Part shown: piece by piece, positions 1 through 64,000 of the stretch
Position numbering within the stretch: position 1 is the first letter of the stretch
Layout: every line of letters starts with the position of its first letter
Origin: Bdellovibrio sp.
GTDB lineage: Bacteria > Myxococcota > SpSt-1050
Assembly (NCBI GenBank): GCA_020725805.1
Contig: DYEF01000023.1
Location: 28,014-92,013 of the forward strand
Direction of reading: 5' to 3'
Length of the DNA stretch: 64,000 nt
Notes under the pieces: model-generated
What the model was told of the DNA's origin: nothing
The model's database searches: none
Seen by the model: the letters and a program-made list of their open reading frames with translations, nothing else
Translations under genes and position numbers: made by a program

Positions 1-43
1 GTCTATGAAAGAGATGAACAATCAATCCAGAAGGTAGATCTCG

Positions 44-3000
44 ATGGAAAGGGAGATACTTTTTTGCATAACAGCTCTTCAGATGGGGCTCGCGACTCCC
101 GAATTGCTGAAAAATATCGGTAAAGAGCTTTCGGAGAAGAAGATAGGCTCAATCCGTGCAGAGCTTATCAGAAGGGCATCGATTCCGCCCGAAAAAATCA
201 AGACAATAGAGCAGGCTGTGGACCTCTCCGCCTCTGTACACAACGGCAATTATAAAAAAATACTTTCGCAGAAGATATACCGCAAACTTGTCAGAGAAGC
301 CTTCGGTGATTCCATCAGCATAAGCCATACCGGAGAGCTCAGACCTTCATACCCCAGAATAGTAGACGACGAGACAATGACCGATATCCATACGGTGACG
401 GAGGAATCACCGGAGAGATATTCACAGATAAAGGAGATAGGAGCCGGAGGAATCGGAAAGGTATTACTCGTATATGACCGGCATACAGGAAGAAATATTG
501 CAGTAAAGGAGCTTCTTCCGGATATCAATCATCAGGTCTCCTCAGATTCGGTAATCAGTCCCGACGAGGCAAGATTCTTAAGAGAGGCGAGACTGACCGC
601 CCAGCTGGAACATCCGTCCGTTGTCCCCGTCTATGAGATAGGGAGAAAACCGGACAACTCCATCTACTACACAATGAAATACGTAAAGGGCAGGACGCTC
701 TCGGATATAATCAGGAGCTCAAGCAGTCTCAATGAAAGACTCAAATTCCTGAGTCACTTCCTCAATCTCTGCAATGCCATCGCATACGCACACTCAAAAG
801 GAGTCATTCACAGGGATATCAAACCACACAACGTTATGATCGGGGAGTTCGGAGAGACAGTCGTACTTGACTGGGGGCTGGCGAAGATAAAAGGGACTAC
901 CGACACAGAGAACGAAAAATTTGCCAACCAGATGAGATTGCTGATGGATGCTGCGGCAGGAAAGACGGTAGCCGGAGAGGTAATGGGAACGCCGCAGTAT
1001 ATGCCGCCCGAACAGGCGTGGGGAGATGTAAACAATATCGACGAAAAGAGCGACATATACTCCCTCGGTGCCGTCCTCTATGAAATTCTGACAGGATTCC
1101 CTCCTTTCGACGGAGATTCTCCTTTGGAAATAGTCAAGGCAGTCAGGGCATATTCGCGCGGAGAAAAAAAACTCGTACCGGTAAAGGAGGAAGAGCCGGA
1201 ATCTCCCGACGAACTCGCCGCAATAGCCGAAAAGGCACTGTCGGCTGACAAGAACAGGAGATATCAGTCTGTCGTTGACCTCATCGACGACGTCGAGGCA
1301 TATATAGCGGGTCGAAAGGTGAGCGGACACAGATATTCGGTCTTCGCCTACCTGCGCTATATATTTAGAAGGGGAAAAAGGTCGCTGTTATTCGTTCTTA
1401 CGGTCCTCACAATTCTGGCTCTCGCAACCTTTCTGCTCTATCGGACAAACAACATCAGATATGAGAATATTTTCAGACTATATACAGAAAAGGCGCTGAA
1501 TAATATTGAAAAAAATGACTTTCTCTCCGCCGCATACTATGCAGCACTCGCATCGGATATCAAGATGGGACCGAATCCGCTGACCAGTATTCAGAATAAT
1601 CAGATAGCATCGTCGCTTATTGGTGCCACCACCATAAAAGAGAAGAGTATAACATCAATCTCGGTATCGGATGATTCGAGATTCCTTGCCACCGGCACCG
1701 ATGACGGGACAGTCTTTTTATATGAACTGGCGACATTAAAGACAACCGGAAAGGCGTCATTTCCGTCAGCTGTCTCGAAAATAATCTTTTCCTCAGAGGG
1801 AGATAAACTTGCAGCAGGTTTTTCGGACGGAAATATCAGGATATTCAATCTTCACCCCTTCTCGCTCGTCAAGGTAATCAAGGATTTTTCAACTCCGGTA
1901 AAGTCGCTTGTTTTTTCAGAAGGAGGGAAATATCTCTTCGCCGCTGCCGGAAACATATCTTCAGAACAGAGACAAGTGGCCGATTGCTCAATCAGGATAT
2001 ACTCTACCGGGGCATACAAATTTATCGATAATCTAACAGGACATACGAAATCCGTAAGTAATCTTTCAATACTTGATTCCGGAAAGTATCTAATATCATC
2101 CTCTTACGACGGCAACATTATAGTCTGGGACATATTCAGCAAAAAGGAGATTAAGAGATTTACACTCGGGACTCCGGTCTTAAACCTTTCTGTAGCGAAA
2201 GACTTTCCTGTTTTTGCCCTCACTGAGGAGGGTAAGTTATTCTCACTCAGTATCTCTTCCGAACCGGCAATTATCTCTATCAAATCATACAACCACAATA
2301 TTATTACGGCAGGTGCCGGCAGCATAATCACCGGAGGAGGGGCATACGACGGCGAAAAATGCAGATTCTGCGACCTGAAGATATATGACCTGCAGAAGAA
2401 CATTAATATTGTTCAGGGTTTCAGGTTCAGGATAACCGACATTGTACTGACTTCTGACACAAAACACATAATTGTATCTGACGACAGAGGGAATATCTTT
2501 ATCTTCAAACCGGCAAGCCTGCTTTCAAAACCATTTAAGGTTCAGTACAAATATACTTTGGCAGATCAGTTAGCTGGTATGAGATGTCTGAAACACATAC
2601 AGAGCTGCTTTGCAACAGACAGGTCGATGAACTTTTATACCCTGCTGCCTGACAGGGTTGAATCAGAGACCGCTTACAAATTGCCAAAGGCTATCGAGCA
2701 CGGTAACTTCTATATAGTCGACAGAGATACAATTATCATCAACACCCCTGACAGGGAAGTCTATTATGCAAATCCGGCCAAAACGGTATATAAGAAGATA
2801 TTTGCCGAAGCTTTAAAGATTCAATCCCTCAGAATAAGCAACAACAACGAATACATAGGTATCACGGATACAGAAGATACTTTCTATCTTCTGAAAAAAT
2901 CGGGAGGTGAAATATCCGATACCCTCATCAGGGAAAGAAACGTACTCGGTTTTAACTTCCTGCCGGATTCCCTGTCTGCGTACTTCTTACGTGCCGAGTT

Positions 3001-3514
3001 CAATGCAGCAGGTGAAAGGTTATATATTCTTGCCCAGAAAGAACTGATGACAGAGAATCCCGAAAAGATACTGATAAAGACGAAGAATCAGATGAGAGAG
3101 CTGATAACATCCGAGAACCCCCTTGTCCTTGATGCACAAAACACGATATATACAATAAGCAGAAACGGACTGGTTTCGAATTACAGAATACAGGTTCCCT
3201 ACAAGATTGAGAGGGTCATCCATTTACCCAAAAGCGTCTATGCCGTCCTTCAGTTCGAAGAGAAGAATTTCTTTGCTGTCTATAATATCCTGACGAAAAA
3301 AATAGTCTCCTATCTGGCCGGACATACTGAACCGATAGTCAATATTGATGTGCTTGAAAACAGGATTTTTACAATTGGTCTCGACGGAACAGTAATAGTA
3401 TACAATACGGATTTCGAAACATCTTCACAGCGCTTTTCAGGACCCGAAATCAAATCAGAGATTCAGAGGCTGAAAGAGATTCTGAAGGGGCTCAACAGAT
3501 TCTTCGAAGACTGA
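44..3514 (+). CDS. Ser/Thr protein kinase with transmembrane segment and WD40-like C-terminal propeller
   Basis: Predicted membrane-anchored eukaryote-like Ser/Thr kinase of 1156 residues. The N-terminal helical region (about 1-90) resembles the leader domain of many planctomycete and myxobacterial kinases. The kinase domain (about 125-435) has a Gly-rich loop (GAGGIGKV), the ATP lysine at about K155 (IAVKE), the catalytic HRDIKPHN near residue 256, and DWG in place of DFG near 276, a variant common in these bacterial kinases. A single membrane segment lies near 446-467. The remaining 680 residues carry repeats ending in patterns like YDGNIIVWDI and LDGTVIVYNT, so a WD40/quinoprotein-like propeller is likely outside the membrane as a sensor or scaffold. 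An in-frame TAG at 35-37 bounds the start; AGAAGG lies just upstream. Its stop directly abuts the stop of the convergent macroglobulin gene. The substrate is unknown. Confidence 0.9.
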   Translation: MEREILFCITALQMGLATPELLKNIGKELSEKKIGSIRAELIRRASIPPEKIKTIEQAVDLSASVHNGNYKKILSQKIYRKLVREAFGDSISISHTGELRPSYPRIVDDETMTDIHTVTEESPERYSQIKEIGAGGIGKVLLVYDRHTGRNIAVKELLPDINHQVSSDSVISPDEARFLREARLTAQLEHPSVVPVYEIGRKPDNSIYYTMKYVKGRTLSDIIRSSSSLNERLKFLSHFLNLCNAIAYAHSKGVIHRDIKPHNVMIGEFGETVVLDWGLAKIKGTTDTENEKFANQMRLLMDAAAGKTVAGEVMGTPQYMPPEQAWGDVNNIDEKSDIYSLGAVLYEILTGFPPFDGDSPLEIVKAVRAYSRGEKKLVPVKEEEPESPDELAAIAEKALSADKNRRYQSVVDLIDDVEAYIAGRKVSGHRYSVFAYLRYIFRRGKRSLLFVLTVLTILALATFLLYRTNNIRYENIFRLYTEKALNNIEKNDFLSAAYYAALASDIKMGPNPLTSIQNNQIASSLIGATTIKEKSITSISVSDDSRFLATGTDDGTVFLYELATLKTTGKASFPSAVSKIIFSSEGDKLAAGFSDGNIRIFNLHPFSLVKVIKDFSTPVKSLVFSEGGKYLFAAAGNISSEQRQVADCSIRIYSTGAYKFIDNLTGHTKSVSNLSILDSGKYLISSSYDGNIIVWDIFSKKEIKRFTLGTPVLNLSVAKDFPVFALTEEGKLFSLSISSEPAIISIKSYNHNIITAGAGSIITGGGAYDGEKCRFCDLKIYDLQKNINIVQGFRFRITDIVLTSDTKHIIVSDDRGNIFIFKPASLLSKPFKVQYKYTLADQLAGMRCLKHIQSCFATDRSMNFYTLLPDRVESETAYKLPKAIEHGNFYIVDRDTIIINTPDREVYYANPAKTVYKKIFAEALKIQSLRISNNNEYIGITDTEDTFYLLKKSGGEISDTLIRERNVLGFNFLPDSLSAYFLRAEFNAAGERLYILAQKELMTENPEKILIKTKNQMRELITSENPLVLDAQNTIYTISRNGLVSNYRIQVPYKIERVIHLPKSVYAVLQFEEKNFFAVYNILTKKIVSYLAGHTEPIVNIDVLENRIFTIGLDGTVIVYNTDFETSSQRFSGPEIKSEIQRLKEILKGLNRFFED

Positions 3515-6500
3515 TCAGTGAACCGAAATCTCCTCATTCGGAATCTCTCCGTAGATATCAGGCATATACATCAGTTCTACCCGCGTGGGAGGGAGTCTGA
3601 ATTTACCCTTTGTATTCAGCCTTACTGAATATTCAAATACAATCTTATCCGAATAGACATACTCATAATAGGTTCTAATATAGCCGTCTCTCACATCCGA
3701 GTAGGTATATTCCCAGAAATAATCCGCTGAATCAGCGGCATCCTTCTTTATCCTTCCCATAACCTGAGAGCCTGTAATAAGCGGGTCAATGAGCACTATA
3801 TTACTATAATGTGAATCCGGTTCATAAGTAATTCTTACTTTTACAAGGTCTGATTGCCTGAACTCCTTTTTTATAAGGCCCTTTTCATCCAGATACTCCT
3901 TTTTTATCTTAAATCCCTTGAAGACAGGCTGAGTCAGTGGTGATTTCTCAATAAACAGAGTCTTTACCCAGTAACTATTCTTATTATCCTCACAGACAAG
4001 TTTTTCCGGTTTCCCCTCTTTGCAGCCTGCAGCCGTCTCTCCACCTATGATTTTCCCGTCTTTCGTTATATCAAAGAGAAATGACTTTGTCTTAAAAGTA
4101 TCGTCAACGTTCTCCGTAAAGTAATTACATCCCAAACTTACCATAAGGGAGCTTTTCTCAAAATTCGTTTTGAATCTCTTTGCAAAGAGCCTTAATGCCA
4201 CAGCGGCATATGCATTCGCCGTCGTATTGTAGAGATAACCGCCCTTCTCGAACCGGTTTATGAGTCCGTTTGCCATCTTGCCGAGCTTAGTCTCATCTGC
4301 ATCTGTTCTCAGCAGATAAATCAGGGTTCTGGCAAATGCCTCGTCCTCGGAGCGCATAAGCCACCAGTATCTGTTTCTATCGTCTGATTTCAAAAAGTAT
4401 GCCCCGCTCTTCTCCGTAAAGAACGAAAATATTGCATTCTCCAGTTCCTTGTTTTTTCCGGCAACACCGGCAACATCGATAATCGAAGAAAGTGAGAGCA
4501 GAGATACCTCCGGTTTAATAGCATTTAATAATTCTGATGACCTTGTCTTATCATATTTACTCAACACAAAGAGCGCATAGAGTCTTTCGAGATTCTGGGT
4601 AGTCTGAATATATACATTTTTCCTGTAGATCTTACCAATCACAAAATTCATCAGGGCATCTGTCGTCCTCTGAATTATATGATATGGGAGTTCGAATCCG
4701 TTCAGATTCGTTATATCCAGCACGTAGGCTGTAAGCATAGGTGAACCTTCCTGTGATGACGGAAAATATTTGAGAAATCCGTTATCATCCAGATAGAGGT
4801 TTATCTCATTTAAGAGCTTGCCGAAAAACTCCTTGTCGTCTGCGACCACGGCATAAGATATCTTCTGCTCCAGACATGCGAGGGCAAAACCACTGTAGTT
4901 CACAAGTTGTCTCCCCGTCTCACTCAGGTCCCTGAGAAAAGAAATATTTATCCTCTTCTGAATATCCTTTTCAACAAATCCCCTGTAACTCTCGGATGAA
5001 CTCCCGGATAATCTTTTGAATATGGACTGTACAACCCTCGACAAGTCAGCCTCCACTATCTTCTGACCGACACTGATACTGTCAATTATTTTACCGTCCG
5101 AGAGTATATCTATTCTGTATTTACCTTCATCTGCAATATCCGGAATCTTGACGGGGAACGATACCCTGCGGTTGTCGCCGGCCTTAATCATTACATTCTC
5201 TGGTCCAAGCAGATCCTTTCTGACCAGTCTGTTCCCGCTGAAGAAGCTGACCTCTCCCGTAACCTGCAGGCCAAAACTCTTCTGGGAGACGTTCTTGATT
5301 ACAAATTCCGCATCATAGCTGTCACCCTCTCTTGCAAAATACGGTAAAGATGAATTTATAAAGAGCTCCTTCGTGCTCTCTATGCCGGCATATCCGGTAC
5401 CGAATCTCTTCTGAGTCGAGGCAACGGCGATGATTCTGAACGAAGTAATCGAATCATTTAAAAAAAACTCAAAATCCGCCCTGTTGTTCTTTACCTTAAG
5501 GGATTCATCAAAGTAAATCAACGTATCAAACAACTCCCTTGTAACAATCCTGCCTCCGCCTCCCCCTGACGGAAGTGCCTTTCTGCCGAAATGCCTCTTA
5601 CCGATTACCTGAATCAGCCCCGTGGAAGTATTGACCCCGAGCCCGCCCTTCTTTATCATATTATCCAGCAGGTTGTATGTCGGATTTTCAAGAAGTGTCA
5701 GCAACCCCTCATCAATCACTACAAGAGTTACATCTGCATCATCACCATCAGCACCTTTTATCTCGACGCTCCCCTTTACCTTCTCCCTGATCTTATACCT
5801 CTTCTTCTCTGTCTTTATATCCACACCAAGCCTGTATTTATCCTTATCAACACTTATTTCCGTCATTCCCATCTTCAGAGAAGGCTTCGCAAGGTCAACA
5901 AGGAAAGTGGGAGGAGGAGAGGCGACTCTGCCTCTTATCAGGACAACAGATATATAGGCATTCGGAGAGTATTCGGGCTTTACCCTCAGTTCTATAACCG
6001 GCTTTTTGCCTGAAAGTTCTGTTACAAAGTAATCCAGTACTGATTCCCGCTCGACCGTTACAAGTGCGGTTGCATTTTCAAACGGCGTTACAACCCTGAG
6101 TTTAAGTGTCTCGCCTGTTTTATACTCAGTCTTATCGGGGAAGACGTCAATCCTGTCCGAATCCGAGGCATAATCAAACCAGTAATCGCTCTCATAGTCA
6201 TACGAATAGACCGAGGAATAAGAGACCGCCAGATTCCTCCTGCTGTCACCCGCAATCACCTCGGCTGAATACTGACCGCCTTTTTCAATCTTTTTGCTGC
6301 ATATCACTCTGCCCTCCTCGTCCGTCGTGGCAGTGCAGAGTTCACCGAGCGGTTTTACCTCGTTTATATGTTCATACGAGTAATACCCTCCTAAAATCTT
6401 CTTTCTGTGGACATAACTGATGGTCTGATACAGATTTATTGTAACCTTCTCTCCCTTAACCGGTCTCTTTTCGGTATCCAGGACTACAGCATTCGCAATG

Positions 6501-9313
6501 AATAATCTGTTTTTGCTGTCAACTGATGCCTTTATACCGGCAAGTAAGGAAGAGGTATAGATGGTGCTGCGTTTCTCTATTGTATTGAAATAACCGTTTG
6601 GGTCAGTATATCCCGCCTCTAACTGAAGGATTACTGGCCTTCCGTCCTTTGATTTCTTTACTTTGAGTTCGGTTTTGAATCTTCCGTATTCATCTGTTTT
6701 GAGACAGACCTGCTCCGAGAGTCCGGCCGTCTTTTCCTTATACTCCTCGCCCTCAATCATCTCGCCGTCACCCTCACTGCCCTCCTCGTCATAATCCCTT
6801 CCGTATTTACTGATTCCCGCTCTCACCCTTCCTCCCAGAAAATGATAACCGCTGTACTTCGAATCAGAGAAGAAGAAGTCGTCCGAGAATCTGTATCGCA
6901 GAGTTACCGCAAGGTCGTTTGCCGGTGCACCCATAAGGTAGCTGAATATCCCTTCAACGATTATTTTCTCCGGATTCCTGCTATCGACCAGCAAATCCCC
7001 TTTGATAAGCGGAACCTTGAACTCTTCGACCAGAAAGCTCCCTGTCTGATAATTGCATTTGGAAGATGTATTATCCAGCGGACAGTCGAAGTATGAAACC
7101 CTGTAATGCCCCGTATGTGCATCTTTCGGGATTTCCCACTTAAAGAGTGAATTTCCGTTTTCACCCCATGTGATATCATACTCCCAGACCTTATCGGTAC
7201 CTGTATGTTCAATGCGGATCTTTCGTGGCATTTCCTCCTTATGGGCAAAACGGATATCCTTTAATGCCTTCTTTCTGAAATACCCCTTTATATGAACCGT
7301 CTCACCTGACCTCAGAAGATTACGGCTAAAGACAGAATGGACAAGAGTATCTGACTGATAAAATTCCGAATAGATATTGTATCTGTATGGCTCAATTCCT
7401 TTGTCCCATTTCGAATTCACGAGTGAAAAGTCATTCTTGTATCTGGCTATTACTGTCAGACCTTCTCCCAAGAACCTGTAATACGACTCATAAAAACCGT
7501 CAGACCCGTAGTCAGAAGCACAGCGGGGTAGAATATAATCATCCGGAAGGTATTTTTCCACATACAGAATCCCGTTTGTATCGGTCGTTCCCGAGAAGTA
7601 TTCGTTCCCCTTGCAGTCATAGGCATTTATGTAGGCACCTCCTACGGGAGAGGCATCAGACAGTCTCGTCACAAAGACAAGCGAACTGACAGGTCCTTTC
7701 TTAAATGTTACTGCCATATCCGTAACGAGCGCAACCGAACGGATATATGCCTTTCTCTGACCTTTCTTCTTCTCCTCGTCTGAGACGATATAATCACCCA
7801 GAACACTGCTCTCGAGTTCAAAGAAATACAATCCGTAATTCTTCATTGGGATACCAACGACTGTTGCCTCCCCGGAATCCGCCATATCCGGCAGTCTGCT
7901 CACCTCGTAAGGATACTTCTCATCATCGAATACGCCTTTCGAAAGATTCTGATACCTTATGCTGTTTATAAACCCGAATATCTTATCGGCCGAAAAATCG
8001 GAGAGCCTGAGATTCCTGATCTTTATATCCGTTGCAAGATATTTTTTATCCCCGCCGACTGTCCCGTCCGGCTTCTTTGTTCTTGTAAAAAGGGATCTGA
8101 TAAACTCCCATATTCTTGCAAAAAATCCTTTCTTCTGCACTTGCCGTCTTTCGGGCATTCCGCCTTCGAGTGCAAAACTCCTTATTCTGTGCTCTTTCCC
8201 GAGCCCCCTGACAGTAACCGGAAGTACGCCTTCGCCGTCTATCATCTCCACAATGCCGAAATCGGCTGCAAACTTTGCAAGCGGAGGCATCCTGTCGGTC
8301 CTGAAAACCAGAGGGAATTTGCCGCTGTTTACCGGCGTCCTGTCATAGATATCCTTTATGTCCTGAGGAATATGCAGGGTATACGAATGCTCCGGCCTGA
8401 ACGGGCCCAGAAATCTCACGGAGTTTACGATCTCCTGATGCTCATCTGTCTTTTCAGGCAATATCCTGTTGCCACTCTCGTCCGACAAATATATCCGTGT
8501 TGCATATTCCCTGTTTACAGGTTCGGAGAAGTTTACCTCGATATTCGAAAGAGGGATACACCCCCGCTCGGCCTTCTCCCTTTCGCAACCGAGTTCTATC
8601 CTGAATCCGTCCATTACAGTATAGGCGTATTTCTCCTCAAAACCCGATACGACCTTCCCCTCCGATTCGATATTCTTGAAGACGAGTATTATCCGCTCCT
8701 TATCGGCAAACCTCACTTTCGGCTTAATCCCGAATATTTTCTCCTTCTTCAGGTAAGGATAGAGATTACTGACTACACGCTCCGTATCTGCCTGATCTAT
8801 CAGAACTGCTTCCGTGATCTCCGATGTATGGCTTCTTTTGAAAAATATCTTATTAATGTTCTTTCTGATATCCACATCGCCGTTGAATGAGAAGAGGAAT
8901 ATCTGTTCATTGCTGATCTGCTGATATGTACCGGGAATTATCCTGTTTACCGTTACTGCGTCCGAATCGAATTCGAACTCTCTCTCCCCGCTATATATTC
9001 CGCCGTCTATGGATTTGATATCATCTCTTAACTTTACCTTACACATAATTCCCGCCTTAAGCGGTTTTTCGAACTTTATCACATAAAGATACGGGTCCTC
9101 CCAGACTCCCTTCGGTTCTTCCTTTATACAACTTACCGACAGGACTGGATTGTATCTGAATGAAGGGTCTCCGACCGGGGCAACCTGTTTTGAAAACTTT
9201 ATTCTTATCTCGGAGGCACTTCTCGCCCTCTTCTTCGGGAAGAAATCCGCATTGAAGGCAAAGAGTCCTGATGAAAACGAAAAGAAGACCAGAAGGAAAA
9301 AAAACCTCTTCAT
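3515..9313 (-). CDS. bacterial alpha-2-macroglobulin with thioester motif
   Basis: Large periplasmic alpha-2-macroglobulin family protein (1932 residues; E. coli YfhM is roughly 1650). Such proteins are thought to trap attacking proteases when the bait region is cut. The N-terminus is a Sec signal ending GLFA with no lipobox, so it is probably soluble rather than lipid-anchored like YfhM. MG-type beta domains fill the first 1000 residues. A Gly-rich stretch (PSGGGGGR) near residue 1260 lies where bait-like regions occur. CLEQ at Cys1480-Gln1483 is the intact thioester motif, followed by an all-helical TED region and a C-terminal receptor-like beta domain. It follows the PBP1C gene by 9 bp, with its AGGAG overlapping the end of that gene, matching the well-known pbpC-A2M pairing. 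An extra amphipathic segment near residue 394 (GFFARIWEFIRSLF) is unusual. Confidence 0.93.
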   Translation of the reverse strand: MKRFFFLLVFFSFSSGLFAFNADFFPKKRARSASEIRIKFSKQVAPVGDPSFRYNPVLSVSCIKEEPKGVWEDPYLYVIKFEKPLKAGIMCKVKLRDDIKSIDGGIYSGEREFEFDSDAVTVNRIIPGTYQQISNEQIFLFSFNGDVDIRKNINKIFFKRSHTSEITEAVLIDQADTERVVSNLYPYLKKEKIFGIKPKVRFADKERIILVFKNIESEGKVVSGFEEKYAYTVMDGFRIELGCEREKAERGCIPLSNIEVNFSEPVNREYATRIYLSDESGNRILPEKTDEHQEIVNSVRFLGPFRPEHSYTLHIPQDIKDIYDRTPVNSGKFPLVFRTDRMPPLAKFAADFGIVEMIDGEGVLPVTVRGLGKEHRIRSFALEGGMPERRQVQKKGFFARIWEFIRSLFTRTKKPDGTVGGDKKYLATDIKIRNLRLSDFSADKIFGFINSIRYQNLSKGVFDDEKYPYEVSRLPDMADSGEATVVGIPMKNYGLYFFELESSVLGDYIVSDEEKKKGQRKAYIRSVALVTDMAVTFKKGPVSSLVFVTRLSDASPVGGAYINAYDCKGNEYFSGTTDTNGILYVEKYLPDDYILPRCASDYGSDGFYESYYRFLGEGLTVIARYKNDFSLVNSKWDKGIEPYRYNIYSEFYQSDTLVHSVFSRNLLRSGETVHIKGYFRKKALKDIRFAHKEEMPRKIRIEHTGTDKVWEYDITWGENGNSLFKWEIPKDAHTGHYRVSYFDCPLDNTSSKCNYQTGSFLVEEFKVPLIKGDLLVDSRNPEKIIVEGIFSYLMGAPANDLAVTLRYRFSDDFFFSDSKYSGYHFLGGRVRAGISKYGRDYDEEGSEGDGEMIEGEEYKEKTAGLSEQVCLKTDEYGRFKTELKVKKSKDGRPVILQLEAGYTDPNGYFNTIEKRSTIYTSSLLAGIKASVDSKNRLFIANAVVLDTEKRPVKGEKVTINLYQTISYVHRKKILGGYYSYEHINEVKPLGELCTATTDEEGRVICSKKIEKGGQYSAEVIAGDSRRNLAVSYSSVYSYDYESDYWFDYASDSDRIDVFPDKTEYKTGETLKLRVVTPFENATALVTVERESVLDYFVTELSGKKPVIELRVKPEYSPNAYISVVLIRGRVASPPPTFLVDLAKPSLKMGMTEISVDKDKYRLGVDIKTEKKRYKIREKVKGSVEIKGADGDDADVTLVVIDEGLLTLLENPTYNLLDNMIKKGGLGVNTSTGLIQVIGKRHFGRKALPSGGGGGRIVTRELFDTLIYFDESLKVKNNRADFEFFLNDSITSFRIIAVASTQKRFGTGYAGIESTKELFINSSLPYFAREGDSYDAEFVIKNVSQKSFGLQVTGEVSFFSGNRLVRKDLLGPENVMIKAGDNRRVSFPVKIPDIADEGKYRIDILSDGKIIDSISVGQKIVEADLSRVVQSIFKRLSGSSSESYRGFVEKDIQKRINISFLRDLSETGRQLVNYSGFALACLEQKISYAVVADDKEFFGKLLNEINLYLDDNGFLKYFPSSQEGSPMLTAYVLDITNLNGFELPYHIIQRTTDALMNFVIGKIYRKNVYIQTTQNLERLYALFVLSKYDKTRSSELLNAIKPEVSLLSLSSIIDVAGVAGKNKELENAIFSFFTEKSGAYFLKSDDRNRYWWLMRSEDEAFARTLIYLLRTDADETKLGKMANGLINRFEKGGYLYNTTANAYAAVALRLFAKRFKTNFEKSSLMVSLGCNYFTENVDDTFKTKSFLFDITKDGKIIGGETAAGCKEGKPEKLVCEDNKNSYWVKTLFIEKSPLTQPVFKGFKIKKEYLDEKGLIKKEFRQSDLVKVRITYEPDSHYSNIVLIDPLITGSQVMGRIKKDAADSADYFWEYTYSDVRDGYIRTYYEYVYSDKIVFEYSVRLNTKGKFRLPPTRVELMYMPDIYGEIPNEEISVH

Positions 9314-9322
9314 AAAATACTC

Positions 9323-11449
9323 CTATCTTACTTCATAATTCGAACTGTCAAGTATATGCCCTGACGCATCGATCAGTTCGAGTGTATGCCGGCCCTTCTC
9401 GATACCGAGCATATAGACGGTGTCGTGACTTTCGACCTTTCTGCTGTTACTCAGCAAAATACAGTCTCTGCAATTCGTATAGACATAAAGCAGTTGCTGT
9501 GAAACCGGTATAGCCGGATCCAGCGCAATAACTGTGCCGTCGGGAGGATAGATAATCCTCGGGATATTCCCGGTATCTACAGGTATTTCATCTCCTGACG
9601 GCTCTGTCCCTTCTATAAAATATTCATCTCTTACAGGTTCATACGCCGGTTTGAAAACTATCCGTTTTTTAATCACTCCGTAAGGAGTCAGAGGCGGCTT
9701 TGAGCCGGTCTTTTTGTGTAATTCCTTCATCAGTGCGAACCAGATCTGCGAAGCCCCGTGCGAACCCGAGACATTATGCATAGGCTCCCCCGAAAAATTT
9801 CCTGTCCAGACCCCGACGGTATATTCAGACGAGAATCCTACACACCAGTTATCCCTCATATCCTTGCTCGTCCCTGTCTTTACTGCCGAATAAAAAGGGG
9901 TAGAGAGCGTGTTCTCAAGATCGAAGGTGAGTGAACGTGCATCCCTGTCAGAGAGAATGCTCTGGATAATATAAACGGCCTTTTCATCCAAGACCCTCTT
10001 TTCCTCCGCCATTTCCTTCTTTGAAATTCTCAGATTCTTATATAATCCTCCGTTTGCAAGAATCATATACGCCCTCACGAGTTCGAAGAGTGAGACATCC
10101 AGACTGCCAAGGGCAAGCGATTCTCCGTAATAGTCTTCTATCTCATCGGACTTTTCAGGCTGAAAACCGAGACCCTTCAGATGTCCGGTATAATTTTCGA
10201 CACCCGCAATCATAATGCTCTTTACTGCGGGGATGTTAAGTGATGAGGCAAGTGCGGTCCTGACAGATACATATCCCTTGTACGTCCTGTCATAATTCTG
10301 AGGGGAATAGACAACCCCCTTCTTTCCGATAAAGAGCGGAAAATCCTCGATAATGCTCGCCGCAGTCAGAAGTCTCTGTTCAAGGAGATACTCATATAAA
10401 AACGGCTTTAAGGTAGAACCCGCCTGTCTTTTTGCCTTTACACCGTCTACATACTTTCCGGACGAGAGTTCGAAGGAATTCGGGATATATGCCAGTATCT
10501 CTCCAGTCCTGTTTTCGGCAACGAGCAGCGCCGCATCATTCAGATTCTTTCCCTTGAGTACAGATACGAATGACCTCGTAATCTCAAGTGCTGTTTTCTG
10601 AATCTCTTTATCGATCGTCGTTACAACCGGAGATTTGTGGTTTCTGAGCAGCCTTTCTGAAAGGACAGGGAGATAATCTGCCGGTTTCGGGATATAATAT
10701 CTTTCGGGGAGTTTCGATATTATTTTTTCAATCTCGTTTTCAGAGATGTTCAATCCTAAATTGCCGTTGTTTCTAAGGGCTGCCTTTACCAGCTCTTCCC
10801 GGCTCACCGAAGGTCTCTTAATGAGTGAGAGTAAAATCAGTGACTCGGTCTCGGTCAGATATTCAGGTGATTTACCGAAAAGTCCCCATGCAGCTGTGTA
10901 TATACCCGAAATCTCCCCTTTTACAGGAACGGTATTGATATAAGCCTCGAGGATTTCACTCTTACTCCATCTCAAATCAATTATAACAGCGTAATAAATC
11001 TCCTTTATCTTTCTCAGTACGACATTCTCCTGACCAAGTCCGTAATAATTTCTCACAAACTGCATATTGATAGTGCTTGCCCCGCGCATCCTTCCCCTCA
11101 GAACAAAATCCCTTAATGAGGAAATGACGGATACAACATCAATACCGCCGTGAGAATAAAATCTCTTATCCTCGGACCTAATCAGAAGATTCAGAAAACG
11201 GCTGTTTACTTCCCGCAGTCTTACATAACCTGCTCTTCTGAGATTAAAATCTGTCCTTACAAATGAGAGGGGATAGAGATTTCTGTCCAGAACGACCCCG
11301 TCCGAAAGCCTGAAATATCCGTACCTGAATTTATTATAATCCGGGAAAGTCAGTAAAGAACGAACGAATAAGAGCAGCAAAAATAATAAGGCAACACAGA
11401 AAACCCATATCAGTTTACCTCTTTTCAGTCTCCCTGCTCTCCTTTCCAT
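9323..11449 (-). CDS. pbpC: penicillin-binding protein 1C (bifunctional glycosyltransferase/transpeptidase)
   Basis: Class A penicillin-binding protein of the PBP1C type, anchored in the inner membrane and polymerising and cross-linking peptidoglycan. One N-terminal transmembrane segment (LIWVFCVALLFLLLLF) is followed by a glycosyltransferase 51 domain with EDKRFYSHGGID and GASTINMQ, then a transpeptidase domain with the catalytic STLK, SLN and KTGTS boxes, and a short C-terminal beta domain of the BiPBP_C type. It is the first gene of a two-gene operon with the macroglobulin, a pair thought to combine wall repair with protease trapping. I chose the ATG at 11449; a TTG nine bases earlier (11458) is in frame. 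Neither has a Shine-Dalgarno, and a TATAAC box lies only nine bases before the ATG, so the message may be nearly leaderless. Confidence 0.93.
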   Translation of the reverse strand: MERRAGRLKRGKLIWVFCVALLFLLLLFVRSLLTFPDYNKFRYGYFRLSDGVVLDRNLYPLSFVRTDFNLRRAGYVRLREVNSRFLNLLIRSEDKRFYSHGGIDVVSVISSLRDFVLRGRMRGASTINMQFVRNYYGLGQENVVLRKIKEIYYAVIIDLRWSKSEILEAYINTVPVKGEISGIYTAAWGLFGKSPEYLTETESLILLSLIKRPSVSREELVKAALRNNGNLGLNISENEIEKIISKLPERYYIPKPADYLPVLSERLLRNHKSPVVTTIDKEIQKTALEITRSFVSVLKGKNLNDAALLVAENRTGEILAYIPNSFELSSGKYVDGVKAKRQAGSTLKPFLYEYLLEQRLLTAASIIEDFPLFIGKKGVVYSPQNYDRTYKGYVSVRTALASSLNIPAVKSIMIAGVENYTGHLKGLGFQPEKSDEIEDYYGESLALGSLDVSLFELVRAYMILANGGLYKNLRISKKEMAEEKRVLDEKAVYIIQSILSDRDARSLTFDLENTLSTPFYSAVKTGTSKDMRDNWCVGFSSEYTVGVWTGNFSGEPMHNVSGSHGASQIWFALMKELHKKTGSKPPLTPYGVIKKRIVFKPAYEPVRDEYFIEGTEPSGDEIPVDTGNIPRIIYPPDGTVIALDPAIPVSQQLLYVYTNCRDCILLSNSRKVESHDTVYMLGIEKGRHTLELIDASGHILDSSNYEVR

Positions 11450-11603
11450 ATCAATCAAGTTATATTTTATAGAGCAATAGTCAAGAATAAATTAGATTAC
11501 GCATTTTTTCATCCGTCAAAAGACTTCCTTAAAATTTTGCAAAATTATCCTTTAGTTTATGCAACCGGCAACATATTGTATATAAACCGGCAATATTAAA
11601 TTT

Positions 11604-11631
11604 TTGACAAAACTGATTTTTCCTGTAGAAA
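11604..11631 (+). promoter_or_regulatory. putative sigma-70 promoter for the exported protein at 11654
   Basis: TTGACA at 11604-11609, a 16-bp spacer and TAGAAA at 11626-11631, 22 bases before the ATG. The -35 is perfect and the -10 is weak. The stretch just upstream (11563-11600) has two copies of an ACCGGCAA-type motif in an AT-rich context. Confidence 0.4.
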
Positions 11632-11653
11632 TATTTCGCAGACGGAGAGCATT

Positions 11654-12619
11654 ATGAAGAAGGCTGTTTTTCCTTTCTGCTTTTTCTGTGTTTTTTGCAT
11701 GTTTTTTTCATTCTCATTACAGGCGCAGGAAAACAAACTGAATGACGGTAAAAAGGCAGAAAATAAAATCACAGACAAAGAAAACAAAGCGTCTGAAACA
11801 GCAGAAAAAGGTCCGGGATTAGAGTTACCCACACTCATAGTCTTCGATATAAAGGCGGAAAAGGGGGTTGAGAGCGGGAGCGCCAGTCTGCTTACAGAGA
11901 TCGTTCTGGATGAGGTGGCGGGAATTTTCAAGGGAAAGTATAAAGTAATAGGCCAGAAAGATATCGACAAGATGCTCTTCTGGGAGACAAACAAGAGCCT
12001 CAAGAACTGTACAGAAAGCAGTTGTCTGATGCAGATAGCTGGGGCAATGGGGGCAGAATATTATATAGAGGGCTCTGTCGGAATAATGGGAGAGAAGTAT
12101 GTCCTCGCCCTGAAATATATAGATGCAATGAAGGTCGAAATACTCTCGAGAAAGACCGTAGTCATAGAAAAAGATGAAAACAGGCTGATAGAGAACGTCA
12201 AGGCTGTAATCAATGAAATACTTTTGGGGAAGGTTACAAAGGAGGACGGGAATAAATCCGCTCCGGTTTCCAAACAGAATGAATCGCTTAAGGACGAAAG
12301 CAGGATGCTGACCAAAGAGACTGTCAGGCCCGGGGAGAAGAAGGCAGAAGAGTCAAAAACCATTAAGAAGATGATAGCGTATTCCCTCATCGGGGCCGGA
12401 CTTCTGAGCGGCGGATTCGGCGTGAAGTTTCATCTGGATGCCAACGACATCAAAAATAACTACAATATGACTCCCGAGGAGGCAGCGAGGGCGAATCAGG
12501 ATTACAAGGATTTGACTACCGGTGCCGCGGTCGCCTATTCTCTGGGAGGAGCCTGTATTATCGGCGGAATAGTCCTTTTACTCCTATCTCACGAAAAAGA
12601 GAATAAAAGCGAAAAATAG
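11654..12619 (+). CDS. exported protein with CsgG/FlgO-like domain and two C-terminal membrane segments
   Basis: A 321-residue envelope protein of unknown function. The signal peptide ends near SFSLQA. Residues about 50-190 resemble the fold shared by CsgG, FlgO and LpoB-type proteins: a strand (TLIVFDIKAE), a helix (LLTEIVLDEVAGIF), then YKVIGQKDIDKML, AMGAEYYIEGSV and a final helix (NRLIENVKAVINEIL). A charged, low-complexity linker follows (about 195-245), then two hydrophobic segments (IAYSLIGAGLLSGGFGVKF and AYSLGGACIIGGIVLLLL). Genes of this design are frequent in myxobacteria-like genomes next to PEGA and TPR proteins. CGGAGA precedes the ATG. It lies alone between a divergent PBP1C operon and a convergent lipoprotein gene. 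The domain assignment is by pattern only. Confidence 0.75.
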   Translation: MKKAVFPFCFFCVFCMFFSFSLQAQENKLNDGKKAENKITDKENKASETAEKGPGLELPTLIVFDIKAEKGVESGSASLLTEIVLDEVAGIFKGKYKVIGQKDIDKMLFWETNKSLKNCTESSCLMQIAGAMGAEYYIEGSVGIMGEKYVLALKYIDAMKVEILSRKTVVIEKDENRLIENVKAVINEILLGKVTKEDGNKSAPVSKQNESLKDESRMLTKETVRPGEKKAEESKTIKKMIAYSLIGAGLLSGGFGVKFHLDANDIKNNYNMTPEEAARANQDYKDLTTGAAVAYSLGGACIIGGIVLLLLSHEKENKSEK

Positions 12620-12661
12620 ATTCTGAAAGTTATACAACAATCACAACCGGGGATTTGGGTA

Positions 12662-15064
12662 TTATTCTAAAACTCCTGCGTATCTCAGCATCCAGTAAGC
12701 AATGGAATAGAACATAGGACCACCATATCCCTGAGGGCTTCCGCCCGATACCTTCGAGTAAGGATTTCCGTTCCACCACATAGTTCGTATTTCATCATAC
12801 GGAAATACCCTGTCCCACTGTGGCTTCTTGAATCTGTCGATCCCGTTATCCTTTGCATCCTGCCGGTTGCTGTTGTCGAACAGTACCTTTCTGAGGTCAC
12901 GCGGAATCTCCCGCATTGTTCTGACTGCATCCTCGACCCTCGCCCCGTCTTCACTGTAGAGTGCGACCACGGCTGCCCACATCGGTTGTCTCTCGGGAAT
13001 CTCCCATTCGTAGAATTTCAGCAGGTTTGCAAGCCATTTCGCCCTTCTCTCGGGATTGTGCTCGTATCTCAGAAGTGTTGTATATGCCAGCATAGCCAGT
13101 TCGTGGTCGGAGTGATTTGCTATAGCGGGATTCGTAACTGTCCAGATCTCATCTGTAAATTCGACGAGTCTGTCGTACTTATACCTGTTTATCAGCTCCT
13201 CATAGGCATTGTAAAATTTGAGCTCTCCAGTAATTCTGTATGCGGAGAGCATAAATCCGAGAATCTGTGTACCGTTGAGCCAGCCTCCGCCGTGTGCCGA
13301 TTCCATACAGAGGTCGAGCGGGTATTTCTTGAGACACCTGTCCATTCCGTCAACGGAGACACCAATATAATCCGGTTGCCAGTGCCCCCACGTAGTCTTC
13401 TGACCGTCCAGATCCAGAAGCTGATAACCGTTTCTCAGAATATAATCAGCAATCCCGCCGAGCCGTTTTGCAACCTCTTCACGCTCCTTGTCATCCTTCG
13501 CACAGTGGTCGTAGTAAAAAGAATATCCGAAGAAATGACCATCTATCTCGTCTGATGATGTATCATCCTTCCAGTAATACTTCTTCCCGTTGTATTCAAC
13601 AGGATGCCAGTTCGGACGACTCTTCTTATCCTCATATACAGCCCCCTCGTCTTCCCTTACAAGAGAACGGGTTACAAATCCGTATCCGAGTCCGGCCTTC
13701 TCAAAATCCACGGCCGGTATATCCACTTCCAGAAACATTACCTCGATAGCCTTCCGGGCCTTCTGATAATAATATTCGTCCTTCGTAACCGCATAGGCCA
13801 TACACCATGCTGCTACCTGCATCTGTGTCCAGAGCCCGTCATTGTCGGAATCCCAGACCTTCGGGTCCTTTATCTCGAACTCATCGCCCGAAGAGAGGTC
13901 GGGGGCAACGAAGCCGTCCATACGCCAGAAATATTTATCCTGCAGTTCCTCAAAATATTTGATCTTATCCGCAAGTTTTGTCTCGACGAGATAAATTCTC
14001 GAGATACCGCTTTTTGTGGCAATAAATCTGTTGCCGTTATCGTCCAATGCTACATCATTTACCTTTTCATCGAGTATCCATCTTCTCGAGAGATAGTAGT
14101 CGACATGACCGTCCTGCTGATTAATAAACGTTGCGCCGATCTCGTGTCCGAGGGCTATCATATTCCCTCTGCATACTGCGGAGTTCGTCCTGTTCATAGG
14201 CAGTCCGTCAGGCTTTGCATAGAATTTTTCGAACTTACCTTCTTTGTAAAGAGTATAGCCGGAGAATGTTGATATAACCAGAGTCCTGTTGTCATCGCAG
14301 AAGGCAAGAGATGAGACCAGATTATCTCCCAGGTCGCCGTTTTCGGAGTTGTAATTCTTCATTGCCATACCATCATTTTCATACACACCCTTATCCGTCC
14401 CAATGAATATATGCAGCTGATCACTTACAGCGATATTCTTGATTCCTGATACATCCGTAATTTTATAATACTCCGAAAAATTGCTCCCGATCTCATAGAC
14501 GGAACTATTTGTTGCAAAATAGTAGTGATTATTAACCCCGTATAAAGAAATAACGTCCTCACCCAGAGCGCTTATATCAATATCTTTTCTTTCTGTTTTA
14601 TTGAAAAGGACAATACTACCGGCCGTTCTCCCGATCAGAAAATCAGAGTTCTTTACCTTCCCTATATCAAGAAGTCCGTCAATCAGGGGGACGGCATTCT
14701 CAAAAATATCCAGATTCTGATTATATGCAAACAAACCGTTCTTTGTCATAACATAGAGGGTATCCAGATATGCGAATTTCAGGGCATTGACATCCGGCAA
14801 CTGATCTGTTTTGTAATAGAATTTTACCAACTCCTCGGAAAAAGGCGTATCTTTGACGACAGTCGAATGCTTCTCGACCTTATAGTAGGCCCGTGGCGGA
14901 ATATAGCCTGTATCACCTCCGGCATCAGTCTGTACATCAGAACCCGAGACATCGGCAATGTCAGTATAAACATCTTCCGCAATTATATCCTTTGAATCAG
15001 AAGATTCATCGGAGCAGGAAAAGAGAAGAGCAAATAAAGCAATAAGGATAATATAATTTTTCAT
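12662..15064 (-). CDS. large lipoprotein with propeller-like N-terminal half and helical-barrel-like C-terminal half
   Basis: About 800 residues, function not recognised. I moved the start to the ATG at 15064, preceded by AGGAGG and giving a clean lipoprotein signal (ALLFSC). An upstream in-frame start at 15112 would bury the signal. After an acidic linker, residues about 70-370 have repeats such as YFATNSSVYEIG, IFIGTDKGVYEND and RFIATKSGISRIYLV, typical of two-component-regulator-like propeller blades. From about 390 the protein is helical and rich in Trp, His and Asp (WDSDNDGLWTQMQVAAWCMAY, HGGGWLNGTQILGFML, HSDHELAMLAYTTLL), which recalls alpha/alpha-barrel carbohydrate-active enzymes. 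That resemblance is an inference. It probably acts at the outer membrane. A good promoter (15089-15117) lies upstream. Confidence 0.8.
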   Translation of the reverse strand: MKNYIILIALFALLFSCSDESSDSKDIIAEDVYTDIADVSGSDVQTDAGGDTGYIPPRAYYKVEKHSTVVKDTPFSEELVKFYYKTDQLPDVNALKFAYLDTLYVMTKNGLFAYNQNLDIFENAVPLIDGLLDIGKVKNSDFLIGRTAGSIVLFNKTERKDIDISALGEDVISLYGVNNHYYFATNSSVYEIGSNFSEYYKITDVSGIKNIAVSDQLHIFIGTDKGVYENDGMAMKNYNSENGDLGDNLVSSLAFCDDNRTLVISTFSGYTLYKEGKFEKFYAKPDGLPMNRTNSAVCRGNMIALGHEIGATFINQQDGHVDYYLSRRWILDEKVNDVALDDNGNRFIATKSGISRIYLVETKLADKIKYFEELQDKYFWRMDGFVAPDLSSGDEFEIKDPKVWDSDNDGLWTQMQVAAWCMAYAVTKDEYYYQKARKAIEVMFLEVDIPAVDFEKAGLGYGFVTRSLVREDEGAVYEDKKSRPNWHPVEYNGKKYYWKDDTSSDEIDGHFFGYSFYYDHCAKDDKEREEVAKRLGGIADYILRNGYQLLDLDGQKTTWGHWQPDYIGVSVDGMDRCLKKYPLDLCMESAHGGGWLNGTQILGFMLSAYRITGELKFYNAYEELINRYKYDRLVEFTDEIWTVTNPAIANHSDHELAMLAYTTLLRYEHNPERRAKWLANLLKFYEWEIPERQPMWAAVVALYSEDGARVEDAVRTMREIPRDLRKVLFDNSNRQDAKDNGIDRFKKPQWDRVFPYDEIRTMWWNGNPYSKVSGGSPQGYGGPMFYSIAYWMLRYAGVLE

Positions 15065-15406
15065 AACCTGTATCCTCCTGTGCAAAAAAGTATATATCAG
15101 ATAAAGTGGCAATTCAATACAGAAAATAAATCTTTAAGCATCTGTGTCCGACCTCTTTTTATAGTGAGTTATGAACAAGATTTAACAAAAGTCTAACCGG
15201 CACCGGACTGATAACTCCTGCTACGCCCGAAATTCTATGCACTCAAGAAGTAAATCCGGAATTAAAACCATTCACACACATTTTGCAAAAGCTATAAATA
15301 TCTTAAACCAGCATTAAAAGTAATCAAAATGCAGTTATATAAAACGCCCCGGAAATAAATATGGATACTCTTTATAGCAAACCTGAGGCAAGATTAGCCG
15401 CGAGTT
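15065..15406. other. intergenic region without a recognised gene
   Basis: 342 bases between two minus-strand genes. It holds the promoter at 15089-15117 and one copy of an ACCGGCACCG motif (15196-15206) that recurs in other gaps of this window. I see no open frame with coding character, no clear terminator hairpin and no RNA gene. Confidence 0.5.
15089..15117 (-). promoter_or_regulatory. sigma-70 promoter for the lipoprotein gene at 15064
   Basis: Read on the minus strand: TTGAAT (15112-15117), 17-bp spacer, TATACT (15089-15094), followed by AGGAGG and the ATG at 15064. Five of six -10 bases match the consensus and the spacing is ideal. Confidence 0.55.
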
Positions 15407-16144
15407 TTATTCTTTATCGGTCTGGTCTGGCTTCTTTCCGGCAGATAGACCGCCACCGCCGATTGCCAGTCTGATAAAAACCCCCCTGATATCCGCAGAT
15501 GGTCCGTTGGTGATCTCCTGTTCATTATACACCCAGCTGCCTCCCTTATAGAGCGGAAGGATAAAACCACCTCTTAATCCTATCAGAAGTCCGCCGGTGC
15601 CTTCACCGTCCCTGCCAAGCGGCAAAAGAAAATCTGCACCCAGTGAGAAGGATGTAATAAAACCACCGTTTGAGAGTTCTATTCCCCTCTTTGGATTTTT
15701 AAGGGCTTCATTGAAATCATAACTTGCTTTTTCCGAGATCGAGACATTAATTCCGGCTCCTCCTATACCGAGCATCGGATAGAGAATCAGTCCGCCTCTT
15801 CTGAACAGAATATACCCTACGTCAAAGAGTCCGTACCCGCCTGAGACAGAGACTTTATACAAATTGGTCGATTTACTCTCTGTATTCAGCCCGTGACCTT
15901 CCCCGCCGAGAATGAAACTCCCCATTATCCCGTGTCCTCCTCCGCCAAAGGAATACTGACTTTCAGAAAATTCGGGCAGATCATTTGAACCGAGTGTTTT
16001 ATTCAATCCCGAAAGATTAATATTCTGCCAGCCTGCCATAAAATAGCCCATTCCACCTCCCTCTCTGCTATCCTTCTCCCCGGCATTCAGTATCGAAGAA
16101 GCAAAAAGTAAGAACAAAGAAATCAAAACAACTTTTCTGAGCAT
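15407..16144 (-). CDS. glycine-rich exported protein, probable outer-membrane beta-barrel
   Basis: A 245-residue exported protein of unknown role. The start is set at the ATG at 16144, six bases after GGGAGG; an earlier in-frame start would place 18 residues before the signal peptide (LRKVVLISLFLLFASSILNA). The mature part is very rich in glycine and alternating hydrophobic residues (SFGGGGHGIMGSFILGGEGHG, LILYPMLGIGGAGINV, GGLLIGLRGGFILPLY), the pattern of amphipathic strands in small outer-membrane barrels. The tail after the last strand is short and charged (GKKPDQTDKE), so it lacks the usual terminal aromatic. It is monocistronic as far as can be seen, with its own promoter. Confidence 0.75.
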   Translation of the reverse strand: MLRKVVLISLFLLFASSILNAGEKDSREGGGMGYFMAGWQNINLSGLNKTLGSNDLPEFSESQYSFGGGGHGIMGSFILGGEGHGLNTESKSTNLYKVSVSGGYGLFDVGYILFRRGGLILYPMLGIGGAGINVSISEKASYDFNEALKNPKRGIELSNGGFITSFSLGADFLLPLGRDGEGTGGLLIGLRGGFILPLYKGGSWVYNEQEITNGPSADIRGVFIRLAIGGGGLSAGKKPDQTDKE

Positions 16145-16552
16145 AAAAAACCTCCCTGATTTGGCGGATAATAAATATTTTTTCGAACCGGTTGTCAATA
16201 CAATTATGTTTATTGCAATATATATCTATTCATTGCCTCGTCACAAATACCCCAAAGCTTAATATATCAGACAAGAAAATTCTCTCACTGAATCTCGTTA
16301 AGAGCGGAATAGTCCATTCACTCTGGTTTTTAGTCCTGTTTTCTAAACATATTTATAACTAGTTGCATTTATAATTCTTTTCAATGTGCATTTTTATTCT
16401 TTGATTACAGAGCCGGTATTGAAATTATGATAGTCAACTCCATTTTCATAATGCCGATATCAGATCAGAAAACCCGTATGGTGAATGGACGAAATTCAGG
16501 ACAATATTCAACAAGGCCTCTTTGGTAAAAATATAAAAAGTTGGAACCCGCT
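16145..16552. other. intergenic region with a widely spaced 10-bp inverted repeat
   Basis: 408 AT-rich bases. GTCCATTCAC at 16312-16321 is repeated inverted as GTGAATGGAC at 16481-16490. Apart from the promoter at 16170-16198 I see no gene, terminator or RNA structure that I can support. Confidence 0.4.
16170..16198 (-). promoter_or_regulatory. putative sigma-70 promoter for the barrel protein at 16144
   Basis: Minus strand: TTGACA (16193-16198), 17-bp spacer, TTTATT (16170-16175), about 25 bases before the start codon. The -35 is perfect and the -10 has four of six consensus bases. Confidence 0.45.
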
Positions 16553-16912
16553 CTATCTGATGTATTTTTCGGGCTCTTTATCAAAATGAGGTTTGCAGCC
16601 CTCGCAGCAGAAATAATAGTATTTCCCTTTATACTCGGAGTAAGTGGTATCTTTTGTTATTTTAAATTTTTCCTTTGTCACAGGGCAAACAGCCTCTGTA
16701 CTTTCTGCCTGCTTCTTGTTGAATCCAATAGATGGTTCTTCCGATTTTTTCTTCTCTTCCTGTTTTGTGAGCTGATGATGTTTTTCCGATTTCTTCTCGC
16801 TTTTTACTGCAGTATTATTTTGATGTTCTGATTCTTTACAATCATCAGCAAATAGTATGGCAGAGAATCCAAAAAGAAAAAACATCAAAGAAAAAGCAAA
16901 TAAATTTCTCAT
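16553..16912 (-). CDS. exported YHS-domain protein
   Basis: A 119-residue protein with a signal peptide (NLFAFSLMFFLFGFSAILFA), a Lys/Glu-rich linker with several His residues, and a C-terminal YHS domain: CPVTKEKF, then YKGKYYYFCCEGC and EKYIR. YHS domains are small Cys-rich modules, often metal-binding and often attached to heavy-metal transporters or exported as free copper- or metal-handling proteins. Cys-Cys-x-x-Cys is intact. A GGAGG precedes the ATG. It lies after the cysteine regulon but is separated from it by about 45 bp, with no sign that it is co-transcribed. Its metal is unknown. Confidence 0.85.
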   Translation of the reverse strand: MRNLFAFSLMFFLFGFSAILFADDCKESEHQNNTAVKSEKKSEKHHQLTKQEEKKKSEEPSIGFNKKQAESTEAVCPVTKEKFKITKDTTYSEYKGKYYYFCCEGCKPHFDKEPEKYIR

Positions 16913-16957
16913 AAATACCTCCGGATGTTATTATGATGACAATCTATTACATTGGAT

Positions 16958-17830
16958 TCATCTTCTCATCTCTAAAATACCTATTTTATATACATTATTT
17001 ACTCCCGTAAAGGAAATCTTAATGTCATTGATTTTGAAACCCGAACCACATAAGATGCTGCTCCAGTCAGAAAGGGCGATATACTTCTCTCCAAGTCCCA
17101 GTCTGCTTGATTTTAAAATACTCACATATTCATCATAGTAAAAGTTGTTTAGAATCTGTTCTCTATGTCTGGTGTCAGTCATAGATCTTACTGTGTCGAA
17201 GACATCTTTATATAGAAGGGTTGCCGAGATATTTCTGAGTCTTGCATCTCTTATCATTTCAAGATTATGGTCAACCTCAATAATTATAAACAGCTTTGGG
17301 TTGAGATGATATATTTTACTAATTATTTTTAATTTATCACGCATTCTTAAATGATGAAGAGAAAGAGATGACAAAACGATATCTGGTCTTTCCGGTAATG
17401 TTTTGACATCTAATTTACTTAGATTTGCTTTAATCGGGGTTACACCGCAATAGCTAAAACGAGAAAGATTTATTTTAAGTTGTTTCAGGGCTGTATCTGA
17501 ATAATCTATCCCGGTGATTTTAAGAGTGATATCCGGTTGTTTATGAATATTTTCAAGTACTCTTTTCCACATAAGTCCTTCACCAATTCCAAGGTCAAGT
17601 ATATTTAATCTGTGATGCTGGTTGATCAGTGTATTAATTTTTTGATAGACGAAGTAATGAGTCTCTTTAAGAATCACGGAATTGGCAAAGAGGAGATAGG
17701 CATTTCTTGTCCGGGGATTTATATATTTTTGTCTTAAATTAAACTCTTTTTTTCCCAATATTCTCTGATAGACGCGGTCTATGTCTTCCTTAGAAAGTAT
17801 GGACAGGCATTCTGTAAAATTATATCTCAT
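16958..17830 (-). CDS. class I SAM-dependent methyltransferase, last gene of the cysteine regulon
   Basis: A 290-residue methyltransferase. The SAM-binding motif I is LNILDLGIGEG, followed by ITGIDYSDTALKQL (acidic residue after strand 2) and PDIVLSSLSLHHL (motif with the HHL typical of small-molecule methyltransferases). Its start lies 11 bases inside the end of the cystathionine lyase/synthase gene, so translation is probably coupled. In Bacillus the mccA-mccB reverse-transsulfuration operon also includes a SAM methyltransferase (YrrT), and this gene may play the same part: making S-adenosylhomocysteine that is recycled to homocysteine. That role is inferred from context. No nucleosidase (MtnN) gene is present here. 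Confidence 0.82.
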   Translation of the reverse strand: MRYNFTECLSILSKEDIDRVYQRILGKKEFNLRQKYINPRTRNAYLLFANSVILKETHYFVYQKINTLINQHHRLNILDLGIGEGLMWKRVLENIHKQPDITLKITGIDYSDTALKQLKINLSRFSYCGVTPIKANLSKLDVKTLPERPDIVLSSLSLHHLRMRDKLKIISKIYHLNPKLFIIIEVDHNLEMIRDARLRNISATLLYKDVFDTVRSMTDTRHREQILNNFYYDEYVSILKSSRLGLGEKYIALSDWSSILCGSGFKINDIKISFTGVNNVYKIGILEMRR

Positions 17831-18977
17831 AGTTTAATCTGTTCCTCATAGATAGGCTGATTGCCTTTGATAAATCATCGATTATATCTTCGGCATTTTC
17901 AATACCAGTTGATAGTCTCAAAAGATTGTCCGTTATTCCCCTTTTTTCTCTTTCTTCATAGGATAGAGATGCGTGAGTCATTTTAGATGGTATACAAATT
18001 AGTGATTCGATACCTCCTAGACTCTCTGCATTTTTTATAATTTTGAGTGATTTCAGAAACATCTCTGTTTGAGCATAGTCGTTGCCAAACTCAAAACTAA
18101 TCATTCCGCAAAAACCTGCCATCTGCCTCTTGTAGATTTCGTCGTTTTCTATGTCAGGAAAGTAAACTTTCTTTATGAACCTGTTGTTTTTTAAATAATT
18201 GTACACTTTTCTAGCATTTTCGAAGTGTCTCTCCATTCTGATAGAAAGCGTTTTTATTCCTCTGAGTGTAAGGAAACAGTCAAAAGGAGAGGGGATAGCT
18301 CCTGCGGCGTTCTGATAAAACTTGATTCTTTGATATATGTCTTCATTATTAGTTATTACTGCACCTCCTACAACATCACTGTGACCATTGAGATATTTTG
18401 TACTGCTATGAACGACTATATCGGCACCGTGGTTTAATGGCCTCTGAAAATATGGGGTTGCAAAAGTGTTATCAACCACAAGAATAGTGTTACTTCTTTT
18501 TATAGAAGCTATATCATTGATGCTGTATAATTTTAGCAGAGGGTTAGATGGTGTCTCTATCCATATTATCTTTGTCCTTTCATTTAAAAGATCTTTTATT
18601 TCATAAGGGTCATTAGAAAACACATAGTTTGTTGTTATACCGTATTGTCGCAGTATCTTTTCAAATATTCTGTAGGTACCTCCATAAATATCCGATGAGG
18701 AAATAATCTCGTCTCCCGTTTTCAGGATACTAAGAACAGCCATAGTTGCGGCACATCCGGAGGAGAAGGCAAGAGCGAAATTGCCATCTTCAAGAGATGC
18801 CAGGACCTCCTCAAGTGTCCTCCTCGTTGGATTCTGTGTCCTTGAATATTCAAAACCTTTATGCCTTCCCGGAATCTCCTGATAAAATGTAGTAGAAAGA
18901 TGGACAGGCGGTATTATTGCACCAGTTGAAAGGTCAGGCTCCTGCGAAATATGAATTGATCTTGTTTCAAATTTCAT
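17820..18977 (-). CDS. cystathionine gamma-lyase or gamma-synthase (Cys/Met metabolism PLP enzyme)
   Basis: A 385-residue enzyme of the Cys/Met PLP family. Motifs are YSRTQNPTRRTLE, FSSGCAATMA, VVDNTFATPYFQRP and the Schiff-base lysine at about K194 (SSTKYLNGHSDVVGG). The C-terminal SLGGIESLICIPSKMTHA is normal for the family. Placed directly after cystathionine beta-synthase (11-bp overlap), the most likely role is cystathionine gamma-lyase, giving cysteine, ammonia and 2-oxobutyrate. Gamma-synthase or homocysteine-forming activity cannot be excluded because the family is poorly separated by sequence. An AAGGAG precedes the ATG. Confidence 0.88.
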   Translation of the reverse strand: MKFETRSIHISQEPDLSTGAIIPPVHLSTTFYQEIPGRHKGFEYSRTQNPTRRTLEEVLASLEDGNFALAFSSGCAATMAVLSILKTGDEIISSSDIYGGTYRIFEKILRQYGITTNYVFSNDPYEIKDLLNERTKIIWIETPSNPLLKLYSINDIASIKRSNTILVVDNTFATPYFQRPLNHGADIVVHSSTKYLNGHSDVVGGAVITNNEDIYQRIKFYQNAAGAIPSPFDCFLTLRGIKTLSIRMERHFENARKVYNYLKNNRFIKKVYFPDIENDEIYKRQMAGFCGMISFEFGNDYAQTEMFLKSLKIIKNAESLGGIESLICIPSKMTHASLSYEEREKRGITDNLLRLSTGIENAEDIIDDLSKAISLSMRNRLNYEI

Positions 18978-20328
18978 TTTTTATGCTCCTTCTGAGTAAA
19001 AAATTAATCAGATCAGATTTTGTAATGATATTGGAAGGTATTCCGTTCTTAAGAATAATGACGGCATTAGAGGATTTTGACAATACATTTCTGATGTCGT
19101 CGATCGAGGCAGATTCATCAAAGAGAGGTAGTGGAGGCCCCATAACTTCACTGACTCTGGCAATAGAGACAATATTTTTGTTTTTGAAAGAGTGTAGTAA
19201 CCCCTCTTCTGTCAGATTCCCGATGATTTTCTTTTTTTCTGTTACGGGTAGTTGAGAGATACCGTATTTATTCATTAGATTAATGGCATCGGTGATATTC
19301 TGTTCTGCTTCAACTGTTATTAGGTTTGGACCAATCATATTTAGTTCGTTTAATATAGAGGCCGCATTGATTGGTTCTCTGCTGGTTAAAAATCCATTTT
19401 CTGTCATCCATTCATCGGAATAGAACCTGGATATATAGTTCCTTCCGGTGTCAGGTAGAATAACAACGATATTTTCCTCTTTGTTTTCCCTTTTAACGTA
19501 TTTAAGAGCCGCGGCAAGGGCTGTGCCGGAAGAACCTCCTGCCAGTATTCCCTCCTCTTTTGCAAGCCTTCTCGCGGTTATAAATGATTCTTCGTCAGTG
19601 ACTCTGATAAATTCGTTTATTATCTGTGCATTTAGTGTAGTTGGCACAAAATCCTCTCCTATTCCCTCGACCTTATATGATTTTGGGTTATCTCCAGAGA
19701 GGACAGAGCCGGATGGGTCAGCAGCAATAATGTAGAGATGAGGTATTTTCTCTTTGAGATATAAGCCTGTCCCAGAAATTGTCCCACCGGTTCCAATGCC
19801 GGCGACAAAGACATCAATTTTCCCCTCCATATCGGAATATATTTCCCTGCCGGTCGTTTTGTAATGGGCGTTTGGGTTGTCAAGGTTTTTAAATTGTGAA
19901 GGGCGAAAGGAATGTGGAATATTATTCGCAAGCCTGTCGGCGTAGTTATTATAATTGTCCGGTGAATCCGGTGATTCGTTTGGTACAACAACGACTTCTG
20001 CTCCATACGCCCTGAGAATGTTTATTTTTTCTGTGCTCATCTTTTCGGGGACGATAAATATACATCTGTAACCCTTTATTGCACATACAAGTGCAAGACC
20101 AATTCCTGTATTTCCGGCGGTTGCTTCAATAATTGTGCTTTTGGGTTGCAGGATCCCTTTTCTTTCAGCTGACTCTAACATTTCGAGAGCGATTCTGTCT
20201 TTTACACTTCCGCCCGGATTGAACATCTCACACTTAACGAATATTCGGGATTTTATCCCGGCTGAGATCTTCTTTAGCTCTATTAAGGGGGTATTACCAA
20301 TTGATTCAAGAATAGATTTATAAACCAC
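18967..20328 (-). CDS. cystathionine beta-synthase with C-terminal CBS-domain pair
   Basis: PLP fold-type II enzyme of 453 residues. The catalytic part (about 1-310) has the Schiff-base lysine at K43 (NPGGSVKDR), ATAGNTGIGLA, the phosphate loop GIGTGGTISG and GGSSGTA. Residues about 330-450 form two CBS motifs, the regulatory pair that often binds adenosyl ligands such as SAM. It should condense serine (or O-acetylserine) with homocysteine to cystathionine for the next gene. The start is a GTG at 20328 after AAGGAG. It overlaps the next gene by 11 bp. Bacterial enzymes of this build are also annotated as cysteine synthases; the CBS pair and partner gene favour cystathionine synthesis. Confidence 0.9.
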   Translation of the reverse strand: MVYKSILESIGNTPLIELKKISAGIKSRIFVKCEMFNPGGSVKDRIALEMLESAERKGILQPKSTIIEATAGNTGIGLALVCAIKGYRCIFIVPEKMSTEKINILRAYGAEVVVVPNESPDSPDNYNNYADRLANNIPHSFRPSQFKNLDNPNAHYKTTGREIYSDMEGKIDVFVAGIGTGGTISGTGLYLKEKIPHLYIIAADPSGSVLSGDNPKSYKVEGIGEDFVPTTLNAQIINEFIRVTDEESFITARRLAKEEGILAGGSSGTALAAALKYVKRENKEENIVVILPDTGRNYISRFYSDEWMTENGFLTSREPINAASILNELNMIGPNLITVEAEQNITDAINLMNKYGISQLPVTEKKKIIGNLTEEGLLHSFKNKNIVSIARVSEVMGPPLPLFDESASIDDIRNVLSKSSNAVIILKNGIPSNIITKSDLINFLLRRSIKNEI

Positions 20329-20423
20329 AGTCTCTATCTCCTTGAGAAAAAATTACAAATTAGCACCCACTCCAAACATAAATTACATATCATTTCTCTT
20401 CGCAGGTATTAATAATCTAAACA

Positions 20424-21353
20424 TTATTCGATACCATCCATCAGCGCCGTCGAGAGATATCTTTCACCGGTGTCGGGAAGGAGAACAACGATTACCTTAC
20501 CTTCGGATTCCTTTCTCTGTGCAACCTGAAGTGCGGCCCACATAGCGGCCCCCGAAGAGATTCCCGCCATTATCCCTTCCTTTCTGGCTATCTCCCGTGC
20601 TGTATTGATTGCATCTTCATTGGTGACCTGAATTATCTCGTCGATTATTCCCTTATTCAAGACCTCCGGAACAAATCCCGCCCCAATTCCCTGTATTTTG
20701 TGCGGACCGGGCTTCCCGCCCGAAAGGACCGGAGAGGCGGCCGGCTCCACGGCAACCGAATAAATCTGTTTCCGTCTCTTTATTGCCTCTGATACACCCG
20801 TAATTGTCCCGCCTGTACCGACACCACCCACGAAAATATCAATTTTCCCCTCTGTATCATTCCAGATTTCCAAAGCTGTGGTCTTACGGTGAACTTCAGG
20901 ATTGGAAGGATTTTTGAACTGCTGCAGCATAAAACCACCGGGTGTACTTCTGAGAATCTCTTCGGCCTTTCTGACCGCCCCGCTCATACCTTCGGGTCCC
21001 GGAGTAAGCAGAATCTCTGCCCCGAGAAGTCTTAAGAGCTTTCTTCTCTCGACGCTCATTGTCTCGGGCATTGTAAGTATGAGTCTGTACCCTTTTGCAG
21101 CGGAGACGAAGGCAAGGGCAATCCCGGTATTTCCGCTCGTAGGTTCAATAAGTGTTGTGAATCCGGGCTTAATCAGTCCCTTCTCCTCTGCGTCCTCAAT
21201 CATTGCAAGACCTATCCTGTCCTTAACACTGTGGGCAGGATTGAAGGACTCGATTTTGGCAAACAGGGAGACATTAAGACCTTCTGTGAGCCTGTTAATT
21301 TTCACAAGCGGCGTATTTCCGACTGTTTCGACGATACTGTTATAAACTTTCAT
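20424..21353 (-). CDS. cysK: cysteine synthase A (O-acetylserine sulfhydrylase)
   Basis: A 309-residue PLP enzyme making cysteine from O-acetylserine and sulfide. The lysine is K44 ([11 protein letters not shown]), the substrate loop is [11 protein letters not shown], the phosphate loop is [10 protein letters not shown], and GISSGAA follows near the C-terminus. AAGGAGG precedes the ATG. It lies between the Rrf2 regulator and cystathionine beta-synthase. In Firmicutes, CysK itself is the co-repressor partner of the Rrf2 regulator CymR, so the adjacency could be functional as well as metabolic. That is an inference. The 95-bp gap to the next gene could hold an internal promoter or processing site, though I see neither clearly. 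Confidence 0.93.
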
Positions 21354-21369
21354 ATATCCTCCTTTTGTT

Positions 21370-21801
21370 TCAAATATAAAACATCGGTGTCATAGGTGAT
21401 ATTGAATTTTCAAACCTCGTATAAAGTGTTTCGAAGTCTGTTTTCGCAAGTAACTGTTCATACTCACTTACCAGTTCAGAGGCAATCTTTTTTGAAAAAT
21501 TCTGAAAGAGGTTATCAGGGTTTTTCTCCTGCCTGAACGTTTTACGGGCTGTAGCATTAATAATATCCCTGACGGTTATCTCTCTCATAGCCTTTGCCAA
21601 AATATAACCACCCTTAAATCCCCTTATGGATTTTAATATACCGGATCTCTGCAGGTCGGAGAGAATTACCGATAAATATTTTGCAGGGATACCGGTTGCA
21701 TCATATATTTGACCGGACGTTACCGACCCGCCTGATCTGGTCGAATAACGAATATAGATTATTATGCTGATTGCATATTCCGCTTTCTTACTTAAAACCA
21801 T
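21370..21801 (-). CDS. Rrf2-family transcriptional regulator, CymR-like (no Fe-S cysteines)
   Basis: A 143-residue winged-helix regulator, first gene of the cysteine regulon. I set the start at the ATG at 21801, five bases after GGAGG; an upstream in-frame ATG at 21912 would run through the promoter. The N-terminus [12 protein letters not shown] and the recognition region ([19 protein letters not shown], then [11 protein letters not shown]) are classic Rrf2. The protein contains no cysteine at all, so it cannot bind an iron-sulfur cluster as IscR or NsrR do. This and the cysK neighbour point to a CymR-like regulator responding to cysteine status. It probably represses its own promoter through the dyad at 21816-21845. 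Confidence 0.88.
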
Positions 21802-21815
21802 ATCGCCTCCAAAAT

Positions 21816-21845
21816 ACTCTACCAATATAATCATATTAGTAGAGT
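21816..21845 (-). promoter_or_regulatory. 30-bp dyad, probable Rrf2 operator
   Basis: Imperfect palindrome: ACTCTAC (21816-21822) and GTAGAGT (21839-21845) are perfect outer arms; AATAT and ATATT are inner arms, with four central bases. It covers the -10 box and most of the spacer of the promoter at 21824-21852, a position that would block RNA polymerase. The link to the Rrf2 protein is inferred from position. Confidence 0.65.
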
Positions 21846-21852
21846 TTGTCAA
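21824..21852 (-). promoter_or_regulatory. strong sigma-70 promoter of the cysteine regulon
   Basis: Minus strand: TTGACA (21847-21852), 17-bp spacer, TATATT (21824-21829). The start codon of the regulator follows 22 bases after the -10, leaving room for GGAGG. Confidence 0.75.
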
Positions 21853-21869
21853 GAAAAATTTCTCCATTT

Positions 21870-21921
21870 CTGTTTCTACCTGGCACCGAAAAATCCTGTT
21901 TCTACCTGGCACCGAAAAATC
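21870..21921. repeat. two perfect tandem copies of a 26-bp unit
   Basis: The unit runs 21870-21895 and repeats without a gap at 21896-21921. Its core is TACCTGGCACCG. A third partial core lies at 21963-21975 (TACCTGGCACCGG). The block lies just upstream of the -35 box of the cysteine regulon promoter and in the gap before the FHIPEP gene. Confidence 0.85.
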
Positions 21922-22114
21922 GATGACCCAAATAAAACCAATAAAAACAGTTAGTTACAAACATACCTGGCACCGGTTCGGATTCAGTTCGGATTGCAAT
22001 GATACTGAATTTATTGTTCACTGAACTTATTATTCAACAATATACATAATACCTAAAATTGGCACACAACTTGAGGCAATAAAACAAAATCTCGTATTAT
22101 TAAGGAGGTTTACT

Positions 22115-24130
22115 ATGAGATTCAGAATCGGTCCGGATGTAACGTTTATCTCACTTTTTATCCTTCTGCTGATTTGCATAATCATCCCGATGCCGGGGTG
22201 GCTTCTGGATTTCTTCATATCAATGAACATCTGTGCGACCATACTGATTCTGGTGATTTCTCTGAATATCTCTTCGGCAGTCGAACTTCCGTCATTCCCT
22301 TCTATCCTCCTTGTCACGACACTCTTCAGACTCTCTCTAAATGTTGCATCCACACGCGCAATTCTCACCACAGGTGAAGCCGGAAGGGTAATCGCTGCCT
22401 TTGGAAACTTTGTCATAGCAGGGAATTACTTTGCAGGGGCAGTCGTTTTTCTCATAATTACCATTATTCAGCTCATTGTTGTTACCAAAGGTGCCGAAAG
22501 AGTTGCCGAGGTATCGGCCCGGTTTACTCTCGATGCTATGCCGGGCAAACAGATGTCAATCGACGCCGAACTGAGATCCGGACACATCACACAGGAGGAA
22601 GCGATCAGACGAAGGACAAACCTCTCCATAGAATCCCAGTTCTTCGGTTCAATGGACGGTGCGATGAAATTCGTCAAGGGAGATGCTATTGCCGGAATTC
22701 TTATATCACTGATCAATGTTGCCGGAGGGATACTTACCGGAACAGTAATGAAAAATCTGAGCGTTGCAGATGCGGTATCAAAATATACGATACTCAGTAT
22801 AGGAGACGGTCTTGTATCGCAGATTCCTTCTCTTGTCATCTCAGTCTCCGCCGGAATAATCATTACCAGAATCTCCACCATAAAGAAGGCCGGACTCGGC
22901 AAAGAGATATTCATCAATCTTACACGCAAACCGCTGATGATTCTTATTGCATCTGTCATCGCCGTGCTTTTCTCTCTCCTTCCGCATATCCCGTTTCTCC
23001 CCTTCTTTTTGATCGGAGCCTCTCTGGCAGTTGCATACAGAAGACTCAACTCGGCATCACCCGACGAAAAGGCAAATCAGGAACCTGAGAATACCAGAAA
23101 AGCACAGGAAAGAGGAAATCCGGTTCCTGAGAATAACGAGACAAACAGCCTCTTTGCAGAACCGGTAACACTTGTAGTCTCAGAGGGTTTATGCTCCGAC
23201 AGTTCTATCGGCTCCCCCGATTTCATCATCAGGAATATTCTTGCATCGGTCAGAAAGAGATTTCTTGAAAGACTCGGCTACAGAATGCCCGGAGTCCGTG
23301 TCGTAATTTCAGATTCATCAGAACCATCTTTCTCTCTTAACATTTACGGTACAGAGGTTGCAAACCTCACATTCAGAAAAGATGCCGTATATACTATCCG
23401 GAAGAGATATTCAAAGGACGCAATAGCCGAGCTCGCAAGCGGGGAATATGTAAAGTATTACACAGAAGGCGATGGTCAGGGCAGCACAGAGAATCCGGGT
23501 CTTGCTCAGGTAATGCAGGAGATACTCTATTCGTACATTCTGAAAAATATCAGGGAGCTTTTCGGTATTCAGGAGACCTCCGAAATAATCGAAGAGTTCT
23601 CACAGAGATATCCGGCGCTGATAAGGGAGACGATTCCCAGGGCAGCAGGCATCAACACACTCTCGGAGATACTGAAAAATCTCCTGTCAGAGGGAGTGTC
23701 AATCAAAAACATGAAAAACATCCTCGAGACCATTGAAAGATATGCCCCCTTCGAAAAGAATCCGATTCTCCTGACAGAATTCGTAAGGGTCTCGCTTGCC
23801 AGACAGATATGTCAGAATCTCTCCGCCGGTCAGCGGCTTCCGGTCTATGTCCTGTCTCAGGAAATCAACAGGCTCATTCTGGATTCCATATCAGATATCG
23901 GCGGAGAACACGTACTCTCGATCAGTCCCGAAAACGCCCGCAGAATAATAGAGGCCGTGAAAAACACAAGGGAGAATTCAGAGGGACATCTGGTCATAAT
24001 GACTGATTTCGAAGTACGGAGATTCGTAAGAAAGCTCATCGAGTACGAGATGCCCTTTGTTTCGGTTATCTCATTTAAGGAGGTATCCTGTAATGTCAGA
24101 ATCGAACCGGCCGGGGTTATAGGTCTTTGA
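22115..24130 (+). CDS. FHIPEP family type III export gate protein (FlhA/SctV-like)
   Basis: A 671-residue inner-membrane export-gate component. The N-terminal half has seven or eight membrane segments and the family signature: FRLSLNVASTR, EAGRVIAAFGNF, TKGAERVAEVSARF and LDAMPGKQMSIDAE, then MDGAMKFVKGDAIAG. From about residue 330 a cytoplasmic domain follows a charged linker and ends near FVSVISFKEV. In flagella and injectisomes this protein forms the nonameric ring that receives substrates and uses the proton-motive force. Some motifs look like FlhA (RLSLNVASTR) and others like SctV (TKGAERVAEV), so I do not assign a symbol. AAGGAGGT precedes the ATG. No other flagellar or type III gene is in the window. 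Confidence 0.92.
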   Translation: MRFRIGPDVTFISLFILLLICIIIPMPGWLLDFFISMNICATILILVISLNISSAVELPSFPSILLVTTLFRLSLNVASTRAILTTGEAGRVIAAFGNFVIAGNYFAGAVVFLIITIIQLIVVTKGAERVAEVSARFTLDAMPGKQMSIDAELRSGHITQEEAIRRRTNLSIESQFFGSMDGAMKFVKGDAIAGILISLINVAGGILTGTVMKNLSVADAVSKYTILSIGDGLVSQIPSLVISVSAGIIITRISTIKKAGLGKEIFINLTRKPLMILIASVIAVLFSLLPHIPFLPFFLIGASLAVAYRRLNSASPDEKANQEPENTRKAQERGNPVPENNETNSLFAEPVTLVVSEGLCSDSSIGSPDFIIRNILASVRKRFLERLGYRMPGVRVVISDSSEPSFSLNIYGTEVANLTFRKDAVYTIRKRYSKDAIAELASGEYVKYYTEGDGQGSTENPGLAQVMQEILYSYILKNIRELFGIQETSEIIEEFSQRYPALIRETIPRAAGINTLSEILKNLLSEGVSIKNMKNILETIERYAPFEKNPILLTEFVRVSLARQICQNLSAGQRLPVYVLSQEINRLILDSISDIGGEHVLSISPENARRIIEAVKNTRENSEGHLVIMTDFEVRRFVRKLIEYEMPFVSVISFKEVSCNVRIEPAGVIGL

Positions 24131-24206
24131 AACAGCGGCTAAACTTTTGCTTTACTTTGTCTGCCAAAAAATGTAAATGGCTTATTACCTGTCTACGGAG
24201 GAACAT

Positions 24207-25523
24207 ATGGTAGAACGTTATGACGTCAGGGAAGTAAGTTCGCTGTTTACAGAGACGGCAAGATTCAACGAGTTTCTCGAGATTGAATTACTGGTATGCG
24301 AGGCATACGAACGTTCGGGGAAAATACCTTCCGGAACGACACTAAAGTTAAGGGAACTCATCGGCAGACTGACCGATGAGGATGTAAAGAAGATAAACGA
24401 GATAGAAAAGACAACAAAACACGATATCATCGCATTTTTAACACTCATTGAACAGAAGGCGGGCGACCTCTCCAGATATATACACCTCGGGCTTACGAGC
24501 TATGACGTAGTGGATACGGCACTCTCCTCTCTTATGGTAAAGGCGCTCGGGATAATAATATCGGATCTCAGGAAACTGGCAGACGTTCTGATGCAAAAGG
24601 CGGATGAGTTTAAGTATACACCGATGATCGGACGGTCTCACGGGATACACGCCGAACCTATTACCTTCGGACATAAACTGATAAACTTCTACGATGAAAC
24701 CATGCGCAATCTTGCCAGACTCGAAAGGGCCAGAGAAAACATTGCTGTAGGTAAAATATCCGGGGCAGTTGGAATCTACGGCAACGTCGACCCTGATGTG
24801 GAGAACTATGTGCTGAACAAACTAAACCTCAGACCTCTCTTTGCAACGACGCAGGTAATTCCGAGGGATATACACGCAGAGCTAATCCTGAGCCTTGCAA
24901 TTAATGCTGCCTCGCTGGAGAAGTTTGCAACGGAGATAAGGCATCTTCAGAGGACGGAGCTCAGGGAAGTATTTGAATTCTTTACCAAAGGGCAGAAAGG
25001 CTCCTCCGCCATGCCGCACAAAAAGAATCCGATACTTTCGGAAAACGTCTGCGGCCTTGCACGAATTATAAAATCATACACAGTTGCCGCTCTGGAAAAT
25101 ATCCCGCTCTGGCACGAAAGGGATATATCGCACTCGTCTGTCGAGAGGATTATGCTCTCGGATGTCTTTACTCTCTCATCTTTTACCATACGAAGGACGA
25201 CCCAGATATTCGAAAAGATGATAGTACTCCCCGAAAATATGCAAAAGAATCTCGACATTACAAAAGGCCTCTATTTCTCAGAATCACTCCTCCTAAAGAT
25301 TGTCGAAAAAGGATATCTGAGACAAAAGGCCTATGAACTCGTTCAGAAACTGGCATTACATGCCTTCGAAAATGACCTCGACTTCAAATCCGTTGTAAAG
25401 GAGAGCGATGAGATAAAAGCCATTCTGTCCGAAAAGGAAATAGAGTCTGTCTTCAATTTTGACCATCACTTCAGAAACATAAACTTCATTTTCGAAAGTG
25501 TAAAAAATAAATACAGGACCTGA
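24207..25523 (+). CDS. purB: adenylosuccinate lyase
   Basis: Fumarase/aspartase superfamily lyase (438 residues) acting twice in purine synthesis, on SAICAR and on adenylosuccinate, releasing fumarate. The start at 24207 follows GGAGG; an in-frame ATG 30 bases earlier has no ribosome site. Characteristic motifs are TSYDVVDTALS, GRSHGIHAEP, the flexible signature loop GSSAMPHKKNP and HERDISHSSVERI. Length matches bacterial PurB of the short type. No other purine gene lies nearby, and it starts about 75 bp after the FHIPEP gene. Confidence 0.95.
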   Translation: MVERYDVREVSSLFTETARFNEFLEIELLVCEAYERSGKIPSGTTLKLRELIGRLTDEDVKKINEIEKTTKHDIIAFLTLIEQKAGDLSRYIHLGLTSYDVVDTALSSLMVKALGIIISDLRKLADVLMQKADEFKYTPMIGRSHGIHAEPITFGHKLINFYDETMRNLARLERARENIAVGKISGAVGIYGNVDPDVENYVLNKLNLRPLFATTQVIPRDIHAELILSLAINAASLEKFATEIRHLQRTELREVFEFFTKGQKGSSAMPHKKNPILSENVCGLARIIKSYTVAALENIPLWHERDISHSSVERIMLSDVFTLSSFTIRRTTQIFEKMIVLPENMQKNLDITKGLYFSESLLLKIVEKGYLRQKAYELVQKLALHAFENDLDFKSVVKESDEIKAILSEKEIESVFNFDHHFRNINFIFESVKNKYRT

Positions 25524-25890
25524 TTTTTTGCCTTTACATAAAAATTGTATACAAAAGGAATCTGTGCTCCGGGATATTCCCCCTTACAATGCTTATCAGT
25601 ACCGGAAGCAGAGTCAGGCGATAAAATTCTAAACCGGTTTATCAGGCAGTCAGGTGCCGGTTACAAACCGGGTGAAGAGTATCTGCCTTAAAGAGTATCC
25701 GGCAGCCTCTATTGCCTTGATTTCACGCCGTTTTTTGCAATATCCGGAAGAGAGGTGCCGGGCAGAATTTGCCGGATTTACCCGGAAGATATCCGTTTGT
25801 AAATGACTAGATTTCCGGTCTGTTTTCTGTTGCCATTAATTTTATTTAATGTTAGTCATTTCGGGTTACAGGGTATGGGTTGGTAAGATT
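25524..25890. other. intergenic region rich in CCGG-containing motifs
   Basis: About 367 bases after purB. It contains two inverted copies of the dispersed core as GGTGCCGG (25653-25660 and 25754-25761) and several further CCGG words (25632, 25745, 25772, 25784, 25815). No coding frame, clear promoter or terminator stands out. It could be repeat-derived spacer DNA. Confidence 0.4.
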
Positions 25891-26034
25891 ATGACACATC
25901 TGGCGAAAAGAGTTAGACGTTATATGGTCTTCATAGTCTTATCCGTCATTATCGCATCCTGCGGGATAAAGGCTCCGCCCAAACCCTCTGGTCAGGCACT
26001 TGCGGAGGTCATTATATGTTCAAAGGCTCGATAG
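25891..26034 (+). CDS. short LptM-like lipoprotein
   Basis: A peptide of about 47 residues: basic N-terminus, hydrophobic segment, lipobox (VIIASC), then CGIKAPPKPSG. That sequence after the lipidated cysteine is the hallmark of the LptM (YifL) family, small outer-membrane lipoproteins that in E. coli assist LptD maturation. In E. coli yifL lies upstream of dapF; here it precedes dapA, overlapping it by 19 bases, so a link with lysine/DAP genes is kept. The start is uncertain: ATG at 25891 or at 25924, neither with a strong ribosome site. LptM was described in enterobacteria, so the functional match is inferred. Confidence 0.6.
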   Translation: MTHLAKRVRRYMVFIVLSVIIASCGIKAPPKPSGQALAEVIICSKAR

Positions 26035-26897
26035 TTGCTATTGTTACCCCGTTCAGAAACGGCAGAATTGACAAGACAGCCTTAAAGGAACTTGTCAAAT
26101 GGCATATACGGCATAAAACGGATGCTATTGTGGTAAACGGAACTACCGGTGAAACCCCTACCCTTTCCCGGGAGGAGCAGAAGGAGAATATTTATACCGT
26201 ACTCGAGGCCACCGATTCGAGAATTCCGGTCATTGCAGGTATCGGTTCGAACAGTACCGAACATACTATCGACAACGCAAAGACGGCTATATCCTGCGGC
26301 GTCGACGGTCTGCTCGTTGTAACACCCTACTACAACAAACCCACACAGGAAGGAATGTACCAGCATTTCAGAAAGATATCCGAACTCTCGCCTGTCCCGA
26401 TAATCCTCTACAACGTACCGGGCAGAACGGGAGTCTCACTGAAGACTGAGACAGTAATGAGGCTTGCCCTTCTCAAAAATATCGTCGGGATAAAAGAGGC
26501 GGGCGGTGACTTCAAAATGGTTATGGAACTTGCATCGAATCTTAAGAATTTCGATATACTCTGCGGAGACGATGCCCTCAATCTGCCTATGGCATCGGTA
26601 GGTTCAAACGGGGCAATAAGTGTAACCGCAAATGTCGTACCGAATCTTATGTCGAGGATGTACAAACTCATAGAAAAAGGAGATTTCAGAGAGGCAAAGA
26701 AGATTCATCTCGGGCTGAGGCACCTGAATTCGGTTCTCTTCATCGAGTCAAATCCGATTCCGGTCAAGGCTGTTTTATCGCTTATGAAGAAGATAAAAAA
26801 CGAACTAAGACTTCCGCTCACTCCAATATCTGCGGAAAACATGAAGAAGATAAAGGCTGTCATCGACAGATACTACCCCGAAATCTATAAATTATAA
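26016..26897 (+). CDS. dapA: 4-hydroxy-tetrahydrodipicolinate synthase
   Basis: A 293-residue class I aldolase that condenses pyruvate with aspartate semialdehyde in the DAP/lysine pathway. The Schiff-base lysine is K160 (VGIKEAGGD), the catalytic Tyr132 lies in LYNVPGRTG, and the pyruvate-binding GTTGE is at 42-46. GCGGAGG precedes the ATG, which lies within the end of the LptM-like gene. It is the first biosynthetic gene of a dapA-dapB-transporter operon. Confidence 0.97.
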   Translation: MFKGSIVAIVTPFRNGRIDKTALKELVKWHIRHKTDAIVVNGTTGETPTLSREEQKENIYTVLEATDSRIPVIAGIGSNSTEHTIDNAKTAISCGVDGLLVVTPYYNKPTQEGMYQHFRKISELSPVPIILYNVPGRTGVSLKTETVMRLALLKNIVGIKEAGGDFKMVMELASNLKNFDILCGDDALNLPMASVGSNGAISVTANVVPNLMSRMYKLIEKGDFREAKKIHLGLRHLNSVLFIESNPIPVKAVLSLMKKIKNELRLPLTPISAENMKKIKAVIDRYYPEIYKL

Positions 26898-26912
26898 CTA
26901 AAGGAGCGTATT

Positions 26913-27722
26913 ATGATAAAAATCGTCGTAATCGGTGCAATGGGAAGAATGGGAAGACTTATTATTCAGACAATTACAGAAGACCCTGACACAGAACTCT
27001 GCGGTGCGGTAGAGGTCTTCGGGCACAAGGATATCGGAAAGGATATCGGGAATCTCTGCGGTCTTGGTACCCTCGGAATGCCCCTCTCCGATGACCTCGA
27101 GAAGGTAATTACCGGGTCTGACTGCATCATCGACTTCTCCACACCAAAATCTACTCTCGAAAACCTGCCGGTTGCGGCAGAAAACGGCACCCCGGTAGTA
27201 ATAGGCACGACCGGACTGACGGGCCGCAAAGAGATGAAACAGATAAGGCTCTACAGCAAGAAAATTCCTGTCCTCTTCTCTCCCAATATGAGTATCGGTA
27301 TGAATATACTTTTTAAGGTCGTCAGGGATGTTGCAAAATTTACAAAGGGCAGATTTGACATCGACATCCTCGATATTCACCACCGCACAAAGAAGGACGT
27401 CCCGAGCGGCACTGCCCTGAAACTTGCAGAGAACGTAGCTGTTGCAAGAGGACTCGATGCAAAGAAGAATATTCACTTTATGAGACACGAAACCAACTTT
27501 ACAAGAGACCCGAACGAGATAAAGATAATGGCCTCCAGAATCGGAGACATTGTAGGGGAGCATACTGTCTTCTTTGGCGGGAAAGGCGAGAGTATCGAGA
27601 TAACACACAGGGCATCGAACAGACAGAACTTTGCCGAGGGCGCTATTCTGGCAGCAAAATGGCTTGTCAACCAGAAGAAGGGCCTTTACAGCATGTCAGA
27701 CGTTCTGGGACTGAATGATTGA
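26913..27722 (+). CDS. dapB: 4-hydroxy-tetrahydrodipicolinate reductase
   Basis: A 269-residue NAD(P)H-dependent reductase, next step after DapA. The Rossmann motif is VVIGAMGRMGR, and GTTGL lies in the middle. The C-terminal substrate domain has DILDIHHRTKKDVPSGTALK, the DapB signature with the catalytic His and Lys. An AAAGGAG precedes the ATG, 15 bp after dapA. Its TGA is shared with the TTG start of the next gene. Confidence 0.97.
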   Translation: MIKIVVIGAMGRMGRLIIQTITEDPDTELCGAVEVFGHKDIGKDIGNLCGLGTLGMPLSDDLEKVITGSDCIIDFSTPKSTLENLPVAAENGTPVVIGTTGLTGRKEMKQIRLYSKKIPVLFSPNMSIGMNILFKVVRDVAKFTKGRFDIDILDIHHRTKKDVPSGTALKLAENVAVARGLDAKKNIHFMRHETNFTRDPNEIKIMASRIGDIVGEHTVFFGGKGESIEITHRASNRQNFAEGAILAAKWLVNQKKGLYSMSDVLGLND

Positions 27723-28573
27723 CTGAGCAAAGAACATTTCTTCCGCTTGTAATAATAACCGGTATCGTCTCTATTTCATTCGCCGGGCCTGTTACGAGTA
27801 TGGTAGCAATGCCCGCCGTTGCAATTGCGCTCTTCAGACTCTCTATATCCTTTATAATCCTTCTCCCCTTCTTTATCAGAGAAATTACGAATAGTCAGTT
27901 TCCGGAGATAAAACTGATAAAACTCTCACTATTGGCCTCCGTATTTCTGGCACTACATTTTATATTCTGGATCAGTTCGCTAAAATACACAAGTGTTACG
28001 AGTTCGGTCGTGCTCGTAACGACCAACCCCCTCTTTGTCGGAATCCTTTCTGCCCTTTTATTAAGGGAAAGACCCGGGAAAAAACTGATAATAGCCATTT
28101 CAATAGTTCTTCTCGGAGGTATAATCATATCGTCGGGTGAAGAGATCGACAGCATTAAAATAAAAGGAAATCTGCTCGCACTGGCAGGTGCCGTAATGGC
28201 CTCACTTTATATAATAACAACAAGGAAAGCGAGGCAGAACTACTCACTCGTTACATATACCACAGTGCTCTATCTCTTTACCTCGGGCATACTTCTCATA
28301 GCAGCACTGATATCGGATACGAAACTCTTTTACTACCCTGCAAAGAACTACCTGCTCATATTATTTCTCGCGATAGTCCCGCAGCTTCTGGGGCACAACT
28401 CCTTTAACTGGGCGCTAAAATATCTCTCCCCTACAGTCGTAGCAATTCTGATACTTTTCGAACCTATAGGCGCAACAATAATATCCCATTTTATCTTCGG
28501 ATATATCCCGTCTACGGGAGAAATAATAGGTTCAGCACTGATTCTGACAGGAATACTCGTATCACTAATTTAA
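27719..28573 (+). CDS. EamA/DMT-family inner-membrane transporter
   Basis: A 284-residue permease with about ten membrane segments arranged as two EamA repeats: FRLSISFIILLPFF and SSVVLVTTNPLFVGILSALLL in the first, PTVVAILILFEPIGATIISH and IIGSALILTGILVSL in the second. Such proteins export amino acids or metabolites. Coupling to dapB (TTGA overlap; the start codon is TTG) suggests a DAP or lysine-related substrate, but nothing in the sequence fixes it. Confidence 0.88.
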   Translation: MTEQRTFLPLVIITGIVSISFAGPVTSMVAMPAVAIALFRLSISFIILLPFFIREITNSQFPEIKLIKLSLLASVFLALHFIFWISSLKYTSVTSSVVLVTTNPLFVGILSALLLRERPGKKLIIAISIVLLGGIIISSGEEIDSIKIKGNLLALAGAVMASLYIITTRKARQNYSLVTYTTVLYLFTSGILLIAALISDTKLFYYPAKNYLLILFLAIVPQLLGHNSFNWALKYLSPTVVAILILFEPIGATIISHFIFGYIPSTGEIIGSALILTGILVSLI

Positions 28574-28819
28574 TCTGAAAAACTATTACCAGTCAGGAAA
28601 GATATGGCTAAAGGCCGGTACTAAAGGCCGGTGCCAGATACCTTTTTAATCCATTGAAACGATTGAAAAACATCTGCTCCCGGTATTTTGTCCAAACATT
28701 GAACACAGATGCATAACCGGTCGGAATCCGGCGAATCATTAATAGTTTTTGCGATATTAGTTTAAAATAAAAAAGGCGAGGAATTTTCCTCGCCTTATGT
28801 CGGAATTTAGATTCCGTTA
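28574..28819. other. convergent intergenic region with repeat motif and terminator
   Basis: Between the transporter and the convergent Cys-rich gene. A direct duplication of CTAAAGGCCGGT (28609-28620 and 28621-28632) runs into GGTGCCAGATACC (28630-28642), an inverted copy of the dispersed core. The terminator hairpin lies at 28773-28796. No coding potential is seen. Confidence 0.5.
28773..28796 (-). terminator. rho-independent terminator of the Cys-rich lipoprotein gene
   Basis: Perfect 11-bp stem (AAGGCGAGGAA / TTCCTCGCCTT) with a TT centre. On the minus strand it is followed by TTTTATTTTAAA, a U-rich tail, and lies 23 bases after the stop codon. The plus direction lacks a T-run, so it mainly serves the minus-strand gene. 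Confidence 0.85.
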
Positions 28820-31141
28820 TTATTCTGTTGCACAGCTGTTGCTGTCGGGTACACAGAGATTTACCCCGTTTACATCCTTACAGGTGAATTTTTCGGGGCA
28901 GGCTCCCGGGACTTTCGGGTCACAGGAAGCGAGGCAGAACATATCTGCTCCGCTGTCAGGTACCTTTACACATCTGTTGGGCGGATTCGGATTGTTATAA
29001 TCCGGATTGCCGCTGTTGCAATATGCATCCTCAAAGCAGGGTACGCACAAAAGTTCGGTCATAGGAATGCATATACCCTGATACAGGGCACCAAGTCCGA
29101 GCCAGGATTCATAGCAGGCATAACCTGCCGGACAATCGGCGTTGGTCTTGCAGATGCTGGAGCATTTCCCGTTGTTGAGACAGAGGTCATTGGCGCAGGG
29201 CTTATCAATGCAGGCCTCGTGACAGACCTCGTCTGTCGAACAGGCAACGCAATCACCATTGAAGCCCGCTCCTCCCTCTGTCGGGGCAGAACAGAATGAA
29301 TAGACCTTATTTGCCTTCGTATCAAATCCGTACATCTTGCAGACTTCGCCGTTGGAGCAGTCCTTGTCTCCGTTGCACTCCTTGCCGGAACCGGAGAAAG
29401 GAATACAGAGGTTTGTCTGATTTACAGTGTCATAACCCTCTGAAAGCGGCTGAGGCATACATTTCCAGGTATAATTACCGGCCTTACCATAATCGCAGTC
29501 TGCACCGATATTGTCACAGGCGCCGGAGCAGTATCCTACTCTCAGACAGAGATTTGTCGAACAGGAGAAAGATGCCTGGCACTGCTGCCCGGGTTTGCTG
29601 GCCCCTGAATATTCCTTTGCACAGATCGAAACGGTATTGTCATCATATGTTTCGGGTCTGGAATAGTCGTCATTGTCCTCGTTGCCAAAGATAAGTTTGC
29701 AGATTTCTCCCGAGACCTTGCAGTCTGACGGCTTTTCACACTTGGTCGGCTTATCTCCCTGATAAACGGTCGGCATACAGATGCCCATATAAACCACCGT
29801 ACAGCCCGCCTGGTCGAGGCTCATTCCCACATCACGGCATACTCCCTTAAAGCCGTCGCCGTAATTGCAGGTGCAGTCCTGGTCAGTGCAGTTGACATTT
29901 GCCACACACTTGTTGTTGAGACACTTGAGACTGCAGCACTCACCGTCCACGGTACAGGTCTGGTCGACCTTCTTGCAGTTGGGATGACAGAATGAGGCAC
30001 ACTTTCCTTCGAGGCAGAAGAGAGAGCAGCAATCGTCGTCTTCGGTACAGTCCTCGCCTGCCTTCTTCCCGCCTTTTGAGAGCTCACAGGTCTCGCCGCA
30101 CTTGGTATTCAGTCCAAGGATGGACTGACCGGTTTTGTCAAGAGTAAAGCCCATCTGGCATTTCTGATTATCTGAGCAGGTATTATCACCGTAGCAGTCG
30201 GGTCTGAAACGGTTCGGGAAGCAGGATGAACAATACTTCTTCTCGACAACCACTTTGGTTTTGGTATCATAGGTCTTGAAGAGATTACAACTCATATCTC
30301 CCACACAGTCATCATCTTTTTCACACTCCTTATCGTCCTTTACATAACAGCTCTGGCAGATATTACCTCCGTGGGCGTTCGAGGAGGCACAGTATTTTTC
30401 CTGTGAGTATATACAGTCCCTGTTGTCATTGCAATAATTTACGCATCTGTCTGTCTTCACACACATAGCCGTTCCGTACTGTGCCGAACTCAGACACTCG
30501 TAGCAATTCATCCTGTAACCGCCAACAATGTTGAAGAACTCGGCACAATCAGCAGACTTTTCACACTTCTTCGAACAGACCGAACCTGACTTGTAAACAC
30601 CGTTATCATCTCTCTCTCCGACACAATAAGTCTCCCCGGCCTTGCAGGCTACGTTCCCAAGTTTGTCACAGGGCTCTCCCGCGCCTCTGTTGAGTGGAGT
30701 ACAGGCTCCTTCCGTATACATACAAACCTTCTTGGTAGAATCGAGTGAATCATATGTACAGCAGTAATTCTTCTCTCCGGCAAAGCCTGCACAGTCCGCA
30801 TCTGTTTCACAGCTCTTTGAACAATAACTGTTCTTTATCTTAGCCGTAATACCGTAGCATAATCCCGACGCACAGTTGTCATCGGATGAGCAGAGTTCAC
30901 CGTTATTTTTAAGCGGCTTCTTACAGGTCTTGCTTGTAGGGTTACATTCCAGCCCCTCACAGCAGTCCTCTGTCTTTTCACACTTCTGGTTGAGGGCTGA
31001 ACATTGCGGTCCGGTATCGCCGGTACCGGTAGTGTCCGTTGGTGCAGCATCCTTACTCCCGCCGTTCCCATCATCCGAGGAACATGCATTCAGCAATGCT
31101 ACCGAAAGAATAATTCCTAAAATCACCAAAAACTTCTTCAT
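28820..31141 (-). CDS. very cysteine-rich lipoprotein with repeated disulfide modules
   Basis: A 773-residue outer-envelope lipoprotein (lipobox LLNAC, then a Ser/Asp/Gly-rich linker). The rest consists of dozens of short modules with Cys-Cys or Cys-x3-Cys spacing, for example CEKTEDCCEGLECNPTSKTC, GELCSSDDNCASGLC and CTVDGECCSLKCLNNKC. This resembles EB-module, dickkopf or 'Myxococcus cysteine-rich' proteins. I start it at the ATG at 31141, six bases after AGGAGG; the codon before is an in-frame TTG. A disulfide-bonded surface protein is the simplest reading. Binding partners are unknown. It has its own promoter and terminator. Confidence 0.88.
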   Translation of the reverse strand: MKKFLVILGIILSVALLNACSSDDGNGGSKDAAPTDTTGTGDTGPQCSALNQKCEKTEDCCEGLECNPTSKTCKKPLKNNGELCSSDDNCASGLCYGITAKIKNSYCSKSCETDADCAGFAGEKNYCCTYDSLDSTKKVCMYTEGACTPLNRGAGEPCDKLGNVACKAGETYCVGERDDNGVYKSGSVCSKKCEKSADCAEFFNIVGGYRMNCYECLSSAQYGTAMCVKTDRCVNYCNDNRDCIYSQEKYCASSNAHGGNICQSCYVKDDKECEKDDDCVGDMSCNLFKTYDTKTKVVVEKKYCSSCFPNRFRPDCYGDNTCSDNQKCQMGFTLDKTGQSILGLNTKCGETCELSKGGKKAGEDCTEDDDCCSLFCLEGKCASFCHPNCKKVDQTCTVDGECCSLKCLNNKCVANVNCTDQDCTCNYGDGFKGVCRDVGMSLDQAGCTVVYMGICMPTVYQGDKPTKCEKPSDCKVSGEICKLIFGNEDNDDYSRPETYDDNTVSICAKEYSGASKPGQQCQASFSCSTNLCLRVGYCSGACDNIGADCDYGKAGNYTWKCMPQPLSEGYDTVNQTNLCIPFSGSGKECNGDKDCSNGEVCKMYGFDTKANKVYSFCSAPTEGGAGFNGDCVACSTDEVCHEACIDKPCANDLCLNNGKCSSICKTNADCPAGYACYESWLGLGALYQGICIPMTELLCVPCFEDAYCNSGNPDYNNPNPPNRCVKVPDSGADMFCLASCDPKVPGACPEKFTCKDVNGVNLCVPDSNSCATE

Positions 31142-31188
31142 CAAAAACCTCCTAAAAATGGTTTATTTACGCCAAAAACAGCCCGCCT

Positions 31189-31217
31189 AATACAATATAT
31201 AATAACCGTATTGTCAA
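31189..31217 (-). promoter_or_regulatory. putative sigma-70 promoter of the Cys-rich lipoprotein gene
   Basis: Minus strand: TTGACA (31212-31217), 17-bp spacer, TGTATT (31189-31194); a 16-bp spacer to TTGTAT is also possible. The leader to the ATG would be about 40 bases. Confidence 0.5.
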
Positions 31218-31414
31218 ATATAAAAGCAGCAAAATCCTGATTTTTCTGAAATTCTTGTCATATCATAATTCATCCGGAATCCACCTGTAGCAAAGTCAAC
31301 ACTATCTATAATAATGTTACATCATAATCTTTATCTTTATTCAAACACCTGTCCGACTCAGATAACATACATCTGTACAGATTATCAGGGTAAATATTTT
31401 GACCACTATACTTG

Positions 31415-31443
31415 TTGACTTAAATTTACATTTTTACTAATAT
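31415..31443 (+). promoter_or_regulatory. sigma-70 promoter of the tyrosine phenol-lyase fusion gene
   Basis: TTGACT (31415-31420), 17-bp spacer, TAATAT (31438-31443). Transcription would start near 31450, giving a leader of about 40 bases with AAGGA before the ATG at 31490. Confidence 0.65.
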
Positions 31444-31489
31444 CCTCCCGTTTTGAAAGATTAACCTTTTTTCAGGAAAGGAACAGAAT

Positions 31490-34147
31490 ATGCTTATTCA
31501 CGAACCTTACAAGATCAAATCAGTCAGAAATATTCCATTCACCACCTATAATGAGAGAAAGAGAATCCTGAGAGAGCATTTTTACAATACAACGTTAATT
31601 CCCGCCGATAAAGTAACATTCGATATGGCCACACAGGGAACATCTGCAATGTCTCAGGAACAGGTAGCCGCACTCTTTGTTGGAGATGAGGCCTATGCAG
31701 GGGCTGTAAATTTCTATCATCTGGAGAATGCAGTAAGAGATGTCTTCGGACTTAAAAACATATGCCCCACACACAACAGATTCGGTAACATTAAGCTGCT
31801 GACCTCGATCATGGTCAAAAGCGGAAAATCGGCCTTCTCGAACATAAGACAGCCAAAGGAAATAGTCGAATACTACAAGGGCCGCTTCGTCCAGATATCC
31901 TCAAGGGAGGAGAACGGTTTCTCTATACTGGATGTGTCAGAGGTCAAAAAAGCAAAGAAAGACGAGACCGCCTACATATTCATAGACCTGAGAAGCGATG
32001 AGGGGAGACCGGTCTGCCCGTCCTGCCTTAATGAGATTGCACATTTTTCGAAAGACTCGGGTATCCCGCTGATTATCGACTGTTCGAACATCGTCCTCTG
32101 GGCAAACAGGGTAAAGAATGTCGCAAAAGACTATTCATCGAAGAGAATCTCCGAAATTATTAAGGAGGTCTCCGCTCTCGCAACAACTGTGGCATTCGAC
32201 GCCGGACAGGATGCGATGAGTAATGTCGGAGGATTTCTTGCAACAAACGACCCGAAGCATCACGAGGCCCATCAGAACGAAGTCGTAATATATGAGGGGC
32301 TGCACACCTACGGAGGTATGGCCGGAAGGACAATGGAAGTAGTCGCTGTCGGGCTGAGGGATATGACCGATGAAAACAATGCAGTTTGGTACCAGCAGCA
32401 GATCGACCTCTTATCGGAAATTCTCTCCAAAGAGAGAGTACCTCACTATAAGGGACTGGACGGCGTATACCTCTGTGCGGACAAGTTCCTCAGCCACCTC
32501 AGGGAGAACAGGACCCACACACTGGCAACTGCAATCTATCTGAAATCCGGGGTAAGGGCATATCTTGGAGGCAGATATATACCGTCCGAGATTCTGCCCG
32601 TTCAGATTCCGAGAAGGGCACTTTTAAACAGACAGGTCGTTCAGATCGCAGAGGCAATATGCGAACTCTTCAGAGAGGCCGCTCAGATACCGGCGCTCGT
32701 TCTGACCAACAGACCCGAATATCACAACGAGGCTGTATTCGACTGGCTCATACCGGTTATCAGGCCTTACGAATTCGAATGCGAACCTTATACGGTCCAC
32801 GCAATCGAGAAGATTGCAATGAAGAGCGTGGAGGAGAGACGAAAGGCGGCAGAAGAGGCAGGTTACAATACATTTCTCCTTAAAATGGAGGATGTGACAA
32901 TCGACCTGCTCACAGACTCCGGAACGGCAGCTATGAGTGTAGAGCAGTGGAAGGCTTACCTCGGCGCCATAGAGACACCAAACACATCTGATGCCTATAT
33001 CGACCTTGTCAGAACCGCACAGAAGGTATACGGTTACAAACATATTATCCTTACCCATCAGGGCAGAGCAGCAGAACACATAATGTCCCAGATGTTTATC
33101 AGACCGGGTGACTACGTGCCCGGCAATATGTACTTCACGACCACCAAGCAGCATCAGGAGATGGCAGGCGGAATTTTCGTGGACGTAATCGTCGATGAGG
33201 CAAACGATACAGACTCAGACTTCGAATGGAAGGGAAATGTGGACCTGAAAAAACTCTCGGACCTCTACGATAAGGCAAAATCCGAAGGCAAAAAGCTTGC
33301 ATACATCTCATTCGAATTCAATGTAAATCTTGCAGGCGGACAACCGGTCTCGATGGACAATATGAAGGAGGTCTATGAATTCTGCAAACCGAGAGGAATC
33401 CCGGTATTCTTCGATGCGACGAGATGCTCTGAAAATGCGATATTCATCAAGCAGAGGGACCCGAGATACAGGGATGCAAGCATCGGGGATATACTTCTCG
33501 AGATGTTCAGTTACGGCGACGGTGCCACCATTTCAGCCAAAAAGGATATGCTCACAAACCTCTCGGGAGCACTCCTCTTCAGGGATAACGAAGAGTGGTA
33601 CAGAGAGGCTCTCAGGATGCTGCAGATATTCGAAGGAGGTCATTCAAGCGGCGGTACATCTGCAGGAGATATGGCAACACACGCACAGGGATTGAGAGAG
33701 ATGGTCGATGAAAGATATCTCAAGGCAAGGGTCGAACAGGCGAGATATCTGGGCAAACTCCTGATCGATGCGGGTATTCCGATTGTAATGCCTCCGGGAG
33801 GCCATGCGGTATTCCTCGATGCGAAGAAATTCCTCCCTCACCTCGACCAGGACCAGTTTCCGGCACAGACGCTCGCGGCACACATATTTATCGAGACCGG
33901 AGTCCGGGCAATGGAGAGGGGAAACGTAAGCAAGGGAAGGGACCCGAAGACGGGAAAGAATTACAGACCCAAACTCGAGCTCGTTAGACTTACAATACCC
34001 AGAAGGGTATACTCACTCGACCATATGAAGGCTGTTGCAGAGGGAATCATCAGACTATACAGGAAGCGCGATTCCATAAGGGGACTCGAATTTACATACG
34101 AACCGAAGGCACTCAGATTCTTCCAGTCCAGATTCAGACTCATTTGA
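31490..34147 (+). CDS. tandem fusion of two tyrosine phenol-lyase/tryptophanase domains with complementary active-site residues
   Basis: 885 residues; usual family length is about 460. Both halves align along the beta-eliminating lyase fold, starting at EPYKIKSV (5) and EPYTVHAI (432). The C-terminal half keeps the PLP lysine K685 (SAKKD), DATRC (R645), NLAGGQPVS, THQGR (R526), YFTTT, MERG (R810, equivalent to Arg381 that gives tyrosine phenol-lyase specificity), R833 and LRFF. It has lost the DEAYAG motif (P497 in place of Tyr71) and the YGG after EGM. The N-terminal half keeps GDEAYAG (Y69) and EGLHTYGG but has Q240 for the PLP lysine, N200 for R217, and no Arg381 or Arg404 equivalent. Likely reaction: tyrosine (or a related amino acid) to phenol, pyruvate and ammonia. 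It is monocistronic with its own promoter. Equivalences use the Citrobacter enzyme from memory. Confidence 0.9.
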   Translation: MLIHEPYKIKSVRNIPFTTYNERKRILREHFYNTTLIPADKVTFDMATQGTSAMSQEQVAALFVGDEAYAGAVNFYHLENAVRDVFGLKNICPTHNRFGNIKLLTSIMVKSGKSAFSNIRQPKEIVEYYKGRFVQISSREENGFSILDVSEVKKAKKDETAYIFIDLRSDEGRPVCPSCLNEIAHFSKDSGIPLIIDCSNIVLWANRVKNVAKDYSSKRISEIIKEVSALATTVAFDAGQDAMSNVGGFLATNDPKHHEAHQNEVVIYEGLHTYGGMAGRTMEVVAVGLRDMTDENNAVWYQQQIDLLSEILSKERVPHYKGLDGVYLCADKFLSHLRENRTHTLATAIYLKSGVRAYLGGRYIPSEILPVQIPRRALLNRQVVQIAEAICELFREAAQIPALVLTNRPEYHNEAVFDWLIPVIRPYEFECEPYTVHAIEKIAMKSVEERRKAAEEAGYNTFLLKMEDVTIDLLTDSGTAAMSVEQWKAYLGAIETPNTSDAYIDLVRTAQKVYGYKHIILTHQGRAAEHIMSQMFIRPGDYVPGNMYFTTTKQHQEMAGGIFVDVIVDEANDTDSDFEWKGNVDLKKLSDLYDKAKSEGKKLAYISFEFNVNLAGGQPVSMDNMKEVYEFCKPRGIPVFFDATRCSENAIFIKQRDPRYRDASIGDILLEMFSYGDGATISAKKDMLTNLSGALLFRDNEEWYREALRMLQIFEGGHSSGGTSAGDMATHAQGLREMVDERYLKARVEQARYLGKLLIDAGIPIVMPPGGHAVFLDAKKFLPHLDQDQFPAQTLAAHIFIETGVRAMERGNVSKGRDPKTGKNYRPKLELVRLTIPRRVYSLDHMKAVAEGIIRLYRKRDSIRGLEFTYEPKALRFFQSRFRLI

Positions 34148-34283
34148 GAGTCAGTCTTATTACGGATTTCTGTATATACATAGAGTTGCTTGCCGGTAAA
34201 ATGCTCTGCAACAAAGTCCTTACAGGCTATTCAGCCGGTTTTCGCAAACTGTGCATTGTAAAATTCGTATACTTAATTTTTTA

Positions 34284-34311
34284 TTGACACCGAAATGAAT
34301 AATGGTAGTAT
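34284..34311 (+). promoter_or_regulatory. putative sigma-70 promoter of the HEAT-repeat lipoprotein
   Basis: TTGACA (34284-34289), 16-bp spacer, TAGTAT (34306-34311). The resulting leader would be about 78 bases. The rest of the gap after the lyase gene (34148-34283) shows no clear terminator. Confidence 0.5.
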
Positions 34312-34395
34312 TAGCCCGTTAACTTTATATTTTTTTGAGTAATGATGAGCATTTTTCTGAATTTAATTAATAATTTTATTACGAAGGGAGCAGAG

Positions 34396-35994
34396 ATGAA
34401 CAAGGCAAGATTTTTTGTGCTTTTTCTGGGAATTTTTATCTTTACAGGACTTCTTGTCAGCTGTGTAAGTGACAAGGAGGCAAGCAAATTCGTGGAGAAA
34501 CTCGAGAAGAAACCGGGAGAAGGGAAACCTGCGTCATACTGGGTTAAAAAGCTGACCGATGTTCAGCTCAAACCGGATGCCGTAAAAGCACTTATGGAAC
34601 TCAAGGACAAGAGCGTTATTCCGCAGCTCACGGAACTCTTCAAAAAGGACAGGTCGCTCAGAGCCGACATTGCCGAGATTCTCGGTATGCTCGGAGAGAA
34701 GAGCACAGCCCCTGTACTTCTTGAAGGACTGGTCTTCGAGGTTTCCAACAATATTCAGGAACAGAGAGAGAATGACAGAATCAACGAGAAGATTCTCGGC
34801 GCCCTCGCTGCTATGCAGGAAGAGTCGGCAAAGCCGGCCGTAATCAAGCTTCTCTCATCCACCTCTGCACCGGTTCTCGCCGCCGCAGTCAGGGCCGAAA
34901 AGGTCTTCAAGGATAAAAACGCCGTCGACGCCCTCATTGCAATTATCAGGAATGACAATCTTTCAAAGGCTATAAGGGCCGATGCAATTTATGTTCTGGG
35001 TGAAATCGGCGACCCGAAGGCCGTTCCTGCACTCGTCAGGGCAATGTACATCGAGAGACAGGGTACCGTTTACCCTGAGGCAAACGAGGCACTTCAGAAA
35101 ATCGGCAAAGCCGCCGTTCCTGAACTCGTAAAGACATTTCTGGGTAAGAATGAAGAGGTCAGGCAGCTCGCCGAAAAATCCAACTTCGTCGTAGGTGCAA
35201 TCGAGGGGAAGGCCGCAGAGACACTCGGCGACATCTGTGACCTCTCTGCAGAGGACGCACTCTTAAAGATGGTTAAATCGGACGAGGACAATCCCATTGC
35301 CAAATCCAAGGCCGCCTTTGCGCTCGGAAGGATGCAGTCCAAGAAGGCAGCACCCGTTATGGCAAAACTTGCAGAAGATGAAGAAGACCCCTCGGTAAGG
35401 GCCCATTACCTCCTTGCAATAAATCTCATCGGTGATACTTCCGTTATACCGTCACTCGTGAAGGGTGCAAAAAAGCCGGACCTCGACAAGTATAAGAAGG
35501 AAGGGGCAACACAGCAGGAACTCGACATCCTCAGAAAAGGAAGGGAAGAGGTAGTAAAGACAATAGCAAGGCTCGCCACCGACAAGGATGCAGCTCATTA
35601 CGATAAGGTTATGAAGGAAGAGAAGAATCCGGAAATCAGCAAGGTAATAAAGGAATATTCCGTGATGATCGATGTCGCAAAGGAATGCAAGGGTGATTTT
35701 GCCTGTTACAAAGGAAAGCTCTCCGACACAAACAAGGTTGTAAGAGAGAAGGCCGCATATATGATCGGAAGAATAGATTCTGAAGAGGCGGTCAATACCC
35801 TGATAGACCTGCTCGGGACAGAGAAGGACAACGATGTAAAATTTGCTGTCCTGCAGGGCCTGTTCAATTTCTCGGGCAAATATTACAAGACAATGCTGCC
35901 GAAGATCGAGGCAAAGGTAGCTGAGCTCAAGGATGATATTCTCAAAAACGACCTGAACAGACTTCTGCTCAGATTAAAAAGCTTGAACAGATAG
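34396..35994 (+). CDS. HEAT-repeat lipoprotein
   Basis: A 532-residue lipoprotein. Start set at 34396, where GGGAG precedes ATG and the signal ends in LLVSC; an in-frame ATG at 34342 is upstream without a ribosome site. The mature protein is a run of HEAT/PBS-lyase-like helical repeats with recurring D-x-x-A-V-P-x-L and A-x-x-L-G patterns (GDPKAVPALVRAM, AVDALIAII, AAYMIGRIDSEEAVNTLIDLL). These form alpha-solenoids for protein binding. A role as a periplasmic or outer-membrane scaffold is likely; partner unknown. It heads a row of plus-strand envelope genes around panD. Confidence 0.85.
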   Translation: MNKARFFVLFLGIFIFTGLLVSCVSDKEASKFVEKLEKKPGEGKPASYWVKKLTDVQLKPDAVKALMELKDKSVIPQLTELFKKDRSLRADIAEILGMLGEKSTAPVLLEGLVFEVSNNIQEQRENDRINEKILGALAAMQEESAKPAVIKLLSSTSAPVLAAAVRAEKVFKDKNAVDALIAIIRNDNLSKAIRADAIYVLGEIGDPKAVPALVRAMYIERQGTVYPEANEALQKIGKAAVPELVKTFLGKNEEVRQLAEKSNFVVGAIEGKAAETLGDICDLSAEDALLKMVKSDEDNPIAKSKAAFALGRMQSKKAAPVMAKLAEDEEDPSVRAHYLLAINLIGDTSVIPSLVKGAKKPDLDKYKKEGATQQELDILRKGREEVVKTIARLATDKDAAHYDKVMKEEKNPEISKVIKEYSVMIDVAKECKGDFACYKGKLSDTNKVVREKAAYMIGRIDSEEAVNTLIDLLGTEKDNDVKFAVLQGLFNFSGKYYKTMLPKIEAKVAELKDDILKNDLNRLLLRLKSLNR

Positions 35995-36065
35995 AAAAAA
36001 TATTGTAAATATACATTTTTTTGGTGCCTGCAGCATCCTGCGCGGGACACAGAAAGGAATGTCAA

Positions 36066-36452
36066 ATGTTTATCAGAATGCTCAAATCGAAGATTCACAG
36101 GGCGGTTGTATCGGAGACAAATCTCCATTACGAGGGGAGCGTCACAATCGATACCACTCTTATGAGTGAGGCCGGAATCCTCCCCTACGAAGAAATTTCT
36201 GTCTGGAATATCACGAGCGGCGAGCGTTTCAATACCTATGCCGTCCCCGGCAGAGAGAATACCGGTGAGATTATCGTCAACGGTGCAGCGGCACACAAGG
36301 CAAGAAAAGGCGATATCATAATCATAGCAACATTTGCATATATGGAGCCTTCTCAGGCCGCCGCACACAGACCGGTGGTTCTGCTTGTCGACAAAAGCAA
36401 CCGTATCACGAAAAAGTATTCCGAGGTAGAATACAGATCAGTAGTGATATAA
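36066..36452 (+). CDS. panD: aspartate 1-decarboxylase
   Basis: A 128-residue pyruvoyl-dependent enzyme making beta-alanine for pantothenate and CoA. The self-cleavage site is Gly24-Ser25 in HYEGSVTID. ISVWNITSGERFNTYA and NGAAAHKARKGD are conserved PanD segments. The length is standard. AAAGGA lies upstream of the ATG at 36066. It lies between lipoprotein genes with no other pantothenate gene nearby, so its placement is probably incidental. Confidence 0.96.
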   Translation: MFIRMLKSKIHRAVVSETNLHYEGSVTIDTTLMSEAGILPYEEISVWNITSGERFNTYAVPGRENTGEIIVNGAAAHKARKGDIIIIATFAYMEPSQAAAHRPVVLLVDKSNRITKKYSEVEYRSVVI

Positions 36453-36590
36453 TCTCACAATCAGGTGATTACGGGACTCGGTATTCCGTGGTTTTTGCCC
36501 GGTATTATTTTTATTATTATTATTTCAAATTGTTGACTCTTTTACTCCTTTATGATAACAGAACCATAATTTCCTTATAGGAGTTGAGTG

Positions 36591-38120
36591 ATGAGAAAGA
36601 AAAGTGTCCTTTATGCAGCATTGTTCCTGTTATTATTATCATCTGCTGTCTCTGGAGCCCAGTTCAACAAGGTTCTGATATTTCCATATCAGCCGGTATA
36701 TCAGTCAGTGACTCCCGAGGTGGCAAATCAGTTTACGGAACTTCTGACAAACGAGATGAAGAATGCAGACTCCCTGCAGGCAGTCGAGGGCCCGAAACTG
36801 GTTACCAAGAAAAAGGCCGGACTATCCGAACCGAACATAGACAGGGACGCCATAGCAAAGGGTACCGAGAAGGCAAAGGTCGGAATCGAGGAGATAAAAA
36901 ACCAGGAATTCGAGAAAGCAATAAAACCTCTCAAGGACGCGATTCAGATTCTCGAAAAGAATCTTCTCTACCTTGAAGACACCTCGGTCCTTACAGACGC
37001 ATATCTGGCACTCTCCGTTGCATACTTCGGGACAGGTATGGAGGACGAGGGAGAGACCTATATAAGAAAATCCCTCAGACTGGACCCTTACAAGGAGATC
37101 GATACAACACAGTATCCCCCGCTCTATCTCAGAATCTATGACGGAATCCGTAAACAGACCTATCAGTTGCCAAGGGGAATGATAAGGGTGACATCGAATC
37201 CTTCGGGTGCCGTGATTTTTGTAGACGGAAAACAGGTTGGAACTACTCCGGCATTGCTGAAGGAGGCAATAAAAGGCGAACATTATATAAGAGTCGAGCG
37301 GTCCGGAGAGGTCCCGTATTACAAGAAAGTAAATGTTCTTCCCAATCAGACCGTAGAGATAAATGTGGATTTTTCGGGAGAGGAGGAAGGCGGGGCAGGA
37401 CCGGAATATACAGCTGCAAATCAGCTCAAGAACAACCGTATTGACTCTTCCACCAGAGAGGCACTCGTTCAGGTAGCCAACAAACAACAGGCGGATTATG
37501 TACTCTTTGGCGGCATCATAAAGGTCGAGAACAACTATCAGATCAACTCCTTCTTTATGAAGGTCAAGACCACCGAAGTCGTCCAGACTATGACTCTGAC
37601 GATAGACGTCGATATGCTTGGAGCATCTATCGAGATCTACAAACTCGTAGAGGAACTAACAAAGAAGATAGAGAGTTTCCCCGAGAGTATAAAACAGAGC
37701 GTAATTCTCCTCTATCCCGGAATTATGAAGAAGACAGAGAAGATTCAGGAGATTGTCATCGGTCCGGTGGGAGCACCCCAGCCACTCTACACAGGTCCTG
37801 CAAAGGAGGAGGAACCTCAGCCTCCGGTCGTAAAGGAAGAGCCCAAGAAGGAAGAGAAAAAGACGGCTCAAGTCGTTCCTGATGTCAAAAAGACCGGAGA
37901 CAGCGGCGGCGGAATAGATATAGGCAAGGGGAGAACCCTCAAACAGAAGGGTCAGATAGACTCCTCTGTCGTCATCGTCGAGAAACCTGTAAAATGGTAT
38001 GAGAGCCCGTGGTTCTGGACAGCTGTAGGTGTTGCAGTGGTAGGAGCAGGAGTCGGGACATATCTGTATATTTCCAGCATCGAGCCGGACAGAGGCAGAA
38101 TTTCCGTTACACTCCCATAA
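36591..38120 (+). CDS. exported TPR/PEGA-domain protein with C-terminal membrane segment
   Basis: A 509-residue envelope protein. The ATG at 36591 is seven bases after AGGAG; a GTG codon just before it is in frame. The signal peptide ends SAVSGA. The N-terminal part looks like a TPR-containing domain (KAIKPLKDAIQILEKNLLYL, then LALSVAYFGTGMEDEGETYI). A PEGA domain follows at about 195-265 (IRVTSNPSGAVIFVDGKQVG), then a CsgG-like region, a Pro/Lys/Glu-rich linker and a membrane segment (WFWTAVGVAVVGAGVGTYLY). This is a common design in myxobacteria-like genomes. Function unknown; probably a cell-surface or periplasmic adaptor. Confidence 0.82.
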   Translation: MRKKSVLYAALFLLLLSSAVSGAQFNKVLIFPYQPVYQSVTPEVANQFTELLTNEMKNADSLQAVEGPKLVTKKKAGLSEPNIDRDAIAKGTEKAKVGIEEIKNQEFEKAIKPLKDAIQILEKNLLYLEDTSVLTDAYLALSVAYFGTGMEDEGETYIRKSLRLDPYKEIDTTQYPPLYLRIYDGIRKQTYQLPRGMIRVTSNPSGAVIFVDGKQVGTTPALLKEAIKGEHYIRVERSGEVPYYKKVNVLPNQTVEINVDFSGEEEGGAGPEYTAANQLKNNRIDSSTREALVQVANKQQADYVLFGGIIKVENNYQINSFFMKVKTTEVVQTMTLTIDVDMLGASIEIYKLVEELTKKIESFPESIKQSVILLYPGIMKKTEKIQEIVIGPVGAPQPLYTGPAKEEEPQPPVVKEEPKKEEKKTAQVVPDVKKTGDSGGGIDIGKGRTLKQKGQIDSSVVIVEKPVKWYESPWFWTAVGVAVVGAGVGTYLYISSIEPDRGRISVTLP

Positions 38121-38141
38121 ACAAGACAAGGAGAGAGATAT

Positions 38142-39929
38142 ATGTTTACCAGAGGCAAGATAATAATTTCGGTTTTAATCCTTTCGGCACTTATCGCAGG
38201 CTGCCCTGAGGATAAAATCTCAATAGGCATTACCCTCGTACCACCCTGTGTCTCAGAGAGCAAAAACTTCAAGAATCCGACGGAGAAAATGTCGGAGATA
38301 TCGATTGTGGCAACAACAGAAGAGCCGGGGACATCACCCGCTGTAATTACAAGTGCCAGATTTCCTTACGAGAGCGGAGGGAAGGGCGTCTTTGATATTC
38401 CCCTCTCCAAAAACGTACGCCTTGTCGTAGAAGGGTTCGACGAAAACGGCAATATGGTCCTGAGAGGGGCCTCCCAGCTCTTCGATGTTACAACGAGTTC
38501 ACCTACAACCATAAAGATTCCGATATTCATCGCGGGGACGGATGCCTTCTCCCAGACCACTGATTTTGCAACACAGGAGTGCAGCGTTCTGGATACCGGA
38601 TTACAGGGAGCAACTGTTACTCCCCTTCCGAACGGAGATGTCCTGATAGCCGGAGGAGTCAGTATAAGCGGTACCTCCAAATTCTATTCTGCCAGTCTGA
38701 TTCTTTACAACTCTCAGAAGGGTACATTCGAAGAGATTCAGGTAGACGAACAGATAAGCGAATTCGGCAAAAGGGCATACCACACCGCTACACTCTACAA
38801 CAAAGGAACGAAGGAAAAACCCGAGTGGAAGGTACTGATTGCGGGCGGTGAGACTTTTATCAATGGTGTGGCATCCTCAGTCGCAACCGCCCAGCTCTAC
38901 GATGTTCAGAGCAAGAAGGTCGAGTTTCTGACGAGCACAATGGAAGAAGGCAGAATGTACCACACGGCCACCCTTATGCAAAACGGAAAGATTATTATAA
39001 TAGGCGGTGAAAACAAGGTAAACGGGAAGGTCGAGGCATATCTGGACACGGTAGAAATCTTCGACACACAGGAAGAGACATTCTCAAAACTATCCGGCAA
39101 GGATTACCACAAGATGGCAAATGCGAGGTCCAGACATACAGCCACCTATCTTCCTCTTAGATACAATACAGTGGAAGGAGAACCGGTATCCGGATTCGAC
39201 AAGATACTCGTTGCAGGCGGAATCAAGAAGGTAGGAACACAGCTCTACATCAATGACGAGATGGAGATATTCGGCTGTGCAAATGCGACCTGCACCGACT
39301 ACAGATTCGATGTAATAAGGAAGAAAGACAACACCTCTCTCAAGATGAACAAGAAGAGATACGGACATCAGGCAGTTGCGGTTATGACAGGGGCTGACCC
39401 GATTGGCGAAGGTGACGAGGAATTTCACAATTTCTATATCGCCTTTATGGGCGGTTATACCTGCATAGGCTTTGACAGGTGTGCAGGAAGTACATCACAG
39501 GACTGTCAGTGTCCCGATAGTGACGTTTTCAAAAGCATAACGACGAGCATCGAGATACTCGACCCCACCAATTCGGACGGTCCGCAGTTCAAGAATCTGA
39601 CGGATATGAATGTTGCAAGGGCTGATTTCGGGGCAGCAGCAATTGACCGCGAAAACGACAACGTTGTGATTTTCGGAGGTTACGGGACTGCACAGGGGAC
39701 GATATCCGATGTGGTCGAGGTTATGACCATAAGCAGCAAAAAAGGCATTGCAAAACCACGTTATGCCACAAACAAGATTCTCTTTCCGAGAGCCGATTTC
39801 GGATTCGGAGTTATGCCGGCAGGAGAGATATTTATAGCAGGCGGTGAAAACGGAAAAGCCGGAGGCAATAAGGCATCACTTCAGACTGTCGAGATATTCG
39901 TTCCGTCACTCGCCCCGCTGAGTGAATGA
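38142..39929 (+). CDS. Kelch-repeat lipoprotein
   Basis: A 595-residue lipoprotein (lipobox LIAGC). After a beta-sandwich-like N-terminal region (to about 140) come six or so Kelch blades with the diagnostic LIAGG pattern: VLIAGGVS, VLIAGGETF, IIIGGENKV, ILVAGGIKK, VVIFGGYGT and IFIAGGENG. A short Cys-rich insert (about 440-460) interrupts one blade. It lies 21 bp after the PEGA gene with AAGGAG upstream and is likely co-transcribed. Propellers of this type mediate protein or carbohydrate binding at the surface; the ligand is unknown. Confidence 0.87.
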   Translation: MFTRGKIIISVLILSALIAGCPEDKISIGITLVPPCVSESKNFKNPTEKMSEISIVATTEEPGTSPAVITSARFPYESGGKGVFDIPLSKNVRLVVEGFDENGNMVLRGASQLFDVTTSSPTTIKIPIFIAGTDAFSQTTDFATQECSVLDTGLQGATVTPLPNGDVLIAGGVSISGTSKFYSASLILYNSQKGTFEEIQVDEQISEFGKRAYHTATLYNKGTKEKPEWKVLIAGGETFINGVASSVATAQLYDVQSKKVEFLTSTMEEGRMYHTATLMQNGKIIIIGGENKVNGKVEAYLDTVEIFDTQEETFSKLSGKDYHKMANARSRHTATYLPLRYNTVEGEPVSGFDKILVAGGIKKVGTQLYINDEMEIFGCANATCTDYRFDVIRKKDNTSLKMNKKRYGHQAVAVMTGADPIGEGDEEFHNFYIAFMGGYTCIGFDRCAGSTSQDCQCPDSDVFKSITTSIEILDPTNSDGPQFKNLTDMNVARADFGAAAIDRENDNVVIFGGYGTAQGTISDVVEVMTISSKKGIAKPRYATNKILFPRADFGFGVMPAGEIFIAGGENGKAGGNKASLQTVEIFVPSLAPLSE

Positions 39930-39953
39930 TAAATACTGCAAGGAGAAAAGTCT

Positions 39954-40850
39954 GTGAAAAGCATATATGAAATGATAGGGAATACCCCGCTCATTAAATT
40001 TCTCTCGGAAAAGCGTAAACACCTTTTTGCAAAGGCCGAATTTCTGAACCCGGGAGGCTCGATTAAGGACAGAGTCGCTCTTGCAATGATAGAGGACGCA
40101 GAGAAAAAAGGCATACTCAAACCGGACTCAATCATAGCAGAGGCAACCTCCGGCAATACCGGAATCGGGATCGCACTCGTCGGAAGGATAAAGGGATACA
40201 GGGTGATAATAGTAATGCCGGAGAATATGAGCGAAGAGCGAAAGAAGATAATCAGGGCACTGGGAGCAGAACTCATTCTTACTCCCGCAGAGAAGAGCAT
40301 TCAGGGCTCGGTCGATTACCTCAACGGTCTTAAAGGTTCCGATGAACGGATCTGGATAGCCGGACAATTTACAAATCCGGCAAATCCTCTCTGTCACTAC
40401 AACCATACGGCAAAGGAGATATGGGCACAGACAGGCGGTAAAGTCGATGCCTTTGTTGCAGGCGTAGGTTCGGGAGGAACACTGCAGGGGGTCGGCAGAT
40501 TTCTGAAGGAAAAGAACAAAAAGATAAAACTCATTGCTGTTGAGCCAGCAAATGCATCCGCGCTGCTGGGTCATGAACCCGGTCTTCATCAGATTCAGGG
40601 TATCGGCGACGGATTTATACCTGCCGTGCTGGATACCAAACTTATCGACGAGGTTATCACTGTTACTGACGAAGAGGCAATAGAGACAACCCGTATGCTC
40701 GCAAGGGAAGAGGGACTGCTGGTCGGCACATCATCAGGGGCGAATATGTTTGCCGCAATCCGCATCTCTCGTGGTTACGGTGAAGGATTTAATGTGGTCA
40801 CCGTCCTGCCGGACAGAGCGGAGAGATATTTTTCAACTGCCCTCATCTGA
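39954..40850 (+). CDS. cysteine synthase, CysM/CysK-like
   Basis: A 298-residue PLP fold-type II enzyme. The Schiff-base lysine is K38 (NPGGSIKDR), with ATSGNTGIGIA, GVGSGGTLQG and GTSSGANM. The start is a GTG at 39954 following AAGGAG, 24 bp after the Kelch gene. It is the third member of this family in the window, besides cysK at 20424 and cystathionine beta-synthase at 18967, and lacks a CBS-domain pair. The QFTNPANPLCHYNHT stretch fits a CysM-type enzyme. The following MBL hydrolase starts six bases after its stop, so the two are probably co-translated. Confidence 0.87.
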   Translation: MKSIYEMIGNTPLIKFLSEKRKHLFAKAEFLNPGGSIKDRVALAMIEDAEKKGILKPDSIIAEATSGNTGIGIALVGRIKGYRVIIVMPENMSEERKKIIRALGAELILTPAEKSIQGSVDYLNGLKGSDERIWIAGQFTNPANPLCHYNHTAKEIWAQTGGKVDAFVAGVGSGGTLQGVGRFLKEKNKKIKLIAVEPANASALLGHEPGLHQIQGIGDGFIPAVLDTKLIDEVITVTDEEAIETTRMLAREEGLLVGTSSGANMFAAIRISRGYGEGFNVVTVLPDRAERYFSTALI

Positions 40851-40855
40851 GATAA

Positions 40856-41842
40856 GTGAGTCCCGATATATTCAAAGAAAAGAACGTCATTAAAATTGCA
40901 GCCAATTATCCCGAACTGAGGGTCGAGAAACCGAATATATACCTTATCAGAAAATCCTTTGGCTATGTTATGATAGACTGCGGCGGTTTTGACACAGAGA
41001 AGGACTTCGAAGGACTATGTAATGAATTACACACAAGAAATATCAGAGCTCAGGAGATAAAATATATATTCCTTACACATACCCACAAAGACCATTCTTT
41101 GCTGTGTGGCAGGCTCCAGAAACTTGCCGGTTCTACGGTATTAGTCGGCAAGGAAGACATTCTCAGGATTTCTGATAGCAGCTCGGAATACAGGGAGAGA
41201 TACCAAAAGGTAACCGATTACCTCTCTTTCTGGGGATTTGACAACGATATGAAAGAGCGATTCTTCAGGTCGTTTGAAAGGCAGTATCACAATGCTGCTC
41301 TCGATCCGAAAAAGACCATACTGGCGGAGAAGGATACAGAGATTGAGTCTTTCAGAGTAATTTTTTCGCCGGGACACACAGCGGGTTCAGTCTGCATCTT
41401 TGATAATGAAACCGGAATACTCTTTACCGGAGATACCCTGTTGAAGAAGATAGTCTCCGTCCCCGTAATCGAATACGACATCGATGCACCCAAAGGTCTC
41501 TCTCTTCTTACAAGACATACCGATACTCTCAGGAGACTTTCGGAAATAGGCTATGAGTATATTTTTCCCGGACACGGAGAACCAGTTATTAACACAACCC
41601 CTGTTATCAGCACGATTTTTTCATATATTGCGCGCAGAAGCAAACGAATACTTTCTCTCATCCATGAAGGGAGAAAGACAGTTTACAGTATTGCAGAGGC
41701 TCTCTATTCAAAGGATACCTTAAAAGACGTTGTTTACAGGGAGGGACCGCTCGTCTACGTCTCCGACCTGATGATGCCGCTTGAGAACCTGCTCAAGGAG
41801 AACAGAATCACGGTAACAAACGGTATTATATCGGCCGAATGA
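40856..41842 (+). CDS. MBL-fold hydrolase with C-terminal winged-helix-like domain (LACTB2/glyoxalase II type)
   Basis: A 328-residue metallo-beta-lactamase-fold enzyme. The metal motif is THTHKDHS, followed by SPGHTAGS, FTGDTLL and FPGHGEP. The last 80 residues (RRSKRILSLIHEGRKT onward) look like the winged-helix tail of LACTB2-type proteins. The start is GTG at 40856, just after the cysteine synthase stop, with a poor ribosome site, so translation is likely coupled. Substrates of such enzymes range from thioesters and persulfides to nucleic acids. The cysteine synthase partner makes a thiol-related role attractive but unproven. Confidence 0.85.
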   Translation: MSPDIFKEKNVIKIAANYPELRVEKPNIYLIRKSFGYVMIDCGGFDTEKDFEGLCNELHTRNIRAQEIKYIFLTHTHKDHSLLCGRLQKLAGSTVLVGKEDILRISDSSSEYRERYQKVTDYLSFWGFDNDMKERFFRSFERQYHNAALDPKKTILAEKDTEIESFRVIFSPGHTAGSVCIFDNETGILFTGDTLLKKIVSVPVIEYDIDAPKGLSLLTRHTDTLRRLSEIGYEYIFPGHGEPVINTTPVISTIFSYIARRSKRILSLIHEGRKTVYSIAEALYSKDTLKDVVYREGPLVYVSDLMMPLENLLKENRITVTNGIISAE

Positions 41843-41946
41843 TATTGCTTAAAGAAATTTTCAACCATCAGCGATATTTATAACCGGCACCGTATTTTGC
41901 CAATAAAATCAACCAAACACAATGAAACCGACACCATCTGACAGAA

Positions 41947-42849
41947 TCATTTTGAGTGAGGATGGCTTTTGTCGTAAACCTGCATAAGATGTTCAATGGA
42001 TGCCCTTGCGTACCGCTGTGTGGTGGAGAGAGATGAATGTCCCAGCAGTTCCTGAATGAATCTTATATCGGCGCCGGAGCCAAGAAGATGTGTTGCAAAT
42101 GAGTGTCTGAGTGTATGAGGACTTACGTTCTTGTTTATTGCGCACTTATCCAGATATTTCCTGATTATCCTTGCAACCGACCTCGTCGTGATTCTTGAGC
42201 CGTTCTTATTCAAAAAGAGGGCATCCGTCTCTTCTCTGAGCAATTCCGCCCGTCTGGCAATATATTGGGTAACCGACTCCGCCGCATAGGAGCCGACCGG
42301 AACTATCCGCTCTTTCCGGCCTTTTCCCAGCACTTTTAGTGTATTGTTTCTGAGGTCAATATCCGCAGTATTTACAGAAACAAGTTCAGAAACCCTGAGC
42401 CCGGAACCGTACATCAGCTCCACCATCGCCCTGTCCCTGAGAGATAATACATCGCCGGCATCGATCGCGTGTATAATAGCAAAGACCTCATCGACACTTA
42501 TCGCCTTCGGGAGAGGCTTTTCGGTTTTTGGAGAGGATATAATCTCGGACGGATTCTTACTTATAATTGCCCTCTTGACCAAAAATTTATAAAATGTCTT
42601 AATTGCAGAAAGCCTTCTCTGACTACTTGAGGATTTATTTATCTTAAAGCGGGAAGCCAGAAACCCCCTTATATCTACCGGTTCCAGTCTCTCGAGGTCC
42701 TTCTCGTCTGCTATCTCAATCTTTCTCTCTTTAAGGTATTCGAAAAATATCTCGATATCAGACAAATAGTTTCTAAGGGTGTGCTCAGAATATCCCTTTT
42801 CGACTCTCAGATATTCGGCAAACCTGCCTGTAAGTTCTTCACGGTTCAT
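41947..42849 (-). CDS. tyrosine recombinase of the XerC/XerD type
   Basis: A 300-residue site-specific recombinase. The N-terminal SAM-like domain (FAEYLRVEKGYSEHTLRNY) is followed by a catalytic domain with Arg in GSGLRVSELV, the lysine in LGKGRKERIVP, HTLRHSFATHLL, LGHSSLSTTQRY and the Tyr nucleophile at its end. The length and motifs match chromosomal XerC/D, which resolve chromosome dimers at dif, rather than a phage integrase. It is the last gene of a DedA-transglutaminase-Xer operon: its ATG immediately follows the stop of the previous gene. No dif-like site was identified here. Confidence 0.9.
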   Translation of the reverse strand: MNREELTGRFAEYLRVEKGYSEHTLRNYLSDIEIFFEYLKERKIEIADEKDLERLEPVDIRGFLASRFKINKSSSSQRRLSAIKTFYKFLVKRAIISKNPSEIISSPKTEKPLPKAISVDEVFAIIHAIDAGDVLSLRDRAMVELMYGSGLRVSELVSVNTADIDLRNNTLKVLGKGRKERIVPVGSYAAESVTQYIARRAELLREETDALFLNKNGSRITTRSVARIIRKYLDKCAINKNVSPHTLRHSFATHLLGSGADIRFIQELLGHSSLSTTQRYARASIEHLMQVYDKSHPHSK

Positions 42850-44328
42850 CTACTTGTATTCTGCGTCTAATATCTCGATCTTGACCTTGTTTAAGAAATT
42901 GAGCGCCGACGTCGAGGCACCTCTGAGTTCTGAGGGTTCACCTATTCCGGTCCAGAGCCTTATATGTGTGGGATTGACAGACTCTTCATTAAGCGTGGGG
43001 TCAACAGAGAACCATCCGTCGGCCCAGTAGTCCAGCCAGGAATGGAAACCGAATTTTCCATCGACATAGACAAGCCCCATTACAAGTCTTGTCGGTATCC
43101 CGAGGGATTTGAGGAGAGCCGAAGTAAGTACCGAGTATTCCGTGCAGTCTCCGACCTTCTGCTCATAGACCTCCAGTGCAGAGAGGTAACCTTTCGAGAG
43201 CGATGCCCCTTTTATAAATCCGCCCACCTGATTGGAGACCTTAATTGCCACCTCTACTGTATCTGTCTCCTCTCCCGCAAACTTCTGGGCAAGCTCCATA
43301 ATCTGCTCGGAGGTCGACTGCTCATAACGTGTAGGTTCGATGTACTTTTTGAATTTCTCGTCCTTTACGGGGAAAGGCACCTTTTTATCCATATCCGGCC
43401 GAATTCTTCTGATCTCCAGAACCACCGATTTACCCTCTTTCTTCAGTATCTTCTGATACTCATCTTCCAGAATCGGCGGAACTTCGATTGAGGAGAATGT
43501 AAGTTTCAGGGTGAGTTTCTCGAGTCTGTTTATAGACTTAATCGGCTTATCCGGTTTTATGAGGGACTGTTCGAATATATCAACCGGTGTAAACCCCTCA
43601 TCCGCCTTCTTTTTGTCAACCCTTATAAAGATAGCATTCATTGTGGGTAAAATTACACATACGGGCCAGCCGGAGGCATCCCTCAGCTCGATATTCTTTA
43701 TACCCGCAACCGTCGTTGTAGTCTTGTAGACGGAGTTGGGGCAGAGATCTATCGGTTCGAATTTCTCTGACTGTGTAAGACCTTCCACCACATCCGCATC
43801 CGCCTCCATAATAAGCGGAAGTTTCTTCACAAAACCCGGATTCAGGTTTCTCCGTATGTAATATTCAAAGGCATTCGAAAAGATCGTATTCGGCGGGAGT
43901 TCCAGCTTCTTTGTGGTCTTCGTCCCTCCGATATCTATATTGATTTCGATGCTCTTCTTATCCTTCGAGACCAGACCCATCAGAGTCCTCTTTACTCCTC
44001 CCTCGGATGCCTCATACCAGTACCCTATCGGAGAGAGGTCTTTCATATTCGAGAGTGTCCGGGACTTGCTGTATGTCTTCATCTCCGTTCCGCCTCTTAA
44101 AAAAACGGCATTCATCTCCTCCTCTATAACATATACCTCACTCCCCCTGAATTTCGAGATATATGACTCTAATCTGACCTTTCCGACCTTATTCTTGTCG
44201 AACAGAAGGTCATAGTACTCTTCGGAAATAACCTTCTCCTTTTTGAGTGTCTCTTCCGAATGCAGTACCGGACCCGCAAGTGATACAATAAGGATTAGAA
44301 AACCAAAACCGGCAAATATCTTTCTCAT
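42850..44328 (-). CDS. exported transglutaminase-like protein
   Basis: A 492-residue exported protein. The signal peptide ends near AGPVLHS. The C-terminal third is a transglutaminase-like domain with the Cys-His-Asp triad: GDCTEYS (Cys), GFHSWLDYW (His) and SVDPTLNE (Asp). The N-terminal 280 residues are beta-rich and unassigned. Such domains act as proteases, amidases or transglutaminases; the substrate is unknown. The ATG overlaps the stop of the DedA gene (ATGA) and is preceded by GAGGAG. It is a clear paralogue of the protein at 56093-57547, sharing layout and the C-terminal ending (NKVKIEI versus NKLKIEV). Confidence 0.85.
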   Translation of the reverse strand: MRKIFAGFGFLILIVSLAGPVLHSEETLKKEKVISEEYYDLLFDKNKVGKVRLESYISKFRGSEVYVIEEEMNAVFLRGGTEMKTYSKSRTLSNMKDLSPIGYWYEASEGGVKRTLMGLVSKDKKSIEINIDIGGTKTTKKLELPPNTIFSNAFEYYIRRNLNPGFVKKLPLIMEADADVVEGLTQSEKFEPIDLCPNSVYKTTTTVAGIKNIELRDASGWPVCVILPTMNAIFIRVDKKKADEGFTPVDIFEQSLIKPDKPIKSINRLEKLTLKLTFSSIEVPPILEDEYQKILKKEGKSVVLEIRRIRPDMDKKVPFPVKDEKFKKYIEPTRYEQSTSEQIMELAQKFAGEETDTVEVAIKVSNQVGGFIKGASLSKGYLSALEVYEQKVGDCTEYSVLTSALLKSLGIPTRLVMGLVYVDGKFGFHSWLDYWADGWFSVDPTLNEESVNPTHIRLWTGIGEPSELRGASTSALNFLNKVKIEILDAEYK

Positions 44329-44939
44329 AATTTTCTCCTCTTAAAACCTCTTACGACTTTATAGAACACAAATACAATTATTACAAGGATAATGAAAACC
44401 TCGAAATACAGGGACAGAAATGATTTTAGTGACTCAAAGTTCCTGCCCGCTGCAAATGCAACTCCGGTAATTACAAGATTGAACAGAAATGCCGAACAGA
44501 CTGCCCCTGAGAGTGCCTTCGGAATACTCACCCCGCTGTATCCCGCTGCAAATACGATCGGTCCGCGCAGTACCGGTATAAATCTGTTCAGAATAATAAT
44601 CGGCAGACCATATCTGTTTATGAGGTCTGTGGCCTTTCTTATCTTTTCATCCGAGTCCGCAAAATTTTTTTTCAGAAAATGACCAAGTTTTTCGCTATTG
44701 TATCTTCTGCTTACAAAGAGGCCTGCCAGCAGTGAGACGAGTGCCCCCGCAGTCCCGCCCGCTATCGATGTGGTAAAAATCAGAAGAGGAGAATACCCTC
44801 CGTAAACAGCCATAAAGACGCCGAAGGCAAGCGCAAGGTCTCCCGGGACAACCGGGAGCAGATATTCGAGAAAGGAGAAGAGAAAGACGAAGAGATTGAG
44901 TTCGCTTTCAGATGTATTTCTTAATATCTCCTCAAACAT
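44325..44939 (-). CDS. DedA/VTT-domain membrane protein
   Basis: A 204-residue DedA family protein of the inner membrane. Motifs include EYLLPVVPGDLALA, the GGTAGALVSL glycine motif, LNRFIPVLRGPIVFAAGYS with the conserved Arg and Gly, and C-terminal membrane helices. DedA proteins take part in lipid-carrier flipping (undecaprenyl phosphate or phosphatidylethanolamine) and envelope homeostasis. It is the first gene of the operon with the transglutaminase and Xer genes. No strong ribosome site precedes the ATG; an A/T-rich TATATAA box lies about 25 bases upstream. Confidence 0.88.
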   Translation of the reverse strand: MFEEILRNTSESELNLFVFLFSFLEYLLPVVPGDLALAFGVFMAVYGGYSPLLIFTTSIAGGTAGALVSLLAGLFVSRRYNSEKLGHFLKKNFADSDEKIRKATDLINRYGLPIIILNRFIPVLRGPIVFAAGYSGVSIPKALSGAVCSAFLFNLVITGVAFAAGRNFESLKSFLSLYFEVFIILVIIVFVFYKVVRGFKRRKL

Positions 44940-45051
44940 ATCTGTGACTCTGTACCGGAATACTTTATATAATCAATCCCCGCAAAACACAAGAAAATGA
45001 AAAAGATTTTCCGCGATACAAGATATGCTCAACCGGTCTTCCGGCAAAACT

Positions 45052-45585
45052 TCAGCATCCGTTTATTTTAAGCAACCGGGATATGCAGCTGCGGATATAA
45101 TAACCGGCATCTTCTGCACTCTCCTGACAGTTCAATTCATTTATACATTTTTTGAGTTCGCTGATGAGGTAATCATTTACACATACGAAAAGACCGCCGA
45201 AATCACAACCCGAAGCAGAGACACATTCCTTAACTTTCTTATTGTTGCATTCCGAATATTTCTTGCAGGCCAGCTCAGTAATTTTAGAAAAATCGGGCTT
45301 TTTGCAGTCTTTATAAAGTTCTTCAATGCAACTCTCTGTTTTATCACAACCTTCGTCCATACACCGATTTGAACCTTTTATAAAATCTCTCTGATAATAC
45401 TCCTCCGGCATCCCTTCCTCACACTGACTGATACATTTTGAAGTATCTTCTCCCCCCTTTCCTCTGCAGCTGTACTCCTTTTCACACATCTTCTTGCAGT
45501 CAAACCGGTCAGAAAGTTCTTCCGTGCTGCATCCTGACAATATAATAATCAAACCAGTCAATAGAATAATTTTTCTGTTGCTCAT
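45052..45585 (-). CDS. small cysteine-rich lipoprotein
   Basis: A 177-residue lipoprotein (lipobox IILSGC). The mature protein contains about 18 cysteines in pairs (CKKMCEKEYSC, CKKPDFSKITELACKKYSEC) and many acidic and lysine residues, so several disulfides are expected in the envelope. No known domain is recognised. It follows the barrel gene by 28 bp and may be co-transcribed with the two genes before it. The Shine-Dalgarno is weak (GTGAG). Similar small Cys-rich lipoproteins occur at 58288 and, larger, at 28820. Confidence 0.78.
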   Translation of the reverse strand: MSNRKIILLTGLIIILSGCSTEELSDRFDCKKMCEKEYSCRGKGGEDTSKCISQCEEGMPEEYYQRDFIKGSNRCMDEGCDKTESCIEELYKDCKKPDFSKITELACKKYSECNNKKVKECVSASGCDFGGLFVCVNDYLISELKKCINELNCQESAEDAGYYIRSCISRLLKINGC

Positions 45586-45613
45586 AACTCACTACAACAA
45601 AAAAACGTTTCAT

Positions 45614-46246
45614 TTAAAAAAGTGCCCCCACCCTCAGCACCAGACCGATTCCTCCTCCGTCTCCGCCGTCTTCAAGGATAATGTTCCCCTGAGGGACAGA
45701 GAACCATTCATACATAAGACCAATTCCGATATTTACCTTCTCTTTTATGATAAAGTCACCCCCGAAACCAAGAGAGGCACCAAAGGAGAGATTCCGCTTG
45801 TGATTCGTCCCGAAAAAACCATTTTCGAAGGAGTCGACGATATAAATACCGGGCAAAATATCCGCAAAGAGACCAAAAACCTCATCCATTCCCAATCTGA
45901 GTCTGACCCCGGCATTCAGGGGAACCACATTTTTGGAAATCTCGAAATTCATCGAATTCTGTGTATAGAAATCCGCAGAACTGCCTACCGAAAAATAACG
46001 CTGGCGGGCCATTATGGAAAAATACTCATTGACCTGATACCCTTCATAAAATCCGATAGCCAGTGCACCTGATGACTCATCCGATATCTTCCCGTTCAGG
46101 TTCTTTACAATCTCCCTTGTGTTTTTACCGATATAACTTTTTTCATCAATCCCAAGGGCATTTATCTCTGCCCCGAAGAAGAATCCTTCTGCAAAAAGAC
46201 CCGGAGAGAATACGAGAAAAAGAATAATTATCAAAAAACTTCTCAT
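45614..46246 (-). CDS. probable outer-membrane beta-barrel protein
   Basis: A 210-residue exported protein with signal peptide ending GLFA. The mature protein shows alternating hydrophobic strands (FFFGAEINALGI, ALAIGFYEGYQV, SFGASLGFGGDFII, VNIGIGLMYEWF) and ends with a phenylalanine (LVLRVGALF), the classic recognition signal of Bam-assembled barrels. About eight strands fit. GAGGT precedes the start. Function unknown; it lies between two small lipoproteins on the same strand. Confidence 0.78.
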   Translation of the reverse strand: MRSFLIIILFLVFSPGLFAEGFFFGAEINALGIDEKSYIGKNTREIVKNLNGKISDESSGALAIGFYEGYQVNEYFSIMARQRYFSVGSSADFYTQNSMNFEISKNVVPLNAGVRLRLGMDEVFGLFADILPGIYIVDSFENGFFGTNHKRNLSFGASLGFGGDFIIKEKVNIGIGLMYEWFSVPQGNIILEDGGDGGGIGLVLRVGALF

Positions 46247-46261
46247 AGTATGACCTCTTCT

Positions 46262-46858
46262 TTATTGTTCGGGTTTTACGGAATAAAAGATACCGCCTCT
46301 TAGTATCCTGACTCCGTCTGTCGCCTCAAAACCACCCGCTATATCCAGATAATATGAATCAAGGAGCTGTATCACTGAGCCCTCTGACTGTTTTATGGTA
46401 GTCCCGATCTCTGCCTTGGTTGTCATAATCCTCCCCTCAAGTGATCTGTTCATATAAAGTATTTCTGCATCTATCTGTGTCATAAAAGTGGAAGGAACTC
46501 TTGCCTTCTTCGGGTCTCTGATTACCAGTTCAAGCCCGTTCTGACTAAGAATGTGATAATTCCCCTTGCACATACAGGAATCGGCTGTAAATGATTTGCC
46601 GGTCTTCGGGTCGTAAAGACAGTCATTGCCGGAACTGTCGTAAGTCTCGGTACAGGGAGTACAATCATCATAAGTCGGTAGTTTGTCACAGGTCATTCTG
46701 GCGTTTCTGTCCTCGAACTTCATCGTCCTCCCGCCCTCCTCTACCACAACCTTCAGCATAAAGGGATAAGGGTTGTCTCTCTCCATGTCTTTGGTACTGT
46801 ATGTCTCGCAGGACAGGATAAGCACAACAGACAGAAAGAAAAAGATAAGAGTTCTCAT
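46262..46858 (-). CDS. lipoprotein of unknown function
   Basis: A 198-residue lipoprotein (lipobox VLILSC). Residues 55-105 hold eight cysteines in pairs (CDKLPTYDDCTPC, CLYDPKTG, CMCKG), followed by a beta-rich part. No known domain. AGGAGG precedes the ATG. First of three consecutive minus-strand envelope genes (46858 to 45052) with gaps of 15 and 28 bp, so an operon is likely. Confidence 0.78.
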   Translation of the reverse strand: MRTLIFFFLSVVLILSCETYSTKDMERDNPYPFMLKVVVEEGGRTMKFEDRNARMTCDKLPTYDDCTPCTETYDSSGNDCLYDPKTGKSFTADSCMCKGNYHILSQNGLELVIRDPKKARVPSTFMTQIDAEILYMNRSLEGRIMTTKAEIGTTIKQSEGSVIQLLDSYYLDIAGGFEATDGVRILRGGIFYSVKPEQ

Positions 46859-46981
46859 TGTATCCTCCTTTGCCTGACTTTATAATATAAAATCCGGATT
46901 CTAAAATCAAAAAACCCTGCGTGAAAAAATTCACTTATGAATGCTTTGTCATACATTACAGGTCCTGAAACCAGATTGTTC

Positions 46982-47009
46982 TTGACAGTATTTTAGTATC
47001 TGCTAAAAT
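46982..47009 (+). promoter_or_regulatory. sigma-70 promoter of the sulfur operon
   Basis: TTGACA (46982-46987), 16-bp spacer, TAAAAT (47004-47009). Only seven bases separate the -10 from the ATG at 47017, so transcription should begin at or beside the start codon. Confidence 0.75.
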
Positions 47010-47012
47010 ACT
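46987..47012 (+). promoter_or_regulatory. perfect dyad, probable ArsR-family operator
   Basis: AGTATTTTAG (46987-46996), six bases, CTAAAATACT (47003-47012): 10-bp arms without a mismatch. It covers the space from the -35 to beyond the -10, so a bound dimer would occlude the promoter. ArsR-family dimers typically bind such interrupted palindromes. Confidence 0.8.
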
Positions 47013-47016
47013 AAAC

Positions 47017-47322
47017 ATGTTCGGGGACGACAACATCAGCAAACTCGACGATGCAAAAAGAGTGGCAAAGATACTCGATGCCCTCTCGTCTCCTGTTAGG
47101 TTACTTATTGTCTGCTCCCTTATTGATGGTGAGAAGAACGTAAGCGAACTTATTGAGGAGATTGGGACAACTATGGGAAATATCTCCCAGCACCTGCGGA
47201 TTCTTGAAAATAATTCTATACTGGAGAGCAGAAAAGAGGGGAATAAGGTCTTCTATTCCATCAGGAATAATAAGATAGTCAAATTTATTAAGGAGATTAA
47301 ACAGTTGTGCGAAGAGAGGTAG
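47017..47322 (+). CDS. ArsR-family regulator with BigR/SqrR-like cysteine pair
   Basis: A 101-residue winged-helix repressor. The fold is clear: LSSPVRLLIVCSLIDGEKNV, then the recognition region TTMGNISQHLRILENN and the wing RKEGNKVFYSI. It has two cysteines, C33 (LLIVC) and C98 (KQLCEER), in places that match the two thiols of BigR and SqrR, which form a polysulfide bridge when reactive sulfur rises. No CVC or other ArsR metal box is present. So it is probably a persulfide/sulfide sensor that represses the downstream genes. There is no Shine-Dalgarno, and the promoter geometry indicates a leaderless message. Confidence 0.88.
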   Translation: MFGDDNISKLDDAKRVAKILDALSSPVRLLIVCSLIDGEKNVSELIEEIGTTMGNISQHLRILENNSILESRKEGNKVFYSIRNNKIVKFIKEIKQLCEER

Positions 47323-47356
47323 TGTATACATTCTATAAAATATCGGGAGAAATTTT

Positions 47357-48934
47357 ATGAGAAATATCCTTATATCGCTTCTCTTTTTTGGTCTTTTTCT
47401 GGCAATATCTTATGGAATTCTTAAAAGTAACGAGATTGAAAAACCTGATATTGTAAAGTTAAAAGAGAAGTATTTAAAGCGGGAGATGAAGAAGAAGGCC
47501 GACCATTCAAAATTTGAGGTCTTAAATAAGGATTTCTCTGAACCGCGAGAAATCACACAGGCCTGTGAGACATGCCATAACCTGACTGCACAGGAGATTA
47601 TGAATTCGAATCACTATAACTGGGAACGGGTCGGTTATATGAAAGGCAGAGGGATAGTCTATATCGGCAAGAAGAATGCAATCAACAATTATTGTATTGC
47701 CGCACACGGCAACGAGAAGAGCTGTGCGAAGTGCCACGTAGGACTCGGGCTCGATAAGAGCGGAAATATTATTACTGACCCTACAAATATCGATTGTATG
47801 GTCTGCCACGACAATACCGAGACATATATGAAGGCATCCGAGAAAGGTGGAGAGCCAGTGAGGACTCTGGATTTCAAAAATATTGCACAGAATGTCGGAA
47901 AGCCAAAGAGAAGCAACTGCGGTGTCTGTCACTTCTTCGGCGGCGGGGGAAATAATGTCAAACACGGAGATTTAGAGAGTGCACAGTTTGAACCTTTAAG
48001 AGACGTGGATGTTCATATGGCGGTTGACGGAGTAAATATGCAGTGCACCGATTGTCACAAAACAAAGGAGCACAATATATTTGGCAAACTATATTCAATC
48101 TGCTCAATGAACAGGGAGAGGACGCGGTGTGAGGACTGTCATACCGAGACCCCGCACAGGGAGGATATCATTAACGAACACGGTCTCAAGGTCTCCTGTC
48201 AGGCCTGCCATATCCCTGTTTATGCCAAGGTAAACTCTACAAAACTTTACTGGGACTGGTCAACAGCAGGAAAACTAAAAAACGGTGAACCCTATGTAGA
48301 GGAAGACGAGAATGGAAATCATAAGTATATGTCAATAAAAGGATCTTTTGTCTGGGGAAAAAATCTTAAGCCCGATTATGTCTGGTTCAACGGGACCGCC
48401 TCGCATTATCTTCTGGGAGATAAGATCAAGGACCCCAAATCCCCTCTCATCCTCAACCCTCTCTACGGCAGCTATGAAGACGAGGAGTCAAAGATTATAC
48501 CTGTCAAGATTCACACAGCAAAGCAACCATACGACCCCGAAAATAATATTCTTATTATGCCAAAACTTTATTCTGAGGAGAAAGGGGCAGGGGCATTCTG
48601 GAAGGACTTTGACTGGATAAAGGCCTCTGAAATCGGTATGAAAGAGCAAGGATTGCCATTCAGCGGGAAGATAGATTTTATCGAGACAAAGATGTACTGG
48701 CCTGTCAATCATATGGTATCTACGAAGGACAAATCTGTAAGGTGTGAGGAGTGTCATACACGAAATGGTTCAAGGATTGCAAACCTGAGGGATTTTTATA
48801 TACCCGGAAGGGATTATTCGCCTCTTGTTGACGGGATGGGGAAACTCCTGATTATCTTTGCAATCTTTGGCGTTATTGCACACGGGGGAGGAAGGATTGC
48901 CGCCAGTTATATCCGAAGGAGGAAGATGAGATGA
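47357..48934 (+). CDS. octaheme c-type cytochrome, octaheme tetrathionate reductase-like
   Basis: A 525-residue membrane-attached cytochrome with eight CXXCH sites: CETCH, CAKCH, CMVCH, CGVCH, CTDCH, CEDCH, CQACH and CEECH. An N-terminal anchor (NILISLLFFGLFLAISYGIL) and a C-terminal membrane helix (LLIIFAIFGVIAHGGG) place the hemes in the periplasm. The heme count, order and the NYCIAAHGNEKSC stretch before the second site resemble Shewanella octaheme tetrathionate reductase (OTR), which can reduce tetrathionate, nitrite and hydroxylamine in vitro. The next gene, a cytochrome b starting inside its stop (ATGA), would pass quinol electrons. The true substrate is unknown; the sulfur-transport neighbours favour a sulfur compound. 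Confidence 0.88.
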   Translation: MRNILISLLFFGLFLAISYGILKSNEIEKPDIVKLKEKYLKREMKKKADHSKFEVLNKDFSEPREITQACETCHNLTAQEIMNSNHYNWERVGYMKGRGIVYIGKKNAINNYCIAAHGNEKSCAKCHVGLGLDKSGNIITDPTNIDCMVCHDNTETYMKASEKGGEPVRTLDFKNIAQNVGKPKRSNCGVCHFFGGGGNNVKHGDLESAQFEPLRDVDVHMAVDGVNMQCTDCHKTKEHNIFGKLYSICSMNRERTRCEDCHTETPHREDIINEHGLKVSCQACHIPVYAKVNSTKLYWDWSTAGKLKNGEPYVEEDENGNHKYMSIKGSFVWGKNLKPDYVWFNGTASHYLLGDKIKDPKSPLILNPLYGSYEDEESKIIPVKIHTAKQPYDPENNILIMPKLYSEEKGAGAFWKDFDWIKASEIGMKEQGLPFSGKIDFIETKMYWPVNHMVSTKDKSVRCEECHTRNGSRIANLRDFYIPGRDYSPLVDGMGKLLIIFAIFGVIAHGGGRIAASYIRRRKMR

Positions 48935-49584
48935 GTAAGAAATATGTGTTGATCTATAAAGGATTTGAGAGATTCTGGCACTGGATGCAGGCACTTCTGA
49001 TCTTCTTTCTGATGTTTACAGGCTTTGAGATTCACGGCTCATATTCATTTCTTGGATTCAAGGAGGCGGTTACATATCATAACATTGCGGCATACCTCTT
49101 TCTGGCACTGACCGTCTTTGCAATCTTCTGGCATTTTACAACTGGAGAATATAAGCAATATATACCTACCTTTAAAAACATCAAAGCACAGCTGGATTAT
49201 TATCTCCTTGGAATATTCAGAAACGCACCTCACCCTACCAGAAAGACACTGCTCAGCAAGCTCAATCCACTGCAGAGGCTTACATATTTTGGGCTTAAGA
49301 TTATTCTGATTCCCGCAAGCATACTCTCGGGAATTCTCTATATGCTCTACAGATACCCTTCCCGCTACGGAATAGAGGCGATAAATATTGGTTCGCTCGA
49401 AGTTATTGCAATAATACATACGGCTGCGGCTCTTCTTCTTGTGACTTTTGTGATCGTCCATCTATATCTTATCACTACTGGTACGACAATTACATCAAAT
49501 CTCAGGGCTATGCTGACAGGTTACGAGGAGCTCGAGGAGGAAGAGCATAAAACGAACGAGACAGAAAGCAAAAGTGAGGTGTAA
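48931..49584 (+). CDS. b-type cytochrome, quinol-oxidising partner of the octaheme protein
   Basis: A 217-residue integral membrane protein with about four helices and histidines where heme b ligands lie: RFWHWMQALLIFF, TYHNIAAYLF, FWHFTTGEY, IIHTAAALLL and IVHLYL. It fits the Ni/Fe-hydrogenase or formate-dehydrogenase cytochrome b (cytochrome b561) family. The tail is hydrophilic and acidic (ELEEEEHKTNETESKSEV). The ATGA overlap with the octaheme gene indicates translational coupling and a fixed stoichiometry. It probably oxidises menaquinol and reduces the octaheme cytochrome. Confidence 0.88.
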   Translation: MSKKYVLIYKGFERFWHWMQALLIFFLMFTGFEIHGSYSFLGFKEAVTYHNIAAYLFLALTVFAIFWHFTTGEYKQYIPTFKNIKAQLDYYLLGIFRNAPHPTRKTLLSKLNPLQRLTYFGLKIILIPASILSGILYMLYRYPSRYGIEAINIGSLEVIAIIHTAAALLLVTFVIVHLYLITTGTTITSNLRAMLTGYEELEEEEHKTNETESKSEV

Positions 49585-49586
49585 TT

Positions 49587-50105
49587 ATGGAAGAGAACAA
49601 GTATATGAATCCGTATCTTGCCGGGTTTTTACTCGGACTCCTGCTTCTGTCAACCATTTACATAACAGGGAGAGGTCTCGGGGCGAGCGGTGCTATAAAG
49701 AGTGCGGTTGTTGCCGGCGTGGAGGTAGTTGCTCCATCTCATACTTCAAACACAAAGTTCTATCAGGAGTATTCAAAGGAACACGAAGGGACAAGCCCTC
49801 TTATGAACTGGCTGGTATTCGAGGTAGTAGGTGTTCTAATCGGCGCATTTCTCTCGGGGCTGATATCCGGAAGGCTCGACCTGAAATTCGAAAAAGGTCC
49901 GAATGCAACCACACGTATGAGATTCTGGGGTGCACTGATTGGCGGAATGCTATGGGGAATCGGTTCACAGCTCGGAAGGGGTTGTACGAGCGGTGCCGCA
50001 CTCTCCGGTATGGCGGTGATGTCAACTGGCGGACTCCTTGTAATGATATCCATCTTCGGCGGGGCTTACGGCTTTGCATATTTTTTACGAAAATTCTGGA
50101 TATAG
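49587..50105 (+). CDS. YeeE/YedE-type sulfur-compound permease, first half
   Basis: A 172-residue membrane protein of the sulfur transport (Sulf_transp) family, a half-size unit. Motif: GSQLGRGCTSGAALSGM, whose cysteine lines the path in full-length TsuA. Four to five helices (LAGFLLGLLLLSTIYI, LMNWLVFEVVGVLIGAFL and the two after GRGC). With the next gene it makes a two-gene split permease like PmpA/PmpB. The substrate is probably thiosulfate or another sulfur compound. It starts two bases after the cytochrome b gene, with GAGGT. Confidence 0.87.
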   Translation: MEENKYMNPYLAGFLLGLLLLSTIYITGRGLGASGAIKSAVVAGVEVVAPSHTSNTKFYQEYSKEHEGTSPLMNWLVFEVVGVLIGAFLSGLISGRLDLKFEKGPNATTRMRFWGALIGGMLWGIGSQLGRGCTSGAALSGMAVMSTGGLLVMISIFGGAYGFAYFLRKFWI

Positions 50106-50117
50106 GGAGGGATTACT

Positions 50118-51311
50118 ATGGGACCACTTGTACCTGATATAATATCAACCAACCTCAATTATATAGTAGCACTCATCATAGGAATCTTCTTCGGAATGAT
50201 TCTGGAGCAGGCGGGATTCTCGACCTCAAAGAAGCTCGTCGGGCTCTTCTACGGATACGATTTTACAGTTCTCAGAGTCTTTTTTACTGCCGGTGTCACT
50301 GCAATGGTGGGTGTTTTGGGTCTATTGCACTTCGGCCTTCTGGATATTAATCTGATTTATATAAATCCCACATACATCTGGTCAGCAATAGTAGGCGGAC
50401 TTATTATGGGACTCGGATTTGTCCTCGGAGGTTTCTGTCCCGGCACGAGCGTCTGTGCGGCAGCCATCGGGAAGATCGACGCAATGATATTCATCGGTGG
50501 TGCATTTATAGGTGTTTTGATATTTGCCGAGGGATATCCACTCTTCGAGTCGCTCTACAAGGCATCATATATCGGAAATCCGCGGATATCAGAGACGCTC
50601 GGAATATCTCCGAATCTATTTGCATTTCTGCTGACATTTATTGCACTTGTGGCATTTTACGTCGTAACTCTTATCGAAAAGAAGGTAAATAAGGAAGAGA
50701 TAAGATTTCTGAATCTCAACAGGACCAATGCAATTATTGCAGGTGGTGGTATTCTACTGCTTATCTTCTCCGTTACTTTTGTTGAGAAAAAGTCTACACT
50801 TTTAAGAATGATTGAGGATGAGAATCTGGTCAGAAATTATCCCTTAAAAGAGATGACTGTCGATGAACTTGCATTCAGGCTTCTTGATAAAAACGAGGAG
50901 AGGCTTCAGATAATCGATTTCAGAAACGAGAAGTCCTACTCCGAATGGAGTCTTCCGCGTTCGACTCTCTTTACAAGGGAGAATCTCTTCGAGAAGGAAC
51001 CTGCACAGTTTCTGAGATACAGGCATACCGACAATCTCTTTGTCGCCGAAGATGAGCTTACGGAGCGCAAAATGGCTGTCCTTGCAAGCGAGATGGGATT
51101 TAAAAACATAAAAATCCTGAAAGGCGGGCTACAGAAATTCAGAAAAGATATTCTCGGATTTGAACCGATTGCAGAGCCGAAGAGTCTGGATGAACAGTGG
51201 TTAAACCGCTTCAGGACCCGCGCCAAGGCGGAGATACCCGAACTTATCAGGAAGAACAAACCGGCAGGACCGGTCAAGAAGAAACAGAAACGTTCACTCG
51301 GCGGTTGCTGA
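50118..51311 (+). CDS. YeeE/YedE permease second half fused to a degenerate rhodanese domain with a C-terminal GGC tail
   Basis: 397 residues. The first 240 are the second permease half, with GGFCPGTSVCAAAIGK supplying two path cysteines. A rhodanese-like domain follows (about 255-355: IIDFRNEKSYSEWSLP, LKGGLQKF). Where active rhodaneses have Cys at the start of the catalytic loop, this protein reads FVAEDELTERK, so the nucleophile is missing. The protein then ends in a basic tail and KRSLGGC, with a C-terminal cysteine after two glycines, reminiscent of the SoxY GGCGG swinging arm. The domain may hand sulfur on through that tail (inference). GGGAGG precedes the ATG. The 3' end overlaps the convergent RDD gene by 18 bp. 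Confidence 0.85.
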   Translation: MGPLVPDIISTNLNYIVALIIGIFFGMILEQAGFSTSKKLVGLFYGYDFTVLRVFFTAGVTAMVGVLGLLHFGLLDINLIYINPTYIWSAIVGGLIMGLGFVLGGFCPGTSVCAAAIGKIDAMIFIGGAFIGVLIFAEGYPLFESLYKASYIGNPRISETLGISPNLFAFLLTFIALVAFYVVTLIEKKVNKEEIRFLNLNRTNAIIAGGGILLLIFSVTFVEKKSTLLRMIEDENLVRNYPLKEMTVDELAFRLLDKNEERLQIIDFRNEKSYSEWSLPRSTLFTRENLFEKEPAQFLRYRHTDNLFVAEDELTERKMAVLASEMGFKNIKILKGGLQKFRKDILGFEPIAEPKSLDEQWLNRFRTRAKAEIPELIRKNKPAGPVKKKQKRSLGGC

Positions 51312-52937
51312 AGATTCTCTCTTTTTTACATTGATAACAATTGTGTGGGCGGCCATATCCCCGAGTCTCTGCCATTTTTCACTAAGAGCCGCAAGCAGGA
51401 TTCCGACAAGAAAACTAAAGAATCCGTCAACAAGTTTTAAGAGATTTCTCACAAATGCCCTCTTAAATCCGCACACAAGAAGGTCTTCGCCAACGACTTT
51501 TATCCTGAGTAGCCATTTTCCGGGAGTATATCCGTATTTTCCCTCGGTATAACTGAAGAGAAGAAGGTAAATAACCGACCATATCGACGAATATAGAAAA
51601 ACCAGTAAAACATCTTTAAAGAATTCAAGCGAATCCGGAAATTCACCAGAAAAAAATGTTTTAGATATATATTCTCCCATTATTGCAAGCAACGGAATCA
51701 GATATATAATTATATCAATAATCTGTGACCAGGCCCTCTTCCAGATAGTTGCAAAATGTGCAGACTTACTCCCATAATTGTAATTACTTACCCTGTATTT
51801 TTTCATCATAATTGTGAGAATCAGAGCAAGGACAATCTGTAATATATATGGTATTAACTGGATAAACACAAAAAATCCGGGGAAGAGATATTTGGGGAAC
51901 ATAGACTTAAAAAATGAAAATTTTTTTGAACTCTCCCTACCGATCTCACTTGCTTTCACAATCTTTATTTCGGCTGGAAAATGTATATAGAAGAATAAAG
52001 GCTCTTTAAGCGCATTAGAGCCAATAACTGAGTAATAGAAACCAAAGACATTTTTCGTATCGACGGAAAAGAATTTTGACCATTTGTCGCCTTCTCTTAT
52101 TAGTCCTGTAAATACAGATCGAAATCCATTAGTTTCCCAGTAAAAGATCGCTAACTTGCCTGCGATATTGACAATATGCCAATCATCTTTAACGACAGCT
52201 ACTTTCTCCCAATTATTCTTAATGTCATCTTCTTCTCCTTTAGGAAATCCCTCACGATAGTAGATTGTATCATCAATCTCTGTAAAGAGGTGAAGCTGTT
52301 CATTGATATTTAGTACTTTTATAGTCAGACACTTTGGGCAGTAGTCTGGTCTATCAGGATTTATAATTTCAAATTCATTTATTCTCTCCCATCCGTTATC
52401 TCCAAACCTTTTTATAATAAACATCCCTTTGTTATAATTGACTATCGCAGGTCTTCCGTTGAGAATAAAAGAGTTGTTAATATTCGCTATATTTTTCTCA
52501 GATATATATTCCCGGTATTCTCCATCGATTGTTAGGATGGCAGCGGCATCTTTTGAAATTAACCATAACCCATTCTCATCAGATACCAGCTCTTCCCATA
52601 TCCTGTTGAAGCCTTTATACTTCACCGGTTTATCCGGCTCAGATTCAGATATATACCAGAGCTCAGAAATAGAACCGTTGTTATTCTTCTTGTCTATGCT
52701 CACTTTTATAAACCAGACCTTCTTATTAAAATATACTGGTGGTTTGAAATTAAACAATGGACCCTCTTTAATGGTTTCTGGGAGTTTTATGGCAGGTATG
52801 AAAGCCATAAAGGGTAAAACAAATTGCAGAATGAAGAAAACCCCACCCAGAATACCTGCAGTAAGTGTAAATTTCCTCTTTGCTTCCTCAGATATATATC
52901 CTCCGGCAGAAGGAGTCTTTTCCTGTATGCTGTCCAT
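51294..52937 (-). CDS. RDD-domain membrane protein with large external beta-rich domain
   Basis: A 547-residue membrane protein. Start set at 52937, eight bases after GGAGG. Helix 1 (LTAGILGGVFFILQFVLPFMAF) is followed by about 300 residues predicted outside, with repeated W-x-I/L-x-x and strand-turn patterns (LWYISESEPDKP, GLWLISKD, MFIIKRFGDNGWERI) typical of a beta-propeller-like sensor. Several helices then form the C-terminal RDD domain (RAWSQIIDIIIYLIPL, TPGKWLLRIKV, WQRLGDMAAHTIV). RDD proteins are often transporters or of unknown role. Alone on its strand, convergent to the sulfur operon. Confidence 0.82.
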   Translation of the reverse strand: MDSIQEKTPSAGGYISEEAKRKFTLTAGILGGVFFILQFVLPFMAFIPAIKLPETIKEGPLFNFKPPVYFNKKVWFIKVSIDKKNNNGSISELWYISESEPDKPVKYKGFNRIWEELVSDENGLWLISKDAAAILTIDGEYREYISEKNIANINNSFILNGRPAIVNYNKGMFIIKRFGDNGWERINEFEIINPDRPDYCPKCLTIKVLNINEQLHLFTEIDDTIYYREGFPKGEEDDIKNNWEKVAVVKDDWHIVNIAGKLAIFYWETNGFRSVFTGLIREGDKWSKFFSVDTKNVFGFYYSVIGSNALKEPLFFYIHFPAEIKIVKASEIGRESSKKFSFFKSMFPKYLFPGFFVFIQLIPYILQIVLALILTIMMKKYRVSNYNYGSKSAHFATIWKRAWSQIIDIIIYLIPLLAIMGEYISKTFFSGEFPDSLEFFKDVLLVFLYSSIWSVIYLLLFSYTEGKYGYTPGKWLLRIKVVGEDLLVCGFKRAFVRNLLKLVDGFFSFLVGILLAALSEKWQRLGDMAAHTIVINVKKRESSATAE

Positions 52938-53054
52938 CTGTAATCCTCCGTCTTTTGGGTAATAAAATATCATTCTTTTACCTGCAAGACAAGCCCGAAC
53001 TTATTGGAATACAGAAGAATAAGCTCGTAAAAAGATTTATTCAGTTATAAAGAT

Positions 53055-53132
<78 letters not shown>

Positions 53133-53293
53133 CAGGAAGATCCCTTATAAATTAAATATTCCCAAAAGTCAATATGTTGAACAGTCAGAGCAGTTTGAAC
53201 AGTTTAAACGGCCTGAACGGTTCGGGCGTCTTATTCCTCTTGATTTATATGAGATTTTAGGGAAGATATCAGATACTTTCTAAGGAGGAGAGT

Positions 53294-55339
53294 ATGAAAA
53301 GATTCCTGATTTTATCGTTTGCCTTCATCTTCATTTCACAGGTTGCCTTTGCAGAGCCGTTTACCATCGACGACTTCCAGAACCTGAGAATCATAAAGGA
53401 TTTCAAGGTCTCTTCAAAAGGCGACATCGTAATCTCAATCAGGGATTTTGAGAAGAAGGATAATTTCAGATACGACTTTTATCTGTTGAGAAGCGGCAGG
53501 CTCAGCAGACTTACCTATGACGGAAAAGGCAGCGGGAGTTTCGATATCTCATCTGACGGGGAGAGCCTTTTTTACGTCTATACAAAGGATAACAAGACAG
53601 GTCTATATAAGTTACCGCTTGGTGCAGGAGAATCATCCCTTTTCTCTGAATTTCCAATCTCAATTGACAACATCAGGATTTATAAAAGTCTGGGCAAGGA
53701 ATATATGATTTTCTCTGCAAATATTCTTCCCGAGTGTCAGTCAGATGAACTTAAGTGCACAAAGGATAAACAAGATGAATATAAAAAGATTACTTCTGCC
53801 TATGTCTATGACACACTCTATTTCAGACCGTGGAATTTTTACAGAGAGAAGACGCGTTCGGCCCTTTTCAGATTCGACTTCGAGAAGAAGATATATCAGA
53901 GACTGATAAGCGGTGATTTCGATGTCCCCACACTCCCGTTCGGAGGCTCCGAAGATTTCGATATCTCCCCTGACGGAAGATATATAGTCTATACGGCAAA
54001 AAAGGTAAAAAATACTGCTGAATCAACAAATAATGACATTTTTGAGTATGATACAACTCTCAAAACAGAGACAAAGATATCCTCATCAAACGGTTCGGAC
54101 ACACACCCAAAGTATTCTCCTGATATGAAATATATCGCCTTTCTTACTCAAAAGACCGACGGCTTTGAGTCAGATAAGATTGAGCTTGCTCTCTACGACA
54201 GAAAGACAAGGCAGATAAATATCATCACATCACATATCGACAACTGGGTAGAGTCCTTCGAGTGGATGCCGGATTCAAAGAGTATTCTTGCGATTATTGA
54301 AGAGGGAGGATACAGGGTACTTCATTACATTCCGCTTGCAAATCCAAAAGATTCTTTCAGGCTTACATACAAAGAAAATATCAGAAAGATAGAGATTCAT
54401 AATGACGAAATTTTTCTGAGCAGAGACTCGATGCTCTATCCTGCAGATATATATCTGGGAAGGCTCTCTTCAGCAATCAAGTCAAAAGGTCTTATGCAGG
54501 AAATCAGAATGACATATCTGAATGAAGACATCTACAAGAATAAAGACCTGCCCGAACTGCTCGATGTAACCTATGACGGTGCAAAGAGAAAGGACGGGAG
54601 TTTCAATAAGGTTCAGGCATTTATACTCAGACCCAAAGGCTTAAAACAGGGAGAAAGAATCCCTGCAATCGTCGCAATACACGGCGGGCCGCAGGGGAGC
54701 TGGCTGAATTCTTTTCATCCGAGGTGGAATGCCCTGATGTTTGCCACAAGCGGATATGCGGTCGTAATGCCGAATATCACCGGCTCGACAGGATTCGGTC
54801 AGCAGTTTGTAAATGAGGTCTCGAAAGACTGGGGCGGGGCTCCGTATGAAGATGTGATGGGACTCTTTCCCTACTTCGAGAAGAGCGGATTTGTGGATTC
54901 CTCCAGAGTCTGTGCAATAGGCGGTTCATACGGCGGATATATGACAAACTGGATCTTAGGACAGACTGACAAGTTCAGATGTCTTGTCTCACACGCCGCA
55001 CCATTTAATCTGCTCAGCAAATACGGCTCTACCGATGAACTCTGGTTTCCCGAGTGGGAATTCGGCGGAACCCCGTGGGAGAACAGAGAGATGTACGAGA
55101 AATTCTCACCACACAATTACGTAAAAAACTTTAAGACACCCACTCTCGTCATTCACGGCGCAAATGATTTCAGGGTCCCGCTCGAACAGGCACTTCAGGC
55201 ATATACATACCTTAAGAAGATGAAGGTACCATCAAAGCTCATCATCTTCCCCGACGAGGACCATTTCATCAAGAAGGCAAACAATCAGAAGTTCTGGTAC
55301 AATGAGGTGCTGGGCTGGGTAAATCAGTATCTCAGATAA
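53294..55339 (+). CDS. exported S9-family prolyl oligopeptidase/acylaminoacyl peptidase
   Basis: A 681-residue serine peptidase with signal peptide ending QVAFA. The N-terminal part (about 25-400) is a beta-propeller with TolB-like repeats (DISPDGRYIVYTAKK, HPKYSPDMKYIAF). The C-terminal alpha/beta-hydrolase domain has Ser545 in GGSYGGY, Asp625 in GANDFRVP and His657 in DEDHFI, plus HGGPQGSW for the oxyanion hole. It should cleave short peptides in the periplasm, probably dipeptidyl or acylaminoacyl peptidase activity. AGGAGGAG precedes the ATG. Its end overlaps the convergent ABC gene by 8 bp. Confidence 0.93.
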   Translation: MKRFLILSFAFIFISQVAFAEPFTIDDFQNLRIIKDFKVSSKGDIVISIRDFEKKDNFRYDFYLLRSGRLSRLTYDGKGSGSFDISSDGESLFYVYTKDNKTGLYKLPLGAGESSLFSEFPISIDNIRIYKSLGKEYMIFSANILPECQSDELKCTKDKQDEYKKITSAYVYDTLYFRPWNFYREKTRSALFRFDFEKKIYQRLISGDFDVPTLPFGGSEDFDISPDGRYIVYTAKKVKNTAESTNNDIFEYDTTLKTETKISSSNGSDTHPKYSPDMKYIAFLTQKTDGFESDKIELALYDRKTRQINIITSHIDNWVESFEWMPDSKSILAIIEEGGYRVLHYIPLANPKDSFRLTYKENIRKIEIHNDEIFLSRDSMLYPADIYLGRLSSAIKSKGLMQEIRMTYLNEDIYKNKDLPELLDVTYDGAKRKDGSFNKVQAFILRPKGLKQGERIPAIVAIHGGPQGSWLNSFHPRWNALMFATSGYAVVMPNITGSTGFGQQFVNEVSKDWGGAPYEDVMGLFPYFEKSGFVDSSRVCAIGGSYGGYMTNWILGQTDKFRCLVSHAAPFNLLSKYGSTDELWFPEWEFGGTPWENREMYEKFSPHNYVKNFKTPTLVIHGANDFRVPLEQALQAYTYLKKMKVPSKLIIFPDEDHFIKKANNQKFWYNEVLGWVNQYLR

Positions 55340-56102
55340 TATTGTCGAGCGGAACCTGTTCGTCTCCACCTGTGAGCTGTAAAAAGAGTTCCTCCAGATT
55401 TGCATCGGCATTTCCTAAGAGTCTCTTCATCCCGTTAATATCTCCCGAATAGATTATTCTGCCGTGATGAATTATTGCAAGCTCGTCACAGAGTTCCTCA
55501 ACGACCTGAAGTGTATGCGTGGACATAAAGACCGTAGTATCTGACTTTCTTGCAAGCTCAAGAAATACCCTTTTCAATAATCTCGCACCTTTCGGGTCAA
55601 GACCCACCAGCGGTTCATCGATTACGAATAATCTTGGTCTGTGAATGAGTGCACCGCATATAACGAGTCTCTGCTTCATTCCGTGCGAATAGTTTTCTAT
55701 AAGTTCATCCTTAAAACCGTAGATTTCGAAAAGGCTCAAAAGCTCTTCGGAACGTCTTGTTATCTCCGTCTCGGACAGATTGTAGATTCCTCCGATAAAT
55801 CTGAGATATTCGATACCGGTAAGTTTTTCATAGAGATACGGCCTGTCCGGAACGAATCCGAGATCCGATTTTGCCAGAACAGGCTCTTTTGTAATGCTAT
55901 GTCCGCAGATACTGATATCACCCGATGAGGGCTTTAAGAGTCCGCCTGTCATCTTGATTGTCGTGGTCTTGCCGGCGCCGTTCGGTCCCAGAAAGCCGAA
56001 TATTATCCCGCTCCTGATTTTCAGGCTTACATTGTCAACGGCAAGAAAATCCCTGTAACGTTTTGTCACCGATTCTATTGAGAGAGAATATTTCACTTCC
56101 AC
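55332..56102 (-). CDS. ABC transporter ATP-binding protein
   Basis: A 256-residue ATPase of the multidrug/ABC-2 type. Walker A FLGPNGAGKTTTIK, Q-loop GFVPDRPYLYEK, signature YSHGMKQRL (S-H-G in place of SGGQ), Walker B LFVIDEPLVGLDP and H-loop MSTHTLQVV. The PDRPYLYEKLTG segment is usual in ABC-2 ATPases. Its permease is not adjacent: the gene after it on this strand is absent and the one before encodes the transglutaminase-like protein, overlapping by 10 bp. Substrate unknown. Confidence 0.93.
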   Translation of the reverse strand: MEVKYSLSIESVTKRYRDFLAVDNVSLKIRSGIIFGFLGPNGAGKTTTIKMTGGLLKPSSGDISICGHSITKEPVLAKSDLGFVPDRPYLYEKLTGIEYLRFIGGIYNLSETEITRRSEELLSLFEIYGFKDELIENYSHGMKQRLVICGALIHRPRLFVIDEPLVGLDPKGARLLKRVFLELARKSDTTVFMSTHTLQVVEELCDELAIIHHGRIIYSGDINGMKRLLGNADANLEELFLQLTGGDEQVPLDNII

Positions 56103-57547
56103 TCTGTCACCTCTATCTTCAGTTTGTTAATATATTTTGCGATATCGAGAATTTTATCCATCCCGCCGGCGACGAGTCTTATATGTCCCACATCGGCGGG
56201 AGACTGTCCCCATGTAGGGTCGTATGTCCTCCATCCGTCCGTATATGCCTCGGCCCACGCATGAAAATAGAATCTGCCGTTCAGATATGCAACCCCGGCA
56301 GCCGGTCTGGCAGGAATTCCGAGCGAACGTGCAAGCGCCACAAAGAGCATCGCATGTTCGTTGCAATCACCTTCCATATTTTTGAGTGTGCCAGATGCAT
56401 CCGGAATACCTATTACATTCTTCTTTCTGATGTTAGTAAAGAGATAGTCGTTTATCCTCTCGAGGACCTCCGATTCGTTTCTGGCACCTTCTGAAATCTT
56501 CTTCGCAAGTGATACAACTTCTGCACTGCTGCTCTGAATAAAAGGTTCCGGTCCGGTATATCTCTTTACCTCCTCGTCACTGATTTTATCCTGTCCTTTC
56601 TGAATCCGCTCACTCGTGATGGTGAGCACTCCTTCTGCTAGACTCTGTCTTCCGCCCTCAAGACCCTTATCCGTATCCACACCCGAAATCCTTATTTTCA
56701 GTTCACTCAGACCAAAGATATCAGGGATAGCCCTGTCAGGCAGTATAGAAAACCGTGAAACGATATCGAGGGAATCATATCCGGTATTTATGTTTTCGGG
56801 GTCCTCCCTTACAAGGGTGAATCCCATCTCGTTCTTCTCCATAAGTGTCTTGCCGTTGAGGTCAATATAGGAATCGACGACGAAATTTCTGTACTTCTTC
56901 CTTATATGGTTGGCATACACCTCTTCGTCCATAATCTTTATCCGCTTCTGACCCAGAACCTCGACCTCCACTATATCGGTACTGAACCCCTCGAGGGAAA
57001 ATATCCTGAAACTGAAACGTTTTGTATGAGAAAGTGCCTTGCGGGCTATATATCTGTTGATTCCGATGTCCAGAAAGACCGGTGACGAGTTGTCTATCTC
57101 CATCTGACTGAACCCCTCCAGATTGCTTTTTATAAGCAGTTTGTTGTTTTCGGACCTGCCTGTCACCATAAACTCCTGATTTTCGGTATTGAGCTTAAAA
57201 TAGAACGAGCTGAGCAACATATCCTTTGTGAGTTCTGCCTGACCTTCGATGCCGGCCTTTCTCTTCGAGCCCTGAACGGTTACGTTCAGTTCTGAGCGGT
57301 GACTGATAATAAGTTTGTTCTCTGATTTCTCGGTCCTGCTGAGGACATAACCTATCTTTTTGTCACCATAATAAACTCCCAGATATTCGGTGTTGCCGGA
57401 CACAAGTCCGGAGATATTTCCGAGTTTCGAGATATCGATTTCATTTCTGATAAACTCCCTGTTCTTTATCCCGAAAAGATAGGCCATAATACCGAGCCAG
57501 GCTGCAATTATGATGAATGCTGTTCTCCTGAATGATTTCGAAAGCAT
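56093..57547 (-). CDS. membrane-anchored transglutaminase-like protein (paralogue of 42850)
   Basis: A 484-residue protein with an N-terminal anchor (TAFIIIAAWLGIMAYLFGI), a beta-rich middle and a C-terminal transglutaminase-like domain: GDCNEHAMLF (Cys), FYFHAWAEAY (His), TYDPTWGQS (Asp). The layout, spacing of the triad and the last residues (NKLKIEVTEW) match the paralogue at 42850-44328. The exported glutaredoxin lipoprotein is upstream by 4 bp and the ABC ATPase overlaps downstream, forming an operon that could act on envelope proteins. Catalytic role inferred from the triad. Confidence 0.87.
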   Translation of the reverse strand: MLSKSFRRTAFIIIAAWLGIMAYLFGIKNREFIRNEIDISKLGNISGLVSGNTEYLGVYYGDKKIGYVLSRTEKSENKLIISHRSELNVTVQGSKRKAGIEGQAELTKDMLLSSFYFKLNTENQEFMVTGRSENNKLLIKSNLEGFSQMEIDNSSPVFLDIGINRYIARKALSHTKRFSFRIFSLEGFSTDIVEVEVLGQKRIKIMDEEVYANHIRKKYRNFVVDSYIDLNGKTLMEKNEMGFTLVREDPENINTGYDSLDIVSRFSILPDRAIPDIFGLSELKIRISGVDTDKGLEGGRQSLAEGVLTITSERIQKGQDKISDEEVKRYTGPEPFIQSSSAEVVSLAKKISEGARNESEVLERINDYLFTNIRKKNVIGIPDASGTLKNMEGDCNEHAMLFVALARSLGIPARPAAGVAYLNGRFYFHAWAEAYTDGWRTYDPTWGQSPADVGHIRLVAGGMDKILDIAKYINKLKIEVTEWK

Positions 57548-57551
57548 AGAA

Positions 57552-58208
57552 TTACTTTAATCTGCTCTCCAAAAGTTCCTTGTTGAATCCGACTATTATT
57601 TCTCCGTACAGGTCGATGACCGGCACGCCCGAACCTCTCAGTCCGGCTGATTTGAGTTTGGAAACCATCTCATTACGGGCCGAATCGTCCTTCTCTATAT
57701 CCTTTTCGGTATATGAAACCCCTTTTGACCTTAAATACTTTCTCAGTTGCGCACAGACCCCGCACCAGCTCGTAGTGTAAATAATGACCGATTTTCCGTC
57801 CTGTTTTACCTCACTGCCGCTTATGGCAGGCCTGATTCCCTCCCTAAGGGCGCTCTCGAATTCGTATCTGCTCGCAATATTATATTTGTATCTGCCATTG
57901 GAATCCGGACCCCTCAGGTCCGCGATATAGATAATCTTGTGAGAAAGCCTTTTATCCGGCGGGACAGATGTGTCAAATACTATAACCTGTTTTTTGGCAT
58001 CCTCCGGTATCTCGTCGATGTTCTGTGTGTCTTTGAAATTACCGTCCTTATCGAAGTAGGAGAAGACCAGATTCCTGTTCTCTTTCGAAACGACTATTTC
58101 AGGCGGGTTTATCTCCTCTGCCTCTTTCTTCTGCTCATCCGCCTTTTTGCAATAACCGAGATTCAAAAGAAGAATTATTGAGAAAACAAACACAAAATTC
58201 GTTCTCAT
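57552..58208 (-). CDS. lipoprotein with glutaredoxin-like domain
   Basis: A 218-residue lipoprotein (lipobox NLGYC). The first 120 residues have a beta-rich, unassigned domain. Residues about 140-218 are a glutaredoxin fold: IIYTTSWCGVCAQLRKYL with the CGVC active site, GVSYTEKDIEKD, GVPVIDLYG with the conserved cis-Pro, and EIIVGFNKELL. A DUF4124-like or thiol-disulfide role at the outer membrane is possible. Glutaredoxins are normally cytoplasmic, so an exported lipid-anchored form is notable. The following transglutaminase-like gene starts 4 bp after its stop. Confidence 0.85.
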   Translation of the reverse strand: MRTNFVFVFSIILLLNLGYCKKADEQKKEAEEINPPEIVVSKENRNLVFSYFDKDGNFKDTQNIDEIPEDAKKQVIVFDTSVPPDKRLSHKIIYIADLRGPDSNGRYKYNIASRYEFESALREGIRPAISGSEVKQDGKSVIIYTTSWCGVCAQLRKYLRSKGVSYTEKDIEKDDSARNEMVSKLKSAGLRGSGVPVIDLYGEIIVGFNKELLESRLK

Positions 58209-58287
58209 TTTTCAGGACCTCACAGACACAGAGCAAAATATAATTTCAAAAGACGAAAAAGTAAATTTGAAAAAACTAAATCAGATT

Positions 58288-58710
58288 TTATCGGCAGGCG
58301 CTACCCTGTTTTTCATCTTCTATACACTGTAAAAAGCCCGAGCCATCATAATTTTTATCCTTTGAGCAGTCTATACCTGTTACATACCCCTTTTTCTCTG
58401 CAGATACAAATGCACACGCATAAAGGACATTCCCTTTACAGTATGAATCAAAAGTATCGTCGCAGGCAGTTACAGGGTCTGTCACACACATAGCGTGCTC
58501 CCCTGGTAATTCTATACATACCGGATTCGGCTGCTCGCATGGAAAAGAGTTGATCTTCCTTCCGAACATCTGGTCGGGACCCTCTCCGCATATCTCGAGA
58601 ATATTACCACGGCACCTCTCCCAGAAGCTGCACTCATTGCCACAGGCAACAAAAACCGTTAAAGTAAAAAGAGCTGTGCAAAGAGCCATAAAAATTATTT
58701 TTTTATCCAT
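58288..58710 (-). CDS. small cysteine-rich lipoprotein
   Basis: A 140-residue lipoprotein (lipobox VFVAC). Thirteen cysteines in the mature part, evenly placed (CSFWERCRGNILEIC, CEQPNPVC, CDDTFDSYCKGNVLYAC), suggest a disulfide-stabilised fold built of two similar modules (C-x-G-N-x-L/I). No known domain. It follows the barrel-like gene at 58754 by 43 bp on the same strand and may be co-transcribed with it. Confidence 0.75.
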   Translation of the reverse strand: MDKKIIFMALCTALFTLTVFVACGNECSFWERCRGNILEICGEGPDQMFGRKINSFPCEQPNPVCIELPGEHAMCVTDPVTACDDTFDSYCKGNVLYACAFVSAEKKGYVTGIDCSKDKNYDGSGFLQCIEDEKQGSACR

Positions 58711-58753
58711 ATATTTTCTCTTGTCCGGCCGGCAGATTTGAAAAAATCAGATC

Positions 58754-59407
58754 TTATAAACCTATCCCCATTCCGATTTTAAAGAGGATATAGACAGAGG
58801 TATCAGAGCCTTCTGCAATTCCGACCGATGGACCTGCCTCGAGCTGAATCGTGATATTCATCTGTGTATCCACTTTGATTTCAGAGCCCGCTGTAAAGGC
58901 CACCGGTATTCCGGCAAATACGCCGTCCTTGTAAAAATAGATATGAAACGGTGCATTGAACCCGAAATTGATTATTACAGGTTCCTTGAGCGGTATTGCA
59001 AAGATTATACCCGGAGATAACATAAATCCCGCACCCTTTGCGTCCTTTGCAACAAGCATAAATCCGGGCTCGAGTTTTAATGCCAAATGCAGCTTACCCT
59101 TGTGTCTCAGCTCCTTAATATATCTCGCTCCCAGAAAGAACCATACATCTGCCTGACAGTGCTCGTCATTAACACATTCCTTCTTGTTGATATGTGAGAG
59201 CGGACCATACCCGAGTCTCAGCTTCAGTCCCAGATTTGCATCTGCCTCATAACCCGTATCATAAAGGAAACTCACATCGGGGTATCCGAGGTCGAAGTGC
59301 AGTGCCTCCTTTGATTTGCCGAGAGGTTCACCGCTTATCGTGGAGAATGCAAATCCCATACAGGGCACTATAAAAAGACAGAAGACAAAGAAAAGTTTTC
59401 TGAACAT
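58754..59407 (-). CDS. exported beta-barrel-like protein
   Basis: A 217-residue exported protein (signal peptide ending CMGFAF). The start is chosen at the ATG at 59407 because AGAGGA lies six bases before it; the ATG two codons earlier overlaps the stop of the response-regulator gene with no space for a ribosome site. The mature part is strand-rich (LGLKLRLGYGPLS, KLHLALKLEPGFMLV, VYILFKIGMGIGL), fitting an eight-stranded outer-membrane barrel. Translationally coupled to the response regulator. Function unknown. Confidence 0.75.
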   Translation of the reverse strand: MFRKLFFVFCLFIVPCMGFAFSTISGEPLGKSKEALHFDLGYPDVSFLYDTGYEADANLGLKLRLGYGPLSHINKKECVNDEHCQADVWFFLGARYIKELRHKGKLHLALKLEPGFMLVAKDAKGAGFMLSPGIIFAIPLKEPVIINFGFNAPFHIYFYKDGVFAGIPVAFTAGSEIKVDTQMNITIQLEAGPSVGIAEGSDTSVYILFKIGMGIGL

Positions 59408-59409
59408 AT

Positions 59410-60765
59410 TCATTCCTCTTTTTCGGACATCAGTCTCTTAATCTCTTCCTTTATCAGTTTCTCTGCAAGTTCAGGGACAATCTCCCAGACAACCCTTTCG
59501 ACAATCTCTCTGACCTGTCTGACGGTCTCCTCCGAGAGAGGCGAACAGAGGTCTATCTTCTTCTCGACAAGTGAAGTAGGCTCGACCTCAGCCGGCGCGT
59601 GGATATCCACAGCCGGAATATCCACTGGTTTTGCGGGTTCCCCGACCGGTTCGGTCGAAATGCTCTCCGCTATCGATACAACCTGCATAGGTGGCTGTGT
59701 CTCGGGAGGCAGTGTTATCTGTACTGCCTCGGGCGGTACTTCCGGCTCTTTTACCTGTACCGTCTCTGATACCGGTTCCGGCGGAGTAACAGGTGCACTA
59801 ACCCCGCTTGCCTCCATTATTTCCTTCTTGAGGTCCTTGCCCCATTCTTCCATATCAAAAGGCTTTTCTTCAACAGGTTTGTCCGATGTCTTATCAGGAG
59901 TTAGCTCCAGACCTTTCACAGTCTGCTCGACCTGACTGACAATATCAGGAACCTGCACAGATACTGCAGGTGCTGTTTCCTGTTTCTGCTGAAGTTCGGG
60001 TATATCCGACGTAATCTCCTCGATCTCCTGTGGTGATATCTCATCTACCGTATCCTGTGGCTCCTCCTTCTTTATCTGCTCCGATACCGGAGGAATCAGA
60101 TTCTCTGTAAAACTCGGGATTACCGAAGAAGTCCGGGCCGGCTGCGGTACCTGAGGGGCAGCAACCGGTGGAGGCTGGATATGAGGCGGCATCGGGGGGA
60201 CAGGCGGCATTACAGGAGCGGCAGAAGGAATGACGGGAGGAACTACGGGAGGAACTGCCGGTTTGGGAGGAATCGGAATCTGAGGATTTGTAACGGAAGA
60301 AGCAGTTGCCGGCGGCACGACAGGTGGTATTACCGGTGCCGAAACCGCAACGGGCGGAACGGCCGCCGGCTGCGGAGCAGGAACCACGCGTGAAAGCTCA
60401 GGATACAGATATTTCCTGATTTTGTTGATGAGCGCACCGCTCTCGAACGGTTTGATTATATAGTCATTTGCCATACTCTCCCTGAATTTCTGCTCATCAA
60501 AGCCTTCGATTGCTCCTACGAGCATAATTACAGGTGTATGTTTTATCGAGGGGTCCTGTCTTATCTGCCTGCAGGCTTCGTATCCGGAGACCTTCGGCAT
60601 AACCACATCGAGCAGAATAAGGTCCGGCTTTATAGCCCTTGCCCTTATTACGGCGTCTTCACCGTTGCCTACGTTTACAAGGGCAATATCCTCGTTTGCA
60701 AGAGATATGCCGACAGCGTGCTGTATCGTGACACTGTCGTCTGCTAAAAGTACTGTCTTAGGCAT
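59410..60765 (-). CDS. response regulator with long proline-rich linker and conserved C-terminal helix
   Basis: A 451-residue protein. Residues 1-120 form a receiver: acidic pair D9-D10, phospho-acceptor D53 (LILLDVVMP) and K in IIKPF. The switch Thr/Ser position reads LVGA, i.e. Gly. About 270 residues follow that are dominated by Pro, Val and Glu (PPVAVSAPVIPPVVPP), then a C-terminal amphipathic helix (VERVVWEIVPELAEKLIKEE) seen in myxobacterial motility and chemotaxis-type regulators. No DNA-binding domain. It probably acts by protein contact. GGGGG lies before the ATG. Confidence 0.87.
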   Translation of the reverse strand: MPKTVLLADDSVTIQHAVGISLANEDIALVNVGNGEDAVIRARAIKPDLILLDVVMPKVSGYEACRQIRQDPSIKHTPVIMLVGAIEGFDEQKFRESMANDYIIKPFESGALINKIRKYLYPELSRVVPAPQPAAVPPVAVSAPVIPPVVPPATASSVTNPQIPIPPKPAVPPVVPPVIPSAAPVMPPVPPMPPHIQPPPVAAPQVPQPARTSSVIPSFTENLIPPVSEQIKKEEPQDTVDEISPQEIEEITSDIPELQQKQETAPAVSVQVPDIVSQVEQTVKGLELTPDKTSDKPVEEKPFDMEEWGKDLKKEIMEASGVSAPVTPPEPVSETVQVKEPEVPPEAVQITLPPETQPPMQVVSIAESISTEPVGEPAKPVDIPAVDIHAPAEVEPTSLVEKKIDLCSPLSEETVRQVREIVERVVWEIVPELAEKLIKEEIKRLMSEKEE

Positions 60766-60847
60766 ATATATGCCCCCTGAAATAAGGTTTCTGGAATTTC
60801 AATTAACACAATGTAACGTATTATGTCAAATGTAAAAAAGATAAGCT

Positions 60848-61903
60848 TCACTCCTTCCTGATAAACTGCCTGAGTACATTTGCAGCAAGTTCAGGCGGAG
60901 TGGGATTATAATAAAAACTCGTACCTATCTCGAATCCCGCCACTCTCTGGAGCCTCGGGATTATCTCGAAATGCCAGTGATAATCATCTTCGATAGTTAT
61001 CCAGTAACCTATCCTCGGCGTCCTGTTGGGAGATGTGTGCAGTGACATATTGTACGGCGGATTGCTGAGGGCGGAATTGAGTGCATTCAGAACATTCTTT
61101 ACCACTCTTCCGAGGTCTATTGCCTCGTCTTTGGAGATTCTCGTAAAGTCACAGTCGTGTTTCAACGGCATAATCGTTATCTCGAAGGGAAAACGGGAGG
61201 CATAGGGACAGAATGCAATAAAATTCTTGCTGATGAGCAGGACCCTCTCCTCGGACTGCTTCTCGCTGGAGAGGATATCGCAGAAGAGACATCTCTCCTT
61301 CTTGTTGTAATGGTTCTTGCAGTTTTCGAGTTCTTCGCGGATAATCTTGGGCGTAATCGGCAGACCGATCAGCTGTGAATGGGAATGAGAGATGGTTGCA
61401 CCCGACATAAATCCCCTGTTTTTGAAGACAAGGGCGTATCTTATCCTCTTGTCCTTGTAGAGGTCCATTATCCTGTCCCTGTAAGCCCATATCACTTTCT
61501 CGATCTGAGATTCGGATACGGCGGCAAGGTCGTGCGAGTGGTCGGGAGTTTCAATGATAACCTCGTGAGCACCTACTCCCATCACCATATCATACATACC
61601 CACGCCGATATGCTCGTCCTCTCCTTCTATCTTCAGAACAGGGTCCTTGCTGGGGACAACGCGGACCCACCATCCCTTTGAATCGGGGTGTGAACCCTCT
61701 TCCCTGAAGGCAATTATTTCCTTAGGCGTCTTATGTTCATTCCCCGGACAGAACGGACAACCGTTTCCGTTCTCCATATCAAATTTTACACCGTCAAAGG
61801 TATTCAGTGCAGGTATACGCGGTTTGATTTTATCAATAATCACCCACCCGCCGAGAATCGGGTCTCTTCTTATCTCGTTTAGCAAAACTTTTTCATCACT
61901 CAT
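60848..61903 (-). CDS. galT: galactose-1-phosphate uridylyltransferase
   Basis: A 351-residue HIT-superfamily nucleotidyltransferase of the Leloir pathway, exchanging UMP between UDP-glucose and galactose-1-phosphate. Zinc ligands lie in CPFCPGNE, and the active-site histidine triad is SHSHSQLIG (normally HPHxQ). NRTPRIGYWITIEDDYHWHFEI near the end is typical. Its distance from other Leloir genes means a broader role, for example in UDP-sugar supply, is possible. GAGGAG precedes the ATG. Confidence 0.92.
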   Translation of the reverse strand: MSDEKVLLNEIRRDPILGGWVIIDKIKPRIPALNTFDGVKFDMENGNGCPFCPGNEHKTPKEIIAFREEGSHPDSKGWWVRVVPSKDPVLKIEGEDEHIGVGMYDMVMGVGAHEVIIETPDHSHDLAAVSESQIEKVIWAYRDRIMDLYKDKRIRYALVFKNRGFMSGATISHSHSQLIGLPITPKIIREELENCKNHYNKKERCLFCDILSSEKQSEERVLLISKNFIAFCPYASRFPFEITIMPLKHDCDFTRISKDEAIDLGRVVKNVLNALNSALSNPPYNMSLHTSPNRTPRIGYWITIEDDYHWHFEIIPRLQRVAGFEIGTSFYYNPTPPELAANVLRQFIRKE

Positions 61904-61973
61904 AATAAATCTCCTCTCGGTTAATGATATAATTGGACAGGGCGCTGCTTGTCAAACAAATAATAATAGAAAT

Positions 61974-62615
61974 CTATACATCGATTAATCCCTGCCTGAT
62001 GCCCTCGGTAACCGCCTCTACCCTGTTCGTCACATTCAGCTTCTCGTATATATGTTCAAGGTGTGTCCTGACAGTCGTGCTCGAAAGGCCCAGGACATCT
62101 GCAACTTCCTTGTTGGAGAGCCCTTTGGCGATATAGTTGAGTATCTCCTTCTCCCTCTTGGAGAGCGGCTTTACTTCGGACTTGAGTTTCTCCTGTTCCA
62201 TAAAGATATTCAGAAGTGTTCTCGCAAGATTCGGCTGTATTACGGAACCTCCTGAGTGAATCTCCAGAAGTGCCTCTCTTATTTTCTTGTAGGGTGTTCC
62301 CTTGAGCAGATAACCCGCAGCCCCCACCCGCACGGCAGAAAGGACCGATTTCTCCTCCTCGAATACCGTCAGAATCAGAAAGTTACAGTTTATCTTCTTT
62401 GCCCTGACCTGTCTTATTACCTCGGTCCCCTGAAAATCAGGGAGGCTCAAATCCAGCAGGACAAGTTCGGGAGACTTCTCTGTAATCAGTTTTACCGCAT
62501 CTGCGCCCGTCGTGGCGGTACCTACAAGGTCAAACCGGTCGTCCCGCTTTACGAGTTTTTCGATCTGCTTGAGAAATGTAATGTTGTCCTCCACAATAAC
62601 GATTTTAATTCCCAT
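61974..62615 (-). CDS. NarL/FixJ-family response regulator
   Basis: A 213-residue two-component transcription factor. The receiver has E9-D10, phospho-acceptor D55 (LVLLDLSLPD), Thr in LILTVFEE and Lys in LLKGT. The C-terminal LuxR-type HTH reads PLSKREKEILNYIAKGLSNKEVA and TTVRTHLEHIYEKL. It overlaps the histidine kinase gene by 11 bp, so the two make a coupled pair. Target genes are unknown. Confidence 0.95.
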   Translation of the reverse strand: MGIKIVIVEDNITFLKQIEKLVKRDDRFDLVGTATTGADAVKLITEKSPELVLLDLSLPDFQGTEVIRQVRAKKINCNFLILTVFEEEKSVLSAVRVGAAGYLLKGTPYKKIREALLEIHSGGSVIQPNLARTLLNIFMEQEKLKSEVKPLSKREKEILNYIAKGLSNKEVADVLGLSSTTVRTHLEHIYEKLNVTNRVEAVTEGIRQGLIDV

Positions 62616-63774
62616 CTTTAGGACCTCGCTTTAAGTATACCTTCGTCCCCACACCTGACGCCGACTCAATATTGAGCTCTGCACCTATAAGCCTTGCACG
62701 TTCCTTCATATTTATTATACCATAATGGTTTTCCGGACAGCGGGACGGGTCGAATCCCTTTCCGTCATCCTGAATTACTATCTCGAACGAACTCTCCCTG
62801 ATATCGACCGAGAGACTGACATTCTTTGCTCCCGAATGTTTTGCCACATTAGTCAGCCCCTCCTGAATTATTCTGAAGATTGCGAGCAGTTCGTCGGGCT
62901 TCAGGCGGCTGTCATTCAGCAGAATATTGCTCGAGAATTCGATATCGTTACGGCTCCTAAACCTGTCCACTATGTTCGAGAGCATATTCTTTAGGTCAAA
63001 ATCAGTCCTCAGAAGCACAACAGCCCTTCTGAGTTCCTCCATCCCCTCTTCGGCCATATTCCTGAGCTCTTCGGTCTCTTTTTTTGCTGAGCCGAAGTCC
63101 TCCTGTGCGAGTATAAAATCAATCTGCATAATGAGCGCCGAGAGAGTTGCACCAATGCCGTCGTGAATCTCCCGTGAAAGCCGGAGCCGCTCCTCGCTCA
63201 GTTCGAGCTCCCTCATCGCATCCTTGAGTTTCATTATCTCGTCGTGCTGGATATTCTCCTGTGTGTTGAAATAAACTATTGAATAGAGCAGCAACAGATT
63301 TGCCAGAGAATACATAATGAGCAGAAGGACGTCCTGAAGGACGAGGCCGCGGACGAAGACCAGCTGGTCTATATGCGCAATGACAGGCAGGAGCATAAGA
63401 GGGGGAATAATCGTCAGCGGACGGGTAAAGAGCAGGGCAAAGAACATCGTATAGAGAAGCTGAAGGAAGAAGAGCGGACTTCTGAGTCCGCCGGTATAAA
63501 TTATAAGATATACCACGAACGGCAGGTCCAGAAGGAGGGAGATATAGGTAATCGTTACCTCCTTCTTTCTGTAAAATACGGAGTAGGCAAACAGGATAGT
63601 CCACAGCAGGATAAAGACATAGAAGAGAACAGCCCAGACACTGTCAAGCCCCAGAAAGACCGCCCAATCCCTTACAATAAATACAATCAGAAAGAGTATG
63701 AGGATAAAAATCCTTGCCCAGAAGATCGCCTTCGCTCTCGTGATAAACTTGAAAGAAAGCCAGTTACTATCCAT
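62605..63774 (-). CDS. NarX/DesK-type sensor histidine kinase
   Basis: A 389-residue kinase. I start it at the ATG at 63774, seven bases after a TATACT -10 box; the in-frame ATG at 63795 would lie inside the promoter. About five to six membrane helices (FWARIFILILFLIVFIV, VWAVLFYVFILLWTILFAY, IYTGGLRSPLFFLQLLY) form the input without a large external loop, as in DesK-type membrane sensors. A HisKA_3 dimerisation domain with phospho-His in RLSREIHDGIGATLSA and a HATPase domain (DDGKGFDP, GIINMKERARLIG) follow. It precedes the NarL-type regulator. Signal unknown. Confidence 0.9.
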   Translation of the reverse strand: MDSNWLSFKFITRAKAIFWARIFILILFLIVFIVRDWAVFLGLDSVWAVLFYVFILLWTILFAYSVFYRKKEVTITYISLLLDLPFVVYLIIYTGGLRSPLFFLQLLYTMFFALLFTRPLTIIPPLMLLPVIAHIDQLVFVRGLVLQDVLLLIMYSLANLLLLYSIVYFNTQENIQHDEIMKLKDAMRELELSEERLRLSREIHDGIGATLSALIMQIDFILAQEDFGSAKKETEELRNMAEEGMEELRRAVVLLRTDFDLKNMLSNIVDRFRSRNDIEFSSNILLNDSRLKPDELLAIFRIIQEGLTNVAKHSGAKNVSLSVDIRESSFEIVIQDDGKGFDPSRCPENHYGIINMKERARLIGAELNIESASGVGTKVYLKRGPKDGN

Positions 63775-63781
63775 CGCAGAA

Positions 63782-63809
63782 AGTATAACATACATACGAC
63801 TTTATGCAA
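63782..63809 (-). promoter_or_regulatory. sigma-70 promoter of the two-component pair
   Basis: Minus strand: TTGCAT (63804-63809), 16-bp spacer, TATACT (63782-63787), then seven bases to the ATG at 63774. The geometry implies a leaderless message. The remaining 63810-64000 shows nothing recognisable. Confidence 0.5.
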
Positions 63810-64000
63810 AAAATTGTAATTCAGGAGAACATCCGGGTTAAAACGACACATAAGGTGTTTATCATATCCCGTGCCGCTATATATCTTCTAAACTGAATAT
63901 ACCCCAAAATTTTGCTGTTTTTAGAGTGTATGAGAGCAGGGATTATTGATTTTACTAATATTTGAAAGCAATCTGTCTCTCTAAGCCTCTTGTTTCCTTA

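Follow-up and report, generated by a model that had tools for sequence, protein, structure and literature searches.

A single open reading frame with an ATG start at position 31490 of the window (the whole 64,000-nucleotide stretch of DNA that was analysed) encodes an 885-residue chain made up of two halves of the tyrosine phenol-lyase (TPL)/tryptophanase fold. A purine-rich, Shine-Dalgarno-like sequence, AGGAAAGGAA, lies directly 5' of the ATG and represents a good ribosome-binding site, and the antisense frame examined opposite the gene is riddled with stops. The features of the locus are as follows.

31490..34147, + strand: fused TPL-like gene (885 aa), a single open reading frame with an ATG start
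31490..32758, + strand: N half (residues 1-423), a TPL fold that lacks the PLP lysine and is the putative trans-residue donor
31682..31702, + strand: GDEAYAG (residues 65-71; E67 = TPL E69, Y69 = TPL Y71), intact in the N half
32207..32209, + strand: codon of Q240 at the place of the PLP lysine K257, from the position check and homologue alignment
32294..32317, + strand: EGLHTYGG (residues 269-276; L271 = M288, Y274 = TPL Y291 = E. coli TnaA Tyr307), 43/43 N halves
32759..34144, + strand: C half (residues 424-885), the PLP-binding TPL half
32978..32980, + strand: codon of P497 at the place of the catalytic Y71, Tyr in 0/43 C halves
33542..33544, + strand: codon of K685, the PLP lysine, Lys in 43/43 C halves
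33632..33655, + strand: EGGHSSGG (residues 715-722), the decayed EGMPSYGG/EGLHTYGG segment, Y291 position never Tyr in C halves
33917..33919, + strand: codon of R810 (TPL R381, tyrosine-type specificity), Arg in 41/41 C halves reaching the position

On the minus strand, window positions 28820-31144 encode a predicted lipoprotein of 774 residues that is very rich in Cys, contains repeated clusters of this residue and matches no Pfam family. A HEAT-repeat protein (34342-35994, +) and a PEGA-domain protein (36588-38120, +) are encoded 3' of the fused gene, with no sign of an operon shared between it and these two downstream genes, and simple ORF picking around 26 fused loci revealed no conserved neighbour genes. 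About 37 kb upstream on the same contig, outside the window, lies a single-chain tryptophanase-type homologue (L002; G000:C17:22352-23704), for which PRK13238.1 is the best NCBIfam model and which groups with tryptophanases in the tree.

Two lyase halves with divided active-site residues

Two stretches of the protein match Pfam Beta_elim_lyase. The C half matched solved TPLs with an E value of ~1e-157, is 53-54% identical to the Citrobacter freundii enzyme (2ez1), and was superposed on TPL by VIA-align with a Z score of 51 and an rmsd of 1.5 Å over 437 residues (53% identity), while the N half alone, at about 30% identity to TPL, matched TIGR02618 with an E value of 2e-68. Against that model the C half scored 613 bits, the N half 231 bits and the two halves summed 836 bits; since the equivalog cut-off is 720.7 bits, it is passed only by the sum and by neither half alone, and the NCBI model would call this gene a TPL solely through the addition of two half scores. 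Foldseek and VIA-align matches to PDB chains were essentially single-half, so that inter-half packing was not probed by either method, and the glycine decarboxylase P-protein was not among the matches inspected.

Positions were checked by alignment against C. freundii TPL and E. coli tryptophanase (TnaA), and TPL numbering is used for the equivalents. At TPL K257, R217, R100, R381, R404 and F448-F449 the C half carries K685, R645, R526, R810, R833 and F877-F878, whereas the N half has Q240, N200, F98, G360, P370 and H412-N413. The reverse applies to TPL Y71 and Y291, which correspond to Y69 and Y274 in the N half and to P497 and S720 in the C half; TPL E69 is matched in both (E67 and E495). 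The C half meets the TPL residue set for PLP and substrate (K257, R217, R404, R100, N185 and D214) and the N half does not, and the catalytic Y71, unlike in TPL, is found only on the half that lacks the PLP lysine. The first-pass annotation, made without homologues, had proposed two lyase-fold domains in one 885-residue chain, which held on the Pfam, superposition and profile matches, and every residue that it had assigned in the two halves, including those of GDEAYAG, EGLHTYGG and EGGHSSGG, was confirmed by the alignment to TPL and TnaA.

Complementary loss throughout a rare fused family

Counting the window's own protein, a contig scan yielded 29 fused proteins of full or near-full length, plus three that are partial, from MAGs labelled Deltaproteobacteria, Bacteroidota, Gemmatimonadota, Acidobacteria, Planctomycetota and others. 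Whole-genome searches of the window's phylum and four others brought the total to 43 distinct full or near-full fused proteins, spread over at least five phyla and found in both MAGs and genomes, so that the architecture which the first-pass annotation had suggested seeking elsewhere does exist. The fused genes are rare, occurring in about 3-8 of the 190-300 genomes sampled in each phylum. Most of the 43 frames are intact and they come from independent assemblies, closed MAG chromosomes among them; a few are irregular (L029) or cut off at contig ends. In the genomes searched, no TPL-scoring single gene was seen alongside a fused gene, and at most one tryptophanase-scoring single homologue accompanied it; free-standing N-half genes were absent from the collected loci.

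The division of residues holds in all 43 homologues, down to about 45% identity. Y71, E69, L288 and Y291 are each present in 43/43 N halves, and GDEAYAG is invariant there except for the A at TPL position 70 (95%). At the K257 position the N halves have Q (34), E (4), G (2), R (2) or H (1), and Arg occupies the R404 position in none of the 43. In the C halves K257, R100 and R217 are each retained in 43/43 and R381 in all 41 that are long enough to include it, yet the Y71 position is never Tyr (P in 23, A in 13, S in 3, L in 2, T and N in one each) and neither is the Y291 position (0/43). No homologue among the 43 has an N half with the PLP lysine, a case that would have refuted the first reading. 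Single-chain relatives retain K257, Y71, Y291 and the other listed residues, aside from apparent exceptions at these three positions, which are consistent with L030 and L031 being contig-edge pieces of fused genes and L125 a distant relative. Divergent single-chain relatives L122-L124 carry R217L, K256R and H343L with Y71, K257 and R381 intact, and may possibly have another substrate specificity.

An unbiased scan was made of the 96 columns that are at least 98% conserved in single-chain relatives. Both halves kept 44 of these, the C half alone 39 and the N half alone 13, and not one was lost by both, the chance expectation being 5.3 (Fisher p 7e-4). The contrast was weaker with a stricter 80% threshold for a column to count as kept (p 0.03) and was not significant once less conserved columns were admitted. 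Columns kept only by the N half fall mainly at TPL 67-73 and 288-300, together with arm residues 6-11. The complementary split in the 43 homologues is far beyond chance.

N halves diverge faster than C halves: between the window's protein and homologue L003 the C halves are 91% and the N halves 77% identical. This pair was saturated at silent sites and other pairs were therefore used for dN/dS, which was about 0.11-0.25 for N halves and about 0.04-0.16 for C halves. Certain features, at S216, W317 and G344 (TPL numbering), are conserved specifically among the N halves. Purifying selection acts on both halves, and the N half is therefore not debris.

Predicted arrangement of the two halves

AF2 with a fused alignment gave a model of the full-length 885 residues with a mean pLDDT of 81 and a pTM of 0.75. 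By our own estimate a pTM of roughly 0.5 is expected for two unconnected domains, which suggests that some inter-half arrangement is predicted. The loop carrying Y69 was placed without confidence (pLDDT < 50 at residues 68-71). The full-length model contains short strands at residues 11-14 and 434-438, of which the latter was gone when the C half was folded alone; strand 434-438 therefore probably pairs with the N half, although this rests on the model and the strand partners were not reported. Both strands match in position residues 12-17 of TnaA, which form an inter-subunit sheet of the non-catalytic interface (PMC2770544). Prediction of the monomer structure, proposed in the first-pass annotation as a check, has thus yielded a fairly defined arrangement with a low-confidence Y69 loop and one feature hinting at the arm pairing of the non-catalytic interface.

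Origin of the fusion and possible stages of decay

In the tree of the two halves, likewise proposed as a check, C halves formed one group inside the TPL side (support 98/96) and N halves formed another (support 100/97), which falls outside TPL and tryptophanase on long branches. Holding the N halves of lineage II together with the C halves was not rejected (p-AU 0.079), which leaves tandem duplication versus fusion of two paralogues undecided; the earlier claim of gene duplication and fusion is thus only partly upheld. The L288/H289 letters of EGLHTYGG are those of TPL and not of tryptophanase, and we infer from these letters that a TPL origin of the N half is favoured. Single-chain TPL and tryptophanase genes are frequently adjacent, in tandem or divergent, in Bacteroidota and Gemmatimonadota (L150, L152, L153, L161; G308, G235, G327), and such pairs are conceivable raw material for a fusion.

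Lineage II (L045-L048, with longer copies L128-L131), from another family of the window's phylum, comprises proteins of about 920-930 residues and is the closest sister of the main group. It is less decayed: R100 and R217 persist in its N half alongside K257E, while its C half, with Y71P or Y71A in the motif GDESPAG, GDESAAG or GDEAAAG, has chiefly lost the tyrosine. In the deep-branching lineage III (L143 and L144, Bacteroidota), the N-half substitution is K257G and the C-half one Y71L. One ancient fusion followed by drift is the simplest account, and the halves of lineage II may represent stages of decay. The differing replacements at the same positions between lineages leave room for repeated silencing, after the fusion, of the same half in the same direction.

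A probable composite active site shared by the two halves

In E. coli TnaA, Tyr74 and Tyr307 reach across to the neighbouring subunit, where they bond the PLP phosphate (PMC2770544), and in tryptophan indole-lyase (TIL) of Proteus vulgaris the proton donor Tyr-72 is supplied by the opposite chain of the catalytic dimer (PMC11301627). Tyr74 and Tyr307 align with TPL Y71 and Y291, the two positions at which all N halves, and none of the C halves, carry Tyr. Because the residues kept only by the N half include both tyrosines that cross the catalytic interface in crystal structures of relatives, we infer a shared active site. TPL E69 is known as a ligand of the monovalent cation (K+), and Met288 of TPL also acts in trans. 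The first-pass annotation had invoked trans roles for Tyr71 and Met288; the former is borne out by the papers on TnaA Tyr74 and TIL Tyr-72.

We consider it very likely that one chain forms one composite tyrosine-type site to which the N half donates the trans residues. Sequence, conservation, complementarity and selection are shown; activity, substrate, N:C packing and oligomeric state are inferred, in the absence of data on activity, PLP stoichiometry or structure. The C half would bind PLP on K685 and hold the substrate-binding residues R526, N613, D642, R645, R810, R833 and F877/F878. The N half, unable to form the aldimine, would complement it across the catalytic interface, with Y69 as proton donor to the leaving group, Y274 bound to the PLP phosphate and E67 as monovalent-cation ligand, the last role being assigned by analogy with TPL E69. 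Each fused chain would then have one composite site in place of the two of a TPL dimer, and two such chains probably associate, as we infer, to give a two-site pseudo-tetramer. The earlier proposal of complementary loss, with the N half as a non-catalytic trans donor and one site per chain, is supported by the 43/43 homologues, the N-only set and selection, but closure within the chain has not been shown.

At the T124, M379, R381 and F448 positions the C halves are TPL-type, and the tryptophanase-type residues at TPL 381 (I/V), 124 (D) and 448 (H) are absent, the C half having R, T and F. Cleavage of L-tyrosine to phenol, pyruvate and ammonia, or the reverse, is therefore the likeliest reaction, which is inferred from residues without enzymology. 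Y71 is dispensable for some substrates of the TPL/tryptophanase family (PMC3870968), so that loss of the tyrosine from the C half could in principle accompany another substrate.

The sequence complementarity fits two layouts, with the catalytic N:C pair formed either within a chain or between two chains. In the cross-chain layout the halves of one chain would pair through the non-catalytic, arm-exchange interface, and each site would consist of a C half and the N half of the partner chain. This is a sub-variant of the composite site, with the same chemistry, and the two are not exclusive. It is favoured by the match of strands 11-14 and 434-438 to the arm strands of TnaA (PMC2770544), but this evidence is indirect, as the partners are unreported and the alignments behind the two models differed, and some rows of the VIA-align output (TPL position 14 occupied by model residue 64) may instead reflect a C half faced by the N half's GDEAYAG side. 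On balance we lean slightly away from it. Alternatively, the C half could work alone as a lyase of altered chemistry, with the N half as a pseudoenzyme of structural or regulatory function outside the active site. The higher identity of the C half to L003 and the N halves' own conserved S216, W317 and G344 speak for this view. Against it, the very residues that reach into the partner's site in related enzymes are among those invariant in the N halves, and every strictly conserved position survives in at least one half; we regard it as unlikely. That the gene is a non-functional product of a decaying duplication or of chimeric assembly can be all but excluded: the faster divergence of N halves and the few truncated or irregular homologues (L029) point that way, but most of the 43 fused frames are intact in independent assemblies, including closed MAG chromosomes, and dN/dS is far below 1 in both halves.

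The composite-site reading makes the family a natural experiment in which a symmetric two-site enzyme became a one-site chain. The trans residues have already been mapped by crystallography, and each predicted dependency (Y69, Y274, E67) is thus testable by single mutation. The family also adds a further fold-type-I case, with surviving less-decayed relatives, for studying the rise of obligate pseudo-heterodimers.

Comparison with known systems

No report of a fused TPL or tryptophanase was found in the open-access literature searched (subscription papers were outside its scope). The first-pass annotation knew of no described case; this held in part, for TPL within that literature, as the glycine decarboxylase P-protein and serine palmitoyltransferase provide precedents. 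TPL itself (EC 4.1.99.2; C. freundii 2ez1, TIGR02618) shares with the C half all cis active-site residues, including R381, T124, M379 and F448, and with the N half the trans residues, but it consists of identical chains of about 456 residues with two composite sites per dimer, whereas the fused protein has two unequal halves in one chain, each without part of the site. Tryptophanase (TnaA) has the same fold and the same trans tyrosines (Tyr74 and Tyr307) but differs in its Trp-type I396, D137 and H463, which are absent from the fused protein. In serine palmitoyltransferase (LCB1/LCB2) one subunit has no PLP lysine and each heterodimer is proposed to have just one active site (PMC3794620); the PLP lysine missing from one partner and the single site per pair resemble our case, although the two subunits are normally separate and belong to a different fold-type-I subgroup.

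The glycine decarboxylase P-protein (GcvP/GLDC) is a fold-type-I PLP enzyme of more than 1000 residues in one chain, the N half of which has Gln at the place of the PLP lysine (PMC7259800), as does the fused TPL at Q240. The GcvP-like pattern of two fold-type-I halves per chain with the PLP lysine in only one is satisfied, and residue complementarity, on sequence alone, points to the second GcvP-like trait, a site formed where the two halves meet. GcvP/GLDC has another reaction and subfamily, and some prokaryotes encode it as distinct alpha and beta genes; for the fused TPL no split N-half gene was seen. The design is thus known in other fold-type-I PLP enzymes and is new for TPL as far as the open-access literature searched shows. 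In a bolder reading, which we consider likely, TPL independently evolved a fused half-site pseudo-heterodimer of the glycine decarboxylase type, and living lineages preserve the stages of its decay: one in which each half still has most of the site but the key tyrosine/lysine pair is already divided, and the main lineage, in which the division is far advanced.
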